From the NCBI RefSeq assembly GCF_000195635.1, contig NZ_GL882630.1:62001-126000 (forward strand): 64,000 nt of DNA, read 5' to 3'. This document shows, piece after piece, positions 1 through 64,000 of this stretch (within the stretch, counting starts at the first letter, position 1; each line of letters starts with the position of its first letter). This DNA is from Bacteroides fluxus YIT 12057. GTDB taxonomy: Bacteria > Bacteroidota > Bacteroidia > Bacteroidales > Bacteroidaceae. The notes beneath the pieces are model-generated. The model was not told the DNA's origin, made no database searches, and saw only the letters and a list, made by a program, of their open reading frames with translations. The position numbers were made by a program, and so were the translations under genes.

Positions 1-321
1 ATCTATTTTCAGAAAGTAGCCTTCCGGCTTTTGTGGAATCCGTTTCCGGTAGTTCTTGACCGTTTTATCGTCTTGGGTGCCGATGTATATGCGGAAGCCG
101 GCCTTGGGGGCTTCTCCCGGCATCAGCGAACGGAGCAGGGGCAACGTGTTCCCGGTGCTCAGAGAGTTTCCGGACAGCAGTTGGTATTGCAGGGGAATGC
201 TGATGGAGTCATCCTGTGAAATATATTTTTGGGGAGTGGGTTGCAGCCGGAACTCCTGTGCGTGGATGGTTGCGGTCGCCAATAAACTGAATGTGCCGAG
301 TAGCAGTAGCTTCTTCTTCAT
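1..321 (-). CDS. Exported glycosidase, N-terminal part (GH84/GH20-like), cut by window edge
   Basis: Only the first 107 residues lie in the window; the gene runs off the left edge. It opens with a signal peptide (MKKKLLLLGTFSLLATATIH, then AQ). The rest looks like the small alpha/beta domain that precedes the catalytic barrel in GH84 O-GlcNAcases and GH20 hexosaminidases: a Q-P-T-P-Q-K start, an IYIG strand and an EGYFLKI strand. By memory of the family it is closest to Bacteroides GH84 enzymes, which remove N-acetylglucosamine from host glycans in the periplasm. The catalytic domain is outside the window, so the GH family is inferred. The neighbouring hybrid regulator on the same strand suggests a glycan-use locus. 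A CATATTTG box at 356-363 (minus strand) may be its promoter. Confidence 0.6.
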   Translation of the reverse strand, partial: MKKKLLLLGTFSLLATATIHAQEFRLQPTPQKYISQDDSISIPLQYQLLSGNSLSTGNTLPLLRSLMPGEAPKAGFRIYIGTQDDKTVKNYRKRIPQKPEGYFLKID

Positions 322-402
322 AATAATAAATTTAAGGAAATGAATATTATCTTTGCAAATATGGAGAAAATAATGCGAATATGCCATATACGTTCTTTAT
401 TT

Positions 403-3400
403 TTAACAGCCTCTGTATTCTTGGGGTGTCTGGTTAAAGCAAGCTTTGAAACAATGCCTGAAATAGCGTAGCGAGTTGAATCCTGTCTGGTAGGCTATTT
501 CAGTTATTTGCAGTTCCGGACTGCTTTTCAGCAGTTCTGCGGCATGCTTCAGACGGCTGTTTAAGATAAATTCATTGGGCGTCATGCAGCTTAAAGCTCT
601 TAGTTTGTTGTAGAGTGAACTGCGGCTTACGGCCAATTCTTTGGCCAACATGTTGACATCAAAAGCCGGATCGGCCAAATGCTCCTTCACTATATCTTCC
701 AGTTTGGTCAGGAATTTGGCGTCAATGGGATTTAAGGCCAATGCCTGTATTTCTGTTTCTGCCGGGATACCGGCAGAGATATCCTTTCCGAATTTCTGTT
801 TCAGAAGTTTCCGGTTGCGTATGATATTGGCGATATGTCCCAGCAACATTTTGTTGTTGAACGGTTTCTCGATGTAGTCATCGGCGCCGCACTGCAGGCC
901 TTCCATCTTTTTGTTGTCGGAAGTCAAGGCCGTCAGCAGTACAACGGGGATATGGCATAGCTCAAAATTGTTTTTGATTTTGGAACACATTTCGATGCCG
1001 GACATTTCAGGCATCATGATGTCGCTCAAGATAAGTTCCGGACGTTCTTCCATTGCTTTCCGCAATCCTTCCTTGCCATTCATGGCAATGCTTACCCGGT
1101 ACAGCGGGGATAATAAGGAAGTCAGTATCTGCAATAGCTCTTCGTTGTCTTCCACCACTAATATGCAATCTTTGTCCGTGGGACTCTCTTGCGTTCCGGA
1201 TTCTTCTTCCGTCTTTTCCGTGCGGTTTTCCGTCCCGGTGTTTTCTTCGGAAGGGACGGCATAGTCATAACCGGATGTCTCTTGGGTGGCAAACGTTACA
1301 TAGTTGTCTTCTTGGAAGAGATTGTCTTTGGGTAAAGTGACGGTGAAGATGGTCCCGTATTGCAGGGCGCTTTGTACGCTGATTTTACCGTGGTGGAGTT
1401 CCACCACTCCCTTTGACAGGGCCAGCCCTATGCCGCTGCCTGGAGAGGAGACTGCGGTATCTACTTGATAGAAACGGTCGAAAATGTATGGCAGCGCTTC
1501 CTGTGGAATGCCTTCACCCGTATCTATTACTTTGATTTCGACCGTTGTTTCCTTTTCGTGAATCTGCAACTCTACCTTACCTTTTTCAGGAGTATGCTTG
1601 AAGGCGTTTGACAGTAGGTTGGAGAATACTTTTCTCAGTTGTCGTCCGTCATACCAGCACATCAGGCTTTCTGCATCTGTCTGGAAGTCGAAATGTATGT
1701 TCTGCAGCTGTGCCTGGTCGGTAAAGTCCAGATGGATTTGCTTTAGATAAGCTACAATGTCAAGCTGGCATACGTGGAGTTGCAACTTGCCTCGTTCCAT
1801 TTTTCTGAAATCAAGCAACTCGGATATCAGTTCCCTGAACTGGAAGGTGTTTTTATAGATTTTCTGCAGGCGTGTCCGTAAGAACGGGGAATGGTTGCCG
1901 GATTGTAGCAGGGCTTCGATTTGTGAGATTATCAATGTCAAAGGGGTACGGAACTCATGTGAAATGTTGGCAAAGAACTGGAGCTTGGCCTGTATGAGCT
2001 CTTCATTCTTCTCTTTTTCAAGCTTTTCCTGTGCCAGAGAGGCGCGAAGTTGCATCCTGGTTTGCCAGTTGTTCAGGAGGACATAGACTATGGCTGCCAC
2101 GATGCCTGTATAGATAAGGTATGCCAGCCAGGTGGCCCACCAGGGAGAGTGGACCACAATGGATAACTCGATGGAGTGTACGTCGTCGAGTGAACCTTGC
2201 TGCTTCTCGCGTACGATAAGTTTGTACTTGCCCGGATCTAAATTGGTATATACAATCGTGTTGTTATAACTGGTGCTCCACTCTTTGCTGAAGCCTTCCA
2301 GCCGGTATTCGTAGATTTTTCTGTCGGTGTTGTCTATATAGCTGTTGGAGGCAACGGTGATTGAAATGTTGTTTTCATTGTATTCCAGGTTTATCCGGTT
2401 GGCAAAAGGCAGCGCCGCACTCAATATGTGGTTGGGCGTTTCGCATGAAATCAATCTGTCATTGACCGCCAGGGATGAAAAATACAGGTTGTATTGAGGT
2501 GAGGGCGTAAGGAGGGAAGTGTTCATGAAGGAGGTCATGCCCGAAGCGCCTCCGACGAATGTTTCTCCATTACGGCAAATCAACAAACCGCACCCGTCGT
2601 TGATTGCTGATAAATGCAATTGGCTCTCGGCGTCAAGCATCCTCATTTCCCGGGTCTCGGGATGATAGATGAGCAAGCCCTTTTCATTGGAAATGGCCAG
2701 ATAGCCGTGCGGAGTTACTGCCAAGTCATAGCAGTAGTGGATATTGGAAACGGCGCACTGTTCAAAACTGTTTTCCCGGGGATTGAACTTATACAGGCCT
2801 GTGCCGTAGGTTCCCAGGTATAGGGTACCGTCGGGATATTCCGCCATTTCCAGTACCTGGAATTTTCCTAAACCTTTTTCTCCATACTTATAGATGTATT
2901 TTTCCTCGGGTTTTTGCATGTTGATCCTGACTATTTGCTTATGTTGGGCTATCCAGATGTGTTTTTTTGAATCAATCAGGAAAGAAGATCCCCCTCCGCG
3001 CGTTTCTTGAATGGATGGATACAGATAGCCGGTAGTTCCGGTCTGCAAGTTTTTCACAAGCATTCCTTTGCTGGAGAGTATGTAAAGGCTGTCTCCCCGC
3101 AAGGTTATTTTAGAAAGGGATGTCCCCATTTCTTTCGTGTGATATTTTAGATTTCTGGTAGGGATGTCAAAACAGAAAAAGCCTTGCTTATGAGTTCCTA
3201 CATAGATACAATCGCGAAGTTTGTCGTATTCTATACATTTTAAACTGTTGAAAGATATTCCTTTAGTTTTACCTTCTGTAAAATAGTGAGTAAATAGCCT
3301 TGTCTTCCTGTTTAAATAATTTAACCCTCCTCCTTCTGTACAAATCCAGATGTCTCCCCTTTTATCTTCTACCATATTACCTACAAAAAAGAAACTGAGG

Positions 3401-4383
3401 CAGTCTGCTCTGTTGGCATTCTCGGAATAATGTCTGAAGAAATTCATTTGGGGATTGAAGTATTGTACACCCCCATAATAGGTGCCTGCCCAAATGGTAC
3501 CCTGCGAGTCTTTATAGAGTGAGAATATGGAGGAGTGTTTCAGGTTGCCGGGTTGCGTATCCTTTTTATAATATGACACGTTTCCTGCTGTGTCTATCTT
3601 GTTCAAACCATTAAAGGTTCCTATCCAGATGGAGCCTTCATTATCCTCTACAAAGCACCGTACATCATTGTTGGATAATGCAAAATCCTTCTCTATGACA
3701 AATTTCTGGCTGATTCCGTTTTCTATCTTGTACATGCCTTGGCGGAAGGCCGCTACCCACATCCTGCCTTTTGTATCCCTATAAAGTGAATGGACATTGA
3801 CTTCGGCTATGACACAGACCGGCGTAGGGGTGGCCAGGTTGTCTATACGGTACAGCCCTCTTGAAGTACCGAGCCATAGGCAATCGTTGGTATCTGAATA
3901 AAGGCTGGTTATATATTGGCTTGGTTTGAGACGATAGACAAAGGCAAACTGCTTCTTGGCCGGATTCCACTTGAAGACGGAATCCTGTGTTGCCGCCCAT
4001 ACGGTATGGCCTTGTGCATGGAGGCAGTTGACTTTCCGCTGCAAAGGCGAGAACTGCTCTTTGTGGAGGTCATAATGGATAAGCACATTGTCCGAAGTAA
4101 AGAAGATATTTCCTTGTTTGTCACTTACAAGATTATGGATCTCATTTCCAAGAAAATTTCTGGTGGGCTCTGACGATGGTTTATAGACAGTCATAGAGTT
4201 GCCGTCATAGCAGCCCAGCCCTTCTAAGGTACCAAACCACATTCTCCCTAACTCATCCTGGCAGATGGACATGACCGAGATCTGGGGCAATCCGTCTGTC
4301 TTGCCTATATGTTTGAAATAGACATTTCCTTGAAGCGTGAGAGACACGACTAAAAACAGGTATAGCAGCAAACCTTTTTTCAT
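403..4383 (-). CDS. Hybrid two-component system sensor/regulator (HTCS)
   Basis: A single-chain sensor and transcription factor of 1326 residues, in the inner membrane, of the type that senses oligosaccharides in the periplasm and switches on glycan-use genes in Bacteroides. Order of parts: signal peptide (1-19); a long periplasmic beta-propeller region of Reg_prop repeats (about 25-660, with repeated W-x-G-T patterns); a Y_Y_Y domain (about 675-745); a membrane segment (about 749-772); HisKA with the phospho-accepting His near 809 (ISHEFRTPL); HATPase with N box near 924, DTGEGIP near 954 and GSGIGLALSKG near 987; a receiver domain (about 1070-1185) with Asp near 1120 in LSDIMMP; and a C-terminal AraC-type DNA-binding domain (about 1226-1324). 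All catalytic motifs are intact. The partial glycosidase downstream on the same strand is a plausible target gene. Ligand unknown. Confidence 0.95.
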   Translation of the reverse strand: MKKGLLLYLFLVVSLTLQGNVYFKHIGKTDGLPQISVMSICQDELGRMWFGTLEGLGCYDGNSMTVYKPSSEPTRNFLGNEIHNLVSDKQGNIFFTSDNVLIHYDLHKEQFSPLQRKVNCLHAQGHTVWAATQDSVFKWNPAKKQFAFVYRLKPSQYITSLYSDTNDCLWLGTSRGLYRIDNLATPTPVCVIAEVNVHSLYRDTKGRMWVAAFRQGMYKIENGISQKFVIEKDFALSNNDVRCFVEDNEGSIWIGTFNGLNKIDTAGNVSYYKKDTQPGNLKHSSIFSLYKDSQGTIWAGTYYGGVQYFNPQMNFFRHYSENANRADCLSFFFVGNMVEDKRGDIWICTEGGGLNYLNRKTRLFTHYFTEGKTKGISFNSLKCIEYDKLRDCIYVGTHKQGFFCFDIPTRNLKYHTKEMGTSLSKITLRGDSLYILSSKGMLVKNLQTGTTGYLYPSIQETRGGGSSFLIDSKKHIWIAQHKQIVRINMQKPEEKYIYKYGEKGLGKFQVLEMAEYPDGTLYLGTYGTGLYKFNPRENSFEQCAVSNIHYCYDLAVTPHGYLAISNEKGLLIYHPETREMRMLDAESQLHLSAINDGCGLLICRNGETFVGGASGMTSFMNTSLLTPSPQYNLYFSSLAVNDRLISCETPNHILSAALPFANRINLEYNENNISITVASNSYIDNTDRKIYEYRLEGFSKEWSTSYNNTIVYTNLDPGKYKLIVREKQQGSLDDVHSIELSIVVHSPWWATWLAYLIYTGIVAAIVYVLLNNWQTRMQLRASLAQEKLEKEKNEELIQAKLQFFANISHEFRTPLTLIISQIEALLQSGNHSPFLRTRLQKIYKNTFQFRELISELLDFRKMERGKLQLHVCQLDIVAYLKQIHLDFTDQAQLQNIHFDFQTDAESLMCWYDGRQLRKVFSNLLSNAFKHTPEKGKVELQIHEKETTVEIKVIDTGEGIPQEALPYIFDRFYQVDTAVSSPGSGIGLALSKGVVELHHGKISVQSALQYGTIFTVTLPKDNLFQEDNYVTFATQETSGYDYAVPSEENTGTENRTEKTEEESGTQESPTDKDCILVVEDNEELLQILTSLLSPLYRVSIAMNGKEGLRKAMEERPELILSDIMMPEMSGIEMCSKIKNNFELCHIPVVLLTALTSDNKKMEGLQCGADDYIEKPFNNKMLLGHIANIIRNRKLLKQKFGKDISAGIPAETEIQALALNPIDAKFLTKLEDIVKEHLADPAFDVNMLAKELAVSRSSLYNKLRALSCMTPNEFILNSRLKHAAELLKSSPELQITEIAYQTGFNSLRYFRHCFKACFNQTPQEYRGC

Positions 4384-4427
4384 AGCATTAAGGGTGTTTT
4401 ACTCTTTGATTGAGCATTTGATAAGGG

Positions 4428-4435
4428 CAAAAGTA
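4428..4435 (-). promoter_or_regulatory. -7 promoter box for the HTCS gene
   Basis: On the minus strand this reads TACTTTTG, a match to the Bacteroides TAnnTTTG box, about 45 bases before the start codon. No good TTTG box is seen 19 bases upstream, so the promoter is probably weak or activator dependent. Confidence 0.45.
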
Positions 4436-4588
4436 ATACTTTTCGTTATAAAAATACATAAATCCATGTCGTTAAAGGGGGAGATTGCGTACATTCGATG
4501 TTACTTTTTTGTGTACCCTTTGGATATTTGCTTTTCTTTTTTGAATGTAGGCAGGCTTTGGGCATAATCGAACAATTTTCTACATATA

Positions 4589-4620
4589 TTGTTTCTTTAG
4601 GAAGATTTTACATATATTTG
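4589..4620 (+). promoter_or_regulatory. Promoter of outer-membrane barrel gene
   Basis: TTGTTT at 4589-4594 and TATATTTG at 4613-4620 form a Bacteroides-type -33/-7 pair with spacing near 19. The start codon follows 26 bases after the -7 box. Confidence 0.6.
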
Positions 4621-4646
4621 TCCCGTAATTTTAAACACAATGAATT

Positions 4647-5195
4647 ATGAAAAAGAATTTTAGTGCTTTCATGATAGCCGTATGCTGTATGTTTATGGCT
4701 ATGCCTGCTCAAGCCCAACTTATCAAGTGGGGTGTCAAAGGTGGTGTGAATATGACGAAGATAGACTGGGATGGTGGAATTGATGGAAATAAACAGAATT
4801 CTACCGGCTTCTTCATCGGCCCGATGGCTGAGATAACGATTCCCATTGTAGGCTTGGGAGTGGATGGTGCCTTGCTTTATTCTCAGAAAGGAGAGAATGA
4901 ACTGAAGCAGCAGGGTTTCGAAGTGCCTGTCAACTTGAAATATACCATCGGCTTGGGAAGCATGCTGGGTGTTTATCTGGCTGCCGGTCCTGATTTTTAT
5001 TTCGACTTGAAGAAAAAAGATGCGGTTGACCGTAAAGCCCAGGTTGGACTGAACTTGGGAGCCGGTGTGAAACTGATCCAGCATTTGCAGATTGGTGTGA
5101 ACTATCAGATACCGTTGGGTGACAGCTTCAAGGTAGGCAACGCCATCGGTGCAAAGAACAAGACTTGGCAAGTTTCCGCCGCATATTTGTTCTAA
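4647..5195 (+). CDS. Outer-membrane beta-barrel protein (porin family, OmpX-like size)
   Basis: A 182-residue exported protein. The signal peptide ends in MPAQAQ near residue 24. The rest alternates short polar and hydrophobic strands rich in Gly and aromatic residues (GVKGGVNMTKI, GLGVDGALLYSQKG, GVYLAAGPDFYF, LQIGVNYQIPLGDSF) and ends in a strand closing on a terminal Phe (VSAAYLF), the usual outer-membrane insertion signal. It fits the small 8-strand barrel families (OMP_b-brl_2). No specific role can be assigned. It stands alone between a promoter and a hairpin terminator. Confidence 0.8.
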   Translation: MKKNFSAFMIAVCCMFMAMPAQAQLIKWGVKGGVNMTKIDWDGGIDGNKQNSTGFFIGPMAEITIPIVGLGVDGALLYSQKGENELKQQGFEVPVNLKYTIGLGSMLGVYLAAGPDFYFDLKKKDAVDRKAQVGLNLGAGVKLIQHLQIGVNYQIPLGDSFKVGNAIGAKNKTWQVSAAYLF

Positions 5196-5223
5196 AAGAA
5201 AAATAGAATAACTTTATAAGTAT

Positions 5224-5262
5224 AAACCTCCTTGCTGCAGTGTGTGGCAAGGAGGTTTTTGT
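5224..5262 (+). terminator. Rho-independent terminator
   Basis: A 12-base perfect stem (AAACCTCCTTGC with GCAAGGAGGTTT), an 11-base loop, then a T run. It ends the barrel protein gene. Confidence 0.85.
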
Positions 5263-5288
5263 TTGTTGAAGGTTCTCTGTATGGAACA

Positions 5289-5328
5289 TTGGCAAGCAAG
5301 GATTTTTCGTATCTTTGCACTATCTTTG
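5289..5328 (+). promoter_or_regulatory. priA promoter with two tandem -7 boxes
   Basis: TATCTTTG occurs twice, at 5310-5317 and 5321-5328, three bases apart. TTGG at 5289-5292 lies about 18 bases before the first. The priA ATG at 5336 starts only 8 bases after the second box, so a transcript from that box would have almost no leader. Confidence 0.55.
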
Positions 5329-5335
5329 TCCCACG

Positions 5336-7807
5336 ATGGAAAAATTTGTAGATGTCATATTGCCCTTGCCTTTGCACAGGTACTTCACTTACTCCCTGCC
5401 CGAGGAAATGGCGGGAGATGTGCAGATTGGTTGCCGTGTGGTAGTGCCTTTCGGCAAGAAGAAATACTATACGGGGATTGTGCAGAACGTTCATTATTTG
5501 AAACCGGAAGAATATGAGGTGAAAGAGGTGACGGCCCTGCTGGACGCTCATCCCATTTTGTTGCCCGGACAATTCAAGTTCTGGGAATGGGTGGCGGATT
5601 ATTACCTCTGTACACAAGGTGACGTCTATAAAGCGGCGTTGCCTTCAGGCCTGAAGCTTGAAAGTGAGACTATCGTAGAGTACAATCCGGATTTTGAAGC
5701 TACGGAACCGTTGCCGGAACGGGAGCAGCGAGTGCTTGACTTGCTCTCTGTCGAACCCGAACAGTGTGTGACAAAACTAGAGAAGGATACCGGTTTTAAG
5801 AATATTCTCAATGTGGTGAAATCTTTGCTTGACAAGGAGGCTATCTTCGTGAAGGAAGAGTTGCGGCGTACTTACAAGCCTAAAACCGAAACCCGTGTGC
5901 GGTTGACTGCCGCAGCAAGCAACGAGCGTCGTCTGCATTTTTTCTTTGATGAACTTCAACGCCGTGCTCCCAAGCAACTGGATTTGCTGATGAAATATAT
6001 CGAACTGTCCGGCTGTCTGGGTGGAATGCGGAAGGAAGTCACGAAGAAAGAACTGCTGTTGCGTGCCTCTGCTACTCCTGCCGTATTCAATGGGTTGATA
6101 GACAAGGGAGTATTCGAGGTTTATCAACAGGAAGTGGGGCGTTTGGGAGACGGTTCCTCCCATGTGTCCCCGTCTTTGAGCCCACTGAATCCTCTGAATC
6201 GGCATCAGCAACAGGCACATGATGAAATAGTGGAAAGTTTCAAGACAAAGAATGTCTGTCTGCTGCATGGTGTAACTTCAAGCGGCAAGACGGAAATCTA
6301 TATCCATCTGATTGAAGAAACCATCCGCCAAGGCAGGCAGGTACTCTACCTTCTGCCCGAAATAGCCTTGACCACCCAGATTACGGAGCGCCTTCGGCGT
6401 GTATTCGGTTCCAGGCTGGGGATTTATCACTCCAAGTTTCCAGATGCCGAGCGGGTGGAAATCTGGCAGAAACAACTTTCGGGAACAGGCTATGACATCA
6501 TCCTGGGGGTACGTTCTTCTATTTTTTTGCCTTTCAAAGATTTGGGGCTGGTGATTGTGGATGAGGAGCATGAGAATACCTACAAGCAACAAGATCCGGC
6601 TCCCCGTTATCATGCCCGCAACGCTTCTATTGTTTTGGCGGCAATGCAGGGTGCCAAAACCTTGTTGGGCACTGCCACCCCTTCCATCGAAACCTGGTAC
6701 AATGCCACTTCCGGAAAATACGGGCTGGTAGAGTTGAAGGAGCGGTATAAAGAAATACAATTACCGGAAATCATTCCGGTAGATATCAAGGAACTGCACC
6801 GGAAGAAACGGATGAACGGTCCTTTCTCTCCTTTGCTCTTGCAACATGTCCGTGAGGCGCTGGAGCAGAAGGAACAGGTGATTTTGTTCCAGAACAGACG
6901 GGGGTTTGCCCCTATGATAGAATGTCATACCTGCGGGTGGGTACCGAAATGTAAGAATTGTGATGTGAGCCTGACTTATCACAAGGGGTTGAACCAGCTG
7001 ACATGCCATTATTGCGGATATACGTATCAGGTGCCTCGTGTCTGCCCGGCTTGCGAAGGTGTGGATTTGCGTAACCGCGGTTTTGGTACGGAGAAGATAG
7101 AAGATGATATCAAAGCCTTGTTTCCTGAGGCAACCGTGGCACGTATGGACTTGGATACCACCCGTACACGCTCGGCTTATGAACGGATTATTGCTGATTT
7201 TGAGCAGGGGAAGACGGATATACTTATCGGAACCCAGATGGTTTCAAAAGGGTTGGACTTCGACCATGTCAGTGTAGTGGGCATTCTGAACGCGGATACC
7301 ATGTTGAACTATCCGGATTTCCGTGCCTATGAACGGGCCTATCAGCTTATGGCGCAGGTGGCAGGTCGTGCCGGGCGGAAAAATAAAAGGGGACGGGTGG
7401 TGCTGCAGACCAAGAGCATTGACCATCCCATCATTCCGCAAGTCATTTCCAATGATTATGAAGGAATGGTAGGCGGACAGCTTGCGGAGCGCCAGATGTT
7501 CCATTATCCGCCTTATTACCGGCTGGTATATGTCTATCTCAAAAACAGGAACGAGACTTTGCTTGACCTGATGGCGCAGACGATGGCGGGCAAACTTCGT
7601 GCTGTGTTCGGCAACCGGGTGTTGGGGCCGGACAAACCTCCTGTAGCCCGTGTACAGACTTTGTTCATCCGGAAAATCATCGTGAAAATAGAAATGAACG
7701 CCCCTATGGCACGTGCCCGTGAACTATTGCTCCGGGTGCAGAGAGAGATGTTGTCCGAAGACCGTTTTAAGTCATTGCTGGTTTATTATGATGTAGATCC
7801 CATGTAG
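5336..7807 (+). CDS. priA: Primosomal protein N' (replication restart helicase PriA)
   Basis: A cytoplasmic 3'-5' DNA helicase of 823 residues that reloads the replisome at stalled forks. Walker A is GVTSSGKTE near residue 313, the Walker B/DEAH-type motif is VDEEHENTYK near 408, and four paired Cys motifs that bind two zinc ions lie at about 530-575 (CHTCGW, CKNCDV, CHYCGY, CPAC). The C-terminal helicase part includes GTQMVSKGLDF and the QVAGRAGR motif. The ATG at 5336 is preferred to the upstream TTG at 5315 because the family starts with M-(E/K)-K-F-x-D-V-I-L-P-L-P and because 5315 lies inside a promoter box. Confidence 0.96.
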   Translation: MEKFVDVILPLPLHRYFTYSLPEEMAGDVQIGCRVVVPFGKKKYYTGIVQNVHYLKPEEYEVKEVTALLDAHPILLPGQFKFWEWVADYYLCTQGDVYKAALPSGLKLESETIVEYNPDFEATEPLPEREQRVLDLLSVEPEQCVTKLEKDTGFKNILNVVKSLLDKEAIFVKEELRRTYKPKTETRVRLTAAASNERRLHFFFDELQRRAPKQLDLLMKYIELSGCLGGMRKEVTKKELLLRASATPAVFNGLIDKGVFEVYQQEVGRLGDGSSHVSPSLSPLNPLNRHQQQAHDEIVESFKTKNVCLLHGVTSSGKTEIYIHLIEETIRQGRQVLYLLPEIALTTQITERLRRVFGSRLGIYHSKFPDAERVEIWQKQLSGTGYDIILGVRSSIFLPFKDLGLVIVDEEHENTYKQQDPAPRYHARNASIVLAAMQGAKTLLGTATPSIETWYNATSGKYGLVELKERYKEIQLPEIIPVDIKELHRKKRMNGPFSPLLLQHVREALEQKEQVILFQNRRGFAPMIECHTCGWVPKCKNCDVSLTYHKGLNQLTCHYCGYTYQVPRVCPACEGVDLRNRGFGTEKIEDDIKALFPEATVARMDLDTTRTRSAYERIIADFEQGKTDILIGTQMVSKGLDFDHVSVVGILNADTMLNYPDFRAYERAYQLMAQVAGRAGRKNKRGRVVLQTKSIDHPIIPQVISNDYEGMVGGQLAERQMFHYPPYYRLVYVYLKNRNETLLDLMAQTMAGKLRAVFGNRVLGPDKPPVARVQTLFIRKIIVKIEMNAPMARARELLLRVQREMLSEDRFKSLLVYYDVDPM

Positions 7808-7888
7808 GATCTGATGGCAAAAAGGGACATGGATAGGATAACGGATCGTGTGAGAAAATTGAATATAAGTACTTATAAAAGATATAAT

Positions 7889-8371
7889 ATGTTGGAAAAC
7901 AACGAAAAAACAAGAATACTCTTTGTCTGTTTGGGAAATATCTGCCGTTCTTCCTCTGCGGAGGGAGTAATGAAATATTTGATAGAACAGGCTGGACGTG
8001 AGAATGACTTTGTGATAGATTCTGCCGGAATTCTCTCCTATCATCAGGGGGAGCTTCCTGACAGCCGTATGCGTGCCCATGCCGCCCGTCGCGGATATGA
8101 ACTGACCCATCGTTCACGTCCTGTCCGTACGGAGGATTTTTATAACTTCGACTTGATTATCGGCATGGATGATCGCAATATTGACGATTTGAAAGATCTT
8201 GCTCCTTCCGTAGAGGCATGGAGCAAGATACACCGGATGACGGAATATTGCACTAAGTTTATCCATGCAGACCATGTGCCCGACCCTTACTACGGTGGTG
8301 CCGAAGGCTTCGAGTATGTACTCGATATTCTGGAGGATGCCTGTACAGGTCTGTTGGAGAAACTGAGTTAG
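7889..8371 (+). CDS. Low-molecular-weight protein-tyrosine-phosphatase
   Basis: A 160-residue cytoplasmic phosphatase. The P-loop C-L-G-N-I-C-R-S-S carries the nucleophilic Cys and the binding Arg close to the N-terminus, and VPDPYYGG near the end holds the general-acid Asp. Length matches the usual 150-165. An in-frame ATG exists 25 codons upstream (7814), but the ATG at 7889 places the P-loop at the normal distance and the upstream stretch is not family-like. It may act on phosphotyrosine of cell-envelope polysaccharide kinases or on small molecules; the sequence does not decide this. Its stop codon overlaps the end of the convergent gene by 4 bases. Confidence 0.9.
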   Translation: MLENNEKTRILFVCLGNICRSSSAEGVMKYLIEQAGRENDFVIDSAGILSYHQGELPDSRMRAHAARRGYELTHRSRPVRTEDFYNFDLIIGMDDRNIDDLKDLAPSVEAWSKIHRMTEYCTKFIHADHVPDPYYGGAEGFEYVLDILEDACTGLLEKLS

Positions 8372-9135
8372 TGCCGGATGTCTTGGTAGAACCGCTTGTG
8401 GTCGTTTAGGCTGCATGTGGCATCTATGCCGGATGTTTTCAGCCGTTCGGCAATTTCATTTAATTTCTTTCTTGATACTCTGCCGATGTAGAACAAGCGG
8501 TAGCGGTAATCCTTGTCCAGCAGTTCCATGACATGGGTAAAGGCTTGTTCACGTGCAAAGTCGAAGTTGACCTTCCGCAAGTCCGTATAGGGATAGCGGA
8601 TGCTCCTGCCCACGCTGTGAACAACCAGCGCATCTTTGTCCAGTGTCAGATAACAGAAACGGGTCATCAGCATGTTGATGAAGAAGAGGCTTAATCCAAA
8701 GGAAATGATGGCCGGAATAAATCCCCACCATACGTCACCGCTGATGGAATAATACCCTAATATCAGAAACATGAGGAACAGTACGAAGAAATAAAACATA
8801 TAAAGGGACGGGCGCCGATAGGTTTCCGTAACAGGTTCTGCAACCGTAGGTTCCTGCGGTACATAATTGTCGAAAGGCACTCCCTTTGAAACCAGGAAGC
8901 GGATGACGGAAGAGGGGTGGCGGAACGGAGGCAGATAGACAACTTTGTCTCCTTTCCCTTTCAGGTGCAGGGTCAGAATGCCGGGACCGTATTTGTCCTT
9001 CGATGTCGTGGTACCTTTGTGGGACGCCTGATGGTAACGCTTCATGAAGCTGAAACTCTCGATTTGGTGTAAACCTGTCCGCTGGTTTTGCAGCAGCTGT
9101 TCGGCTCTCTTTTGTTCTTTAGCGGTCACTTCCAT
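8368..9135 (-). CDS. Membrane protein of unknown function
   Basis: 255 residues, not recognised. The N-terminal 100 residues are soluble and charged. Two membrane helices follow (about 110-130 and 137-157, with a short W-W-G-F loop). The C-terminal part has a strand-rich pattern (FCYLTLDKDALVVHSVGRSI, then RYPYTDLRKVNF) that resembles bacterial PH-like domains found after paired helices, which is only a suggestion. It starts 5 bases after the stop of the HD-domain phosphodiesterase upstream, so the two are almost certainly co-transcribed and may act together at the membrane. Confidence 0.75.
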   Translation of the reverse strand: MEVTAKEQKRAEQLLQNQRTGLHQIESFSFMKRYHQASHKGTTTSKDKYGPGILTLHLKGKGDKVVYLPPFRHPSSVIRFLVSKGVPFDNYVPQEPTVAEPVTETYRRPSLYMFYFFVLFLMFLILGYYSISGDVWWGFIPAIISFGLSLFFINMLMTRFCYLTLDKDALVVHSVGRSIRYPYTDLRKVNFDFAREQAFTHVMELLDKDYRYRLFYIGRVSRKKLNEIAERLKTSGIDATCSLNDHKRFYQDIRH

Positions 9136-9140
9136 AGTTT

Positions 9141-11198
9141 TTATTTTTTTAGTTCGGGATAACTGATACGGGTATGGTAAATCGTCTTTAGCTTCTCTTT
9201 AAACACGCTTTTTATGGTAGCGATGTCCTTGAAGGTGATGGGGCATTCCTTGAAATAACCTTCCGCTACCTGTGAATCTATAATCTTATCTACCAGGCTA
9301 CTGATGCTTTCTTCCGTATATTCGGGCAGGCTGCGTGAGGCTGCTTCCACGGCGTCTGCCATCATCAGGATGGCTTGTTCTTTGGTGAACGGATTCGGGC
9401 CGGGATAGGTGAAAAGTTCATCATTGGGCTCTTCTCCGGGATGCTCGTTCTTCCAGGAGATATAGAAATACTTCGTCTTTCCGCGTCCGTGATGGGTGGT
9501 GATGAAATCCTTGATTACCTTGGGCAGGTTGTTCTTTTCCGCCAATTTGATGCCGTCTGTCACGTGGCTGATGACTACCTGCGCACTTTGCTCGTAACTG
9601 AGGTTTTTATGCGGATTGACGCCTGATTGGTTTTCCGTGAAGAAAACCGGATTTTCCATCTTCCCGATGTCGTGGTACAGAGCTCCGGTACGCACCAACT
9701 GGCTTTTGGCATCAATGCTGTTGGCTGCTTCTGCAGCAAGGTTGGCTACCTGCATGGAGTGCTGGAAGGTTCCGGGGACCGTTTCGGACATGCGGCGCAG
9801 CAGGCTGTTGTTGATATTGGATAGCTCCACCAAGGTTACGTTGGAGGTAAAACCGAAAGTCTTTTCCACCAGGAAGAGTAACGGGTAAGTGAACAGGAGC
9901 AGCACGCCGTTGATGATGAAATAGGTGTACATGCTTCCATTGATTTTCGACAAATCATTTTCTGTAATCAATTCAAAGGCAAAATAGACAGCCGCATAAG
10001 TCAGTATGACAAGGAACGCCGTGCGGAACAGCTGCGAACGTTGCGAGAGTTCCCGTAAGCTGAAGATAGCCACCAATCCGGCCGAGAGTTGCAACAGGAT
10101 GAATTCGTGCGGATAGCGCAGACAGATGGAGCAGATCAGTATCGTGACAGCTTGTGTAAGGAATGCCGTGCGCGAGTCAAGGAACACGCGGATAATGATG
10201 GGCAATACGGCATAGGGCAGGATATATACGTTGAATATGTTGTTTTCCACCATGAGCGCCGTTACTACGCAATAGAACATGATGAGGGTGAAAAGTAGGG
10301 AGAGGCGTCCTTTGCGTTCGTAATAATCTTTGCGGAACAGTTCGAGGTAAAGCATGAAGCACAGGATGAAAATGCTTACATACAAGATTTGCCCTACTAA
10401 CATTAGACGTTTTTGCCCGATGGATTCACTGCGCTTGATAGACTCTTTTCGCAGGCTTTCAAGGATATTGTAAGTCTCTTGGCTGACAATTTCACCGCGG
10501 TCTATGATTTTCTGTCCACTGAGGACAATGCCGTTGGCCCAGGAGTAATTGTCCAGAATTTCCTTCTTGGCTGTTTCCGTGCGCTGCTCGTCATAAGTCA
10601 GGTTCGGGAATATATATTCATTCAATGAACATTGGCGGAGGATTTCCGGACGGTAGTGCAGGGTGTCGGCGGTAAGGATGTAGTTATAGGCATCTTTTAC
10701 AGAATATAGCTTGTCGGCGCTTTGTTGGTTGGCAAGTTTGTCGTCGATGATCATGATGGCAGAGGTGCTGTCCTTGTGTAGCTTGGCCAGGCTTTCTGTC
10801 GAAAGGATTCCGGCACGATACACTTCCGAGAACTTTCTTTCCAGATACCGGATGTAGTCTGTGGAGGGCAATACACCACGCAGGTCGGTCTGGTAATCGT
10901 CCCTCAATTTCTTGATGATGTCTTTCTCTATGGTTTTATCCAACTGGAAATAAGGCTGGAAACGGGCAAGTATGCTGTCTTGCTCACGCTTCACTACTTG
11001 GTCATCTTTATAGATGGGAAAGTCGAAAGTGGCCATCAGCTGTCCATATTTCCAGGGTTTGTCGATGTCGAATTGGTAGTTGAATTTGCCGTCTCGTGGC
11101 AGAAAATAGACAATAACCGCCACCGTACCGGCAAATATCAGTGCTTTATAGAGCAAATCTCTAAAAGAGAATTTCTTTTTAGTCTTGAAATAACTCAT
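9141..11198 (-). CDS. 7TM-HD family phosphodiesterase (PgpH-like, probable cyclic-di-AMP hydrolase)
   Basis: 685 residues. Order: short cytoplasmic start, one membrane helix (about 18-36), a long extracytoplasmic region (about 40-270, 7TMR-HDED type), a bundle of about seven membrane helices (about 280-460) and a cytoplasmic HD domain with the metal-binding HD pair in LYHDIGKM and further His residues in VISHVTDG and ITTHHGRG. This architecture matches PgpH (YqfF), which cleaves cyclic di-AMP to pApA in Firmicutes and Bacteroidota. The ATG at 11198 is chosen over one 13 codons earlier because the family begins with a basic soluble segment and the earlier one would sit in promoter-like sequence. 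Substrate is inferred from the family. Confidence 0.88.
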   Translation of the reverse strand: MSYFKTKKKFSFRDLLYKALIFAGTVAVIVYFLPRDGKFNYQFDIDKPWKYGQLMATFDFPIYKDDQVVKREQDSILARFQPYFQLDKTIEKDIIKKLRDDYQTDLRGVLPSTDYIRYLERKFSEVYRAGILSTESLAKLHKDSTSAIMIIDDKLANQQSADKLYSVKDAYNYILTADTLHYRPEILRQCSLNEYIFPNLTYDEQRTETAKKEILDNYSWANGIVLSGQKIIDRGEIVSQETYNILESLRKESIKRSESIGQKRLMLVGQILYVSIFILCFMLYLELFRKDYYERKGRLSLLFTLIMFYCVVTALMVENNIFNVYILPYAVLPIIIRVFLDSRTAFLTQAVTILICSICLRYPHEFILLQLSAGLVAIFSLRELSQRSQLFRTAFLVILTYAAVYFAFELITENDLSKINGSMYTYFIINGVLLLFTYPLLFLVEKTFGFTSNVTLVELSNINNSLLRRMSETVPGTFQHSMQVANLAAEAANSIDAKSQLVRTGALYHDIGKMENPVFFTENQSGVNPHKNLSYEQSAQVVISHVTDGIKLAEKNNLPKVIKDFITTHHGRGKTKYFYISWKNEHPGEEPNDELFTYPGPNPFTKEQAILMMADAVEAASRSLPEYTEESISSLVDKIIDSQVAEGYFKECPITFKDIATIKSVFKEKLKTIYHTRISYPELKK

Positions 11199-11256
11199 AT
11201 CAGTTGAAATTTTTGCGAAAAGTACAAAAAAAAACATTAGTGTGGAAAAAAAGGTT

Positions 11257-11264
11257 TAATTTTG
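11257..11264 (+). promoter_or_regulatory. gltX -7 promoter box
   Basis: TAATTTTG matches TAnnTTTG and lies 31 bases before the gltX start. The -33 region (about 11233-11240) is a poor match. Confidence 0.55.
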
Positions 11265-11295
11265 CCGTCTAATTTATTTATAAGTAAGGTAGATT

Positions 11296-12822
11296 ATGAC
11301 AGAAAGAAGAGTCAGAGTCCGTTTTGCCCCGAGTCCTACGGGGGCGTTGCACATTGGTGGTGTGCGCACAGCTTTGTATAACTATCTCTTTGCGCGTCAG
11401 CATGGAGGAGATTTGATTTTCCGCATAGAAGATACTGATTCCAACCGTTTTGTGCCCGGTGCCGAAGAGTACATTTTGGAATCTTTCAAGTGGTTGGGCA
11501 TTCCTTTCGATGAAGGAGTGAGTTTCGGTGGGAATCACGGTCCTTACCGTCAGTCGGAACGCCGCGAGATATACAAGAAGTATGTACAGGTGTTATTGGA
11601 TGCAGGCAAGGCGTACATCGCTTTTGATACTCCGGAAGAACTGGAAGCCAAGCGCGCTGAAATAGCTAATTTCCAGTATGATGCTTCTACCCGTATGCAG
11701 ATGCGCAATTCATTGACTCTTTCCAAGGAAGAAGTGGATGCCTTGATTGCAGCCGGCAAGCAGTATGTGGTGCGTTTCAAGATAGAACCGAATGAGGACG
11801 TGCATATCAATGACCTGATTCGTGGTGAAGTGGTTATCAACTCTTCCATCCTTGATGATAAGGTTCTCTATAAGTCGGCGGACGAATTGCCTACCTATCA
11901 CTTGGCGAATATTGTGGATGACCATCTGATGGAAGTTTCACACGTCATTCGCGGTGAGGAGTGGTTGCCTTCCGCTCCGTTGCATGTTTTGCTGTACCGT
12001 GCTTTTGGCTGGGCGGATAGCATGCCCGCTTTTGCCCATCTGCCTCTGCTGCTGAAACCTGAAGGCAACGGCAAGTTAAGCAAGCGTGACGGTGACCGTC
12101 TCGGCTTTCCTGTTTTTCCTTTGGAATGGCATGATCCCAAGACAGGAGATGTTTCCTCGGGATACCGTGAGTCGGGGTATCTGCCCGAAGCTGTCATTAA
12201 CTTTCTGGCACTTTTGGGGTGGAATCCGGGCAATGACCAGGAATTGATGTCGATGGATGAACTGGTAAAACTGTTCGACTTGAGCCATTGCAGCAAGTCA
12301 GGTGCAAAGTTTGACTATAAGAAAGGTATCTGGTTTAATCACGAGTACATCATGATGAAACCGGACGAAGAGATTGCTGCTCTGTTTCGCCCTGTGTTGA
12401 AAACCAATGGGATAGATGCAGACCGATATAGCGATGAGTTCCTTACTAAAGTAGTGTCTCTGGTGAAAGGCCGTGTCAATTTTGTGAAAGAGTTGTGGGA
12501 GCAGACCCGTTTCTTCTTCGTGGCGCCTGAAGCATATGCCGAGAAGGATGTGAAGAAACGTTGGTCGGAAGATACCCCCCGTATCATGAATGAACTGATG
12601 GACGTGCTGCGTGGCATGGATGATTTCTCGTCCAAACCTTCTGAAGACATTGTTATTGGCTGGATTACGGAGCGTGGTTATCACATGGGCAATGTAATGA
12701 ATGCTTTCCGTCTGTCGGTAGTAGGAGAGTGCAAAGGACCGCACATGTTTGATATTACCGAACTGATTGGTAAGGAAGAAACACTGGCTCGTATTCAACG
12801 TGCTATCGAGACCTTAAAATAA
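11296..12822 (+). CDS. gltX: Glutamyl-tRNA synthetase
   Basis: 508 residues; charges tRNA-Glu (and, in species lacking GlnRS, tRNA-Gln). The class I signature appears as PTGALHIGG near the N-terminus and the KMSKS loop as KLSKRDG near residue 260. [11 protein letters not shown] and [14 protein letters not shown] are family motifs. The C-terminal anticodon-binding domain is complete. It is transcribed away from the HD phosphodiesterase gene and is followed 54 bases later by waaA on the same strand. Confidence 0.97.
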
Positions 12823-12876
12823 TGAGGAACTTTTATTTTTCATTCTTCATTTTTCATTCTTAATTCTGAAAGAAGT

Positions 12877-14097
12877 ATGTTCTACGACCTGGCAATCGCT
12901 GTCTATGACATTCTGGTGCATCTGGCTGCTCCGTTTAGCCGCAAGCCTCGCAAAATGATGAAGGGCCATTGGGTGGTGTATGAACTTCTCCGTCAGCAAC
13001 TGGAGAAGGATGTGCGCTATATTTGGTTCCATGCCGCTTCTTTGGGAGAATTTGAGCAAGGACGTCCGCTAATCGAGAAAATCCGTGCCAAATATCCGGA
13101 TTACGGTATTCTGCTGACTTTCTTTTCACCTTCGGGTTATGAGGTCCGTAAGAACTACAGGGGGGCGGATGTGGTTTGTTATCTGCCTTTTGACAAGCCT
13201 CGTAATGTAAAGAAGTTCCTGGATATTGTGAATCCGTGTATGGCGTTCTTTATCAAGTATGAGTTTTGGAAAAACTATTTGGATGAATTGCATAAGCGCC
13301 GTATTCCGGTATATAGCGTTTCTTCCATATTCCGTCGTGGGCAGGTTTTCTTCAAGTGGTATGGCGGCACATATCGTAATGTCTTGAGGGACTTTGATCA
13401 TCTGTTTGTACAGAATGAACGTTCCAAACGTTATTTGTCCAAGATTGGCATTAACCGTGCGACGGTGGTGGGTGATACCCGTTTTGACCGTGTGCTTCAG
13501 ATTCGCGAAGAGGCGAAAGATCTGCCGTTAGTGGAACTTTTCAAGGACAACACCATGACTTTTGTGGCAGGAAGTTCCTGGCAGCCGGATGAAGATTTGT
13601 TTATTGAGTATTTCAACCAGCATCCTGAGTTAAAGTTGATTATCGCCCCGCATGTCATTGATGAGAATCATCTGGTAGAGATTATCCGTAAACTGAAACG
13701 TCCGTATGTACGTTATACCCGTGCCGACGAGAAGAATGTACGTAAGGCTGATTGTTTGATTATAGACTGTTTCGGTCTGCTTTCGTCTATTTACCGTTAT
13801 GGTGAGATTGCTTATATCGGTGGCGGATTCGGTGTCGGTATTCATAATACATTGGAGGCCGCCGTTTATGGTATTCCCGTTGTTTTCGGGCCTAAGTACC
13901 AAAAATTTCAGGAGGCTATTCAGTTGTTGGAAGCAAAAGGCGCTTTCTCCATCAAGGATTATGAAGAACTGAAAACGTTGCTTGACCGTATGTTGGCGGA
14001 TGAAGCTTTCCTGCATGAAGTGGGAATGAATGCTGGGAATTATGTAACCGGCAATGCTGGAGCTACGGATAAGATTTTGAGTATGATAAACTTCTAA
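12877..14097 (+). CDS. waaA: 3-deoxy-D-manno-octulosonic acid (Kdo) transferase
   Basis: 406 residues, a GT30 enzyme anchored by an N-terminal hydrophobic stretch (about 1-20). It adds Kdo to lipid A precursor at the inner face of the inner membrane. HAASLGEFEQGRPLI contains the conserved catalytic Glu and TFFSPSGYE continues the N-terminal glycosyltransferase domain; the C-terminal domain has GGGFGVGIHNTLEAAVYG and VVFGPKYQKFQEA for donor binding. Slightly shorter than the E. coli protein (425), normal for Bacteroidota. The gene ends at a strong two-way terminator. Confidence 0.93.
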   Translation: MFYDLAIAVYDILVHLAAPFSRKPRKMMKGHWVVYELLRQQLEKDVRYIWFHAASLGEFEQGRPLIEKIRAKYPDYGILLTFFSPSGYEVRKNYRGADVVCYLPFDKPRNVKKFLDIVNPCMAFFIKYEFWKNYLDELHKRRIPVYSVSSIFRRGQVFFKWYGGTYRNVLRDFDHLFVQNERSKRYLSKIGINRATVVGDTRFDRVLQIREEAKDLPLVELFKDNTMTFVAGSSWQPDEDLFIEYFNQHPELKLIIAPHVIDENHLVEIIRKLKRPYVRYTRADEKNVRKADCLIIDCFGLLSSIYRYGEIAYIGGGFGVGIHNTLEAAVYGIPVVFGPKYQKFQEAIQLLEAKGAFSIKDYEELKTLLDRMLADEAFLHEVGMNAGNYVTGNAGATDKILSMINF

Positions 14098-14141
14098 AAA
14101 AATGTCTCAAAGTAGAATCGATGCTACTTTGAGACATTTTT
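14098..14141. terminator. Bidirectional terminator between convergent genes
   Basis: An 18-base perfect stem (14098-14115 with 14124-14141) and an 8-base loop. A and T runs at the two edges of the stem give a T tract in either direction, so it can end both waaA and the convergent operon. Confidence 0.9.
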
Positions 14142-14142
14142 C

Positions 14143-14655
14143 TTATTTATACCAGTCAGAATACATTAGGTAATTGTGTGCAATCTTCTGGTTTAGTTCC
14201 TTGGCTTGTTTTGGGTCAACTTTTTTGATAAATTTGGCAGGAACCCCTCCCCAAATACTTCCGGGTTCTATCACGGTATTGCTCAATACTAAAGAACCGG
14301 CGGCTACGATAGCCCCTTCTCCCACCACTGCGTGGTCAAGAATGGTAGAGCCCATTCCTATTAAGGCATAATCTTTGATGGTGGCTCCGTGGATAGTTAC
14401 ATTATGTCCTACGGAAACGTGGTTCCCTATTTCTATAGTTGATTTTTCATATAAAGTATGTAATACGCTTCCGTCTTGGATGTTTACCCCGTTCCCAATA
14501 CGGATAGAATTAACGTCGCCGCGAAGTACGGTACTGAACCAAATGCTGCAGTCACGCCCCGTTTTTACATCTCCGATAATGGCTGCATTGTCTGCCAGGA
14601 AACAATTCTCTCCGAATTCGGGAGTGAATCCTCTTACTGATTTTATTAATGCCAT
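14143..14655 (-). CDS. Gamma-carbonic-anhydrase-like protein (left-handed beta-helix)
   Basis: 170 residues of hexapeptide repeats (patterns such as VGHNVT, IHGATI, VVGEGA, IVAAGS, VIEPGS), which form a left-handed beta helix trimer. The His in SVLHT and the two in GHNVTIHG match the zinc ligands of the gamma carbonic anhydrase family. Close relatives (YrdA, PaaY, CaiE types) have uncertain or weak enzyme activity, so hydration of carbon dioxide is possible but not shown. It is the second gene of an operon after the aminopeptidase P gene, with a 40-base gap. Confidence 0.85.
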   Translation of the reverse strand: MALIKSVRGFTPEFGENCFLADNAAIIGDVKTGRDCSIWFSTVLRGDVNSIRIGNGVNIQDGSVLHTLYEKSTIEIGNHVSVGHNVTIHGATIKDYALIGMGSTILDHAVVGEGAIVAAGSLVLSNTVIEPGSIWGGVPAKFIKKVDPKQAKELNQKIAHNYLMYSDWYK

Positions 14656-14695
14656 TCTTAATTATGATTTAATGATTGTCCTAATGATTTAATGA

Positions 14696-16483
14696 TTACT
14701 TCAATGCTTTACATGCTTCTTTCAACCATTTCCGTTCCTCATTGTTCAGGTCGGGTGACAGTTTCTCATAAACATTCCGGTGGTATTCATCCAGCCACCC
14801 TATTTCTTCTTCCGTCAGCATCTCTTTGATGATACCTTTCTTGCAGATAGGGCAAAGGGTGATTGTCTCGAACTTCAGATAGTTGCCGAACATGCCTTCT
14901 CCGGCAGGGGCAGTCAATATGAGATTTTCCGTCCGTATTCCGTGGCTGCCTGCTTTATAGACACCTGGTTCATTAGACGTAACCATTCCTGCTTGTAAAG
15001 TTACCGGATTTTCGTTCATACGGATGCTTTGAGGCCCTTCGTGCACGTTAAGGAAATGACCTACGCCATGTCCTGTTCCATGTAGGAAGTTCATACGGTA
15101 CTTCCATATCGGCATGCGGGCCAGTACATCCAGTTGGGTGCCTCGTGTGCCTTCTGGAAATACGGCCATAGCCAGGTCAATGTGCCCTTTCAGGATTAAT
15201 GTGTAGTCTGCTTTCTCTTCTTCGGTCAGTTTGCCCAAGGCGATAGTACGGGTGATGTCGGTAGTACCGTCTAAGTATTGTGCTCCTGAATCTAGTAGAA
15301 GAAAACTCTCGGGAAGTACCGGGATATCTGTTTCCGGAGTAGCCTCATAGTGGACGATGGCGCCATGTTCTTTGTATCCTGCGATGGTGTCAAAACTTTC
15401 GCCCATATAAAGAGGTTGTGCCGCACGGAATTCGTGCAGTTTCTTGTCTATGCTGATTTCCGTTTCTTTGCCTGTAGGCACTGCTTCCTCCAACCATTTC
15501 AGAAATTTCACTAAAGCTACTCCGTCGCGTTGCATAGCGGCATGAATGCCTGCAATTTCCTGTTCGTTGCGGATGGCTTTGAGGAGGGCTATCGGTGAAC
15601 ATGCATCGATAATCTGGCAGTAATCCGGTGAAATGGCTGAATAAACGGCATAGTTTGTCTTGGCGGTGTCAAGCATGATGCTGTTATAGGGCATATTTCT
15701 TAAAAAGCATTCAATCTCTTCGTAAGAGTGGATGTCGATGCCGGCCTCTTTTAAATGAGTAGAAAGTTCCCTTGTTACTTTTGGAGGCTGGATGAAAAAG
15801 TGCGCCTCCTCTTCAGTGATTAGTAGGTAGCTGACCACTACAGGGTTGCAATGCACGTCATTGCCGCGTATGTTTAATGCCCATGCTATCTCGTCCAATG
15901 CCGATACCAATAATGTTTCCGTTCCTGTCTTTTTCATTTCCTGCCGGATGGCTGCTAATTTTTCCGGACAGCTTTTTCCGGCATATTTCATTTCGTGGAT
16001 GAAAGCCGGCGCCTCAGGCATGGATGGCCTGTCGGTCCATATCTCAGCCATCGGGTCGTCGATACTTTTGATAGTGATTCTATTTTGGACTAAATCGTCT
16101 TGCAGAGCCATGACTTTGGCCGTAGAAAATACTTTCCCGTCAATTCCTACTATCGTATCGGCTTCTAGATTGGTTTTTAGAAAATCCGGAATACTGGGTG
16201 TTTCGGGCAACATTTCCTTGTATAAATCTATACCGCTGCCTTCTAGTTGTTGCGCAGCCTGAAGAAAATAGCGGGAATCTGTCCATAGTCCTGCTTTCTT
16301 GGCTGTGATAACCACTGTGCCTGCCGAACCTGTAAATCCCGATATCCACTCCCTTGATTTCCAGTGTGGTGCTACATATTCGCTTAAGTGCGGGTCGGTG
16401 CTGGGGATAATGAAAGCGTCAATACCTTCTCTTTTTAGTAATGCTCGTAGAGCATCTATACGTTGATTGATTGGTTGGTTCAT
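14696..16483 (-). CDS. Xaa-Pro aminopeptidase (aminopeptidase P, M24B)
   Basis: 595 residues; removes N-terminal residues that precede proline. Two creatinase-like N-terminal domains (about 1-300) are followed by a pita-bread metallopeptidase domain and an M24 C-terminal extension, as in the long eukaryote-like form. The five metal ligands are visible: Asp in LDSGAQYLDG and Asp in TTDITRT, His in GTGHGVGHFLN, Glu in TSNEPGVY and Glu in RTENL. No signal peptide, so probably cytoplasmic. A TAACTTTG box on the minus strand at 16575-16582 may drive it with a leader of about 85 bases. Confidence 0.94.
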   Translation of the reverse strand: MNQPINQRIDALRALLKREGIDAFIIPSTDPHLSEYVAPHWKSREWISGFTGSAGTVVITAKKAGLWTDSRYFLQAAQQLEGSGIDLYKEMLPETPSIPDFLKTNLEADTIVGIDGKVFSTAKVMALQDDLVQNRITIKSIDDPMAEIWTDRPSMPEAPAFIHEMKYAGKSCPEKLAAIRQEMKKTGTETLLVSALDEIAWALNIRGNDVHCNPVVVSYLLITEEEAHFFIQPPKVTRELSTHLKEAGIDIHSYEEIECFLRNMPYNSIMLDTAKTNYAVYSAISPDYCQIIDACSPIALLKAIRNEQEIAGIHAAMQRDGVALVKFLKWLEEAVPTGKETEISIDKKLHEFRAAQPLYMGESFDTIAGYKEHGAIVHYEATPETDIPVLPESFLLLDSGAQYLDGTTDITRTIALGKLTEEEKADYTLILKGHIDLAMAVFPEGTRGTQLDVLARMPIWKYRMNFLHGTGHGVGHFLNVHEGPQSIRMNENPVTLQAGMVTSNEPGVYKAGSHGIRTENLILTAPAGEGMFGNYLKFETITLCPICKKGIIKEMLTEEEIGWLDEYHRNVYEKLSPDLNNEERKWLKEACKALK

Positions 16484-16574
16484 ACTACTTATATATTATA
16501 TTGTTTGGTTATTGTATTGTTCAGCTCTATTATATTTCATACTGTTTATAGTGATATAGATTCTTTTAGTTCTC

Positions 16575-16582
16575 CAAAGTTA
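16575..16582 (-). promoter_or_regulatory. Possible -7 box for the aminopeptidase P operon
   Basis: Reads TAACTTTG on the minus strand, a full match to TAnnTTTG. No clear -33 box at the right distance, so the call is tentative. Confidence 0.35.
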
Positions 16583-16620
16583 CTTACTTTCCTTCAATAA
16601 TCCGGCAGGCAATCTGTATT

Positions 16621-16870
16621 TTATTTAACCTTCATGGCTCGTGCCATATTATTCTTATTGCACTTGAACGATAATTCGATAGTTTGCCGAGATTTCCGCA
16701 CTCGTCAGGGCTTGCTATCCTGGAGTTGCTGGAGAACCTCTTCTTCTTGCATGTATAAGCGGGCGGAAGCTCCGACAAACTTAGGATGACGGGTATGTTG
16801 GCAGTTTGAAGGTGAACCTGGTGTAAATCTGTAGTGCACTAAATTCCCGTTTAGGAGGTTATGCGGATAA
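16621..16870 (-). pseudogene. Interrupted open frame upstream of rpsU (unrecognised)
   Basis: The gap 16484-16979 holds no intact gene. On the minus strand one frame stays open from about 16870 down to a TGA at 16705-16707 and then continues in the same frame to a TAA at 16621. The translation looks protein-like rather than random (for example RHPKFVGASARLYMQEEE, then VLQQLQDSKP, stop, then RQTIELSFKCNKNNMARA). No known domain is recognised. It may be a decayed gene, a piece of a conserved Bacteroides repeat, or chance; the single in-frame stop argues against a functional gene. Confidence 0.35.
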
Positions 16871-16895
16871 TTATATTGTTTTTTTTGCCGAAAGT

Positions 16896-16926
16896 TTTGT
16901 GAATAAAGAAAGTATGTGTAATTTTG
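16896..16926 (+). promoter_or_regulatory. rpsU promoter
   Basis: TTTG at 16896-16899, 19 bases, then TAATTTTG at 16919-16926: a full match to the Bacteroides housekeeping promoter, 54 bases before rpsU. Confidence 0.8.
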
Positions 16927-16979
16927 CGGCTCAATTTAATCGTGAGATTTTTAAACATTAACATTTTAAAAGAAAGAAA

Positions 16980-17171
16980 ATGATTGTAGTACCTGTAAAA
17001 GAAGGCGAAAACATTGAAAAAGCGCTGAAGAAGTTCAAAAGAAAATTTGAAAAGACTGGCACAGTTAAGGAATTGAGACGCAGACAGCAGTTTGATAAAC
17101 CGTCTGTAACTAAAAGACTTAAGAAAGAACGTGCCGTTTACGTTCAACAACTTCAGCAAGTAGAAGATTAA
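16980..17171 (+). CDS. rpsU: 30S ribosomal protein S21
   Basis: 63 residues, very basic, with the family start MIVVPVKEGENIEKALKKF and a helical Arg/Lys-rich tail. bS21 sits next to the 3' end of 16S rRNA. In related Bacteroidota it helps hide the anti-Shine-Dalgarno sequence, and in Flavobacteriia its own gene carries a strong Shine-Dalgarno site; here the leader ends AAAAGAAAGAAA with no GGAGG. First gene of the rpsU-xer-hpf group. Confidence 0.96.
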   Translation: MIVVPVKEGENIEKALKKFKRKFEKTGTVKELRRRQQFDKPSVTKRLKKERAVYVQQLQQVED

Positions 17172-17243
17172 TAATTCGTAATTTCCTTTGAATTATTGAA
17201 TTCTTTTTCATACATTCGTTGCATGATTTAGATATGTAGCGAT

Positions 17244-18128
17244 ATGTTGTTGACAGATTCTTTTCTTGATTATCTTCTGTATGAACGGAATTACTCCGAA
17301 GGCACGGTCAAGTACTATCGGTCGGATATTCTTGAACTGCAGGATTTCGGGAAAGAAATGTTGGGAGATTTAACTCCGTCGGACATAGATGCGGAACTGG
17401 TTCGTGAATGGATTGCTTCCTTGATGGACAGAGGTTGTGCTTCTAGTACGATAAACCGAAAGCTAAGTTCTATCCGTGCTTATTATAAGTTTCTCTTGAG
17501 GAGAGGGGAGGTTGCGGTAGATCCGTTGCGGAAAATAACGGGTCCTAAGAAGAAAAAACCGCTACCTGTGTTTCTGCGAGAAGGGGAAATGGATAAGCTT
17601 TTGGATGATACGGACTTTGGCGAGGGATTTGAAGGTTGTCGAAACCACTTGATTATTGAAATGTTTTATGCTACGGGCATGCGGCTTTCGGAATTAATAG
17701 GGTTAGACGACAAAGATGTTGATTATTCCGCTTCTCTCATTAAGGTGACGGGAAAAAGAAATAAGCAGCGTCTGATACCTTTTGATGAAGAGTTGAAGTT
17801 TTCCATGCAAGAATATGTCAATGTGCGGAATGAAACGATTCCGGTTCGCTCGGATGCTTTTTTTGTCCGGGAGAATGGAAAAAGACTTTACCGTAGTATC
17901 GTAGCATACCTTGTGAAACGAAACCTTTCGAAGGTAGTGACTGTAAAAAAAAGAAGCCCTCACGTGTTGAGGCATACCTTTGCGACGGCTATGCTGAACA
18001 ATGGTGCTGATTTGGGTTCTATAAAAGAACTTCTCGGGCACGAGAGTCTGGCGACTACGGAAGTTTACACGCATACTACTTTTGAAGAACTTAAAAAAGT
18101 GTATAATCAGGCCCACCCTCGGGCTTAA
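17244..18128 (+). CDS. Tyrosine recombinase XerC/XerD type
   Basis: 294 residues, the usual Xer length. The N-terminal core-binding domain (about 1-90) contains FLDYLLYERNYSEGTVKYY; the catalytic domain shows Arg in ATGMRLSELIGL, His-x-x-Arg in HVLRHTFAT, His in LLGHESLATTEVY and the final Tyr nucleophile in EVYTH. These fit resolution of chromosome dimers at dif. The setting between rpsU and hpf, with no attachment site or cargo genes, argues for a housekeeping Xer rather than a mobile-element integrase. Whether it is XerC or XerD cannot be told from one copy. Confidence 0.9.
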   Translation: MLLTDSFLDYLLYERNYSEGTVKYYRSDILELQDFGKEMLGDLTPSDIDAELVREWIASLMDRGCASSTINRKLSSIRAYYKFLLRRGEVAVDPLRKITGPKKKKPLPVFLREGEMDKLLDDTDFGEGFEGCRNHLIIEMFYATGMRLSELIGLDDKDVDYSASLIKVTGKRNKQRLIPFDEELKFSMQEYVNVRNETIPVRSDAFFVRENGKRLYRSIVAYLVKRNLSKVVTVKKRSPHVLRHTFATAMLNNGADLGSIKELLGHESLATTEVYTHTTFEELKKVYNQAHPRA

Positions 18129-18131
18129 AGA

Positions 18132-18139
18132 AAAGGAGG
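18132..18139 (+). promoter_or_regulatory. Strong Shine-Dalgarno of hpf
   Basis: AAAGGAGG, 5 bases before the ATG at 18145. Such a perfect site is unusual in Bacteroides and it decides the start codon against an in-frame ATG at 18082 inside the recombinase gene. Confidence 0.7.
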
Positions 18140-18144
18140 TAAGT

Positions 18145-18444
18145 ATGGATGTAAGAATTCAAGCGATTCACTTTGATGCGTCAGAGCAATTGGAAGCCTT
18201 TATTATGAAAAAGGTAGCCAAGTTGGAGAAGTATTACGATGATATAAAGAAAGTAGAGGTGTCATTAAAGGTAGTAAAGCCAGAAACAGCCGGAAATAAA
18301 GATGCAGGGGTGAAATTGTTGGTTCCCAATGATGAGCTTTATGCAAACAAGGTTTGTGATACGTTTGAAGAAGCAATAGATTTGTGTCTGGAAGCTTTGG
18401 AAAAACAGCTGGTTAAGTACAAGGAAAAACAACGGAGCAAATAA
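18145..18444 (+). CDS. hpf: Ribosome hibernation promoting factor, short form (HPF/RaiA family)
   Basis: 99 residues with the beta-alpha-beta-beta-beta-alpha pattern of the S30AE domain (VRIQAIHFDASEQLEAFI, then KKVEVSLKV, then KVCDTFEEAIDLCLEALEKQ). It lacks the long C-terminal extension of the Gram-positive form. It binds the 30S decoding region and stores ribosomes in inactive form during slow growth. It follows the recombinase gene by 16 bases and is placed between ribosomal genes, consistent with its role. Confidence 0.92.
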   Translation: MDVRIQAIHFDASEQLEAFIMKKVAKLEKYYDDIKKVEVSLKVVKPETAGNKDAGVKLLVPNDELYANKVCDTFEEAIDLCLEALEKQLVKYKEKQRSK

Positions 18445-18458
18445 TTTTCCGCTAAAAT

Positions 18459-18489
18459 TTTGCGGGTAAAAAATAAATGTCTAAATTTG
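18459..18489 (+). promoter_or_regulatory. Promoter of the tRNA-tuf operon
   Basis: TTTG at 18459-18462, 19 bases, then TAAATTTG at 18482-18489: a perfect Bacteroides promoter 50 bases before the first tRNA. It probably drives the tRNAs, tuf, secE-nusG and part of the L11-RNA polymerase group. Confidence 0.8.
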
Positions 18490-18538
18490 CAGCCGTTTCG
18501 CTCGCACTATGAACGTTACGGTTGCATTTTTTAAGTTT

Positions 18539-18612
18539 GCCTCTTTAGCTCAGTTGGCCAGAGCACGTGATTTGTAATCTCGGGGTCGTTGGTTCGAATC
18601 CGACAAGAGGCT
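18539..18612 (+). tRNA. tRNA-Thr (TGT)
   Basis: 74 bases, acceptor GCCTCTT with AAGAGGC, discriminator T, no encoded CCA. Anticodon TGT at 18573-18575. The anticodon stem has a T-T mismatch in its middle pair (18568/18580). Confidence 0.95.
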
Positions 18613-18718
18613 CGAAGAAGAACGAAAAATTAAGAATTAAAAATGAAGTTAGGAAATGAGTCCGTTTTCATTCTCTTTTTTATTCTTTCATTGGTGATTT
18701 TTGATTTTATGGAATAAT

Positions 18719-18801
18719 GGGCAAATACCAGAGTGGCCAAATGGGGCAGACTGTAAATCTGCTGGCTTACGCCTTCGGTGGTTCGAATCCATCTTTGCCC
18801 A
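18719..18801 (+). tRNA. tRNA-Tyr (GTA)
   Basis: 83 bases with a long variable arm as expected for bacterial tRNA-Tyr. Acceptor GGGCAAA with TTTGCCC, anticodon GTA at 18753-18755. Confidence 0.97.
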
Positions 18802-18817
18802 CACTCTTATTCTCCTT

Positions 18818-18889
<72 letters not shown>

Positions 18890-18939
18890 CATAATGATGT
18901 AAAAGCTGATTATTAATCAAATAAATAACAAGTAAAGCT

Positions 18940-20124
18940 ATGGCTAAAGAGAAATTCGAACGTACCAAACCGCACGTAAACATTGGTACAATTGGTCACG
19001 TTGACCACGGTAAAACCACGTTGACTGCTGCTATCACTACAGTGTTGGGCAAAAAAGGTTTTTCTGAAGTAAAATCATTCGATCAGATTGATAACGCTCC
19101 GGAAGAAAAGGAAAGAGGTATCACTATCAATACTTCACACGTAGAGTATGAAACAGCTAACCGTCACTACGCTCACGTTGACTGCCCGGGTCACGCTGAC
19201 TACGTAAAGAACATGGTTACTGGTGCTGCTCAGATGGACGGTGCTATCATTGTAGTTGCTGCTACTGATGGTCCGATGCCTCAGACTCGTGAGCATATCC
19301 TGTTGGCTCGTCAGGTAAACGTACCGAGACTGGTTGTATTTATGAACAAGTGCGACATGGTGGATGACCCCGAAATGTTGGAACTTGTTGAAATGGAAAT
19401 GCGTGAATTACTTTCTGCATACGAATTTGATGGTGACAACACTCCGTTTATTCAAGGTTCAGCTCTTGGTGCATTGAACGGCGTTGAAAAGTGGGAAGAC
19501 AAAGTTATGGAACTGATGGATGCAGTTGATAACTGGATTCCTCTGCCTCCGCGTGATGTTGATAAACCGTTCTTGATGCCGGTTGAAGACGTATTCTCAA
19601 TCACAGGTCGTGGTACCGTAGCTACTGGTCGTATCGAAGCTGGTATTATCCATGTAGGTGACGAAGTTGAAATCCTCGGTTTGGGTGAAGACAAGAAATC
19701 AGTTGTAACTGGTGTTGAAATGTTCCGCAAATTGTTGGATCAAGGTGAAGCCGGTGACAACGTAGGTCTGCTGCTCCGTGGTATTGACAAGAACGAAATC
19801 AAACGTGGTATGGTTCTTTGTAAACCGGGTCAGATTAAGCCTCACTCTAAATTCAAAGCTTCTATCTATGTTTTGAAAAAAGAAGAAGGTGGTCGTCATA
19901 CTCCGTTCCACAACAAATATCGTCCTCAATTCTACCTGCGTACTATGGACTGTACAGGTGAAATCACTCTTCCGGAAGGAACTGAGATGGTAATGCCGGG
20001 CGATAACGTGGAAATCAACGTAGAACTGATCTATCCGGTAGCATTGAACGTAGGTTTGCGTTTCGCTATCCGTGAAGGTGGTCGTACGGTGGGTTCTGGT
20101 CAGATTACTGAAATCTACGACTAA
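18940..20124 (+). CDS. tuf: Elongation factor Tu
   Basis: 394 residues; the GTPase that carries aminoacyl-tRNA to the ribosome. Motifs: GHVDHGKTT (G1), the switch I region [17 protein letters not shown] (G3), NKCDMVDD (G4) and GSALGALNG (G5 region), then beta-barrel domains 2 and 3. It is the only tuf in the window; the str cluster further on has none. It lies between tRNA-Thr and tRNA-Trp and is likely processed from a common transcript. Confidence 0.99.
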
Positions 20125-20140
20125 TAACCAAATATATCTT

Positions 20141-20172
20141 AATCAGTTCCCGGTGATTATCGGGAACTGATT
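20141..20172 (+). other. Perfect hairpin between tuf and tRNA-Trp
   Basis: AATCAGTTCCCG pairs with CGGGAACTGATT around an 8-base loop. No T tract follows, so it looks more like an mRNA 3'-end stabiliser or processing site than a terminator. Confidence 0.7.
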
Positions 20173-20180
20173 ATGTTCAA

Positions 20181-20253
20181 ACGGGAGTAGCTCAGTTGGT
20201 AGAGCACCGGTCTCCAAAACCGGGTGTCGGGAGTTCGAGCCTCTCCTCCCGTG
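20181..20253 (+). tRNA. tRNA-Trp (CCA)
   Basis: 73 bases, acceptor ACGGGAG with CTCCCGT, anticodon CCA at 20214-20216, discriminator G. It is 14 bases before secE, the same tuf-trpT-secE order as in many bacteria. Confidence 0.97.
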
Positions 20254-20267
20254 CTAATATTTTTGAA

Positions 20268-20456
20268 ATGAAGAAGATTGTAGCTTATTTTAAAGAAACT
20301 TACGACGAACTTGTTCATAAAGTGTCGTGGCCTACGTATTCTGAACTTACTAACAGTGCAGTAGTTGTTTTATATGCTTCCCTGCTTATTGCGCTGGTGG
20401 TATTTGCGATGGACTTCTGTTTCCAGAATTTAATGGAATTTATTTATCCACATTAA
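20268..20456 (+). CDS. secE: Preprotein translocase subunit SecE
   Basis: 62 residues with one membrane helix (about 31-50) after an amphipathic segment KVSWPTYSELTNSA, the single-helix form typical outside enterobacteria. It clamps SecY in the inner membrane. The ATG at 20268 is used; the longer reading from 20196 would run through the tRNA-Trp gene. Confidence 0.95.
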   Translation: MKKIVAYFKETYDELVHKVSWPTYSELTNSAVVVLYASLLIALVVFAMDFCFQNLMEFIYPH

Positions 20457-20468
20457 AATTAAGGAGAA

Positions 20469-21011
20469 ATGTCTGAGATTGAAAAGAAATGGTACGTACT
20501 GCGTGCTATTAGCGGAAAAGAAGCTAAGGTAAAGGAATACCTTGAAGCTGATATTAAAAACAGCGACCTTGGTGATTACGTGTCTCAGGTATTGATTCCT
20601 ACCGAAAAGGTGTATCAGGTTCGCAATGGTAAAAAAATTGTGAAAGAGAGAAGTTATCTCCCTGGTTACGTTTTGGTGGAGGCTGCTCTGGTAGGTGAGG
20701 TCGCTCATCACTTGAGAAATACTCCTAATGTGATAGGATTCTTGGGTGGATCGGATAAACCCGTCCCCTTGAGACAGTCGGAAGTGAATCGCATACTTGG
20801 TACAGTTGACGAATTACAGGAAGCAGGTGAAGACTTGAATATCCCGTATGTAGTCGGCGAGACTGTAAAGGTGAATTATGGTCCGTTCACAGGATTCAGT
20901 GGAATCATTGAAGAGGTGAACACCGAGAAGAAGAAGCTGAAAGTCATGGTTAAGATATTCGGACGGAAGACTCCGCTTGAATTGGGCTTTATGCAAGTTG
21001 AAAAAGAATAG
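20469..21011 (+). CDS. nusG: Transcription termination/antitermination factor NusG
   Basis: 180 residues: NGN domain first (KWYVLRAISGKEAKVKEYLE, and LPGYVLVEAAL) and a KOW domain last (GETVKVNYGPFTGFSGIIEE). It rides on RNA polymerase and links it to Rho or ribosomes. It starts 12 bases after secE with AAGGAG just before the ATG. This is the core NusG, not one of the capsule-locus UpxY paralogues, judging by length and context. Confidence 0.97.
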   Translation: MSEIEKKWYVLRAISGKEAKVKEYLEADIKNSDLGDYVSQVLIPTEKVYQVRNGKKIVKERSYLPGYVLVEAALVGEVAHHLRNTPNVIGFLGGSDKPVPLRQSEVNRILGTVDELQEAGEDLNIPYVVGETVKVNYGPFTGFSGIIEEVNTEKKKLKVMVKIFGRKTPLELGFMQVEKE

Positions 21012-21068
21012 TGCAGGTGTTACGCTGTAGTATTCTTCATTAATGTTTATATATAAATCAATTAGAAA

Positions 21069-21512
21069 ATGGCTAAAGAAGTTGCTGGACTAATCAAATT
21101 ACAGATTAAAGGAGGCGCGGCAAACCCATCACCCCCGGTAGGACCTGCATTGGGTTCCAAGGGAATCAACATCATGGAGTTTTGCAAGCAATTCAACGCC
21201 AGAACCCAAGACAAGGCAGGGAAAATCCTTCCTGTCATTATCACTTACTACGCAGATAAGTCTTTCGATTTTGTAATCAAGACTCCTCCCGTGGCTATCC
21301 AGTTATTGGAAGTGACGAAGCAAAAGAGTGGTTCTGCTGAGCCTAATCGTAAGAAAATTGCCGAGATTACTTGGGAACAGGTTCGTACGATTGCTCAGGA
21401 CAAAATGGTTGACTTAAACTGTTTCACTGTAGAAGCTGCCATGAAGATGGTTGCAGGTACAGCTCGTAGTATGGGTATCGCTGTAAAAGGGGAGTTCCCG
21501 GTTAATAACTAA
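21069..21512 (+). CDS. rplK: 50S ribosomal protein L11
   Basis: 147 residues. N-terminal domain has the conserved [11 protein letters not shown] segment that moves during factor binding; the C-terminal domain binds the GTPase-centre 23S rRNA ([18 protein letters not shown]). L11 also activates the stringent-response enzyme Rel. First ribosomal gene after nusG. Confidence 0.98.
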
Positions 21513-21527
21513 TAAACTTCAATTAGA

Positions 21528-22226
21528 ATGGGTAAACTGACAAAAAATCAAAAGTTGGCTGCAGAAAAAATTGAAGCAGGGAAAGCATACTCTCTCAAAG
21601 AGGCTTCTCAGTTGGTAAAAGAAATCTCTTTTACTAAGTTTGACGCTTCTCTGGATATCGACGTACGTTTGGGCGTTGACCCGCGTAAGGCTAACCAGAT
21701 GGTGAGAGGTGTTGTATCACTTCCTCACGGTACTGGTAAGGTTGTACGTGTTTTGGTGCTTTGTACACCGGATGCTGAAGCTGCTGCAAAAGAAGCCGGA
21801 GCTGACTATGTTGGTCTTGACGAATATATTGAAAAGATCAAGGGTGGATGGACTGATATTGATGTGATCATCACTATGCCGTCTATCATGGGTAAGATTG
21901 GTGCGCTCGGTCGTGTGCTCGGTCCTCGTGGATTGATGCCTAATCCGAAGAGTGGCACTGTAACTATGGATGTTGCTAAAGCTGTGAAAGAAGTAAAACA
22001 AGGAAAGATCGACTTCAAGGTTGACAAGAGTGGTATTGTTCATACTTCTATCGGTAAAGTTTCATTTAGTGCTGATCAAATTCGTGACAATGCGAAAGAA
22101 TTCATCTCTACTTTGAATAAATTGAAACCGACTGCAGCCAAGGGTACATATATTAAGAGTATTTATCTTTCTAGCACGATGAGTGCGGGCATCAAGATTG
22201 ACCCGAAAACAGTAGAAGAAATCTAA
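21528..22226 (+). CDS. rplA: 50S ribosomal protein L1
   Basis: 232 residues, full length. Shows the L1 stalk signature [20 protein letters not shown] followed by [13 protein letters not shown]. It guides deacylated tRNA out of the E site. In other bacteria L1 represses its own L11-L1 mRNA; no obvious stem mimic was identified in the short leader here. 15 bases separate it from rplK and from rplJ. Confidence 0.98.
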
Positions 22227-22241
22227 TAAAACGGAGTAATA

Positions 22242-22763
22242 ATGAGAAAGGAAGATAAAAGTACGATTATTGAGCAGATTGCTGCTACAGTGAAGGAATA
22301 CGGTCACTTTTACCTGGTAGATACTACTGCTATGAATGCCGCTGCTACAAGCGAGCTGAGAAGAGAATGTTTCAAGGCTGACATCAAGTTGATGGTGGTT
22401 AAGAACACTCTGCTTCACAAAGCATTGGAAAGCCTGGAAGAGGATTATTCTCCGCTTTATGATTCAATGAAAGGTACAACAGCCGTAATGTTCAGCAACG
22501 TTGCGAACGCTCCGGCCAAGTTGATCAAGGATAAATCAAAGAACGGAATCCCCGGACTGAAAGCTGCTTATGCAGAAGAAGGCTTCTATATTGGTGCTGA
22601 CCAATTGGATGCTCTCGTTAGTATTAAGAGCAAGAACGAAGTTATTGCCGAAATTGTTGCCTTGTTGCAATCACCGGCCAAAAATGTTATTTCTGCTCTG
22701 CAATCAGGTGGTAACACCCTCCACGGAGTTCTCAAGACTCTTGGTGAACGTCCCGAAGCGTAA
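22242..22763 (+). CDS. rplJ: 50S ribosomal protein L10
   Basis: 173 residues; base of the L7/L12 stalk. The N-terminal RNA-binding domain starts MRKEDKSTIIEQIAATVKEY and the C-terminal helix that carries L7/L12 dimers is VIAEIVALLQSPAKNVISAL. It directly follows rplA, so the classical long L10 leader is absent and any control must act elsewhere. Confidence 0.97.
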   Translation: MRKEDKSTIIEQIAATVKEYGHFYLVDTTAMNAAATSELRRECFKADIKLMVVKNTLLHKALESLEEDYSPLYDSMKGTTAVMFSNVANAPAKLIKDKSKNGIPGLKAAYAEEGFYIGADQLDALVSIKSKNEVIAEIVALLQSPAKNVISALQSGGNTLHGVLKTLGERPEA

Positions 22764-22825
22764 ATTTCGGACCAAAATTTATTATCAATTTATTTAGTAT
22801 TTAAACAATTAAAAATCATACAAAA

Positions 22826-23203
22826 ATGGCAGATTTGAAAGCTTTTGCAGAACAATTAGTTAACTTGACAGTAAAAGAAGTTAATGAACTTGCAACCATC
22901 CTGAAAGAAGAATACGGTATTGAACCTGCTGCTGCAGCTGTTGCTGTTGCTGCTGGTCCTGCAGCTGGTGGTGCTGCTGCCGCAGAAGAAAAGACTTCTT
23001 TCGACGTAGTATTGAAGAGCGCTGGTTCAGCAAAACTTCAGGTAGTTAAAGCCGTTAAGGAAGCTTGCGGTCTTGGCTTGAAGGAAGCTAAAGATATGGT
23101 GGACGGTGCTCCGAGCGTAGTAAAAGAAGGTTTGGCTAAGGACGAAGCAGAATCATTGAAGAAAACATTGGAAGAAGCTGGAGCTGAAGTTGAACTTAAA
23201 TAA
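22826..23203 (+). CDS. rplL: 50S ribosomal protein L7/L12
   Basis: 125 residues: an N-terminal dimerisation domain (about 1-35), an Ala/Gly-rich hinge ([20 protein letters not shown]) and a C-terminal factor-binding domain ([20 protein letters not shown]). Recruits translation GTPases. A 62-base AT-rich gap precedes it, and a hairpin follows it. Confidence 0.98.
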
Positions 23204-23228
23204 CATTTACCTGTAAATCAGGTCATTC

Positions 23229-23267
23229 GGTAAGGAACCCTTCGTGAAAAGGGTTCTTTACCTTTTT
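23229..23267 (+). terminator. Hairpin with T tract between rplL and rpoB (probable attenuator)
   Basis: A 14-base stem (GGTAAGGAACCCTT with AAGGGTTCTTTACC, one G-T pair), 6-base loop, then five T. In other bacteria a partial terminator or RNase III site at this position lowers RNA polymerase output relative to ribosomal proteins; read-through into rpoB is expected because no promoter box is seen after it. Confidence 0.75.
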
Positions 23268-23308
23268 GTGTATATATTTCAAATTAAGTTCTACAAATCC
23301 ATTAACAG

Positions 23309-26300
23309 ATGTCTTCAAATACTGTAAATCAAAGAGTTAATTTTGCTTCGACTAAGAATCCGCTCGAATATCCGGATTTCCTGGAAGTACAATTGAAGTC
23401 ATTCAAAGACTTTTTACAACTGGATACCCCACCCGAGAAGCGTAGGAACGAGGGATTGTATAAAGTATTTGCTGAAAACTTCCCCATTGCCGATACAAGA
23501 AATAATTTTGTTCTTGAGTTTTTGGACTACTATATTGATCCGCCGCGTTATACCATTGATGAATGTATAGAGCGAGGGCTTACATATAGTGTACCCTTAA
23601 AGGCTAAATTGAAATTATATTGTACCGATCCCGACCACGAAGATTTTGATACGGTTATCCAGGATGTATTTCTTGGACCCATCCCTTACATGACGGATAA
23701 AGCGACATTCGTTATCAACGGTGCGGAACGTGTGGTTGTATCTCAGCTTCACCGTTCACCGGGTGTATTCTTCGGGCAGAGCGTTCATGCTAACGGTACC
23801 AAGTTGTACTCGGCCCGTATCATCCCGTTCAAGGGCTCATGGATTGAATTCGCTACGGATATTAACAATGTCATGTATGCATACATTGACCGTAAGAAGA
23901 AATTGCCCGTAACAACATTGTTGAGAGCCATTGGTTTCGAGAATGATAAGGATATTCTTGAAATCTTTAATCTGGCCGAAGACGTGAAGGTGAACAAGAC
24001 GAATCTCAAGAAGATTGTAGGTCGTAAGTTAGCTGCACGTGTTTTGAAGACATGGATTGAGGATTTTGTAGATGAAGATACCGGTGAAGTTGTTTCTATC
24101 GAGCGTAACGAAGTGGTTATTGACCGTGAAACTGTTATTGAGCCGGAGCATGTTGACATCATATTAGAGTCGGGCGTTCAGAACATCCTCGTACACAAGG
24201 AAGAACCGAATCAGTCTGACTACTCTATTATATATAATACTTTGCAGAAGGACCCGAGTAACTCGGAAAAAGAAGCTGTACTTTACATCTACCGTCAGTT
24301 GCGTAATGCGGATCCTGCCGATGATGCCAGTGCGCGCGAGGTTATCAACAACCTGTTCTTCTCGGAAAAGAGATATGACTTGGGCGATGTAGGTCGTTAC
24401 CGTATTAACAGGAAGTTGAACTTAACAACCGATATGGACGTGCGTGTCCTCACCAAGGAAGATATTATTGAAATTATCAAATATCTGATTGAGTTGATTA
24501 ACTCGAAAGCAGATGTGGACGATATTGACCACTTGAGCAACCGTCGTGTACGTACCGTAGGCGAACAGTTGTCCAATCAGTTTGCTATCGGTTTGGCACG
24601 TATGTCACGTACTATCCGTGAGCGTATGAACGTTCGTGACAATGAGGTTTTCACTCCGATTGATTTGATTAACGCCAAGACTATTTCTTCCGTTATCAAT
24701 TCTTTCTTCGGAACGAATGCCTTGTCACAGTTCATGGACCAAACCAACCCATTGGCTGAGATTACTCACAAACGTCGTATGTCTGCGCTGGGGCCTGGTG
24801 GTTTGTCACGTGAACGTGCTGGTTTCGAGGTGCGTGACGTGCATTATACACACTATGGCCGTCTTTGTCCTATTGAGACTCCTGAAGGCCCGAATATTGG
24901 TTTGATATCTTCACTCTGTGTGTTCGCCAAGATTAATGAATTAGGTTTCATTGAAACTCCTTATCGCAAGGTAGCAAACGGCAAGGTGGATCTTTCTGGC
25001 GAAGGATTGGTTTACTTGACTGCCGAAGAGGAAGAGGCCAAGATTATCGCTCAGGGTAATGCCCCGCTGAATGATGACGGTACTTTCGTTCGTGATAAAG
25101 TAAAGGCTCGTCAGGATGCCGATTATCCGGTGGTGACTCCGGATGAAGTAGAACTGATGGATGTATCTCCTCAGCAGATTGCCTCTATTGCTGCTTCTTT
25201 GATTCCGTTCTTGGAGCATGACGATGCTAACCGTGCATTGATGGGATCAAATATGATGCGCCAGGCAGTTCCTTTGTTGAAGAGTGAAGCTCCGGTGGTG
25301 GGTACAGGTATCGAACGTCAGTTGGCACGTGATTCCCGCACGCAGATTACTGCAGAGGGTGACGGTGTGGTTGAATTCGTAGATGCCACTACTATCCGCA
25401 TTCTGTATGATCGTACGGAAGAGGAAGAGTTCGTAAGCTTTGAGTCTGCATTAAAAGAATATAGTATTCCCAAGTGGCGTCGTACCAATCAGAACATGAC
25501 TATCGACCTCCGTCCAATTTGCGAAAAAGGTCAACGTGTGACGGCTGGGCAGATTCTGACCGAGGGTTATTCTACCGAAGACGGAGAATTGGCTTTGGGT
25601 AAGAACTTGTTGGTTGCCTACATGCCGTGGAAGGGATATAACTATGAGGATGCTATTGTATTGAATGAACGTGTGGTTCGTGAAGACCTTTTGACTTCAG
25701 TCCATGTAGAAGAATATTCTTTGGAGGTTCGTGAGACGAAGCGTGGTATGGAAGAGTTGACTTCCGATATTCCTAACGTGAGTGAGGAAGCCACGAAAGA
25801 TCTTGACGAGAACGGTATTGTTCGGGTAGGTGCCCGCATTGAACCGGGTGATATCCTTATCGGTAAGATTACTCCGAAAGGTGAGTCCGATCCTTCTCCT
25901 GAAGAAAAGTTGCTTCGTGCTATCTTCGGTGACAAGGCAGGTGATGTAAAGGATGCGTCCTTGAAGGCTTCTCCTTCTTTGAAGGGTGTGATTATCGGTA
26001 AGCGTCTGTTCTCACGTGTCATCAAGACACGCAGTTCCAAACTGGCGGACAAAGCGCTGTTGCCGAAGATTGACGATGAATTCGACGCTAAGGTAGGCGA
26101 ATTGAAAAAAGTGTTGGTGAACAAGCTGTTGAAGCTCACCGAGAACTATACTTCAGAAGGCGTGAAAGACTATATGGGTGCAGATGTCATCTCTAAGGGT
26201 GCCAAGTTCTCTGCGTCAGATTTCAGTGATTTGGACTTCACAGCCATCCAGTTGAGTAATTGGACTAAAGATGAGCATACCAATGGTTTGATTCGTGCCT

Positions 26301-27121
26301 TGGTAATGAACTTTATCAAGAAATATAAAGAACTTGATGCCGAGTTGAAGCGTAAGAAATTCGCTATCACTATCGGTGACGAACTACCTGCAGGTATCAT
26401 TCAGATGGCGAAGGTTTACATCGCCAAGAAACGTAAGATCGGTGTGGGTGATAAGATGGCCGGTCGCCACGGTAACAAAGGTATCGTTTCACGTGTAGTA
26501 CGTCAGGAAGACATGCCGTTCTTGGCTGACGGTACCCCGGTGGATATTGTGTTGAATCCGTTGGGTGTGCCTTCACGTATGAACATCGGTCAGATTTTTG
26601 AGGCTGTTCTGGGTCGTGCCGGTAAGAAGTTGGGCGTGAAGTTTGCCACTCCTATCTTTGACGGTGCATCTTTGGATGATTTGAACGAGTGGACAGACAA
26701 AGCAGGACTTCCCCGTTACGGTAAGACCACGTTGTATGACGGAGGTACCGGTGAGGCATTCGAGCAGCAGGCTACGGTTGGTGTGACATACATGTTGAAA
26801 CTCGGTCACATGGTTGAAGACAAGATGCATGCACGTTCCATTGGTCCGTATTCACTTATTACACAACAGCCGTTGGGTGGTAAGGCACAGTTTGGTGGTC
26901 AGCGATTCGGAGAAATGGAAGTTTGGGCACTTGAAGCTTTCGGTGCCGCACACATTCTGCAGGAAATCCTGACTATCAAGTCCGATGACGTAGTTGGACG
27001 TTCCAAGGCTTATGAAGCCATCGTGAAGGGCGAACCAATGCCGGCTCCCGGTATTCCGGAATCCCTGAACGTATTGCTGCACGAGTTGAGAGGTTTGGGC
27101 TTAAGCATCAACCTTGAATAA
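23309..27121 (+). CDS. rpoB: DNA-directed RNA polymerase beta subunit
   Basis: 1270 residues. The rifampicin-pocket region (about 464-497) reads [20 protein letters not shown] with the Asp, His and Ser at the positions most often changed in resistant mutants all of wild type. Further motifs are [29 protein letters not shown] and the C-terminal clamp region ([11 protein letters not shown]). With rpoC it forms the catalytic centre. Expressed from the tRNA-tuf or L11 operon past the attenuator. Confidence 0.99.
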
Positions 27122-27165
27122 ACGGAAAGAATTTTTAATTGTCAATTATCAATTAATATAAATTT

Positions 27166-30100
27166 ATGGCTTTTAGAAAAGACAACAAGATAAAGAGTAA
27201 TTTCTCGAAAATCTCTATCGGTTTGGCTTCTCCCGAAGAAATCCTGGAGAATTCGAGTGGTGAAGTTTTAAAGCCTGAAACCATCAACTATCGTACGTAT
27301 AAGCCCGAGCGTGACGGTTTGTTCTGCGAGCGTATCTTCGGTCCTATCAAGGATTATGAGTGTCATTGCGGTAAATACAAGCGTATCCGTTATAAAGGCA
27401 TTGTCTGCGACCGTTGTGGTGTGGAAGTGACTGAGAAGAAAGTACGCCGTGAGCGCATGGGACACATTCAACTAGTTGTGCCTGTAGCTCATATCTGGTA
27501 TTTCCGCTCACTTCCCAATAAAATCGGTTACTTGTTGGGATTGCCCACCAAGAAACTGGATGCCATTATTTATTACGAGCGTTATGTTGTGATTCAACCA
27601 GGCGTCTTGTCCGACGAGGTGGCACAGTATGACTTACTTGAAGAAGGAGAATATCTGGATCTTTTAGAGAAGTTGCCGAAAGACAACCAGTTCCTTGAAG
27701 ATACTGATCCTAATAAGTTCATTGCCAAAATGGGTGCGGAAGCTATCTACGATTTGCTTTCCCGCTTGGATCTCGACGCTTTGTCATACGAATTGCGTCA
27801 TCGTGCAGGAAGTGATGCTTCACAGCAACGCAAGAACGACGCTCTGAAGCGTCTTCAGGTAGTGGAGTCGTTCCGTGCATCCCGTGGTCGCAATAAGCCC
27901 GAGTGGATGATTGTACGTATCGTGCCTGTCATTCCTCCCGAACTTCGTCCGTTGGTTCCGTTGGATGGTGGCCGTTTCGCCACTTCTGACTTGAATGACC
28001 TCTACCGCCGTGTTATCATCCGTAATAATCGTTTGAAGAGACTGATTGAAATCAAGGCTCCCGAAGTTATTCTACGTAATGAAAAGCGTATGTTGCAAGA
28101 AGCTGTTGACTCCTTGTTCGATAATTCGCGTAAATCAAGTGCAGTGAAGACGGATGCTAACCGTCCGTTGAAGTCGCTTTCCGATAGTTTGAAAGGTAAG
28201 CAGGGACGTTTCCGTCAAAACTTGTTGGGTAAGCGTGTCGATTATTCCGCACGTTCGGTAATCGTTGTTGGTCCTGAACTGAAGATGGGTGAGTGTGGTA
28301 TTCCTAAACTGATGGCTGCCGAACTTTACAAGCCATTCATTATCCGCAAGTTGATTGAGCGTGGTATTGTGAAGACTGTAAAGAGTGCCAAGAAGATTGT
28401 GGATCGTAAAGAACCTGTTATCTGGGATATCCTGGAACACGTGATGAAAGGCCATCCTGTACTGCTGAACCGTGCCCCGACACTTCACCGTTTGGGTATT
28501 CAGGCTTTCCAACCTAAGATGATTGAAGGCAAAGCTATCCAACTGCATCCGTTGGCATGTACGGCATTTAATGCTGACTTTGACGGTGACCAGATGGCGG
28601 TGCATTTGCCTTTGAGTAATGAAGCGATTTTGGAAGCGCAAATGCTGATGCTTCAGTCACACAATATATTGAACCCGGCTAACGGTGCTCCTATCACTGT
28701 GCCTGCACAGGATATGGTTCTTGGTTTGTACTACATTACCAAGTTGCGTAAGGGTGCTAAGGGGGAAGGACTGGTGTTTTACGGTCCCGAGGAAGCACTT
28801 ATCGCCTACAATGAAGGCAGAGTGGATATTCATGCTCCGGTAAGCGTTGTGGTCAAGGATGTTGACGAGAACGGTCTCATTATAGACAAGATGATGCATG
28901 ATACTTCCGTAGGTCGTGTGATTGTCAATGAAATTGTTCCGGCAGAAGCGGGATACATCAATACGATTATCTCCAAGAAATCTCTCCGTGACATCATCAG
29001 CCACGTAATCAAGGTGTGTGGTGTTGCCAAGGCCGCCGACTTCCTCGACGGAATCAAGAACCTCGGTTATCAGATGGCCTTCAAAGGCGGTCTGTCGTTC
29101 AATTTGGGTGATATCATCATTCCGAAAGAGAAGGAGGCGTTGGTACAGAAGGGGTACGAAGAAGTTGAGCAGGTAATCAACAACTATAACATGGGTTTCA
29201 TTACCAATAACGAGCGTTATAATCAGGTAATCGATATTTGGACACACGTAAATTCCGAGTTGTCCAACATCCTGATGAAGACTATTTCAAGTGATGACCA
29301 GGGTTTCAATTCTGTATTCATGATGTTGGATTCCGGTGCCCGTGGTTCTAAGGAACAGATTCGCCAGCTTTCCGGTATGCGTGGTTTGATGGCGAAACCG
29401 CAGAAAGCTGGTGCCGAAGGTGGCCAGATTATTGAAAACCCGATTCTTTCTAACTTTAAGGAGGGCTTGTCCGTGTTGGAGTACTTTATCTCTACCCACG
29501 GTGCTCGTAAGGGTTTGGCCGATACAGCCTTGAAGACGGCCGATGCCGGATATTTGACCCGTCGTCTGGTGGATGTTTCACATGATGTGATTATTAATGA
29601 AGAAGACTGCGGTACGCTCCGTGGATTGGTTTGTACAGCTCTGAAAAACAATGATGAAACTATTGCTACACTGTACGAACGCATCTTGGGACGTGTATCG
29701 GTACACGATATCGTGCATCCTACAACAGGCGAATTGATTGTGGCTGGCGGTGATGAAATTACTGAGGACATTGCACAGAAGATTGAAGAATCTCCGATAG
29801 AAAGTGTTGAAATTCGTTCGGTATTGACTTGTGAATCCAAGAAGGGCGTCTGTGCCAAGTGTTACGGACGTAACTTGGCGTCTAGCCGTATGGTTCAGAA
29901 GGGAGAAGCTGTTGGTGTCATCGCTGCACAGTCTATCGGTGAGCCGGGTACACAGTTGACATTGCGTACATTCCATGCTGGTGGTACGGCGGCGAATATC
30001 GCTGCGAATGCAAGCATTGTGGCCAAGAATCCTGCACGTTTGGAATTTGAGGAACTCCGTACGGTGGATGTCATTGATGAAGCAGGTGAACCGGCCAAGG

Positions 30101-31458
30101 TAGTGGTAGGTCGTCTGGCTGAAGTGCGTTTTGTGGATGAGAATACGAACATTGTACTTTCTACTCATAATGTGCCTTATGGATCTACGTTGTATGCAGC
30201 TGATGGTGAAGTGGTTGAGAAAGGTAAGTTGATTGCTCGTTGGGATCCGTTCAACGCAGTTATCATTACAGAAGCCAGTGGTAAGATTGAGTTCGAAGGT
30301 GTAATTGAGAACGTAACCTATAAGGTGGAATCAGATGAATCTACCGGTCTGCGTGAAATCATTATTATTGAGTCTAAAGATAAGACAAAGGTGCCTACTG
30401 CCCATATCATGACTGAGGACGGCGAGTTGATTCGTACTTACAATCTGCCTGTGGGGGGCCATGTGGTAGTGGAAGATGGTGAGAAGGTGAAAGCTGGTGA
30501 GGTAATTGTGAAGATTCCGCGTGCTGTTGGTAAAGCAGGTGATATCACGGGTGGTCTTCCCCGTGTTACCGAACTATTCGAAGCTCGTAACCCATCCAAC
30601 CCTGCCGTGGTTTCTGAAATCGACGGTGAGGTTACAATGGGTAAGGTGAAACGTGGTAACCGCGAAATCATTGTTACTTCTAAGACTGGCGAGGTCAAGA
30701 AGTACCTCGTACCGTTGTCTAAGCAGATTCTGGTACAGGAGAATGACTATGTTCGTGCTGGTACTCCGTTGTCCGATGGTGCCATTACACCTGCTGACAT
30801 CCTTGCTATCAAGGGTCCAACGGCTGTACAGGAATATATTGTGAACGAAGTACAGGATGTTTACCGTCTGCAAGGTGTGAAGATTAACGACAAGCATTTT
30901 GAGATTATCGTTCGTCAGATGATGCGTAAGGTGGAAATTGACGAGCCGGGCGATACCCGTTTCTTGGAACAACAGGTAGTGGACAAGTTGGAATTCATGG
31001 AAGAGAATGACCGTATTTGGGGCAAGAAAGTTGTCCTTGATGCCGGGGACTCTCAGACTATGCAGGCCGGACAGATTGTGACTGCCCGCAAGCTCCGTGA
31101 CGAGAACTCCATGCTGAAACGCCGTGACTTGAAACCGGTTGAGGTACGCGATGCAGTGCCCGCTACTTCTACACAGATTCTCCAAGGTATTACTCGTGCA
31201 GCTTTGCAGACTTCAAGCTTTATGTCTGCCGCTTCCTTCCAGGAAACTACGAAGGTGCTTAACGAGGCTGCCATCAATGGTAAGGTGGATCGTTTGGAGG
31301 GTATGAAGGAGAACGTTATTTGCGGTCATTTGATCCCTGCTGGTACCGGACAACGTGAATTTGAGAAGATTATTGTCGGTTCCAAAGAAGAGTATGACCG
31401 TATGCTTGCCAACAAGAAAACGGTACTCGATTATGCAGTAGATGAAAAAGAAGAATAA
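27166..31458 (+). CDS. rpoC: DNA-directed RNA polymerase beta' subunit
   Basis: 1430 residues. Zinc site 1 is near 66-86 (CHCGKYKR, then CDRCGV); the active-site magnesium loop [16 protein letters not shown] is near 470; zinc site 2 is near 890 ([14 protein letters not shown]). Bridge and trigger helices are present ([19 protein letters not shown]). The long insert after 950 with sandwich-barrel motifs is usual in Bacteroidota. 44 bases after rpoB. Confidence 0.99.
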
Positions 31459-31501
31459 CATTACGTTAATACAATCAATTCATTTTTTATATTGAGTAAA
31501 G

Positions 31502-31531
31502 AAGGTGTCCCTCACGGGATGCCTTTTTTTT
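31502..31531 (+). terminator. Terminator after rpoC
   Basis: AAGGTGTCCC pairs with GGGATGCCTT (two G-T pairs) around a short loop and is followed by eight T. It ends the tuf-rpoBC transcription unit. Confidence 0.8.
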
Positions 31532-31600
31532 GTCATACAGTCAGTTTATTATTTATTTCTATTTAAAATATTTAGGCTCTCTCAAATCTCTCTTGAGGAG

Positions 31601-31681
31601 TAATCCTACAGAAATGAGTAAAAATCTAAAGAAAGCTGATTGCTTTAATCCGTTTCCTTTAGATTATGTACAGTAGGATTA
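31601..31681. repeat. Nested perfect inverted repeats (large hairpin)
   Basis: Three nested arms: TAATCCTAC (31601-31609) with GTAGGATTA (31673-31681); AATCTAAAG (31623-31631) with CTTTAGATT (31657-31665); AAAGC (31632-31636) with GCTTT (31642-31646). A further CTCAA/TTGAG pair lies just upstream (31581-31597). No T tract follows. Confidence 0.75.
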
Positions 31682-31707
31682 GGGTAAACTCTGTTTTTAT
31701 TGTATAT

Positions 31708-31751
31708 GTGTTTCGGAAAGTGTATCTATCATGAATTGCTTCATGAAACAC
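31708..31751. repeat. Second nested inverted repeat
   Basis: GTGTTTC (31708-31714) pairs with GAAACAC (31745-31751), enclosing TCATGAA-TTGC-TTCATGA (31729-31746). The arms overlap by two bases, so only one of the two pairings can be complete at a time. Confidence 0.5.
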
Positions 31752-32520
31752 GGCTGCTGTGTCTAGGTAACGGGTTTCGATACGCTCTGTAGGTTGGTGT
31801 AAGGTGTTCAGTCTGTTTTCTGTGTAGATTTGGTTTTGGGGTAGTGGTATAGATGTTCTTGATGAGAACAGTGTGCTTCTCGATATGTGTATAACTTTCT
31901 ATTTCTTAGGGGAGAAGGAGGAGCCTGCATATACTTCCAGTTTCTTTCACTTTACCTCTCTAGTGTAGCATTTTCTTTACGATCAATACGCTTACCGGTT
32001 CGTTGTGGTGAAACACCGCCTCGATAGTGATGAAGAGTTCCTGCTCTCCGTTCGTGGTAGAACATCTTTTATATTAGCGGTTCCAGAAAGGAGTAGGTTT
32101 CACGCCTCTACATTCAGAAGGCAGGAGGGGATAGCGCATGAAGTGGATGTAGGTAAGAGTTTTTGGGCATTCTATTCTACCAATTCCAGGGGATTTTCCT
32201 CTTGAAGGAGCCTTCCGGCAGGCAGTGACGGAATTTTCGTATAACGCTTTCTTGTCCAAGAGAGGAAGGAAGAAAATTAAGGAAATGGAGGATTTCAGTG
32301 TGTTGATAATGAGGCAATATATATTTTTGTTACTCAACTGGAAAAAGTGTTGAAAGATTATTTAGTACTGAACCTTGAATAAAGAAGATGCATGCGGAAG
32401 TCTTTTCATTGAAAACGAAATAGACGAAGGTTTAGGACTGTCATTGAGCACGCTATGACTGAGGTAAAAGATTGTTTGAGATGAGTTTGTGGCGGCATGA
32501 ACCTTTTTTTTTCAAGTAGC

Positions 32521-32551
32521 TTTGTATGTTTGGAAGAATGAGGTATATTTG
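32521..32551 (+). promoter_or_regulatory. Promoter of the DUF3467 gene
   Basis: TTTG at 32521-32524, 19 bases, then TATATTTG at 32544-32551; 37 bases before the ATG. Confidence 0.75.
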
Positions 32552-32588
32552 TGACTTTTAAAACAAGAATCATTAATATATCAATAAA

Positions 32589-32900
32589 ATGGGAAATCAG
32601 GAAAACAATAACGGACAGTTACAGATAGAACTGAAAGAAGAGGTGGCACAGGGAACATATGCCAATCTTGCTATCATCACTCATTCAAGTTCTGAATTTA
32701 TCCTTGATTTTGTACGCGTGATGCCGGGGATGCCTAAGGCTGGAGTGAAGTCTCGCATAGTGTTGGCTCCAGAGCATGCAAAGCGATTGCTGCGTGCCCT
32801 TGAAGAAAATATAGGCAAATATGAACGCTCTTTTGGGGCGATTCGTATGCCGGATGAACAACCGCTTCCACCGTTACCCAATATTAAGGGAGAAGCATAA
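32589..32900 (+). CDS. DUF3467 family protein
   Basis: 103 residues, cytoplasmic, function unknown. The family pattern is visible: a strand YANLAIITHSSSEFILDFVR, a loop with a run of small residues and Pro (MPGMPKAGVKSRIVLAPEHA), and a helix KRLLRALEENIGKYE, ending in a Pro-rich tail (PDEQPLPPLPNI). The gene has its own promoter and sits between rpoC and rpsL, a position that suggests, but does not prove, a link to transcription or translation. Confidence 0.85.
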   Translation: MGNQENNNGQLQIELKEEVAQGTYANLAIITHSSSEFILDFVRVMPGMPKAGVKSRIVLAPEHAKRLLRALEENIGKYERSFGAIRMPDEQPLPPLPNIKGEA

Positions 32901-32923
32901 AATCGAAAAAAAACTTGTAGTGC

Positions 32924-32954
32924 ATTGATTATTCAAAACTTATTCGTATCTTTG
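32924..32954 (+). promoter_or_regulatory. Promoter of the rpsL ribosomal cluster
   Basis: ATTG at 32924-32927, 19 bases, then TATCTTTG at 32947-32954, leaving a leader of about 60 bases before rpsL. It may start the long transcript through the S10, spc and alpha genes. Confidence 0.75.
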
Positions 32955-33017
32955 CAGCCCAAAAGTGTGTAATTTTGAATTAATATAAACAATAATATAT
33001 AACTAAAAACAATTAAA

Positions 33018-33419
33018 ATGCCTACAATTCAGCAATTAGTAAGAAAAGGACGCGAGGTGTTGGTAGAGAAAAGTAAATCTCCCGCCTTGGATTCCTGTCC
33101 TCAAAGACGTGGCGTTTGCGTGAGAGTGTACACTACCACTCCGAAGAAACCGAATTCAGCTATGCGTAAAGTAGCTCGTGTACGTTTGACTAACGGGAAA
33201 GAGGTAAACTCTTATATTCCGGGAGAGGGTCATAATCTGCAGGAACACTCTATTGTATTGGTACGTGGTGGTCGTGTAAAAGACCTTCCAGGTGTACGCT
33301 ACCACATCGTTCGTGGTACATTGGATACCGCAGGTGTTGCAGGTCGTACACAAAGACGTTCCAAGTACGGTGCAAAACGTCCGAAGCCGGGTCAAGCAGC
33401 TCCTGCTAAGAAGAAATAA
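33018..33419 (+). CDS. rpsL: 30S ribosomal protein S12
   Basis: 133 residues; part of the decoding centre. The two lysines linked to streptomycin resistance elsewhere are of wild type (in [11 protein letters not shown] and [11 protein letters not shown]). First gene of the str group. Confidence 0.98.
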
Positions 33420-33572
33420 TCTGGCAGTCTGATACCCAAAAGTAGAAATTAAAAGTAATAACTTACGTTTTAGTTTGTTGGAAATGCTAAAGGTTGAGTA
33501 AATTCTCCGGAGGGAGAGTTGAAGAAGACAGAAGTAAACAACCAAGAACGAAAAACATTATTCTTTCAGAAA

Positions 33573-34049
33573 ATGAGAAAAGCAAAACCAAAAAAACGCG
33601 TTATCCTGCCGGATCCCGTGTTCAATGATGTAAAAGTTTCCAAGTTCGTGAATCACTTGATGTACGATGGAAAGAAGAATACTTCTTACGAAATCTTCTA
33701 TGCAGCTTTGGAAACAGTGAAAAACAAGATGCAGAATGAAGAAAAGTCTGCACTTGAAATCTGGAAAAAAGCTCTGGATAATGTAACTCCTCAAGTGGAA
33801 GTAAAATCTCGCCGTGTGGGTGGTGCCACTTTTCAGGTTCCGACAGAAATCCGTCCTGATCGTAAAGAATCAATTTCCATGAAGAATCTGATTATCTTCG
33901 CTCGCAAACGTGGCGGAAAGTCAATGGCTGATAAATTGGCTGCTGAAATCATGGATGCTTTCAATGAACAAGGCGGCGCTTTCAAACGTAAAGAAGATAT
34001 GCACAGAATGGCTGAAGCTAACCGTGCGTTTGCTCATTTTAGATTCTAA
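33573..34049 (+). CDS. rpsG: 30S ribosomal protein S7
   Basis: 158 residues; organises the head of the small subunit near the E site. Start [15 protein letters not shown] is family-like, so the ATG at 33573 is preferred to the one 18 codons upstream. The 153-base gap from rpsL contains a short TCTCC/GGAGA dyad near 33500 but no promoter box. Confidence 0.97.
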
Positions 34050-34107
34050 TACTTATAAGAGACTAACCAATTAACGATTAAAAACTTAAAGTAAAAGGAA
34101 TTAGAAA

Positions 34108-36225
34108 ATGGCAAAGCATGATTTACATTTGACGCGTAATATCGGTATCATGGCTCATATTGATGCCGGAAAAACAACAACTTCTGAACGTATCCTGTTC
34201 TATACAGGTCTGACTCACAAAATCGGTGAGGTGCATGATGGCGCGGCTACGATGGACTGGATGGAACAAGAGCAAGAACGTGGTATCACTATTACTTCTG
34301 CAGCTACCACTACTCGTTGGAAATATGCAGGCGATACTTATAAGATTAACTTGATTGATACTCCGGGGCATGTTGACTTTACTGCTGAGGTAGAGCGTTC
34401 ACTTCGTGTATTGGACGGTGCCGTAGCTGCATATTGTGCAGTAGGTGGTGTTGAACCGCAGTCTGAAACAGTATGGCGTCAGGCTGACAAATATAACGTA
34501 CCGCGTATTGCTTATGTTAATAAGATGGACCGTTCAGGCGCTGATTTCTTCGAAGTTGTCCGCCAAATGAAGGACGTTCTGGGTGCTAATCCGTGTCCGA
34601 TTGTTATTCCTATCGGTGCTGAAGAATCTTTCAAAGGGCTGGTTGACCTTATTAAAATGAAAGCTATCTATTGGCATGACGAAACAATGGGTGCTGACTA
34701 TACTGTAGAGGAAATTCCCGCCAATTTGGTTGACGAAGCTAATGAATGGAGAGACAAAATGCTTGAAAAGGTAGCTGAGTTTGATGATGCCTTGATGGAG
34801 AAATATTTTGAAGATCCTTCTACTATCACAGAAGAGGAAATATTGAGAGCTCTTCGCAATGCTACTGTGCAAATGGCGGTTGTTCCGATGTTGTGTGGCT
34901 CTTCATTCAAGAATAAAGGTGTACAGACTTTACTTGATTATGTTTGTGCATTCTTGCCTTCTCCGTTGGATACTCCGAATATTATTGGTACTAACCCTAA
35001 TACAGGTGAGGAAGAAGACCGTAAACCGGATGATGATGAAAAGACATCTGCTTTGGCATTCAAGATTGCTACCGATCCTTATGTGGGGCGCTTGACTTTC
35101 TTCCGTGTTTATTCCGGTAAGATTGAAGCTGGTTCTTATATTTATAATAGTCGCTCAGGCAAAAAAGAACGCGTATCCCGTTTGTTCCAGATGCATTCAA
35201 ACAAGCAAAACCCTGTAGAGGTAATCGGTGCTGGTGATATTGGTGCAGGAGTGGGCTTTAAAGATATTCATACAGGTGATACTTTGTGCGATGAAACGGC
35301 TCCGATAGTATTGGAATCTATGGATTTCCCGGAACCAGTAATTGGTATCGCTGTTGAGCCTAAGACTCAGAAGGATATGGATAAACTGTCTAATGGTTTG
35401 GCTAAACTAGCAGAAGAAGATCCGACATTTACAGTGAAGTCTGACGAACAAACAGGTCAGACTGTAATCTCCGGTATGGGTGAACTTCACTTGGATATCA
35501 TTATTGACCGTTTGAAACGTGAATTTAAGGTTGAATGTAACCAAGGTAAGCCGCAGGTAAACTATAAGGAAGCTATTACTAAGACTGTCAATTTGCGTGA
35601 GGTTTACAAGAAGCAGTCCGGTGGTCGTGGTAAGTTTGCTGATATCATCGTGAACATCGGTCCGGTTGATGAAGACTTTACTCAAGGTGGTCTGCAGTTT
35701 GTTGACGAAGTGAAGGGGGGTAATATTCCTAAGGAATTTATTCCGTCTGTACAGAAAGGTTTCACTACTGCAATGAAGAACGGTGTATTGGCTGGCTATC
35801 CATTGGATTCACTGAAAGTGACTTTGGTTGATGGTTCATTCCACCCGGTTGACTCTGACCAGTTGTCATTCGAAATCTGTGCCATTCAGGCATACAAAAA
35901 TGCTTGTGCCAAGGCAGGTCCGGTTTTGATGGAACCTATTATGAAGTTGGAGGTTGTTACTCCGGAAGAAAATATGGGTGACGTTATCGGTGACTTGAAT
36001 AAGCGTCGTGGACAGGTAGAAGGTATGGAATCCAGCCGTTCAGGTGCCCGTATCGTGAAGGCGATGGTTCCGCTGGCAGAAATGTTCGGTTATGTAACAG
36101 CTTTACGTACCATTACTTCTGGTCGTGCAACTTCTTCAATGGTATATTCTCACCACGCTCAGGTATCTAACTCTATTGCTAAGGCAGTGTTGGAGGAAGT
36201 AAAAGGACGTGTTGATTTGATTTAA
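34108..36225 (+). CDS. fusA: Elongation factor G
   Basis: 705 residues in five domains. G1 is [11 protein letters not shown]3 DTPGHVDF, G4 NKMD; domain IV (about 485-610) carries the tip that enters the decoding centre. Moves tRNA and mRNA during translocation. Bacteroides often have a second EF-G-like gene elsewhere; this is the one in the str position. It is followed directly by rpsJ with no tuf. Confidence 0.98.
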
Positions 36226-36232
36226 AAAACTT

Positions 36233-36280
36233 GAAGTCCCGTAGGTTAGCGAATGACTCTTAACCTGCGGAACTTCATTT
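36233..36280 (+). other. Hairpin between fusA and rpsJ
   Basis: A 16-base imperfect stem (36233-36248 with 36261-36276; one mismatch and one G-T pair) and a 12-base loop, then ATTTTAT. It may be a weak terminator, an mRNA stabiliser or a site for autogenous control of the S10 genes. Confidence 0.6.
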
Positions 36281-36310
36281 TATATAACTATTTAATAATT
36301 AAAGACAGTA

Positions 36311-36616
36311 ATGAGTCAAAAAATTAGAATCAAACTGAAATCTTACGACCACAACTTGGTTGACAAGTCAGCTGAGAAGATTGTAAGAACGGTGAAGACA
36401 ACGGGCGCCATCGTTAGCGGTCCGATTCCTCTCCCTACGCACAAGCGTATCTTTACCGTAAACCGTTCGACTTTTGTTAATAAGAAGTCACGTGAACAAT
36501 TCGAACTCTCTTCTTACAAGAGACTAATTGACATCTATAGCTCAACAGCTAAGACTGTAGATGCTCTAATGAAGTTGGAGTTACCGAGTGGTGTGGAAGT
36601 AGAAATCAAAGTGTAA
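36311..36616 (+). CDS. rpsJ: 30S ribosomal protein S10
   Basis: 101 residues; also known as NusE, the partner of NusB and NusG. Typical start [20 protein letters not shown] and the loop [14 protein letters not shown] that reaches into the 30S head. Heads the S10 gene group. Confidence 0.98.
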
Positions 36617-36635
36617 GTATTAAAAATTAAGTGAA

Positions 36636-37253
36636 ATGCCAGGATTATTAGGAAAAAAAATCGGAATGACATCCGTTTTCAGTGCCGAGGGTAAAAATGT
36701 ACCATGCACTGTTATCGAAGCAGGTCCTTGTGTTGTTACTCAAGTGAAAACTGTAGAAAAGGATGGCTATGAAGCTGTTCAGTTGGGCTTCCAGGATAAA
36801 AAAGAGAAGCATACTACAAAGCCTCTGATGGGGCACTTTAAAAAAGCTGGAGTAACTCCCAAGAAACACTTGGCTGAGTTCAAAGAATTTGAGACAGAGT
36901 TGAATCTGGGTGACACTGTTACTGTAGAACTCTTTAATGACGCAGCTTTCGTTGACGTTGTTGGTACTTCTAAGGGTAAAGGTTTTCAGGGTGTTGTAAA
37001 ACGCCATGGCTTTGGTGGTGTAGGTCAGACTACTCACGGTCAACATAACCGTGCTCGTAAGCCGGGGTCTATTGGTGCTTGTTCTTACCCTGCAAAGGTG
37101 TTCAAAGGAATGCGCATGGGCGGACAGCTTGGTGGTGACAGAGTGACTGTTCAAAACCTGCAAGTATTAAAGGTAATCGCGGAGCACAATCTTCTCTTGA
37201 TTAAAGGTTCTGTTCCTGGTTGCAAAGGTTCAATCGTAATAATTGAAAAATAA
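36636..37253 (+). CDS. rplC: 50S ribosomal protein L3
   Basis: 205 residues; its long loop approaches the peptidyl-transferase centre. [20 protein letters not shown] is the conserved loop, and [13 protein letters not shown] follows. Its TAA overlaps the rplD start by one base (TAATG), which suggests coupled translation. Confidence 0.98.
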
Positions 37254-37879
37254 TGGAAGTTAACGTATATAACATTAAAGGTGAAGACACTGGGAGAAAG
37301 ATTACGTTAAACGAGTCTATCTTCGGAATTGAGCCCAACGACCACGCTATTTACTTGGACGTTAAACAGTTTATGGCTAATCAGCGTCAAGGCACACACA
37401 AGTCAAAGGAAAGAAGCGAAATCAGTGGTTCTACTCGTAAAATCGGTCGCCAGAAAGGTGGCGGTGGTGCACGTCGTGGTGACATGAATTCACCGGTGCT
37501 TGTTGGTGGTGGACGTGTATTTGGTCCGAAACCAAGGGATTACTACTTCAAATTGAATAAAAAAGTAAAGGCTCTGGCTCGTAAGTCAGCTTTGTCATAT
37601 AAGGCTCAGAACAACGCGATTATTGTAGTGGAAGACTTCAATTTTGAAGCTCCGAAGACTAAAGATTTCGTTGCAATGACAAAAAATCTTAAAGTTTCTG
37701 ACAAAAAGCTGCTTGTGATTTTACCAGAAGCAAATAAAAACGTATATTTGTCGGCTCGTAACGTGAAGGGTGCTAATGTGCAGACTATCTCAGGGTTAAA
37801 TACTTATAGAGTATTGGACGCTGGGGTTGTTGTGCTTGCTGAAAGTACGCTTTCTGCTATCGACAATATCTTAATGTAA
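37253..37879 (+). CDS. rplD: 50S ribosomal protein L4
   Basis: 208 residues; lines the exit tunnel with the loop [20 protein letters not shown]. In E. coli L4 represses the S10 operon at the leader; whether that happens here cannot be read from sequence. Confidence 0.98.
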
Positions 37880-37895
37880 AAAGGAGGCTTAAATA

Positions 37896-38189
37896 ATGGG
37901 AATTATTATTAAACCGTTAGTGACAGAGAAGATGACTGCAATTACTGATAAGGCGAACAATCGTTTCGGCTTTATCGTGCGTCCTGAAGCTAATAAACTG
38001 GAAATTAAGAAAGAAGTTGAAGCTCTTTACAACGTTACAGTAGTTGATGTGAATACAATGAAGTATGCAGGCAAGAACAAAAGCCGTTATACTCGTGCTG
38101 GTATCATCAATGGTCGTACGAATGCTTATAAGAAAGCTATTGTTACGTTGAAAGAAGGAGATACTATTGATTTTTATAGTAATATTTAA
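37896..38189 (+). CDS. rplW: 50S ribosomal protein L23
   Basis: 97 residues; sits at the tunnel exit and docks trigger factor and SRP. Family motifs: IIKPLVTEKMT, RYTRAGIINGRTNAYKKAIV. A perfect AAGGAGG lies 8 bases before its ATG (37881-37887), one of few strong sites in the cluster. Confidence 0.97.
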   Translation: MGIIIKPLVTEKMTAITDKANNRFGFIVRPEANKLEIKKEVEALYNVTVVDVNTMKYAGKNKSRYTRAGIINGRTNAYKKAIVTLKEGDTIDFYSNI

Positions 38190-38195
38190 AAAAAA

Positions 38196-39020
38196 ATGGC
38201 AGTACGTAAATTTAAGCCCACAACACCGGGGCAAAGACATAAAATTATTGGTACTTTCGAAGAGATTACTGCACGAGTACCAGAAAAGTCTCTTGTATTT
38301 GGTAAGAAATCTACTGGTGGTCGTAACAATACTGGTAAAATGACCATGCGCTACATCGGTGGCGGCAGTAAGAAGATTATTCGTATCGTTGACTTCAAGA
38401 GAAATAAAGACGGTGTGCCTGCAGTGGTTAAAACAATTGAATACGATCCGAACCGCTCGGCTCGTATCGCTTTGTTGTTTTATGCAGATGGAGAAAAGAG
38501 ATATATTATTGCTCCCAATGGATTGCAAGTTGGTGCGACTTTGATGTCAGGCGAAAATGCTGCTCCAGAAATAGGAAATGCGCTTCCTCTTCAGAATATT
38601 CCGGTCGGTACTGTAATTCACAATATTGAATTACGCCCGGGGCAAGGTGCTGCTTTGGTTCGCTCGGCTGGTAACTTTGCTCAATTGACTTCAAGAGAAG
38701 GTAAATACTGCGTTATCAAGTTACCTTCAGGTGAGGTTCGTCAGATTCTCAGTACCTGCAAGGCTACTGTCGGTAGTGTAGGTAACTCAGATCATGGATT
38801 GGAAAGTTCTGGTAAGGCTGGACGTTCTCGTTGGTTAGGACGCCGTCCGCGTAACCGTGGTGTTGTAATGAACCCGGTTGATCACCCGATGGGTGGTGGT
38901 GAAGGACGTGCTTCAGGAGGACACCCGAGATCTCGCAAGGGATTGTATGCTAAGGGTCTTAAAACAAGAGCTCCGAAGAAACAATCGTCTAAGTATATTA
39001 TTGAGAGAAGAAAGAAGTAA
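38196..39020 (+). CDS. rplB: 50S ribosomal protein L2
   Basis: 274 residues; holds the subunits together and is close to the peptidyl-transferase centre. The C-terminal loop [17 protein letters not shown] includes the conserved His thought to matter for activity. 6-base gap after rplW. Confidence 0.99.
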
Positions 39021-39040
39021 TCTGATTAATTGAGTAAATT

Positions 39041-39310
39041 ATGAGTCGTTCATTAAAAAAAGGTCCGTATATTAACGTTAAGCTTGAAAACAAAGTGCTT
39101 GCCATGAATGAATCGGGCAAGAAGGTGGTAGTTAAGACTTGGGCCAGAGCTTCAATGATTTCGCCTGATTTTGTAGGCCATACTATTGCAGTTCACAATG
39201 GAAATAAATTTATTCCTGTTTATGTTACCGAAAATATGGTAGGGCACAAGTTGGGCGAATTTGCTCCAACTCGCACATTCAGAGGACACGCTGGTAACAA
39301 GAAAAAATAA
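39041..39310 (+). CDS. rpsS: 30S ribosomal protein S19
   Basis: 89 residues; forms a pair with S13 in the 30S head. Start [19 protein letters not shown] and the segment [16 protein letters not shown] are typical. Confidence 0.98.
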
Positions 39311-39346
39311 AACAGGATTTATCTGAAATTATAAAGTAATAATATA

Positions 39347-39757
39347 ATGGGAGCAAGAAAAAAAATATCGGCTGATAAAAGAAAAGAAGCCCTTAAGACC
39401 ATGTATTTTGCGAAATTGCAAAATGTTCCTACTTCCCCTCGTAAAATGCGTCTTGTGGCTGACATGATTCGCGGGATGGAGGTGAACAGAGCACTCGGCG
39501 TTTTGAAGTTCTCTTCTAAAGAGGCTGCCGCTAGAGTAGAAAAGTTGCTGCGCTCTGCAATAGCTAACTGGGAGCAGAAAAACGAACGTAAAGCTGAGAG
39601 TGGTGAGTTATTCGTAACCAAGATTTTTGTTGATGGTGGTGCTACACTCAAAAGAATGAGACCGGCTCCGCAGGGTAGAGGTTACAGAATTCGTAAACGT
39701 TCAAATCATGTGACGTTGTTCGTTGGTTCTAAAAGTAATAACGAAGATCAAAATTAA
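39347..39757 (+). CDS. rplV: 50S ribosomal protein L22
   Basis: 136 residues; its hairpin (about 95-115, [20 protein letters not shown]) narrows the exit tunnel next to the macrolide site. Slightly longer than the E. coli protein (110) by N-terminal and C-terminal extensions. Confidence 0.97.
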
Positions 39758-39762
39758 GGTAA

Positions 39763-40494
39763 ATGGGACAAAAAGTTAATCCAATAAGTAACCGTTTAGG
39801 AATTATCAGAGGATGGGATTCCAATTGGTATGGTGGAAAGAATTACGGCGATTCTCTGTTGGAAGATAGCAAGATTCGTAAATATTTGAATGCTCGTCTT
39901 GTAAAAGCCAGCGTTTCAAGAATTGTAATCGAACGTACACTGAAACTCGTGACTATTACCGTTTGTACAGCACGTCCGGGTATCATTATCGGTAAAGGTG
40001 GCCAAGAAGTTGACAAGTTGAAAGAAGAGTTGAAGAAGGTCACTGATAAAGATATTCAGATTAATATCTTCGAAGTTAAAAGACCTGAGTTGGATGCTGT
40101 TATCGTGGCTAATAACATCGCTCGTCAGGTTGAAGGTAAAATTGCCTATCGTCGCGCTATTAAGATGGCTATTGCCAATACAATGCGTATGGGGGCGGAA
40201 GGTATCAAAATTCAGATTTCAGGACGTTTGAATGGCGCAGAAATGGCCCGTTCTGAAATGTATAAGGAAGGAAGAACTCCGTTGCACACTTTCAGAGCAG
40301 ATATTGACTATTGTCATGCAGAAGCATTGACCAAAGTCGGTCTTCTCGGTATTAAAGTTTGGATTTGTAGAGGTGAAGTTTATGGCAAGAAGGAATTGGC
40401 CCCAAACTTTACACAAAGCAAGGAAAGTGGTCGTGGAAGCAATAGCGGAAGCAATGGCGGAAAGAACTTCAAAAGAAAGAAAAATAATCGCTAA
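39763..40494 (+). CDS. rpsC: 30S ribosomal protein S3
   Basis: 243 residues with the KH domain motif [16 protein letters not shown] and the mRNA-entry helicase residues in the second domain. The tail is Gly/Ser/Asn-rich then Lys-rich ([16 protein letters not shown]), a low-complexity end. Confidence 0.98.
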
Positions 40495-40515
40495 CTGATT
40501 TGATTTTTAGGAATT

Positions 40516-40950
40516 ATGTTACAACCGAAAAAAACAAAATTCAGAAGACAACAAAAAGGCCGTCAAAAAGGTAATGCCCAAAGAGGAAACCAGCTGGCTT
40601 TCGGTTCTTTTGGTATTAAGGCCTTGGAAACGAAATGGATTACAGGCCGTCAGATTGAAGCTGCGCGTATTGCAGTGACAAGATATATGCAACGTCAAGG
40701 ACAGATTTGGATTCGTATTTTCCCGGATAAGCCTATTACCAGAAAACCTGCTGATGTACGTATGGGTAAAGGTAAGGGTGCACCGGAAGGGTTTGTTGCT
40801 CCTGTTACACCGGGTAGAATTATTATCGAAGCCGAAGGAGTATCTTATGAAATCGCCAAAGAAGCTTTGCGCTTGGCAGCACAGAAGCTTCCTATCACAA
40901 CTAAGTTCGTGGTAAGACGTGATTATGATATTCAAAATCAAAATGCGTAA
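40516..40950 (+). CDS. rplP: 50S ribosomal protein L16
   Basis: 144 residues; helps place tRNA in the A and P sites. Motifs: [20 protein letters not shown], and [15 protein letters not shown] around the hydroxylated Arg position of E. coli. Confidence 0.98.
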
Positions 40951-40955
40951 GAAGT

Positions 40956-41153
40956 ATGAAAATAGCAGAAATTAAAGAGATGACTACCAGTGATTTGGTG
41001 GAAAGAGTAGAAGCAGAAGTAGCTAATTACAACCAAATGGTTTTAAATCATTCTATTTCTCCTTTGGATAATCCTGCTCAGATCAAACAATTACGCAGGA
41101 CTATTGCGCGTATGAAAACTGTATTGCGCGAAAGAGAACTTAATAATAAATGA
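40956..41153 (+). CDS. rpmC: 50S ribosomal protein L29
   Basis: 65 residues, two helices, near the tunnel exit. Start [19 protein letters not shown] and end [18 protein letters not shown] are family-like. Its TGA overlaps the rpsQ start (ATGA). Confidence 0.96.
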
Positions 41154-41419
41154 TGAGCTTGATGGAAGCAAGAAATTTAAGAAAAGAAAGAACTGGGGTT
41201 GTGCTGAGCAATAAGATGGAAAAAACCATCACAGTAGCAGCTAAGTTTAAGGAGAAACACCCCATATATGGTAAGTTCGTTAGCAAGACGAAGAAGTACC
41301 ATGCTCATGATGAAAAGAATGAGTGCAATATCGGTGATACTGTACGCATCATGGAAACTCGTCCTTTGAGCAAGACTAAGAGATGGAGATTGGTAGAAAT
41401 AATTGAAAGAGCTAAGTAA
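41150..41419 (+). CDS. rpsQ: 30S ribosomal protein S17
   Basis: 89 residues, OB fold that binds 16S rRNA early. Motifs [20 protein letters not shown] and [20 protein letters not shown]. Three ATG codons lie close together; the first (41150) overlaps the rpmC stop and the one at 41162 (MEARNLRKE) is the most family-like start, so the first four residues are uncertain. Confidence 0.96.
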
Positions 41420-41421
41420 TT

Positions 41422-41787
41422 ATGATACAAGTAGAATCCAGACTTACAGTATGTGATAACAGTGGGGCAAAAGAGGCTCTCTGTATCCGCGTTTTAGGCG
41501 GTACAGGTCGTCGCTATGCTTCTGTAGGGGACGTGATTGTTGTTTCTGTAAAGAGCGTTATCCCTTCAAGTGATATTAAAAAAGGTGCAGTGTCTAAGGC
41601 TCTGATCGTACGTACTAAGAAAGAAATCCGTCGTGCTGATGGTTCTTACATACGTTTTGATGATAATGCTTGCGTTTTGTTGAACAATGCAGGTGAAATT
41701 AGAGGTAGTCGTATTTTCGGTCCGGTAGCTCGTGAACTTCGTGCTGCTAACATGAAAGTTGTGTCACTCGCTCCTGAAGTACTTTAA
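41422..41787 (+). CDS. rplN: 50S ribosomal protein L14
   Basis: 121 residues; forms a bridge to 16S rRNA and is the binding site of RsfS. Signature [20 protein letters not shown]. Two bases after rpsQ. Confidence 0.98.
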
Positions 41788-41807
41788 TATTGTAAAAGAT
41801 TTAAGTA

Positions 41808-42140
41808 ATGAGTAAATTACATATTAAAAAAGGCGATACAGTTTACGTAAATGCTGGTGAAGACAAGGGCAAGACTGGTCGTGTATTGAAGGTTCTTGTT
41901 GATAAAAACCGTGCAATTGTTGAAGGTATCAACATGGTGTCTAAGAGCACAAAACCTAATGCAAAGAACCCGCAAGGTGGTATTGTGAAGCAAGAAGCTT
42001 CGATCCATTTGTCAAACTTGAATCCGGTTGATCCAAAGACTGGCAAAGCAACGCGTGTTGGTAGAAAAGTAAGTACTGATTCCAATGGGAAGAAGACTTT
42101 AGTGCGTTATTCTAAAAAATCAGGAGAGGAGATTAAGTAA
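41808..42140 (+). CDS. rplX: 50S ribosomal protein L24
   Basis: 110 residues; assembly starter with a KOW motif ([20 protein letters not shown]). Its last base is the first base of rplE (TAATG). Confidence 0.97.
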
Positions 42141-42697
42141 TGAGTAATACTGCTAGCCTTAAGAAAGAATATGCAGAGCGTATTGCGCCTGCATTGAAAT
42201 CACAGTTCCAGTATTCTTCTTCAATGCAGGTACCCGTACTTAAGAAGATTGTTATCAATCAGGGATTAGGTATGGCTGTTGCTGATAAGAAGATTATCGA
42301 AGTGGCAATTAACGAAATGAGTGCTATCACAGGTCAAAAAGCCGTAGCAACCATATCTCGTAAAGATATTGCAAACTTTAAGTTGCGTAAGAAAATGCCG
42401 ATTGGTGTTATGGTAACTTTGCGTCGTGAAAGAATGTACGAATTCCTTGAGAAATTGGTTCGTGTAGCTCTTCCGCGTATCCGTGACTTCAAAGGCATCG
42501 AAAGTAAGTTTGATGGTAAGGGAAACTATACCCTTGGTATTCAGGAACAAATCATTTTCCCTGAAATTAATATCGATAGTATTACCAGAATTCTCGGAAT
42601 GAATATTACCTTTGTAACCTCTGCGCAAACAGATGAAGAAGGGTATGCCTTGTTGAAAGAATTCGGTTTACCGTTTAAGAACGCTAAAAAAGATTGA
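42140..42697 (+). CDS. rplE: 50S ribosomal protein L5
   Basis: 185 residues; binds 5S rRNA and touches P-site tRNA. Motifs: [32 protein letters not shown], and [11 protein letters not shown]. Confidence 0.98.
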
Positions 42698-42703
42698 TAA
42701 ATT

Positions 42704-43003
42704 ATGGCAAAAGAATCAATGAAAGCACGTGAAGTAAGACGTGCTAAATTAGTAGCCAAATATGCCGAGAAGAGAGCTGCGCTGAAAGAAATCGTTAGAA
42801 CAGGTGAACCTGCTGACGCTTTTGAAGCTGCACAGAAACTTCAGGGACTGCCGAAGAATTCTAATCCGATCCGTTTGCACAACCGTTGCAAGTTGACTGG
42901 TCGTCCGAAAGGATATATCCGTCAGTTCGGTATTTCAAGAATCCAGTTCCGTGAAATGGCCTCCAATGGTCTTATTCCCGGTGTAAAAAAAGCAAGCTGG
43001 TAA
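42704..43003 (+). CDS. rpsN: 30S ribosomal protein S14 (zinc-free type)
   Basis: 99 residues, the long form. The region that in the zinc form has two CxxC pairs has only one Cys ([15 protein letters not shown]), so this is the zinc-independent version. Ends [11 protein letters not shown] as in the family. Confidence 0.97.
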
Positions 43004-43057
43004 TTATTGTTTTTAAATATTGTCAGGGAAGGCCTGATTAATTTAATTTATTTTTAT

Positions 43058-43453
43058 ATGACTGATCCAATAGCAGATTATTTGACGAGGTTGCGGAACG
43101 CTATTCAAGCGAAGCACAGAGTTGTGGAAGTTCCGGCTTCTAATTTGAAAAAAGAAATCACTAAGATTCTTTTTGAAAAAGGCTACATCCTTAATTATAA
43201 GTTTGTAGAAGATGGTCCCCAAGGCACGATTAAGGTTGCCTTGAAGTATGATCCGGTTAACAAAGTTAACGCTATCAAGAAACTGGAAAGAATTTCTTCT
43301 CCGGGTTTGCGTCAATATACTGGTTATAAAGACATGCCGCGTGTTATTAATGGTTTGGGTATTGCTATAATATCTACTTCCAAAGGTGTAATGACCAACA
43401 AAGAAGCCGCTGAACTGAAAATCGGTGGTGAAGTTTTGTGTTATGTATATTAA
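43058..43453 (+). CDS. rpsH: 30S ribosomal protein S8
   Basis: 131 residues; central-domain rRNA binder and, in E. coli, repressor of the spc operon. Start MTDPIADYLTRLRNA is typical, so the ATG at 43058 is used rather than one 17 codons upstream. Ends ELKIGGEVLCYVY. Confidence 0.97.
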   Translation: MTDPIADYLTRLRNAIQAKHRVVEVPASNLKKEITKILFEKGYILNYKFVEDGPQGTIKVALKYDPVNKVNAIKKLERISSPGLRQYTGYKDMPRVINGLGIAIISTSKGVMTNKEAAELKIGGEVLCYVY

Positions 43454-43468
43454 TAGGAGGAAATAGCA

Positions 43469-44038
43469 ATGTCAAGAATAGGAAAATTACCCATTAGTAT
43501 TCCCACTGGAGTAACAGTTACTCTGAAGGATGATGTGGTTACCGTAAAGGGACCCAAAGGTGAAATGAGCCAATATGTAAATCCTGCTATCAATGTTGCC
43601 GTCGAAGAAGGTCATATTGTTTTGTCAGAGAATGAAAATGCAATGTTGGATAACCCCAAGCAGAAGCATGCATTCCACGGTTTGTACCGTTCATTGGTTC
43701 ACAATATGGTTGTTGGCGTATCTGAAGGATATAAGAAAGAGTTGGAATTGGTCGGTGTAGGTTACCGTGCTTCTAACCAAGGTAATATCATTGAACTGGC
43801 TTTAGGTTATACTCATAATATCTTTATACAGTTGCCTCCTGAAGTGAAGGTTGAGACTAAGTCTGAAAGAAATAAGAATCCTCTTATTATTTTGGAATCT
43901 TGCGACAAGCAGTTACTTGGTCAAATTTGCTCTAAAATACGTTCTTTCCGTAAGCCTGAACCGTATAAGGGTAAGGGTATTAAGTTTGTTGGCGAAGAAA
44001 TTCGTAGAAAGTCTGGTAAATCAGCCGGTGCTAAATAA
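43469..44038 (+). CDS. rplF: 50S ribosomal protein L6
   Basis: 189 residues, two similar domains near the factor-binding site. Motifs MSRIGKLPISIPTGVTVT and PEPYKGKGIKFVGEEIRRK. TAGGAGG (43454-43460) lies 8 bases before its ATG. Confidence 0.98.
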   Translation: MSRIGKLPISIPTGVTVTLKDDVVTVKGPKGEMSQYVNPAINVAVEEGHIVLSENENAMLDNPKQKHAFHGLYRSLVHNMVVGVSEGYKKELELVGVGYRASNQGNIIELALGYTHNIFIQLPPEVKVETKSERNKNPLIILESCDKQLLGQICSKIRSFRKPEPYKGKGIKFVGEEIRRKSGKSAGAK

Positions 44039-44058
44039 TCATTTAAATTGATAGTATT

Positions 44059-44403
44059 ATGACAACAAAAATAGAAAGACGAATTAAGATCAAATATAGA
44101 GTACGCAATAAAATTTCAGGTTCTACTGAATGCCCGCGTATGAGTGTATTTAGAAGTAATAAGCAAATCTATGTTCAGATTATCGATGACTTGTCTGGTA
44201 AGACTTTGGCTGCCGCTTCTTCTTTGGGTATGACTGATAAAATGCCTAAAAAAGAGCAAGCTGCTAAAGTAGGTGAACTGATTGCGAAAAAAGCTCAAGA
44301 AGCAGGTATTACTACTGTTGTTTTTGACCGTAATGGTTACTTGTATCATGGGAGAGTAAAAGAGGTGGCTGATGCTGCCCGTAACGGTGGACTTAAATTT
44401 TAA
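44059..44403 (+). CDS. rplR: 50S ribosomal protein L18
   Basis: 114 residues; binds 5S rRNA with L5. Motifs RLSVFRSN-like [19 protein letters not shown] and [20 protein letters not shown]. Confidence 0.97.
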
Positions 44404-44408
44404 TCATT

Positions 44409-44927
44409 ATGGCAGGACTTAATAATAGAGTTAAGATTACGAACGATATAGAACTGAAAGACAGATTGGTTGCTATTAATCGTGTAACCAAAGTAACCAA
44501 AGGTGGTAGAACTTTTAGTTTCTCTGCTATTGTGGTAGTGGGGAATGAAGAAGGTATCATCGGTTGGGGTCTTGGCAAGGCAGGTGAAGTAACAGCTGCG
44601 ATTGCCAAAGGTGTTGAATCTGCGAAGAAGAATCTGACAAAGGTGCCTGTATTGAAGGGTACTGTTCCTCACGAGCAGTCTGCTAAGTTTGGTGGTGCTG
44701 AGGTGTTTATCAAACCGGCTTCTCACGGTACTGGTGTTGTGGCTGGTGGTGCAATGCGTGCAGTATTGGAGAGTGTTGGTGTAACGGATGTTTTGGCCAA
44801 GTCAAAAGGTTCTTCTAACCCGCACAACTTGGTGAAGGCTACTATCTTGGCATTAAGCGAGATGCGTGATGCCCGTATGGTTGCTCAGAACAGAGGAATT
44901 AGTATGGAAAAAGTATTTAGAGGATAA
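44409..44927 (+). CDS. rpsE: 30S ribosomal protein S5
   Basis: 172 residues; double-stranded-RNA-binding type N-domain with [19 protein letters not shown] and the C-domain motif [19 protein letters not shown]. Important for decoding accuracy; spectinomycin-site loop is present. Confidence 0.98.
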
Positions 44928-44936
44928 GGAGGAATT

Positions 44937-45113
44937 ATGTCGACTATAAAGATTAAACAAGTTAAAAGTAGAATTGGTGCTCCTGCTGATCAGAAGAGAA
45001 CTCTTGATGCACTGGGGCTTCATAAGTTGAATCGTGTGGTTGAACACGAATGTACTCCTTCAATTCTTGGAATGGTGGATAAGGTTAAACACTTGGTTAC
45101 CATTGTTAAGTAA
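44937..45113 (+). CDS. rpmD: 50S ribosomal protein L30
   Basis: 58 residues: MSTIKIKQVKSRIGAPADQK, ending MVDKVKHLVTIVK. Ferredoxin-like fold of the family. AAGGAGG overlaps the rpsE stop (44926-44932), 4 bases before the ATG. Confidence 0.97.
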   Translation: MSTIKIKQVKSRIGAPADQKRTLDALGLHKLNRVVEHECTPSILGMVDKVKHLVTIVK

Positions 45114-45143
45114 TTATTTGTTGAATATAAAACGAATTACAAT

Positions 45144-45590
45144 ATGAACTTAAGTAATTTAAAACCTGCGGAGGGATCTACTAAAACAAGAAAGAGAATT
45201 GGACGTGGTCCTGGTTCTGGCTTGGGAGGTACTTCTACGAGAGGTCATAAAGGAGCTAAATCAAGATCTGGATACTCTAAGAAAATTGGTTTTGAAGGTG
45301 GTCAGATGCCTCTTCAACGTCGTGTTCCTAAGTTTGGCTTTAAAAATATCAATCGTGTAGAATATAAAGCCATCAACTTGGATACAATTCAGAAACTGGC
45401 TGAAGCTAAGAATCTGCAAACTGTAAGTGTGAATGATTTCATTGCTGCCGGTTTCATTTCTGCAAGCCAGTTGGTAAAAGTATTAGGTAACGGAACTTTG
45501 ACTGCTAAGTTGGATGTACAAGCACACGCATTCTCTAAGACTGCTGTTGCTGCCATCGAAGCTGCTGGTGGACAAGTAGTAAAACTCTAA
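45144..45590 (+). CDS. rplO: 50S ribosomal protein L15
   Basis: 148 residues. The N-terminal tail threads the 23S rRNA (GRGPGSGLGGTSTRGHKGAK) and GFEGGQMPLQRRVPKFGF is the family signature. Four bases before secY. Confidence 0.98.
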   Translation: MNLSNLKPAEGSTKTRKRIGRGPGSGLGGTSTRGHKGAKSRSGYSKKIGFEGGQMPLQRRVPKFGFKNINRVEYKAINLDTIQKLAEAKNLQTVSVNDFIAAGFISASQLVKVLGNGTLTAKLDVQAHAFSKTAVAAIEAAGGQVVKL

Positions 45591-45594
45591 TTCA

Positions 45595-46938
45595 ATGAGA
45601 AAAGCTATTGAAACATTAAAGAATATATGGAAAATTGAGGATCTGAGACAACGGATCCTCATTACCATATTGTTTGTAGCAATTTACCGTTTCGGTTCGT
45701 ATGTGGTGTTGCCGGGTATCAACCCGTCAATGTTGACACAATTGCATCAACAAACAAGTGAGGGTCTTTTAGCCTTGTTAAACATGTTTTCCGGGGGAGC
45801 ATTTTCCAATGCATCCATTTTTGCATTGGGTATCATGCCGTATATCTCCGCTTCCATTGTGATTCAGTTGCTAGGTATTGCGGTTCCGTATTTCCAAAAG
45901 TTGCAGCGTGAAGGTGAGAGCGGTAGAAGAAAAATGAACCAATATACTCGTTATCTGACGATTCTTATTCTTTTGGTTCAGGCTCCTTCTTATTTGCTCA
46001 ATCTTAAAATGCAGGCTGGTCCTTCTTTAAATGCTTCATTAGATTGGACTCTGTTTATGGCTACTTCTACCATTATTTTAGCGGCTGGAAGTATGTTTAT
46101 TTTGTGGCTTGGTGAGAGAATCACGGATAAGGGTATTGGTAACGGTATTTCATTCATTATCTTGATTGGTATTATCGCCCGTCTGCCTCAGTCTTTGTTT
46201 CAGGAATTGATTTCCCGTATGACTGACAAGACTGGTGGTTTGGTGATGTTCTTGATTGAGATAGTAGTATTATTGGTTGTCATAGCTGCTGCTATTCTTT
46301 TGGTACAAGGTACAAGAAAAATTCCTGTACAGTATGCAAAGAAGATTGTGGGCAACAAGCAATATGGTGGTGCAAGACAGTACATCCCTTTAAAGGTAAA
46401 TGCTGCTGGTGTTATGCCTATCATCTTTGCTCAGGCAATCATGTTTATTCCTATTACTTTTATCGGGTTCTCAAATGTAAATAATGCGAGCGGTTTCGTA
46501 CGTGCATTTACGGATCATACAAGCTTCTGGTATAATTTGGTTTTTGCAGTAATGATTATACTCTTTACGTATTTCTATACTGCAATAACAATAAACCCGA
46601 CTCAGATGGCTGAGGATATGAAGAGAAATAACGGTTTCATCCCGGGTATCAAACCAGGTAAGAAGACTGCCGAGTATATTGATGACATTATGTCTCGTAT
46701 CACTCTGCCAGGATCTTTTTTCTTGGCCTTGGTTGCCATTATGCCTGCATTTGCCGGTGTATTCGGTGTGAAAGCTGAGTTTGCTCAATTCTTCGGTGGT
46801 ACATCTTTGTTGATTCTTGTAGGTGTTGTTCTGGATACTCTCCAACAGGTTGAAAGTCATTTGTTGATGAGACATTATGACGGTCTGCTGAAATCGGGAC
46901 GTATTAAAGGACGTAGTGGCAATGTGGCTGCATATTAA
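45595..46938 (+). CDS. secY: Preprotein translocase subunit SecY
   Basis: 447 residues and about ten membrane helices; the protein-conducting channel in the inner membrane. Motifs: ALGIMPYISASIVIQLL in the second helix (plug and pore area) and GERITDKGIGNGIS. Works with SecE (encoded at 20268) and SecA. A stretch near 110 (LQREGESGRRKMNQYTRYL) is the usual cytoplasmic loop. Confidence 0.98.
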   Translation: MRKAIETLKNIWKIEDLRQRILITILFVAIYRFGSYVVLPGINPSMLTQLHQQTSEGLLALLNMFSGGAFSNASIFALGIMPYISASIVIQLLGIAVPYFQKLQREGESGRRKMNQYTRYLTILILLVQAPSYLLNLKMQAGPSLNASLDWTLFMATSTIILAAGSMFILWLGERITDKGIGNGISFIILIGIIARLPQSLFQELISRMTDKTGGLVMFLIEIVVLLVVIAAAILLVQGTRKIPVQYAKKIVGNKQYGGARQYIPLKVNAAGVMPIIFAQAIMFIPITFIGFSNVNNASGFVRAFTDHTSFWYNLVFAVMIILFTYFYTAITINPTQMAEDMKRNNGFIPGIKPGKKTAEYIDDIMSRITLPGSFFLALVAIMPAFAGVFGVKAEFAQFFGGTSLLILVGVVLDTLQQVESHLLMRHYDGLLKSGRIKGRSGNVAAY

Positions 46939-46951
46939 TCCTTTTTGAAGA

Positions 46952-47752
46952 ATGATATTTCTTAAGACAGAAGATGAAATAGAGCTGCTCCGCAAGAGTA
47001 ATTTGCTTGTTGGAAGAACGTTGGCTGAGATAGCTAAGATAATCAAGCCGGGAGTAACGACAAAAGAGCTGGATAAGGTAGCAGAAGAATTCATTAGAGA
47101 TAATGGAGCTGTCCCTACCTTTAAAGGGTTTCCCAATCAATATGGCGATCCGTTTCCGGCTTCTGTTTGTACATCTGTCAATGATCAGGTTGTGCATGGT
47201 ATTCCGGGTGAGAATGTAGTGCTGAATGAGGGTGATATCGTCTCTGTTGATTGTGGCACTTACATGAATGGTTTTTGTGGTGATTCGGCCTATACGTTTT
47301 GTGTTGGTGAAGTGAATGAGGAGGTTCGCAAATTATTGAAGGTTACTAAAGAAGCACTTTATATAGGGATACAGAATGCCGTCCAAGGTAAAAGGTTGGG
47401 TGATATCGGATATGCGATACAACAGCATTGTGAATCTAATTCTTATGGAGTGGTTCGTGAGTTCGTCGGTCATGGTATCGGAAAGGAGATGCATGAGGAT
47501 CCTCAAGTTCCTAATTATGGTAAACGTGGTTACGGGACAATGTTGAAGAAAGGGCTTTGCATTGCGATAGAACCGATGATAACCTTGGGTAGCCGACAAA
47601 TTGTAATGGAGCGTGATGGTTGGACAGTGAGAACAAGAGACCGCAAGTGTGCTGCTCATTTTGAGCATACAATAGCAGTGGGAGCTGGTGAAGCTGATAT
47701 TTTGTCATCATTCAGATTCATTGAGGAAGTATTAGGAGATAAAGCAATTTAA
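46952..47752 (+). CDS. map: Methionine aminopeptidase, type I
   Basis: 266 residues; removes the first Met from new proteins. Metal ligands are visible: Asp residues in SVDCGTYMNGFCGDSAY, His in EFVGHGIGKEMHEDP, Glu in AIEPMITLG and Glu in HFEHTIAV. Placed between secY and infA as in many Bacteroidota and Firmicutes. Confidence 0.97.
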   Translation: MIFLKTEDEIELLRKSNLLVGRTLAEIAKIIKPGVTTKELDKVAEEFIRDNGAVPTFKGFPNQYGDPFPASVCTSVNDQVVHGIPGENVVLNEGDIVSVDCGTYMNGFCGDSAYTFCVGEVNEEVRKLLKVTKEALYIGIQNAVQGKRLGDIGYAIQQHCESNSYGVVREFVGHGIGKEMHEDPQVPNYGKRGYGTMLKKGLCIAIEPMITLGSRQIVMERDGWTVRTRDRKCAAHFEHTIAVGAGEADILSSFRFIEEVLGDKAI

Positions 47753-47761
47753 GAAATTAAT

Positions 47762-47980
47762 ATGGCAAAGCAATCTGCAATAGAACAAGATGGAGTTATA
47801 GTTGAAGCATTGTCTAATGCAATGTTTCGTGTTGAATTAGAAAACGGACATGAGATTACTGCGCATATTTCCGGTAAGATGCGGATGCATTACATCAAAA
47901 TCCTGCCGGGTGATAAAGTAAGAGTCGAAATGTCTCCTTACGATTTATCGAAAGGAAGAATTGTATTTAGATATAAATAA
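47762..47980 (+). CDS. infA: Translation initiation factor IF-1
   Basis: 72 residues, an S1-type OB fold that blocks the A site during initiation. [20 protein letters not shown] and [20 protein letters not shown] are typical. 9 bases after map. Confidence 0.98.
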
Positions 47981-47989
47981 AATTAAGAT

Positions 47990-48106
47990 ATGAAAGTAAG
48001 AGCATCCTTAAAGAAACGTACGCCAGAGTGTAAGATCGTTAGACGTAATGGCCGTTTGTATGTTATTAACAAGAAAAATCCTAAGTATAAACAACGTCAA
48101 GGATAA
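47990..48106 (+). CDS. rpmJ: 50S ribosomal protein L36 (zinc-free type)
   Basis: 38 residues: [20 protein letters not shown] and a basic tail ending KYKQRQG. The zinc form has three Cys and one His; only one Cys remains here, so it does not bind zinc in the usual way. Confidence 0.95.
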
Positions 48107-48140
48107 TATTATTATTTTTGCAAAAAAAATAATTTAGTAT

Positions 48141-48521
48141 ATGGCTATAAGAATAGTTGGTGTCGATTTGCCTCAGAACAAGAGAGGTGAAATTGCGTTG
48201 ACCTATGTGTATGGAATAGGTCGTAGTAGTTCAGCAAAGATTTTGGAAAAAGCAGGTGTTGACAAAGACCTGAAAGTAAAAGACTGGACGGATGATCAAG
48301 CTGCCAAGATTCGTGAGATCATTGGTGCAGAGTATAAAGTTGAAGGTGATCTTCGCTCTGAAATTCAATTGAACATTAAGCGTTTAATGGATATCGGTTG
48401 CTACCGTGGTGTACGTCACCGTATCGGTCTTCCCGTGAGGGGTCAGAGCACAAAAAATAATGCTCGTACTCGTAAGGGTAGAAAGAAAACCGTTGCTAAT
48501 AAGAAAAAAGCTACTAAATAA
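48141..48521 (+). CDS. rpsM: 30S ribosomal protein S13
   Basis: 126 residues; contacts P-site tRNA and bridges to 50[21 protein letters not shown], then [20 protein letters not shown], and a Lys-rich tail. Confidence 0.98.
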
Positions 48522-48532
48522 TAATTGTTGAT

Positions 48533-48922
48533 ATGGCAAAAAAAACAGTTGCAGCAAAAAAGAGAAATGTAAAGGTAGATGCTAATGGACAGTTGCATGT
48601 TCATTCATCTTTCAACAACATTATTGTTTCTCTGGCAAATAGTGAAGGTCAGATTATTTCTTGGTCTTCTGCTGGAAAGATGGGATTTAGAGGTTCTAAG
48701 AAGAACACTCCTTACGCAGCACAGATGGCTGCACAAGATTGTGCTAAGATAGCATACGATCTTGGTTTGAGAAAGGTAAAAGCATATGTGAAGGGTCCAG
48801 GTAACGGACGTGAGTCTGCTATTAGAACTATCCACGGTGCAGGTATCGAAGTTACTGAAATCATTGATGTAACTCCGCTTCCACATAATGGTTGTCGTCC
48901 TCCGAAAAGACGTAGAGTTTAA
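48533..48922 (+). CDS. rpsK: 30S ribosomal protein S11
   Basis: 129 residues; platform protein. Motifs [34 protein letters not shown] and the C-terminal [15 protein letters not shown]. Confidence 0.98.
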
Positions 48923-49034
48923 TTTACCTTTAATAAAAATGACACTTGATTTTGTTATTGGATTGTAATTCTTCTCTGCAATCGCGGCTGCAACAAATTG
49001 AGTTCATGAATAAACAATTAAATATTTAAAAGAA

Positions 49035-49640
49035 ATGGCTAGATATACTGGACCAAAATCAAGAATAGCCCGTAAATTCGGTGAAGGTATCTTTGGAGCA
49101 GATAAAGTATTGTCAAAGAAGAACTATCCTCCCGGACAGCATGGTAATTCAAGAAAAAGAAAAACTTCTGAATATGGTGTTCAACTTCGTGAGAAACAGA
49201 AAGCCAAATACACCTATGGAGTTTTAGAAAAACAATTCCGCAATTTGTTTGAGAAGGCAGAAACAGCTAAAGGTATTACCGGTGAAATTCTCCTCCAGTT
49301 GCTTGAAGGTCGTCTTGACAACATCGTATTCCGTTTAGGTATTGCTCCTACTCGTGCTGCTGCCCGTCAGTTGGTAAGTCACAAGCACATTACTGTGAAC
49401 GGTGAGGTAGTAAATGTTCCTTCATATGCTGTAAAACCAGGTCAAGTGATTGGAGTTCGTGAAAGATCTAAATCTTTGGAAGTAATCGCTAACTCATTGG
49501 CTGGCTTTAATCACAGCAAATATCCTTGGTTGGAATGGGATGATAACTCTAAGGTTGGTAAATTGTTGCATGTACCTGAAAGAGCAGACATTCCTGAAAA
49601 CATTAAAGAACATTTGATCGTAGAATTGTATTCTAAATAA
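49035..49640 (+). CDS. rpsD: 30S ribosomal protein S4
   Basis: 201 residues; early assembly protein with an S4 RNA-binding domain ([20 protein letters not shown]). The N-terminus lacks the four Cys of the zinc form. A 112-base gap before it (48923-49034) contains a TGCA-rich dyad and could hold a site for S4 repression, as in other bacteria; no promoter box is seen. Confidence 0.98.
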
Positions 49641-49651
49641 TAATTAATTTC

Positions 49652-50644
49652 ATGGCGATATTAGCATTTCAAAAACCTGATAAAGTATTAATGTTGGAAG
49701 CGGATTCAAGATTCGGTAAATTCGAATTCCGTCCGTTGGAGCCCGGTTTTGGTATTACCGTTGGTAATGCACTGCGCCGCATCCTACTTTCGTCATTGGA
49801 AGGTTTTGCTATCACTACTATCAAGATTGATGGTGTTGAGCACGAATTCTCCAGTGTTCCGGGAGTTAAAGAGGATGTTACTAACATTATCTTGAATCTG
49901 AAACAGGTGAGATTCAAGCAAGTAGTTGAAGAGTTCGAGAGTGAAAAAGTAAGTATTACAATCGAGAATTCAAGTGAATTTAAGGCAGGTGACATAGGTA
50001 AGTATCTGACTGGATTTGAAGTGTTAAATCCTGAATTAGTTATTTGTCATTTAGATTCAAAGTCAACTATGCAGATAGACATTACGATTAACAAAGGTCG
50101 TGGTTATGTTCCTGCTGACGAGAACCGCGAATATTGTACCGACGTAAACGTAATTCCTATCGATTCTATTTATACTCCGATACGCAATGTGAAGTATCAG
50201 GTAGAAAACTTCCGTGTAGAGCAGAAGACTGACTACGAGAAGCTGGTGCTTGAAATTGCTACCGACGGTTCCATTCATCCGAAAGAAGCTCTGAAAGAAG
50301 CCGCAAAGATTCTTATTTATCATTTCATGCTTTTCTCTGACGAGAAGATTACATTGGAAAGCAACGATGTTGACGGCAATGAAGAATTTGACGAAGAAGT
50401 TCTGCATATGCGTCAGTTGTTGAAAACCAAACTTGTTGATATGGATCTTTCGGTTCGTGCTCTCAACTGCTTGAAAGCTGCTGATGTAGAGACCCTTGGT
50501 GACTTGGTACAGTTCAACAAGACTGATTTGCTGAAGTTCAGAAATTTCGGAAAGAAATCGCTCACCGAGCTTGATGATTTGCTGGAGAGTCTGAGTCTGT
50601 CGTTTGGAACTGATATTTCTAAATATAAATTAGATAAAGAATAA
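49652..50644 (+). CDS. rpoA: DNA-directed RNA polymerase alpha subunit
   Basis: 330 residues: N-terminal dimerisation domain with [20 protein letters not shown], a linker near 240, and a C-terminal domain (about 255-325) that binds DNA and activators ([18 protein letters not shown] and [20 protein letters not shown]). Confidence 0.99.
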
Positions 50645-50647
50645 AAA

Positions 50648-51133
50648 ATGAGACATAATAAAAAATTCAACCATTTGGGTCGTACTGCTTCTCATAGAAA
50701 CGCTATGTTAGCTAATATGGCGTGTTCTTTGATTAAGCACAAAAGAATCACTACGACCGTTGCAAAGGCTAAAGCTTTGAAGAAGTTTGTTGAGCCTTTG
50801 ATAACTAAGTCTAAAGATGATACGACTAATTCCCGTCGTGTTGTATTTAGCAATTTGCAAGACAAGTATGCTGTAACTGAATTGTTTAAAGAAATCTCTG
50901 TGAAGATTGCCGATCGTCCGGGTGGTTACACTCGTATTATCAAGACTGGTAACCGTTTGGGTGACAATGCAGAAATGTGCTTCATTGAACTCGTTGACTA
51001 CAACGACAACATGGCTAAGGACAAAGTTGCTAAGAAAGCTACTCGTACCCGTCGTTCAAAGAAAGCTGCTGCTGAAGCTGCGCCTGCTGCAGAAACTGCT
51101 GCTCCTGTTGCTGAAGAAGCTAAGGCAGAATAA
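50648..51133 (+). CDS. rplQ: 50S ribosomal protein L17
   Basis: 161 residues. The core (about 1-120) has [20 protein letters not shown]; the last 40 residues are an Ala/Lys/Glu-rich low-complexity tail ([20 protein letters not shown]) absent from E. coli, common in Bacteroidota. Last gene of the ribosomal block. Confidence 0.97.
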
Positions 51134-51160
51134 ATTCAACTATTCTTTTTTATATATAGA

Positions 51161-51194
51161 AAGAAGGCATCCCGTCACGGATGCCTTCTTTTTT
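51161..51194 (+). terminator. Terminator after rplQ
   Basis: A 12-base perfect stem (AAGAAGGCATCC with GGATGCCTTCTT), 6-base loop, then a T tract. It closes the ribosomal protein transcription unit. Confidence 0.92.
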
Positions 51195-51222
51195 ATGCCA
51201 TTCTTTGAGTATCCATTTTTAT

Positions 51223-51248
51223 CTTTCCCGTTATTCTTTCCCGTTATT
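51223..51248 (+). repeat. 13-base tandem duplication
   Basis: CTTTCCCGTTATT occurs twice in direct tandem, in the 233-base gap (51195-51427) after the ribosomal cluster. Nothing else recognisable is in this gap except the promoter box at 51411. Confidence 0.8.
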
Positions 51249-51410
51249 CTTTTTCCGGGTATATTTCTGTCTTCATTCCGCCAGATTCTGTGGAAATAGG
51301 TAAAAGGCGAGGAAAGCAGGTCAGGAAGACCGTTTCTTTTATATTTCCCCTAAATCATTGAACAAACATTAAAAGATGTGTGAGTAAAACAATCCTATGA
51401 AAGAAACTGT

Positions 51411-51418
51411 TATATTTG
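51411..51418 (+). promoter_or_regulatory. -7 box giving a nearly leaderless transcript
   Basis: TATATTTG, a full match. The ATG of the next gene follows 9 bases later, so the expected transcript start is only a few bases before the start codon. The -33 region is a poor match. Confidence 0.5.
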
Positions 51419-51427
51419 CAGGTAGAT

Positions 51428-51838
51428 ATGGCTAAATTTTTAAGACTTATAGGATTTTTGGTGCTTGTCTTGTCCCTTTGGCAGACAGCAAGCGATACAT
51501 TTGCCGATAGGGAAGCAGATGCAGGAAAGCCTATGTCTGAAAACGTTGCCGTATATCAGCAGGAAGAGACTTGTGTATCGGCACCTCAGTTGCCTTATTT
51601 GCCGGATGCTGAATTGGCAGGTATGTCCGGGCAGTCGCAATTATTGTCTTTTTCCCGTGTGCAGCGTTTTATTACTACTGAGTATATTTTCTCATTGAAA
51701 GATTGGGTTGACAAACTGGCCCAGCGAGAGGCAGCTCTATCCTTGCATCGTGAAAAACTTTACGATTCTACGGCATACTATCGTTGTCAACCTGTGTGTG
51801 AATATTACATTTTCACGCTAAGGCGAATAATCATTTAG
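51428..51838 (+). CDS. Small protein of unknown function with N-terminal hydrophobic anchor
   Basis: 136 residues, not recognised. A hydrophobic stretch (about 5-22, LRLIGFLVLVLSLWQ) with a possible signal-peptide end near residue 25 suggests export or membrane attachment. The middle is acidic and Pro-rich; the C-terminal half has a helix-prone segment (IFSLKDWVDKLAQREAALSL) and two Cys (YYRCQPVCEYY) that could pair in the periplasm. The ATG at 51428 is used. Stands alone after the ribosomal terminator. Confidence 0.65.
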   Translation: MAKFLRLIGFLVLVLSLWQTASDTFADREADAGKPMSENVAVYQQEETCVSAPQLPYLPDAELAGMSGQSQLLSFSRVQRFITTEYIFSLKDWVDKLAQREAALSLHREKLYDSTAYYRCQPVCEYYIFTLRRIII

Positions 51839-51948
51839 TGTTTTTATTGAATTCAGTTTTTATTTATCCCGTTTGCATCGAGTGATGTGTGCAGGGGGTA
51901 AGATTGTATTTTCTATATTAAATAAATTCATTAAAACAGATTCTAATT

Positions 51949-52488
51949 ATGGCAACCCAAACTATTGATGCAACCCTTTTTGCATCGACTCACCCCGATA
52001 TTGTAAAGCGTACCAGTGTTTCCGGACTTATTTTTTCAGTAACTATGCTGGTAGTGGGAATTCTACTTTTTGTATCTCTTTTTGAGATGAATGACAAGTC
52101 TTCTACAGTCAGCATGACACTGATGGTGGCAGGTACGGCTTTGATTCTATTCGGTGTTTTCCGTTTGTTTTGGAAATCAAAAGAGATCGTCTATTTGCCT
52201 ACCGGAAGTGTGGCAAAAGAACGGAGTATATACTTCGATTTGAAGCATTTAGGCAAGTTGACAGAAATGATTGAGCACAAGATGCTGAATGGCGAATCGG
52301 AGATAAAGAGTGATGCCAGCGGAAATGTACGTATGGATATCATGCTTTCGCAAGACAACAAATTTGCAGCTGTGCAACTGTTCCAGTTTGTTCCCTATAC
52401 TTACACTCCGGTGACAACCGTGTTTTATTTCACGGGAGGGGAGGCTGCTGCAGTATCCGCTTTCCTGATGAAAAGCACAATGGCATGA
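51949..52488 (+). CDS. Membrane protein of unknown function
   Basis: 179 residues, not recognised. Two membrane helices (about 25-45 and 57-74, SGLIFSVTMLVVGILLFVSL and MTLMVAGTALILFGVFRLF) with a short polar loop between, then a soluble C-terminal domain of about 100 residues with mixed strands (SGNVRMDIMLSQDNKFAAVQ, FVPYTYTPVTTVFYF). The layout resembles small Bacteroides envelope proteins of unknown role. It is followed by the convergent MutS-like gene. Confidence 0.7.
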   Translation: MATQTIDATLFASTHPDIVKRTSVSGLIFSVTMLVVGILLFVSLFEMNDKSSTVSMTLMVAGTALILFGVFRLFWKSKEIVYLPTGSVAKERSIYFDLKHLGKLTEMIEHKMLNGESEIKSDASGNVRMDIMLSQDNKFAAVQLFQFVPYTYTPVTTVFYFTGGEAAAVSAFLMKSTMA

Positions 52489-52535
52489 CCTCGTGATAAG
52501 ATAACTATAGACTTAACTAAATTGGGAGGTGGGGA

Positions 52536-54362
52536 TTAGTCGGTAACGGCAATCCCCATCTTTTTCATAAGGAAACAGGCATTCATGTTCCGGGCGATGC
52601 CCGGCCTGAGGCGATAGGAGAATGTCAATTCATTATCGGTGATATCTGCCTCAAAGCAATAGTTCCGGATATCTTCGGGGAAAAGATCGATGAGCGTACC
52701 CAATAGCAGGTCGTGGGTAGCAATGATGCCGTTGGCCTGTAATGCCATGAACTGTTTGATGAGGGCAAATGAACCTTTTTGCTTGTCCTTGGAATTGGTC
52801 CCTTTCAATATTTCGTCAAGGATAATGAACAGTTCCTCGCCGGACTGCAGTTTGTCGATAATCAGTTTCAGCCGTTTCAGTTCGGCAAAGAAATAAGACT
52901 CGTTGTCGTTCAATGAGTCGGAAGTACGCAAGCTGGTGATGAGCCGGGCGGGATAAACCTCCATCTGGCTGGCACAGACAGGACTGCCGATGCAGGCAAG
53001 GAGATAATTGATACCTACCGTACGCAGATAGGTACTTTTTCCGGCCATATTGGCTCCGGTAATGATGATGAAGAATGGCTGTTTCTCCATGTCGATGCCG
53101 TTGCGCACACAACGGTCGCGTTGCATCAACGGATGTCCTAAAGCCTCGGCCCGGAGGCGGAAGGGGCTGTGCCCTACCTTTTCTTGGACTATGGCAGGAT
53201 ATATATAATCCGGATGATTATAGGCAAAAGCAGCCAATGCGTTGAGAGCATCTATCCGTCCGATGGCAGTCAGCCAACGGGGCAATTCGGAGGCATATTG
53301 CTTCTTCCAGGCTTCAATGCGCATGATCTGGCGCAGTTCCCAAAAGAAGAAACCGTTGAGGATGACATACATGAAAACATTGTTTCGTTGGTCAAGTTCA
53401 TTCATCAGCTTGTTCAATTGCCGGATGGAGTGGGAAGCTCCCTGTTCTTCCCCACCGATTTCCTCTTTGATTTCTTTCAGCAGCGCGGCTTGCATAGGCT
53501 GCTCTTCCATGAGGCGGAGCAGTACGGCATAGGTAGCGAGAATCCGCAGTTTTTTTCCATATACGGTTTGTATCTTGGTGATTTTGCCGGTGAAGCTGAA
53601 ACCGGCGATGACAAAACACGTCCAGATGAAGCCATAAATGGTGGCAGGTAAAATTCCGGCAAAGATCAGCAGGATGCAGGCAACGTTTATGGCCGTTACC
53701 GCTGCCGGAAGAATACGCAAGAACTTTTTGGTTCTGAATACGTCAGGACTTGCGGCCCACGCATTCAGTTCGGCTTCATCTGCCGCTTTCCCTTTATGCA
53801 ACAAGCCGAGGATGCGGAAATGCTGGCGGAACTTCAATTCGGGAGCCAGTTCGCGGATGGCCTCCTGCCGTTTCAAGATTTCCTCTTTCTTTTCGAGATG
53901 TTTGTTGAACCAGGAAGCCAAGCGTTTTTTCCCTAACTGCGTACAGGTCCGGTTGACATATTGAAATAGAGAGTGCGGGCCGAATACATCCAAATCATAA
54001 GTATAAAGATGTGCCGGATCCTCGAATTCCTTTCCGTCGTCGAAGGAAGAGATGTCATAGTTCAATGCAGCAAGTTCCTGTTCGTTGATTTCTACCTTTT
54101 TCTCCAGATAATCTTTCCGGTAGAACAGGCGGTTGTGATATTTGATCAAAAGCATGAACGGCAGTAAAGTAACGATTGCGATGCCTGTCGGCAGGGCCCA
54201 TCCTTCCGGCCAGAAATAGATGATTCCGGCTATCCCGGCAATAAACAGCAGCAGGCGTAACGTGCCGATCCGGTAAATTTGTTGCTGTACTTTGTTCAGT
54301 TCCCGTCTTGCCTCTTCTGCCATGTCGCGGTAGGCAGTGCTGACCTTGTCTATTGTATCCAT
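52536..54362 (-). CDS. Membrane-anchored MutS-like ATPase
   Basis: 608 residues. The C-terminal 200 residues are a MutS-type ATPase: Walker A GANMAGKST near 432, the Ser/Asp signature SLRTSDSLNDNESYFFAEL, Walker B LFIILDEILKGTN near 509, and ATHD. The mismatch-recognition domain of MutS and the Smr domain of MutS2 are missing. Unlike either, the protein has predicted membrane helices near 33-75 (two) and 205-250 (two), so the ATPase is tethered to the inner membrane. Such proteins occur widely in Bacteroidota and their job is unknown; a role in classical mismatch repair is unlikely. A TATCTTTG box on the minus strand at 54388-54395 is the likely promoter. Confidence 0.88.
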   Translation of the reverse strand: MDTIDKVSTAYRDMAEEARRELNKVQQQIYRIGTLRLLLFIAGIAGIIYFWPEGWALPTGIAIVTLLPFMLLIKYHNRLFYRKDYLEKKVEINEQELAALNYDISSFDDGKEFEDPAHLYTYDLDVFGPHSLFQYVNRTCTQLGKKRLASWFNKHLEKKEEILKRQEAIRELAPELKFRQHFRILGLLHKGKAADEAELNAWAASPDVFRTKKFLRILPAAVTAINVACILLIFAGILPATIYGFIWTCFVIAGFSFTGKITKIQTVYGKKLRILATYAVLLRLMEEQPMQAALLKEIKEEIGGEEQGASHSIRQLNKLMNELDQRNNVFMYVILNGFFFWELRQIMRIEAWKKQYASELPRWLTAIGRIDALNALAAFAYNHPDYIYPAIVQEKVGHSPFRLRAEALGHPLMQRDRCVRNGIDMEKQPFFIIITGANMAGKSTYLRTVGINYLLACIGSPVCASQMEVYPARLITSLRTSDSLNDNESYFFAELKRLKLIIDKLQSGEELFIILDEILKGTNSKDKQKGSFALIKQFMALQANGIIATHDLLLGTLIDLFPEDIRNYCFEADITDNELTFSYRLRPGIARNMNACFLMKKMGIAVTD

Positions 54363-54387
54363 TGGCTTGCTATATGGTTAAGTCAGG

Positions 54388-54395
54388 CAAAGATA
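54388..54395 (-). promoter_or_regulatory. -7 box of the MutS-like gene
   Basis: TATCTTTG on the minus strand, about 25 bases before the start codon. No clear -33 box. Confidence 0.5.
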
Positions 54396-54537
54396 TGTAT
54401 TTCCCGTTGCTTCTTGGGGCTTTGCACAGTTGAATTCTTTTCGTCTTTTATCTTTTTCCTGCATTTTTTTGTGCGCTTCCGATAAAAAATGTAATTTTAG
54501 CTCAGAAAAACAAAGTATCAGAAAGAGGAGGCAGGAA

Positions 54538-55173
54538 ATGAAAAGGTATTGGCTGTTAGGTTTTTGGGCATTAATCATGACTTTGCCGTCTGCGGCACAG
54601 CAGATTATGTACGCCAATCTGAGGGGATTGGTAGAGAACCGTGGAGATACAGTGAGCACATTGAAAGTTGAGAAGCGAACGAAAAATCAGATTTATTTGA
54701 TGGGAGGAGCCGATTACCGCATTGCCGCAGATAATAACCCGGGACTGTGCAAGTATCTGAAATCCCGCTGTTATGCTGTACAGATAGACACATCGCTTTA
54801 CGTCAACTGCAAGAAGATGCGTTACAAACGCTATCGTCTTGGGTTGTGGTACGCTCCTGCCATGTGGGTGAAGGGTAAGGTCTATTTCTGTGCACAGCCG
54901 GTGGGGCAGGCTGCCACCAGCACGATGACTCCCGGTGCAGCCGCCAAGTTAGGAGGTGAAGTAGGCGATGCCATCAATGCTTCCGGATTGGCGAATGCCC
55001 GTGTTTATTACGAATTGAATCCGGAGACAGGCAAGTCGGAGTTCGTGGGGAAAGAACGGATGCTGCAACTGTTGGAAAGATACCCGGAACTGAAGGCGGA
55101 GTTTGAGAAAGAGACAAGCGAGTCGGCACAGGTTGTCGGCAGATACCTGCGGGCACTGGCTTTGGAAAAATAA
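54538..55173 (+). CDS. Exported protein of unknown function (DUF6563-like)
   Basis: 211 residues. Signal peptide MKRYWLLGFWALIMTLPSAA, cleaved near 20. The body starts with a segment MYANLRGLVENRGDTVSTLK, then Cys residues (LCKYLKSRCYAV, VNCKKMRYKRYRLG), a W-Y-A-P-A-M-W region and a Gly/Ala-rich loop, ending in a helix-rich tail. From memory it resembles the Bacteroides DUF6563 family; no function is known. The ATG at 54538 is preferred because it gives a clean signal peptide and has AGGAGG 8 bases before it. A TAATTTTA box (54492-54499) may be its promoter. Confidence 0.7.
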   Translation: MKRYWLLGFWALIMTLPSAAQQIMYANLRGLVENRGDTVSTLKVEKRTKNQIYLMGGADYRIAADNNPGLCKYLKSRCYAVQIDTSLYVNCKKMRYKRYRLGLWYAPAMWVKGKVYFCAQPVGQAATSTMTPGAAAKLGGEVGDAINASGLANARVYYELNPETGKSEFVGKERMLQLLERYPELKAEFEKETSESAQVVGRYLRALALEK

Positions 55174-55226
55174 TCTGGAGAGAGGGCGTTCCGGCAGGTC
55201 TTCCGTCCGGGTGCCATCCTTATTTT

Positions 55227-55306
55227 AGGCACGAATTACAGGGACTTCATGGTTTTGGTATCGTGGTTATGCGAAACAGCCGTGTCGTTCCGTGTGATTC
55301 GTGCCT
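55227..55306. repeat. Inverted repeat GGCACGAAT family
   Basis: AGGCACGAAT (55227-55236) and ATTCGTGCCT (55297-55306) are perfect inverted copies 60 bases apart, extended on both sides by further matches with gaps. It lies in the 207-base gap between two unknown genes and looks like a dispersed Bacteroides intergenic repeat. Confidence 0.6.
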
Positions 55307-55380
55307 GAAATCATTATGGCGTAGCCTGATAAATGCCCTTTTCTCGAGGTAAGAACAAAAAGATTTAAAGACTTGAGATT

Positions 55381-55833
55381 ATGATATTATTGCAAGATGT
55401 GCCCAACGGGTACGATTATTGTTTTGCGGGCAAAGACAAGTGCCCGAAGGCAGCTACCTGCCTGCGTGCCATAGCGGCGCGACTGCTGTCCGAAAGTGAA
55501 GACGAGCAGCCGGAGACAGTCCGCGCGGTGAATCCCTTCTATGTGGAGCGTTTGCCCGATTACTCCTCCTGCGGGCGCTATCGTTCCAGCGAACCGCTGC
55601 GTTATGCCAAAGGCATGTCCCGCCTTTTTGACGAGATTCCCTTGAAGCAGGTGTCCATAGTGCGCCTCAGAGTCATGGGATGCTTTTCGTGTGAACGTTA
55701 TTACTATCACTGCCGCAAGGGCGAACGGCTGATTACCCCCGAAGAGCAGCAACGGATAGTCGGGGTGTTCAACAGGGCCGGGATTGGTACAAAACCGAAA
55801 TTCGACAGCTATGAATATGGACTGGCTTGGTAA
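55381..55833 (+). CDS. Cys-rich small protein of unknown function (DUF6078-like)
   Basis: 150 residues, no signal peptide, cytoplasmic. Cys and His are clustered: DYCFAGKDKCPKAATCLRA near the N-terminus, CGRYRSS in the middle, and MGCFSCERYYYHCRKGE near 100-116, which could bind a metal. By memory it resembles the Bacteroides DUF6078 family, whose function is unknown. Codon use is more GC-rich than in the ribosomal block. Directly downstream comes a tandem array of palindromes. Confidence 0.7.
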   Translation: MILLQDVPNGYDYCFAGKDKCPKAATCLRAIAARLLSESEDEQPETVRAVNPFYVERLPDYSSCGRYRSSEPLRYAKGMSRLFDEIPLKQVSIVRLRVMGCFSCERYYYHCRKGERLITPEEQQRIVGVFNRAGIGTKPKFDSYEYGLAW

Positions 55834-55876
55834 GCCGGTTCTTGTTTGGGTGCATTCTTCTGTCGCAGGCCGTATT

Positions 55877-56053
55877 TTGCAGAATTACTTCCAACAGCTT
55901 GCATCATTACTGCAAACCTTTTGCAGCGGCACTGTATCTACTGTGCAGTGTCACTGCATCTACTTTGCAGAATGACTGAACATTAGTTTGCAGTGGTACT
56001 GCATGCGGGCTGCAGCGTCACTGCAAACGGTATGCAGTGTCTTTGCTGTATGA
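55877..56053. repeat. Tandem array of eight 22-base units, each with an imperfect palindrome
   Basis: Units start at 55877, 55899, 55921, 55943, 55965, 55988, 56010 and 56032; all are 22 bases except the fifth (23). Consensus TTGCAGnGnnACTGCAnnnnnn. The core TGCAG-(4)-ACTGCA is palindromic and perfect in unit 4 (TGCAGTGTCACTGCA). The whole stretch 55834-56084 has no gene. Confidence 0.85.
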
Positions 56054-56084
56054 ATGCCTTGATTCATAGTCTTTTATGTTTTTG

Positions 56085-56592
56085 CTACTTTCTCCCTGTG
56101 CCGGGCTTCAGGAAGTCGTTCCTGCTCATTTTCCTTAGGTACCTCTTCTCCTTGTTTCCGTTTTCGATGACAAGGGTAAGCGAGTCCTTCCATTGCAGGA
56201 GAGAAGAAAAGGAAGAGATGTCGCACGATACGGTGCGCCACTCGCTGCTTGTCTTTGTCCATCCGTCAGGAATGCGCGGATGATAGCAAAGCTGTAGCCT
56301 TAGGGTGTCCGGACGCTGCCTCTTCCCGGATGAGAGGATGGACTACATCGTATGTCTCTATCGCCCGGACGGAGACGTTATCTATATGCTGTACGCCATT
56401 GGCATCGACAGTCCAATCGCTTTCCATGTAAGAAAAAGTGAAATACCCCCTTTCCTTACCGGCAAGTTCCTTGCTATAGGAAATGGCCACATCCGCAAAT
56501 GCTCTGGAACCATCATCTTCCAAGTCCATACAGCTTGTGCAGGCAAACATGCTGCAAACTAATGCGATAATGCCGGAAAGTAAACTTCTCAT
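56085..56592 (-). pseudogene. Frameshifted lipoprotein gene (unknown function)
   Basis: The minus-strand frame from 56592 encodes a lipoprotein signal (MRSLLSGIIALVCSMFACTS then Cys) and about 85 further residues with protein-like sequence (GYFTFSYMESDWTVDANGV, HIDNVSVRAIETYD), then runs into a stop near 56266. A second minus-strand frame takes over upstream of that stop and continues with equally protein-like sequence (LCYHPRIPDGWTKTSSEWR, then LQWKDSLTLVIENGNKEKRY) to a TAG at 56085. Joined, they would give about 165 residues. A single indel between about 56300 and 56350 explains the break. It could be true decay or a sequencing error. Its promoter box is at 56652-56659. Confidence 0.7.
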
Positions 56593-56896
56593 ATTCTTCT
56601 TTTTTTATGTATGACAAGATTTATTGTCCCCGTTTGCAGACAAGATTCCTACAAATATACATCTTTTTTTGACAAGACATTCACGGGCATACTCTTTTTC
56701 AACGAAGCCTGCCGGCAATGGCTGTTTCTCTTTTGCAATGTCTGCGGTTGCAGGACGGGGTGGTTTTCTTTTCTTTTTGACTAAAAGATAAATAACTGCG
56801 GCCTTCTATTGCGAATTCCGGGATTTATTTTTATATTGCGGCAAATATCGGCAGGTAATGGCTGACAATTTGTAACCTTATTATATCCTAATTATT
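56593..56896. other. Divergent intergenic region before the hut operon
   Basis: 304 bases. It holds the minus-strand box of the lipoprotein gene (56652-56659). For hutU no full TTTG-TAnnTTTG pair is seen; ACAATTTG near 56863 is the closest, so the hut promoter may depend on an activator or a different sigma factor. Confidence 0.5.
56652..56659 (-). promoter_or_regulatory. -7 box of the lipoprotein gene
   Basis: TATATTTG on the minus strand, 59 bases before the start codon at 56592. Confidence 0.5.
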
Positions 56897-58930
56897 ATGG
56901 AGATAACCCTCGATAACACATTGCCTCCTTATCCCTCCTTCGTTGAGGGCATCCGGCGGGCACCCGACCGTGGCTACACGCTTACCCCTTCTCAGACGGC
57001 TACGGCGTTGAAGAATGCATTGCGCTATATCCCTACGGAACTGCACGAAACTCTGGCGCCTGAGTTTATGGAAGAACTCCGTACCCGCGGGCGCATCTAC
57101 GGCTACCGCTACCGTCCGCAAGGCGACTTGAAGGCGAAGCCCATTGATGAATACAAAGGGAATTGCATCGAAGGCAAGGCCTTCCAGGTGATGATCGACA
57201 ATAACCTTTGTTTCGACATCGCCCTCTATCCCTACGAACTTGTCACCTACGGAGAGACGGGGCAGGTCTGCCAGAACTGGATGCAGTATAGGCTTATCAA
57301 ACAATACCTTGAAGTGCTGACGCGTGAACAGACGCTCGTCATCGAAAGCGGGCATCCGTTGGGGCTTTTCAAGTCGAAACCCGAAGCCCCCCGTGTCATC
57401 ATTACCAATGCACTGATGGTGGGCCTTTACGATAATCAGAAAGACTGGCATACCGCCATGCAGATGGGAGTCGCCAATTACGGTCAGATGACCGCCGGCG
57501 GCTGGATGTACATTGGTCCGCAGGGCATCGTGCACGGCACCTTCAACACACTTCTGAATGCCGGGCGCCTGAAGCTGGGCATTCCGCAGGACGGTGACTT
57601 GAAAGGACGTCTGTTTATATCCTCCGGTCTGGGAGGCATGAGCGGCGCACAGCCCAAGGCTGCCGAGATGGCGGGGGCAGTGGCTATCATTGCCGAGGTG
57701 GACGCTTCCCGCATCGAGACTCGTCACACCCAGGGATGGGTGGGGCATGTAACGGATTCTCTGCAAGAAGCTTTCTCTTTGGCGCGGCAGGCAATGGAGA
57801 GCTGCCGGCCTGTCTCCATAGCCTATCATGGAAATGTCGTCGATTTATTGGAATACGCTGTGCAGAAAGGATTGCCGGTTGACTTGCTTTCCGACCAGAC
57901 CTCCTGCCATGCCACCTACGAAGGCGGTTATTGTCCCGCCGGGCTGACGTTTGAACAACGCACCCGCATGCTGCACGAAAACCCGTCGGAATTCCGAAAA
58001 CTGGTGGACGGCTCATTGAAACGTCATTTCGAAGCTGTCAAGGCGCTGGTAAACCGGGGTACCTATTTCTTTGATTACGGCAACTCCTTCATGAAGGCCG
58101 TTTATGATGCCGGTGTGCAGGAGATTGCACGGGACGGGGACGATAAGAACGGCTTCATTTTCCCCAGTTATGTAGAAGACATCATGGGACCGGAACTGTT
58201 CGACTACGGCTACGGCCCCTTCCGTTGGGTATGTCTGAGCGGGAAACATGAAGACTTAGTGAAGACAGACCATGCCGCCATGGAATGCATCGATCCTACA
58301 CGCCGCGGGCAGGATCTGGATAATTACAACTGGATTCGTGATGCGGAGAAGAACAACCTGGTGGTCGGTACGCAAGCGCGGATTCTTTATCAAGATGCCG
58401 AAGGGCGCATGAAGATCGCCTTGCGTTTCAATGAAATGGTGCGCAACGGAGAAGTCGGTCCCATCATGTTGGGACGCGACCACCATGATGTCAGCGGTAC
58501 GGACTCTCCGTTCCGGGAAACTTCCAACATAAAAGACGGCAGCAACGTCATGGCAGATATGGCCGTGCAGTGCTTTGCCGGAAACTGTGCACGGGGCATG
58601 AGCCTGGTGGCCTTGCACAATGGCGGCGGTGTGGGAATCGGCAAAGCCGTCAACGGTGGTTTCGGCATGGTGTGCGACGGCTCCGAAAGGGTGGATGAGA
58701 TATTGCGCTCGGCCATGTTGTGGGACGTGATGGGCGGTGTGGCACGCCGTTCGTGGGCGCGCAACCCGCATGCCATAGAGACAAGTGAGGAATTCAACCG
58801 TACGCATGCCGACGGTTACCATATCACGATACCGTATGTGGCGGATGAGGAGTTGATAAATAAGTATATTTCTACCCCTCGTTCTCTTGAAGGGAAGGGA
58901 GAGACGTCCGATTTTTTTAATGGTATATAA
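56897..58930 (+). CDS. hutU: Urocanate hydratase (long form)
   Basis: 677 residues; second step of histidine breakdown, urocanate plus water to imidazolone propionate with a tightly bound NAD. Conserved motifs: SGLGGMSGAQPKAAEMAG (NAD fold), DQTSCHATYEGGYCPAG near 333-349, and a late Gly-rich segment HNGGGVGIGKAVNGGFGM. The protein is about 120 residues longer than the usual bacterial HutU (about 557) and close in length to the animal enzyme (676); the extra sequence is at the N-terminus and within the core. First gene of the operon. GC content is higher here than in the ribosomal block. Confidence 0.95.
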   Translation: MEITLDNTLPPYPSFVEGIRRAPDRGYTLTPSQTATALKNALRYIPTELHETLAPEFMEELRTRGRIYGYRYRPQGDLKAKPIDEYKGNCIEGKAFQVMIDNNLCFDIALYPYELVTYGETGQVCQNWMQYRLIKQYLEVLTREQTLVIESGHPLGLFKSKPEAPRVIITNALMVGLYDNQKDWHTAMQMGVANYGQMTAGGWMYIGPQGIVHGTFNTLLNAGRLKLGIPQDGDLKGRLFISSGLGGMSGAQPKAAEMAGAVAIIAEVDASRIETRHTQGWVGHVTDSLQEAFSLARQAMESCRPVSIAYHGNVVDLLEYAVQKGLPVDLLSDQTSCHATYEGGYCPAGLTFEQRTRMLHENPSEFRKLVDGSLKRHFEAVKALVNRGTYFFDYGNSFMKAVYDAGVQEIARDGDDKNGFIFPSYVEDIMGPELFDYGYGPFRWVCLSGKHEDLVKTDHAAMECIDPTRRGQDLDNYNWIRDAEKNNLVVGTQARILYQDAEGRMKIALRFNEMVRNGEVGPIMLGRDHHDVSGTDSPFRETSNIKDGSNVMADMAVQCFAGNCARGMSLVALHNGGGVGIGKAVNGGFGMVCDGSERVDEILRSAMLWDVMGGVARRSWARNPHAIETSEEFNRTHADGYHITIPYVADEELINKYISTPRSLEGKGETSDFFNGI

Positions 58931-58954
58931 TTCAAACAATATAAATGAAAGTAT

Positions 58955-58980
58955 CCTCGTTCCCCTTTTAGGGAATGAGG
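58955..58980 (+). other. Hairpin between hutU and ftcD
   Basis: CCTCGTTCCC pairs with GGGAATGAGG (one G-T pair) around a 6-base loop, no T tract. Likely an RNA stabiliser or processing element within the operon. Confidence 0.6.
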
Positions 58981-58997
58981 GGTAAACAGATTACATT

Positions 58998-59894
58998 ATG
59001 GACAGAATCATGGAATGTGTCCCCAACTTCAGCGAGGGACGCGATTTGCAGAAGATAGATAAGATTGTAGCTCCTTTCCGTGCCCGGCAGGGTGTAAAGT
59101 TGTTGGATTACAGCAACGATGAAGACCACAACCGACTGGTAGTCACCGTGGTCGGCGAACCCGAACCGTTGCGTGATGCCGTGTTGGAGGCCATCGGGGT
59201 GGCTGTTCGGCTTATTGATCTCAATACGCACCAAGGACAACATCCCCGCATGGGTGCGGTGGATGTGGTACCCTTCATTCCCATCAGGAATGTGTCGATG
59301 GAAGAAGCCGTCGCCCTCTCCAAAGAAGTAGGGGAAGAAGTGGCGGAACGCTATAATCTGCCTGTATTCCTGTATGAAAAGTCAGCATCCGCACCGCATC
59401 GCGAGAATCTTGCCGCCATCCGCAAGGGCGAGTTCGAGGGAATGGCGGAAAAGATAAGACAACCGGAGTGGCATCCGGACTTCGGCCCTGCCGAGCGGCA
59501 TCCCACCGCCGGTACTGTGGCTATCGGTGCCCGTATGCCTTTGGTGGCATACAATATAAACCTCAGTACTCCCAGCCTGGAGATTGCCCATGACATCGCC
59601 AAGAAGATTCGTTTCATCGGCGGCGGTTTGCGTTACTGCAAGGCAATGGGAGTGGAGCTGAAAGACCGGGGGATTACCCAGGTTTCCATCAACATGACAG
59701 ACTTCACCCGTACGGCACTTTACCGTGCTTTTGAGTTGGTACGCATTGAAGCGCGCCGTTACGGAGTCAGCATCGTGGGAAGCGAGATTATCGGGCTGGT
59801 ACCCATGGAAGCGCTGATAGACACTGCTTCCTATTACTTGGGACTGGAGAATTTCTCGATGGAGCAAGTGCTCGAAGCAAGAATAATAGAATAA
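58998..59894 (+). CDS. ftcD: Glutamate formimidoyltransferase
   Basis: 298 residues; moves the formimino group from N-formimino-glutamate to tetrahydrofolate. The start MDRIMECVPNFSEGRDLQKI is the family signature and His82 in HQGQHPRMGAVDVVPF matches the catalytic His of the pig enzyme. In animals this domain is fused to the cyclodeaminase; here the two are separate genes (cyclodeaminase at 61722). No hutG is seen, so this folate route replaces direct hydrolysis. Confidence 0.95.
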   Translation: MDRIMECVPNFSEGRDLQKIDKIVAPFRARQGVKLLDYSNDEDHNRLVVTVVGEPEPLRDAVLEAIGVAVRLIDLNTHQGQHPRMGAVDVVPFIPIRNVSMEEAVALSKEVGEEVAERYNLPVFLYEKSASAPHRENLAAIRKGEFEGMAEKIRQPEWHPDFGPAERHPTAGTVAIGARMPLVAYNINLSTPSLEIAHDIAKKIRFIGGGLRYCKAMGVELKDRGITQVSINMTDFTRTALYRAFELVRIEARRYGVSIVGSEIIGLVPMEALIDTASYYLGLENFSMEQVLEARIIE

Positions 59895-59899
59895 ATATT

Positions 59900-60341
59900 G
59901 GAACGCAAATTACGCAAATTCTTGGAATTGTGACTGAAAAAGAAGAGGTGGATGAAATCTTGAAGGCTTTTTATGAGGTATATAATACTTTGGGTTATGG
60001 CTTTTTAGAACGGGTTTATCAGAATGCTCTTTATTTTGAATTAATAAATAGAGGATTTACTTGTGAGGCTCAAAAGAAAATTGAAGTTTGCTATAAAGGG
60101 CGTGTTGTAGGTGAATATTATGCTGATATTGTTGTTGATCAGAATATAATATTAGAGCTTAAAGCTGCGGAATCATTATGCCCTGAACATGAATATCAGT
60201 TGATAAACTAACTATCTGAGAGCTACTGATATTGAAGTAGGCTATGTTCTGAATTTTGGTAAGCATGCGATGTTTAAGCGTAAGATATTCACGAATGAAC
60301 AGAAAAAAAGAAGTATCTGAGATTTGCGTAATTTGTGTTCC
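59900..60341. mobile_element. Small element: GxxExxY remnant between inverted repeats
   Basis: GGAACGCAAATTACGCAAAT (from 59900) and, inverted, the 22 bases ending at 60341 (ATTTGCGTAATTTGTGTTCC) match at 19 of 22 positions and bracket the broken GxxExxY gene. The same arms occur without a gene at 61626-61692. This looks like a small dispersed element; no transposase is present. Confidence 0.5.
59930..60319 (+). pseudogene. GxxExxY family protein, frameshifted
   Basis: From GTG at 59930 the frame encodes the family start (EEVDEILKAFYEVYNTLGYG, then FLERVYQNAL) with the G-x-x-E-x-x-Y pattern, and the PDDEXK-like part (GEYYADIVVDQNIILELKAA). After YQLIN it meets a TAA. Removing a 4-base tandem duplication (AACTAACT, about 60206-60213) restores the frame, and the rest reads NYLRATDIEVGYVLNFGKHA to a TGA at 60317. 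The intact family has about 125-130 residues and is thought to be nuclease-like. Lower GC than the hut genes around it, which suggests a separate origin. Confidence 0.8.
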
Positions 60342-60363
60342 ACCCCTTTAATATAACATACTT

Positions 60364-61617
60364 ATGGCTGAAAACCTTATCATTTTTAATGCCCGCGTCG
60401 TGACCCCCGTCGGTTTCTCTGCCCGCCGTGGCAGGGAGATGGGAGAACTTTGCGTCATGGACAATGCCACAGTAGAAGTCACCGATGGCATCATCACCTA
60501 TGTCGGCAAGAACCGTGGTGAAGAGCGCGATGGATATTATCAGCATTACTGGCACTACAATGCTCGCGGCAAGTGTTTGCTTCCTGGTTTTGTAGATTCC
60601 CACACACACTTTGTCTTCGGCGGCGAACGTGCCGAAGAATTCTCCTGGCGTCTCAAAGGCGAAAGTTACATGTCCATCATGCAGCGTGGCGGCGGCATCG
60701 TCAGTACGGTGAAGGCTACCCGTGCATGCAACTTTATCCGGCTGCGCGGCAAGGCGGAAGGTTTTCTGAAGCAGATGAGCGCCATGGGTGTCACCACTGT
60801 GGAAGGAAAAAGCGGCTATGGGCTGGACAGGGAGACGGAATTGCTTCAGCTTCGTGTCATGCGCAGCCTGAATAACGATGAGCATAAACGGGTAGATGTC
60901 GTATCTACTTTCCTCGGTGCCCATGCCGTGCCCGAAGAGTATGGCGGACGCACGGATGAGTACATTGATTTCCTGATCCGTGAAGTGATGCCCGCCGTGG
61001 TGCAGAATGACTTGGCCGAGTTCTGCGATGTCTTCTGCGAGCAGGGAGTTTTCTCCCTTGAGCAGTCCCGCCGTTTGCTGCTTGCCGCCCGCGGCATGGG
61101 GTTTAAGCTGAAACTCCATGCCGATGAGATCATTCCCCTGGGAGGTGCCGGGCTGGCGGCGGAATTGTCCGCCGTTTCGGCCGACCATCTGCTGCATGCC
61201 TCGGATGCCGATATCTGTGCCATGGCAGATAAAGGGGTAGTGGCGACCTTGCTTCCGCTGACAGCCTTTGCCTTGAAAGAACCGTACGCCCGTGGCAGGG
61301 AGATGATAGATGCCGGCTGCGCTGTGGCGCTTGCTACCGACCTTAATCCCGGCAGTTGCTTCTCCGGCTCCATTCCTCTGACTTTTGCCCTGGCATGCAT
61401 TTACATGAATATGAGCATTGAAGAAGCCATCACCGCCCTTACTCTGAACGGTGCAGCCGCCTTGAACCGTGCGGACAGCATCGGCAGCATCGAGGTCGGT
61501 AAGAAAGGCGACTTCGTTGTCCTCAATACCGATAATTATCATTTCCTACCTTATTGTATAGGGATGAATTGCGTGAATACCACTATTAAGGAAGGGGTAT
61601 TGTATCCTGTACTGTAA
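60364..61617 (+). CDS. hutI: Imidazolonepropionase
   Basis: 417 residues; third step, opens the imidazolone ring to N-formimino-glutamate. An amidohydrolase barrel: metal ligands His80 and His82 (DSHTHFVFGGER), His252 (KLHADEI) and Asp326 (ATDLNPGSC). EGKSGYGLDRETELLQL is the substrate-binding signature. Complete and normal in length. It starts 22 bases after the GxxExxY element. Confidence 0.96.
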   Translation: MAENLIIFNARVVTPVGFSARRGREMGELCVMDNATVEVTDGIITYVGKNRGEERDGYYQHYWHYNARGKCLLPGFVDSHTHFVFGGERAEEFSWRLKGESYMSIMQRGGGIVSTVKATRACNFIRLRGKAEGFLKQMSAMGVTTVEGKSGYGLDRETELLQLRVMRSLNNDEHKRVDVVSTFLGAHAVPEEYGGRTDEYIDFLIREVMPAVVQNDLAEFCDVFCEQGVFSLEQSRRLLLAARGMGFKLKLHADEIIPLGGAGLAAELSAVSADHLLHASDADICAMADKGVVATLLPLTAFALKEPYARGREMIDAGCAVALATDLNPGSCFSGSIPLTFALACIYMNMSIEEAITALTLNGAAALNRADSIGSIEVGKKGDFVVLNTDNYHFLPYCIGMNCVNTTIKEGVLYPVL

Positions 61618-61625
61618 GGGAGAAA

Positions 61626-61692
61626 GGAACACAAATTACATAAATTACACAAATGAGAAACCGTTTCAAAGAATTTGCGTAATTTGCGTTCC
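61626..61692. repeat. Gene-less copy of the inverted-repeat element
   Basis: GGAACACAAATTACATAAAT at the left and, inverted, AATTTGCGTAATTTGCGTTCC at the right are the same arms that bracket the GxxExxY remnant, here separated by only about 25 bases. It fills the gap between hutI and the cyclodeaminase gene. Confidence 0.75.
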
Positions 61693-61721
61693 AATAACTA
61701 ATAACTTTAAACTTAATCACT

Positions 61722-62351
61722 ATGTTAGTAGAATTAGCAGTAAAAGAGTTCTTGAATAAAGTAGCAGGCAGTGACCCCGTTCCCGGTGGCGGTAGCATTG
61801 CGGCATTGAACGGCGCTATCGCTTCCGCTTTGGCCGCCATGGTTGCCAACCTTACGATTGGAAAGAAAGGTTACGAACCCCACGAGGAGTTGATGCGTCA
61901 TATTTCCGAAGTGGCCTTGCGCCAGAAGGAACTGTTCGTGGCCGATATAGACCGCGACTCCGAGGCCTACGACGGTGTGTTTGCTTGTTTCAAGATGCCC
62001 AAGGCTACGGATGAAGAGAAGGCGGCCCGCAGTGCTGCCATTCAGGAGGCTACCAAGCATGCCGCCCTTGTTCCCATGCAGGTGGCGCGCAATGCTTACG
62101 AACTGATGACAATCCTCATGGATGTGGCCCGTCTGGGCAACCGGAATGCGGTTACGGATGCTTGTGTAGCCATGATGTCCGCCCGTTCTGCCGTGCTCGG
62201 TGCCCTGATGAATGTGCGTATCAACCTCGGCTCTTTGAAAGACAAGGAGTTTGTGGACCGGCTTCAGCGGGAGGCGGACGAACTGGAACGCCTGGCCTGT
62301 GCCAGGGAAAAGGAATTGTTGGATGAAATCAATCAGGAACTGAAAGTATGA
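61722..62351 (+). CDS. fchA: Formimidoyltetrahydrofolate cyclodeaminase
   Basis: 209 residues; turns 5-formimino-THF into 5,10-methenyl-THF and ammonia, passing the carbon to the folate pool. All-helical family; VAGSDPVPGGGSIAALNGAI is the signature and DSEAYDGVFACFKMPKA follows. Corresponds to the C-terminal half of animal FTCD. Its end overlaps hutH by four bases (ATGA). Confidence 0.93.
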   Translation: MLVELAVKEFLNKVAGSDPVPGGGSIAALNGAIASALAAMVANLTIGKKGYEPHEELMRHISEVALRQKELFVADIDRDSEAYDGVFACFKMPKATDEEKAARSAAIQEATKHAALVPMQVARNAYELMTILMDVARLGNRNAVTDACVAMMSARSAVLGALMNVRINLGSLKDKEFVDRLQREADELERLACAREKELLDEINQELKV

Positions 62352-63844
62352 GCAATGTCTATTACGTAGGTTCGGGTGAGCTCACTTTCGACCTCATCGA
62401 ACGCATTATCAATGAGAACCTGAAGCTGGAACTGGCTCCCGAAGCCAAAGAGCGGATACAGAAATGCCGGGACTATTTGGACAGGAAGATTGCCGGGTCC
62501 GAAGAACCTTTGTATGGAATTACTACCGGTTTCGGCTCGTTGTGCAGCAAGAACATCTCTCCCGATGAGTTGGGCACCTTGCAGGAGAATCTCATCAAGA
62601 GCCATGCTTGCAGTGTGGGCGAAGAAATCCGCCCGGTCATTATCAAACTGATGTTGCTGCTCAAGGCACATGCCCTTTCCTTGGGGCATAGCGGGGTGCA
62701 AGTCATTACAGTCCAGCGTATCCTCGATTTTTTCAACAACGACGTGATGCCTATTGTCTATGACCGCGGTTCATTGGGCGCCTCCGGCGATCTTGCTCCG
62801 CTTGCCAACCTCTTTCTGCCCCTTATCGGTGTGGGAGATGTTTACTACAAGGGAAAGAAACGGGAAGCCATCAGTGTGCTCGATGAATTTGGCTGGGAAC
62901 CTGTGAAGCTGATGAGCAAGGAGGGCTTGGCGCTGCTTAATGGAACACAGTTTATGAGTGCCAACGGTGTTTTTGCCATCCTCAAAGCTTTCCGCCTCTC
63001 CAAGAGAGCCGACCTTATTGCCGCCCTTTCCCTTGAAGCTTTCGACGGGCGTATCGATCCTTTCATGGACTGCATCCAGCAAATCCGTCCCCATAAGGGA
63101 CAGATTGAAACAGGCGGGCACTTTCGCAAACTGTTGGAAGGCAGCGAACTGATTGCACGTCCCAAACAGAATGTGCAGGATCCGTATTCTTTCCGTTGTA
63201 TTCCGCAGGTACATGGTGCGACCAAAGATGCCATCCGCTACGTCGCTTCCGTGCTGCTGACCGAAATCAATTCCGTAACGGACAATCCCACGATCTTTCC
63301 CGATGAGGACCGCATCATTTCCGGAGGTAATTTCCACGGACAACCGCTTGCCATTTCGTACGATTTTCTCGCCATTGCGCTGGCGGAACTGGGCAACGTG
63401 TCCGAGCGTCGTGTAGCCCAGCTTATCATGGGGTTGCGCGGGCTTCCCGAGTTCCTGGTTGCCAATCCCGGCTTGAACTCCGGTTTCATGATACCGCAGT
63501 ATGCGGCTGCTTCCATGGTCAGCCAGAATAAGATGTACTGTTATGCGGCCAGCAGTGATTCCATTGTTTCCAGCAACGGTCAGGAAGACCACGTCAGTAT
63601 GGGGGCCAATGCGGCGACCAAGCTGTATCGCATCATGGATAACCTGGAACATATACTTGCCATCGAGCTGATGAATGCGGCCCAGGGTATTGATTTCCGC
63701 CGTCCACTGAAAACCTCTCCCCTGTTGGAACGTTTCCTGCACGAGTACCGCAAGGAGGTTCCTTTCGTGAAAGATGACATCGTGATGTACAAGGAAATTC
63801 ACAAAACGGTCGCTTTCCTCAACCGGACGAAGTTTGATTACTGA
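62348..63844 (+). CDS. hutH: Histidine ammonia-lyase
   Basis: 498 residues; first step, histidine to urocanate and ammonia. The MIO prosthetic group forms from Ala145-Ser146-Gly147 in GSLGASGDLAPL. Other motifs: YGITTGFGSLCSKN near the N-terminus, the QDPYSFRC-like VQDPYSFRCIPQVHG and SSNGQEDHVSMGANAA. Last gene of the operon although it acts first. It could in theory be a Tyr or Phe lyase; the hut context settles it. Confidence 0.96.
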   Translation: MSNVYYVGSGELTFDLIERIINENLKLELAPEAKERIQKCRDYLDRKIAGSEEPLYGITTGFGSLCSKNISPDELGTLQENLIKSHACSVGEEIRPVIIKLMLLLKAHALSLGHSGVQVITVQRILDFFNNDVMPIVYDRGSLGASGDLAPLANLFLPLIGVGDVYYKGKKREAISVLDEFGWEPVKLMSKEGLALLNGTQFMSANGVFAILKAFRLSKRADLIAALSLEAFDGRIDPFMDCIQQIRPHKGQIETGGHFRKLLEGSELIARPKQNVQDPYSFRCIPQVHGATKDAIRYVASVLLTEINSVTDNPTIFPDEDRIISGGNFHGQPLAISYDFLAIALAELGNVSERRVAQLIMGLRGLPEFLVANPGLNSGFMIPQYAAASMVSQNKMYCYAASSDSIVSSNGQEDHVSMGANAATKLYRIMDNLEHILAIELMNAAQGIDFRRPLKTSPLLERFLHEYRKEVPFVKDDIVMYKEIHKTVAFLNRTKFDY

Positions 63845-63898
63845 TGACTTCCCAATTAATCCGCCAGAAGCATAATAATTATTAATCTATTGAATAAA

Positions 63899-63936
63899 AG
63901 GAAGGAAACTCAATCGATGAATTGAGTTTTCTTCCT
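63899..63936 (+). terminator. Hairpin ending the hut operon
   Basis: A 16-base stem (63899-63914 with 63921-63936, one G-T pair) around CGATGA. No T tract after it, but A/T-rich flanks; likely terminator. Confidence 0.7.
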
Positions 63937-63943
63937 ATATTTG
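63936..63943 (+). promoter_or_regulatory. -7 box of a gene beyond the window
   Basis: TATATTTG immediately after the hut hairpin; probably the promoter of the next gene to the right. The remaining 57 bases hold no start of a clear gene. Confidence 0.5.
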
Positions 63944-64000
63944 TCCCGTATTATTCCGATAATGAATAGAAATAATCAGTTTTAAGTTTTTAAAAGGAAC

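Follow-up and report, generated by a model that had tools for sequence, protein, structure and literature searches.

Arrays of phased 22-bp dyads beside DUF6078 genes of Bacteroides and a proposed gene-plus-array system

A stretch of 64,000 nucleotides from Bacteroides fluxus YIT 12057 (assembly GCF_000195635.1, contig NZ_GL882630.1, positions 62,001 to 126,000), here called the window, contains a row of eight short dyads between a DUF6078 gene and a lipoprotein-like open reading frame. The question raised by this locus is what such an array might be for and whether the gene beside it has any part in this. Our answer, which we hold with good though not full confidence, is that the window is one locus of a gene-plus-array system in which a DUF6078 protein binds its own arrays in a sequence-specific manner. 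The case is strong but indirect, there being no binding data. We demonstrate the architecture of the array, its linkage to the gene, the co-variation of array words with protein residues, the constraint on the half-sites and the dispersal of arrays between other genes.

The array in the window

The dyads and their surroundings are listed in Table 1. Successive units are 22, 22, 22, 22, 23, 22 and 22 bp apart, and each is made of a 15-bp dyad and a 7-bp linker. A preliminary description had reported eight near-contiguous units of period 22 with TGCAG and ACTGCA at fixed positions; the eight phased units are confirmed, but one step is 23 bp and some half-sites are changed or degraded. Both 5-bp half-sites are exact in three of the eight units (starting at 55944, 55989 and 56011), and three others (55900, 55922 and 55966) have one change. 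Its phrase "no spacers" is not quite right, since every unit includes the linker, and the unit that it took for a perfect palindrome (dyad 4) is palindromic except at the central base. TGCA recurs every 11 bp in arrays of this type, with flanks that alternate between TTGCAG and CTGCAA. The longest chain of TGCA at steps of 11, 12, 22 or 23 bp has 12 members in the window; when the whole window was shuffled 200 times at the mononucleotide level it never exceeded 3, and a chance origin of the array is excluded by this difference.

Table 1. Features of the B. fluxus window discussed in the text (coordinates are those of the window)
Feature	Coordinates	Strand	Basis or remark
DUF6078 (PF19555) gene, 150 aa, proposed array-binding protein	55381–55833	+	Pfam E 1.1e-50; arrays 3′-adjacent in other genomes
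Span of Cys14, Cys21, Cys27 and Cys64	55420–55572	+	95 aligned proteins; probable metal site, inferred
Codons of residues 73–148, predicted beta–three helices–beta domain, weakly XRE/Cro-HTH-like	55597–55824	+	AlphaFold models; VIA Z ≤4.9
Codons of E105 and R106, covarying with array word	55693–55698	+	Sequence comparison
DUF6078-linked array, eight 22-bp-phased dyads TGCAG-N5-CTGCA	55878–56047	.	Sequence inspection and unit scan
Dyad 1	55878–55892	.	Right half-site degraded
Dyad 2	55900–55914	.	Half-sites with one change
Dyad 3	55922–55936	.	Half-sites with one change
Dyad 4, TGCAGTGTCACTGCA	55944–55958	.	Both half-sites exact; symmetric bar central base
Dyad 5	55966–55980	.	Half-sites with one change
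Dyad 6	55989–56003	.	Both half-sites intact; 23-bp step before it
Dyad 7	56011–56025	.	Both half-sites intact
Dyad 8	56033–56047	.	Right half-site degraded
Lipoprotein-like ORF, points towards array	56266–56592	-	ORF list; context only

The array had been placed between a Cys-rich DUF6078-like gene and a decayed lipoprotein gene. The upstream gene does belong to DUF6078; the lipoprotein-like ORF on the other side has no Pfam match at E 0.001 and is not called by the codon-usage gene caller, so that this array is scored as lying between tandem genes in the counts given below. Pfam matches elsewhere in the neighborhood include DUF6563, urocanase and a MutS-like protein. Farther along, between 59903 and 61689, nine-base repeats (ACGCAAATT / ACACAAATT and the complement) surround a short ORF at 59930–60211 that we take to be GxxExxY-like.

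A two-unit pattern with up to three mismatches is found at three places in the source genome (G000; 4.33 Mb, 97 contigs), all of which are arrays, and at none in the control. The second array lies between convergent rsmF-like and ABC-transporter genes (contig C20) and the third between convergent recO-like and BspA-like genes (contig C88); these genes were named by eye from ORF translations.

Linkage of arrays to DUF6078 genes

The preliminary description had suggested looking in other genomes for arrays beside DUF6078-like genes, and they are there: a 22-bp-periodic array is present in 64 of 85 distinct regions downstream of DUF6078 genes, against 12 of 303 for control genes (Fisher P 4e-42). 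The lag-22 threshold, 0.4545, is the 99.9% value of 285 shuffles; regions were at least 200 bp long and extended up to 450 bp downstream, the DUF6078 loci were the best matches of protein searches and nine others fetched by place, and the control genes came from 8-kb samples of three genomes (G154, G010 and G014). For the first set of DUF6078 genes an array is found downstream in 47 of 57 cases and upstream in one of 56. A tblastn search with the window protein found, in eleven further genomes that include Parabacteroides distasonis and Prevotella jejuni, relatives of at least 41% identity whose 3′ ends are 9–103 bp from an array (378 bp in one case).

The other 21 downstream regions comprise two with lag 21 or 23 only and 19 with no array by score. 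Three of the 19 (L063, L288 and L352) have a short array visible by eye, and eight belong to a single protein type (FGR[GA].YYRFYR.E). No array was found within 450 bp downstream of this type, more fully FGR[GA][MVL]YYRFYR[KE]E (L223–L226, L229–L231 and L236). This type may represent a branch that is ancestral or lacks arrays, or its binding sites may lie elsewhere. Most of the 12 positive control regions look by eye like arrays with yet other words, which may be matched by additional DUF6078 paralogues or by proteins of some other family. Such 22-bp-periodic regions with other words stand behind arbitrary genes in L334, L337, L343, L344, L346, L375, L379, L380, L382 and L390, that of L346, for example, between two convergent genes.

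A lag-22 array also follows each of four further DUF6078 genes fetched from the source genome; the words differ from the one in the window, and two of these arrays show poor symmetry. The last two DUF6078 genes of that genome do not pass the lag-22 threshold (L305, and L306, which is a fragment). Among 12 DUF6078 loci of other genera, four pass lag-22, one has lag 21, one has an array by eye and six have none. The plasmid collection has four DUF6078 records and the phage collection five, four of these nine being fetched; of the named DUF6078 records, those of B. finegoldii, P. distasonis and a faecal contig labelled phage score positive at lag 22. Contigs labelled as phage may be chromosomal fragments, and the related-locus search confirmed no DUF6078 gene in viral contigs. 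Plasmid pTS1 of the spirochaete Treponema saccharophilum (L352, 1922–2359) has a DUF6078 gene with a short AAAC/GTTTC array, seen by eye and below the threshold, which suggests that gene and array are transferred together between phyla.

A two-unit TGCA match occurs in 22 of 158 genomes of the same genus, with up to 109 matches per genome on both strands, and the window-type DUF6078 subfamily (E up to 1e-28, a cut chosen after a gap in the E values had been seen) is present in 29. Both occur in 17 genomes, arrays only in five (G024, G031, G117, G118 and G153), the subfamily only in 12 and neither in 124 (odds ratio 35, P 3e-11, uncorrected for phylogeny). DUF6078 as a whole is found in 126 of the 158 genomes, and across the order in 11 of 295 genomes and 6 of 177 genera; with the family so common in the genus, its bare presence was rejected as the explanation of TGCA arrays, and it is the subfamily that matters.

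Comparison of array flanks places 14 arrays in one group, partly through the DUF6078 gene and partly through a companion repeat of ∼220 bp. This repeat, 70–80% identical, lies 44–145 bp from arrays in B. stercorirosoris and its relatives (L057 at 4673–4892, L013, L020, L029, L101, L125, L141 and L148). It has a 58-aa ORF inside it in L057. In L101 it separates the DUF6078 gene from the array, and L259/L260 look alike in this by eye. It may be an array-targeting element or a second repeat family.

Array words and protein residues

The same 22-bp dyad geometry is found with different words depending on the DUF6078 protein, namely TGCAG, TAAAG, TAAAC, TGGCA, GTAAM and GAAAC. Genes of the window-type subfamily that lack a TGCA array mostly have an array of TAAAG-N5-CTTTA or TAAAC-N5-GTTTA in the same place; a more distant DUF6078 gene has the word TGGCA/TGCCA, and distant paralogues (28–36% identity) have GTAAM, GAAAC, AAAAC and GAGAA.

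Within the window-type subfamily residues 105 and 106 track the word, ER going with TGCA, ES with TAAAG and RS or RN with TAAAC. The 20 ER proteins have TGCAG in 17 cases, TGCAC in two, where the 450-bp cut probably clipped a TGCA array, and no array within 450 bp in one, where it lies beyond the companion repeat. TAAAG accompanies all six readable ES proteins (n = 7, one at a contig end), TAAAC accompanies all nine readable RS/RN proteins (n = 10, one at a contig end), and the only RR protein is at a contig end. These counts are not independent, because near-identical relatives are included. On the protein tree, in which several deep joins are flagged as unsure, ER has five changes (three forced by starred branches), ES five (one forced) and RS three (one forced); L264 (ER, TGCA) and L265 (ES, TAAAG) are sisters with support of 90/88, below starred. 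The starred branches still leave room for just one origin of ES, and likewise of RS.

The relationship was also used in the other direction. TAAAS arrays are present in all 12 ES/RS genomes, absent from G000, G154 and G021, and unexpectedly present in G035 and G047 (controls 0–1). It was predicted beforehand that a second subfamily member in the last two genomes would be of the ES/RS kind, and both read FSCES and have a TAAAG array. A third FSCES paralogue with a TAAAG array is found in G132, and the second gene of G115 is FSCRS with TAAAC. G157, which has an ER protein, gives no TAAAS match above the control level. The TAAAG arrays of G030, for which only an RS protein was found, are unexplained. 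That Glu reads C and Arg reads G on the strand facing the variable base is established recognition chemistry, and it fits the pairing of E with G and of R with C at base 5 as well as that of R with TG versus S with TA.

Specificity of this kind bears on the idea that the arrays are strong gyrase-wrapping sites. The arrays have a period of 11 bp, similar to the 10.75 bp at which the arms of the E. coli gyrase motif are periodic (PMC6379681). However, the words differ between paralogues of the same genome and follow DUF6078 residues, and the arrays have no unphased cleavage centre of ∼36 bp, steps of 22–23 bp running right through the window array and the others inspected. Gyrase is a general enzyme, yet TGCA arrays occur in only 22 of the 158 genomes of the genus. 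This idea, which we find scarcely credible, was dropped once the words proved to be paralogue-specific.

Constraint on the half-sites and the nature of the dyad

Selection on the dyads had been proposed from the window alone, and orthologous arrays bear it out. In 15 orthologous array pairs TGCA positions differ at 20 of 815 (2.5%), other array positions at 316 of 1587 (20%) and flanks at 770 of 6258 (12%); the corresponding figures for six gap-free pairs (L147/L194, L110/L196, L043/L203, L044/L201, L086/L212 and L097/L193) are 2/344, 70/690 and 283/2677. The contrast is somewhat inflated, because pairs share members and because the alignment and the definition of an array favor TGCA matching; for L044/L201 and L060/L212 the class of other array positions extends into the flanks. 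Some orthologues differ in how many units they have (gaps of 21, 22, 32 and 44 bp), and this variation and the tandem layout are as they would be in a neutral minisatellite. Such an origin is contradicted by the low divergence of TGCA relative to the other array positions and by the fact that arrays beside members of one gene family share their geometry although the words are unrelated, and we give it practically no credence.

The preliminary description had also allowed for a folded RNA, and array hairpins could in principle terminate or stabilize transcripts. The arrays are indeed mostly placed by gene 3′ ends, and on either strand the array in the window has a better fold than its shuffled versions (z −4.5 and −3.2), but good folding is expected of any dyad array. 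The details of the dyads disfavor this reading. Their centre is mostly YRNYR (493 well-kept units from 95 arrays), and the inner pair is T..A in 152 units, T..G in 100, C..A in 88 and C..G in only 16, where ∼33 are expected from column frequencies; positions 2 and 4 of the centre vary independently. A selected hairpin should favor C..G, yet this pair is depleted, and the dyad thus looks like a double-stranded DNA site rather than a hairpin. Complementarity of mirrored array halves is 0.385 against a control of 0.394 (sd 0.017), so there is no excess. No Rfam family reaches its gathering score in positions 55300–56700 of the window (best 22.2 bits against 45). On the strength of the C..G depletion, the independence of positions 2 and 4 and the mirrored halves at control level, hairpin-forming RNA was ruled out as the main reading, and we consider it very improbable. 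The last of these results also fails to confirm the array as one global palindrome, which was a visual impression.

The constraint, the apparently double-stranded nature of the dyad and the covariation of words with protein residues together favor what the preliminary description had put first, cooperative sites for a dimeric protein, although binding is undemonstrated.

The DUF6078 protein

The window protein matches PF19555 with 172.2 bits (gathering cut-off 27), and this is its sole Pfam family above cut-off. AlphaFold (AF2) gives the whole protein a best pLDDT of 89.2, with 62.6–69.3 for the other four models, and gives residues 70–150 alone a pLDDT of 92.6, with all five models at 90 or above. 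The structural resemblances are weak. The best neighbor is Aca10 (Z 4.9, rmsd 2.4 over 53 residues), with PBP 2X tied at Z 4.9 for the whole protein, and Foldseek E values exceed 1. XRE/Cro HTH proteins (Aca10, C.Kpn2I, ClgR, C.EcoT38I and P22 c2) recur among these neighbors at Z 4.9 or below, and when the domain alone is searched the unrelated PrmC and ClpS rank level with the HTH proteins. The fold match by itself is insufficient; it is the combination of fold resemblance, dyads and recognition code that makes an HTH in the modelled C-terminal part likely. Cys14, Cys21, Cys27 and Cys64 are conserved at 98–100% in 95 aligned DUF6078 proteins, from which we infer that the Cys4 N-terminus is probably a metal site.

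Phage and other XRE-type repressors at their operators, and restriction-modification controller proteins, are comparable as HTH dimers on phased inverted half-sites, the arrangement proposed here for DUF6078, whose C-terminus resembles them only weakly. XRE-type operators lie upstream, at promoters, whereas a DUF6078 array follows its gene on the 3′ side or occupies a gap between others.

Nearest in anatomy are the REP/REPIN repeats with their RAYT proteins. If the arrays were selfish repeats of that sort, they would spread by copying themselves into intergenic places, with DUF6078 as their mobilizer or partner. There too the gene is beside its own repeat type, genomes have several gene/repeat pairs, and dispersed copies lie between convergent and unidirectional genes (PMC3733652, PMC3116915). 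Some arrays of a single genome also pair up like recent copies, the best three-unit identity at variable positions being 0.94 in P. distasonis and 0.86 in B. muris. The partner that defines the REP system, an HUH Y1 transposase, is nevertheless missing: PF19555 is the only family over cut-off in the window protein, His is absent from the positions that reach 80% conservation across the 95 DUF6078 proteins, H-x-H is found in two of the 95, and DUF6078 is a ∼150-aa Cys4 protein, weakly HTH-like and without an apparent HUH motif. The repeats differ as well. REP units are GTAG/CGTC-tagged hairpins of 20–40 nt, and the column table of the dyads, which have 5-bp centres and are phased at 22 bp in arrays, has no such tag; their half-sites are kept while the rest drifts, and the inner pair that would strengthen a hairpin is depleted, unlike what a single-stranded hairpin substrate would have. 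Because the defining transposase is absent we do not class the arrays as REP–RAYT, and we regard this explanation as unlikely.

Dispersed arrays and their placement

A contig scan for TGCA arrays gave at least 118 loci, 89 of which were judged Bacteroidales by title and used, and 29 from other groups were set aside, apart from a unit scan and the inspection of four of them. Bacteroidales with such arrays include B. rodentium, B. muris, B. stercorirosoris, B. ndongoniae, B. heparinolyticus, Mediterranea, P. distasonis and Prevotella. Two-unit GAAAC arrays are likewise dispersed in all five complete genomes tried (15–104 forward matches; controls 0). In G014 (complete, 6.78 Mb) the matched GAAAC arrays have certain 7-bp linkers in common that keep recurring (ACACCGA and its complement), and to judge by these linkers the module may have been copied recently within that genome. 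Two contigs labelled uncultured Bacilli (L066 and L073) have short (TGCAGTTTTAC)n arrays with TGCA phased at 11 bp, which are unrelated or convergent. A phage link was rejected; six viral contigs match the TGCA pattern, and the two that were inspected resemble an unrelated 11-mer repeat.

Of the 108 distinct TGCA arrays among the matches listed, none shares more than 30 bp with a gene predicted by the codon-usage caller; with a cruder caller, 11 of 87 had fallen within long ORFs. Neighbors on both sides are available for 88 arrays, of which 32 are in convergent, 47 in tandem and 9 in divergent gaps (20 more are at locus edges). Relative to all other gaps that are 20 bp or longer (35, 238 and 62, respectively), convergent gaps are enriched (P 8e-8), and the depletion of divergent ones is not significant (P 0.08). 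This gap background is approximate, and L096, L204 and L205 were left out of the run that gave it, the array-pair identities and the H-x-H count. TGCA arrays are closer to gene 3′ ends (median 74 bp over 111 distances) than to gene starts (median 205 bp over 65 distances). The 20 TAAAS arrays are all intergenic too, with no overlap of more than 30 bp, but 16 of them are tandem, 3 convergent and 1 divergent, with medians of 96.5 bp to a 3′ end and 115.5 bp to a start, so the convergent excess and the marked 3′ closeness are not valid for them. Most scattered matching arrays border the 3′ end of one or both neighboring genes.

Dispersed sites could serve instead in chromosome organization, or in nucleoid occlusion or segregation after the manner of SlmA, Noc or ParB. 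In complete genome G154, all 19 TGCA arrays among the matches listed are more than 0.64 Mb from the terminus estimated by skew at 3.48–3.59 Mb (P 0.0013–0.0019), and if the terminus is taken at 3.70 Mb the nearest listed array is 0.55 Mb away (P 0.006). A weak array is possibly missing from this set, and a weak hit at 1.680 Mb was left out. From 2.83 to 4.25 Mb, 1.4 Mb round the skew-estimated terminus, G154 has no TGCA array among the matches listed. Such avoidance would be in keeping with nucleoid occlusion, but it was not replicated in G010 (P 0.12; mean distance P 0.45) or G014 (P 0.12; mean distance 0.07), and the mean-distance P for G154 is itself only about 0.05. SlmA with SBS and Noc with NBS use dimer sites dispersed round the chromosome, as single sites and with one protein per genome. 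DUF6078 sites are similarly dispersed but come in phased arrays, and they avoid the terminus in one of three genomes tested. In partition centromeres (ParR/parC, TubR/tubC and ParB/parS) short sites are arrayed close to the gene that encodes a small DNA-binding protein, with about one site per one or two turns. DUF6078 arrays are alike in this, for a protein that is only predicted to bind DNA, but they are chromosomal and many per word, and several paralogues with private words in one genome are unlike the known single-protein systems. A partition- or nucleoid-like role, which the preliminary description had also allowed for, is neither established nor ruled out; a role of this chromosomal kind seems to us rather unlikely, though it should be kept in mind.

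Proposed mode of action and significance

We propose that the DUF6078 protein would bind DNA as a dimer that reads two inverted half-sites of ∼5 bp, 5 bp apart, and that such dimers, stacked every two helical turns along an array of 3–9 dyads, would form a cooperative nucleoprotein patch on one face of the DNA. Binding, dimers and cooperativity are inferred. Since each paralogue has its own word, each would have a private set of arrays, one 3′ of its own gene and the others scattered between genes. Where a transcription unit ends, bound arrays might then serve as a boundary or roadblock. We put this role forward tentatively, at somewhat short of an even chance, with chromosome organization as the main alternative; it rests on placement alone, the convergent enrichment being clear for TGCA and not for TAAAS (3 of 20). 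The broader conception, possible but still more of a conjecture, is of a multi-channel form of DNA addressing, with private words, an evolvable two-residue code (TGCAG, TAAAG and TAAAC) and coated arrays that would mark transcription-unit ends as orthogonal sets of boundaries within one genome.

DUF6078, a family with private DNA arrays, is apparently an undescribed system. No paper found in the PMC literature, outside which most subscription papers lie, names DUF6078 or PF19555, and the PMC literature on repeats, terminators and the nucleoid, judged by titles and the starts of abstracts, has nothing describing such arrays. If the proposal is true, it would give a function to DUF6078, which is widespread in the genus and rare across the order, and would reveal a layer of intergenic sites in abundant gut bacteria. 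The pairs of proteins and words would form a natural data set on a recognition code, with two residues and three words, and the role of phased site arrays at gene ends would become directly testable.
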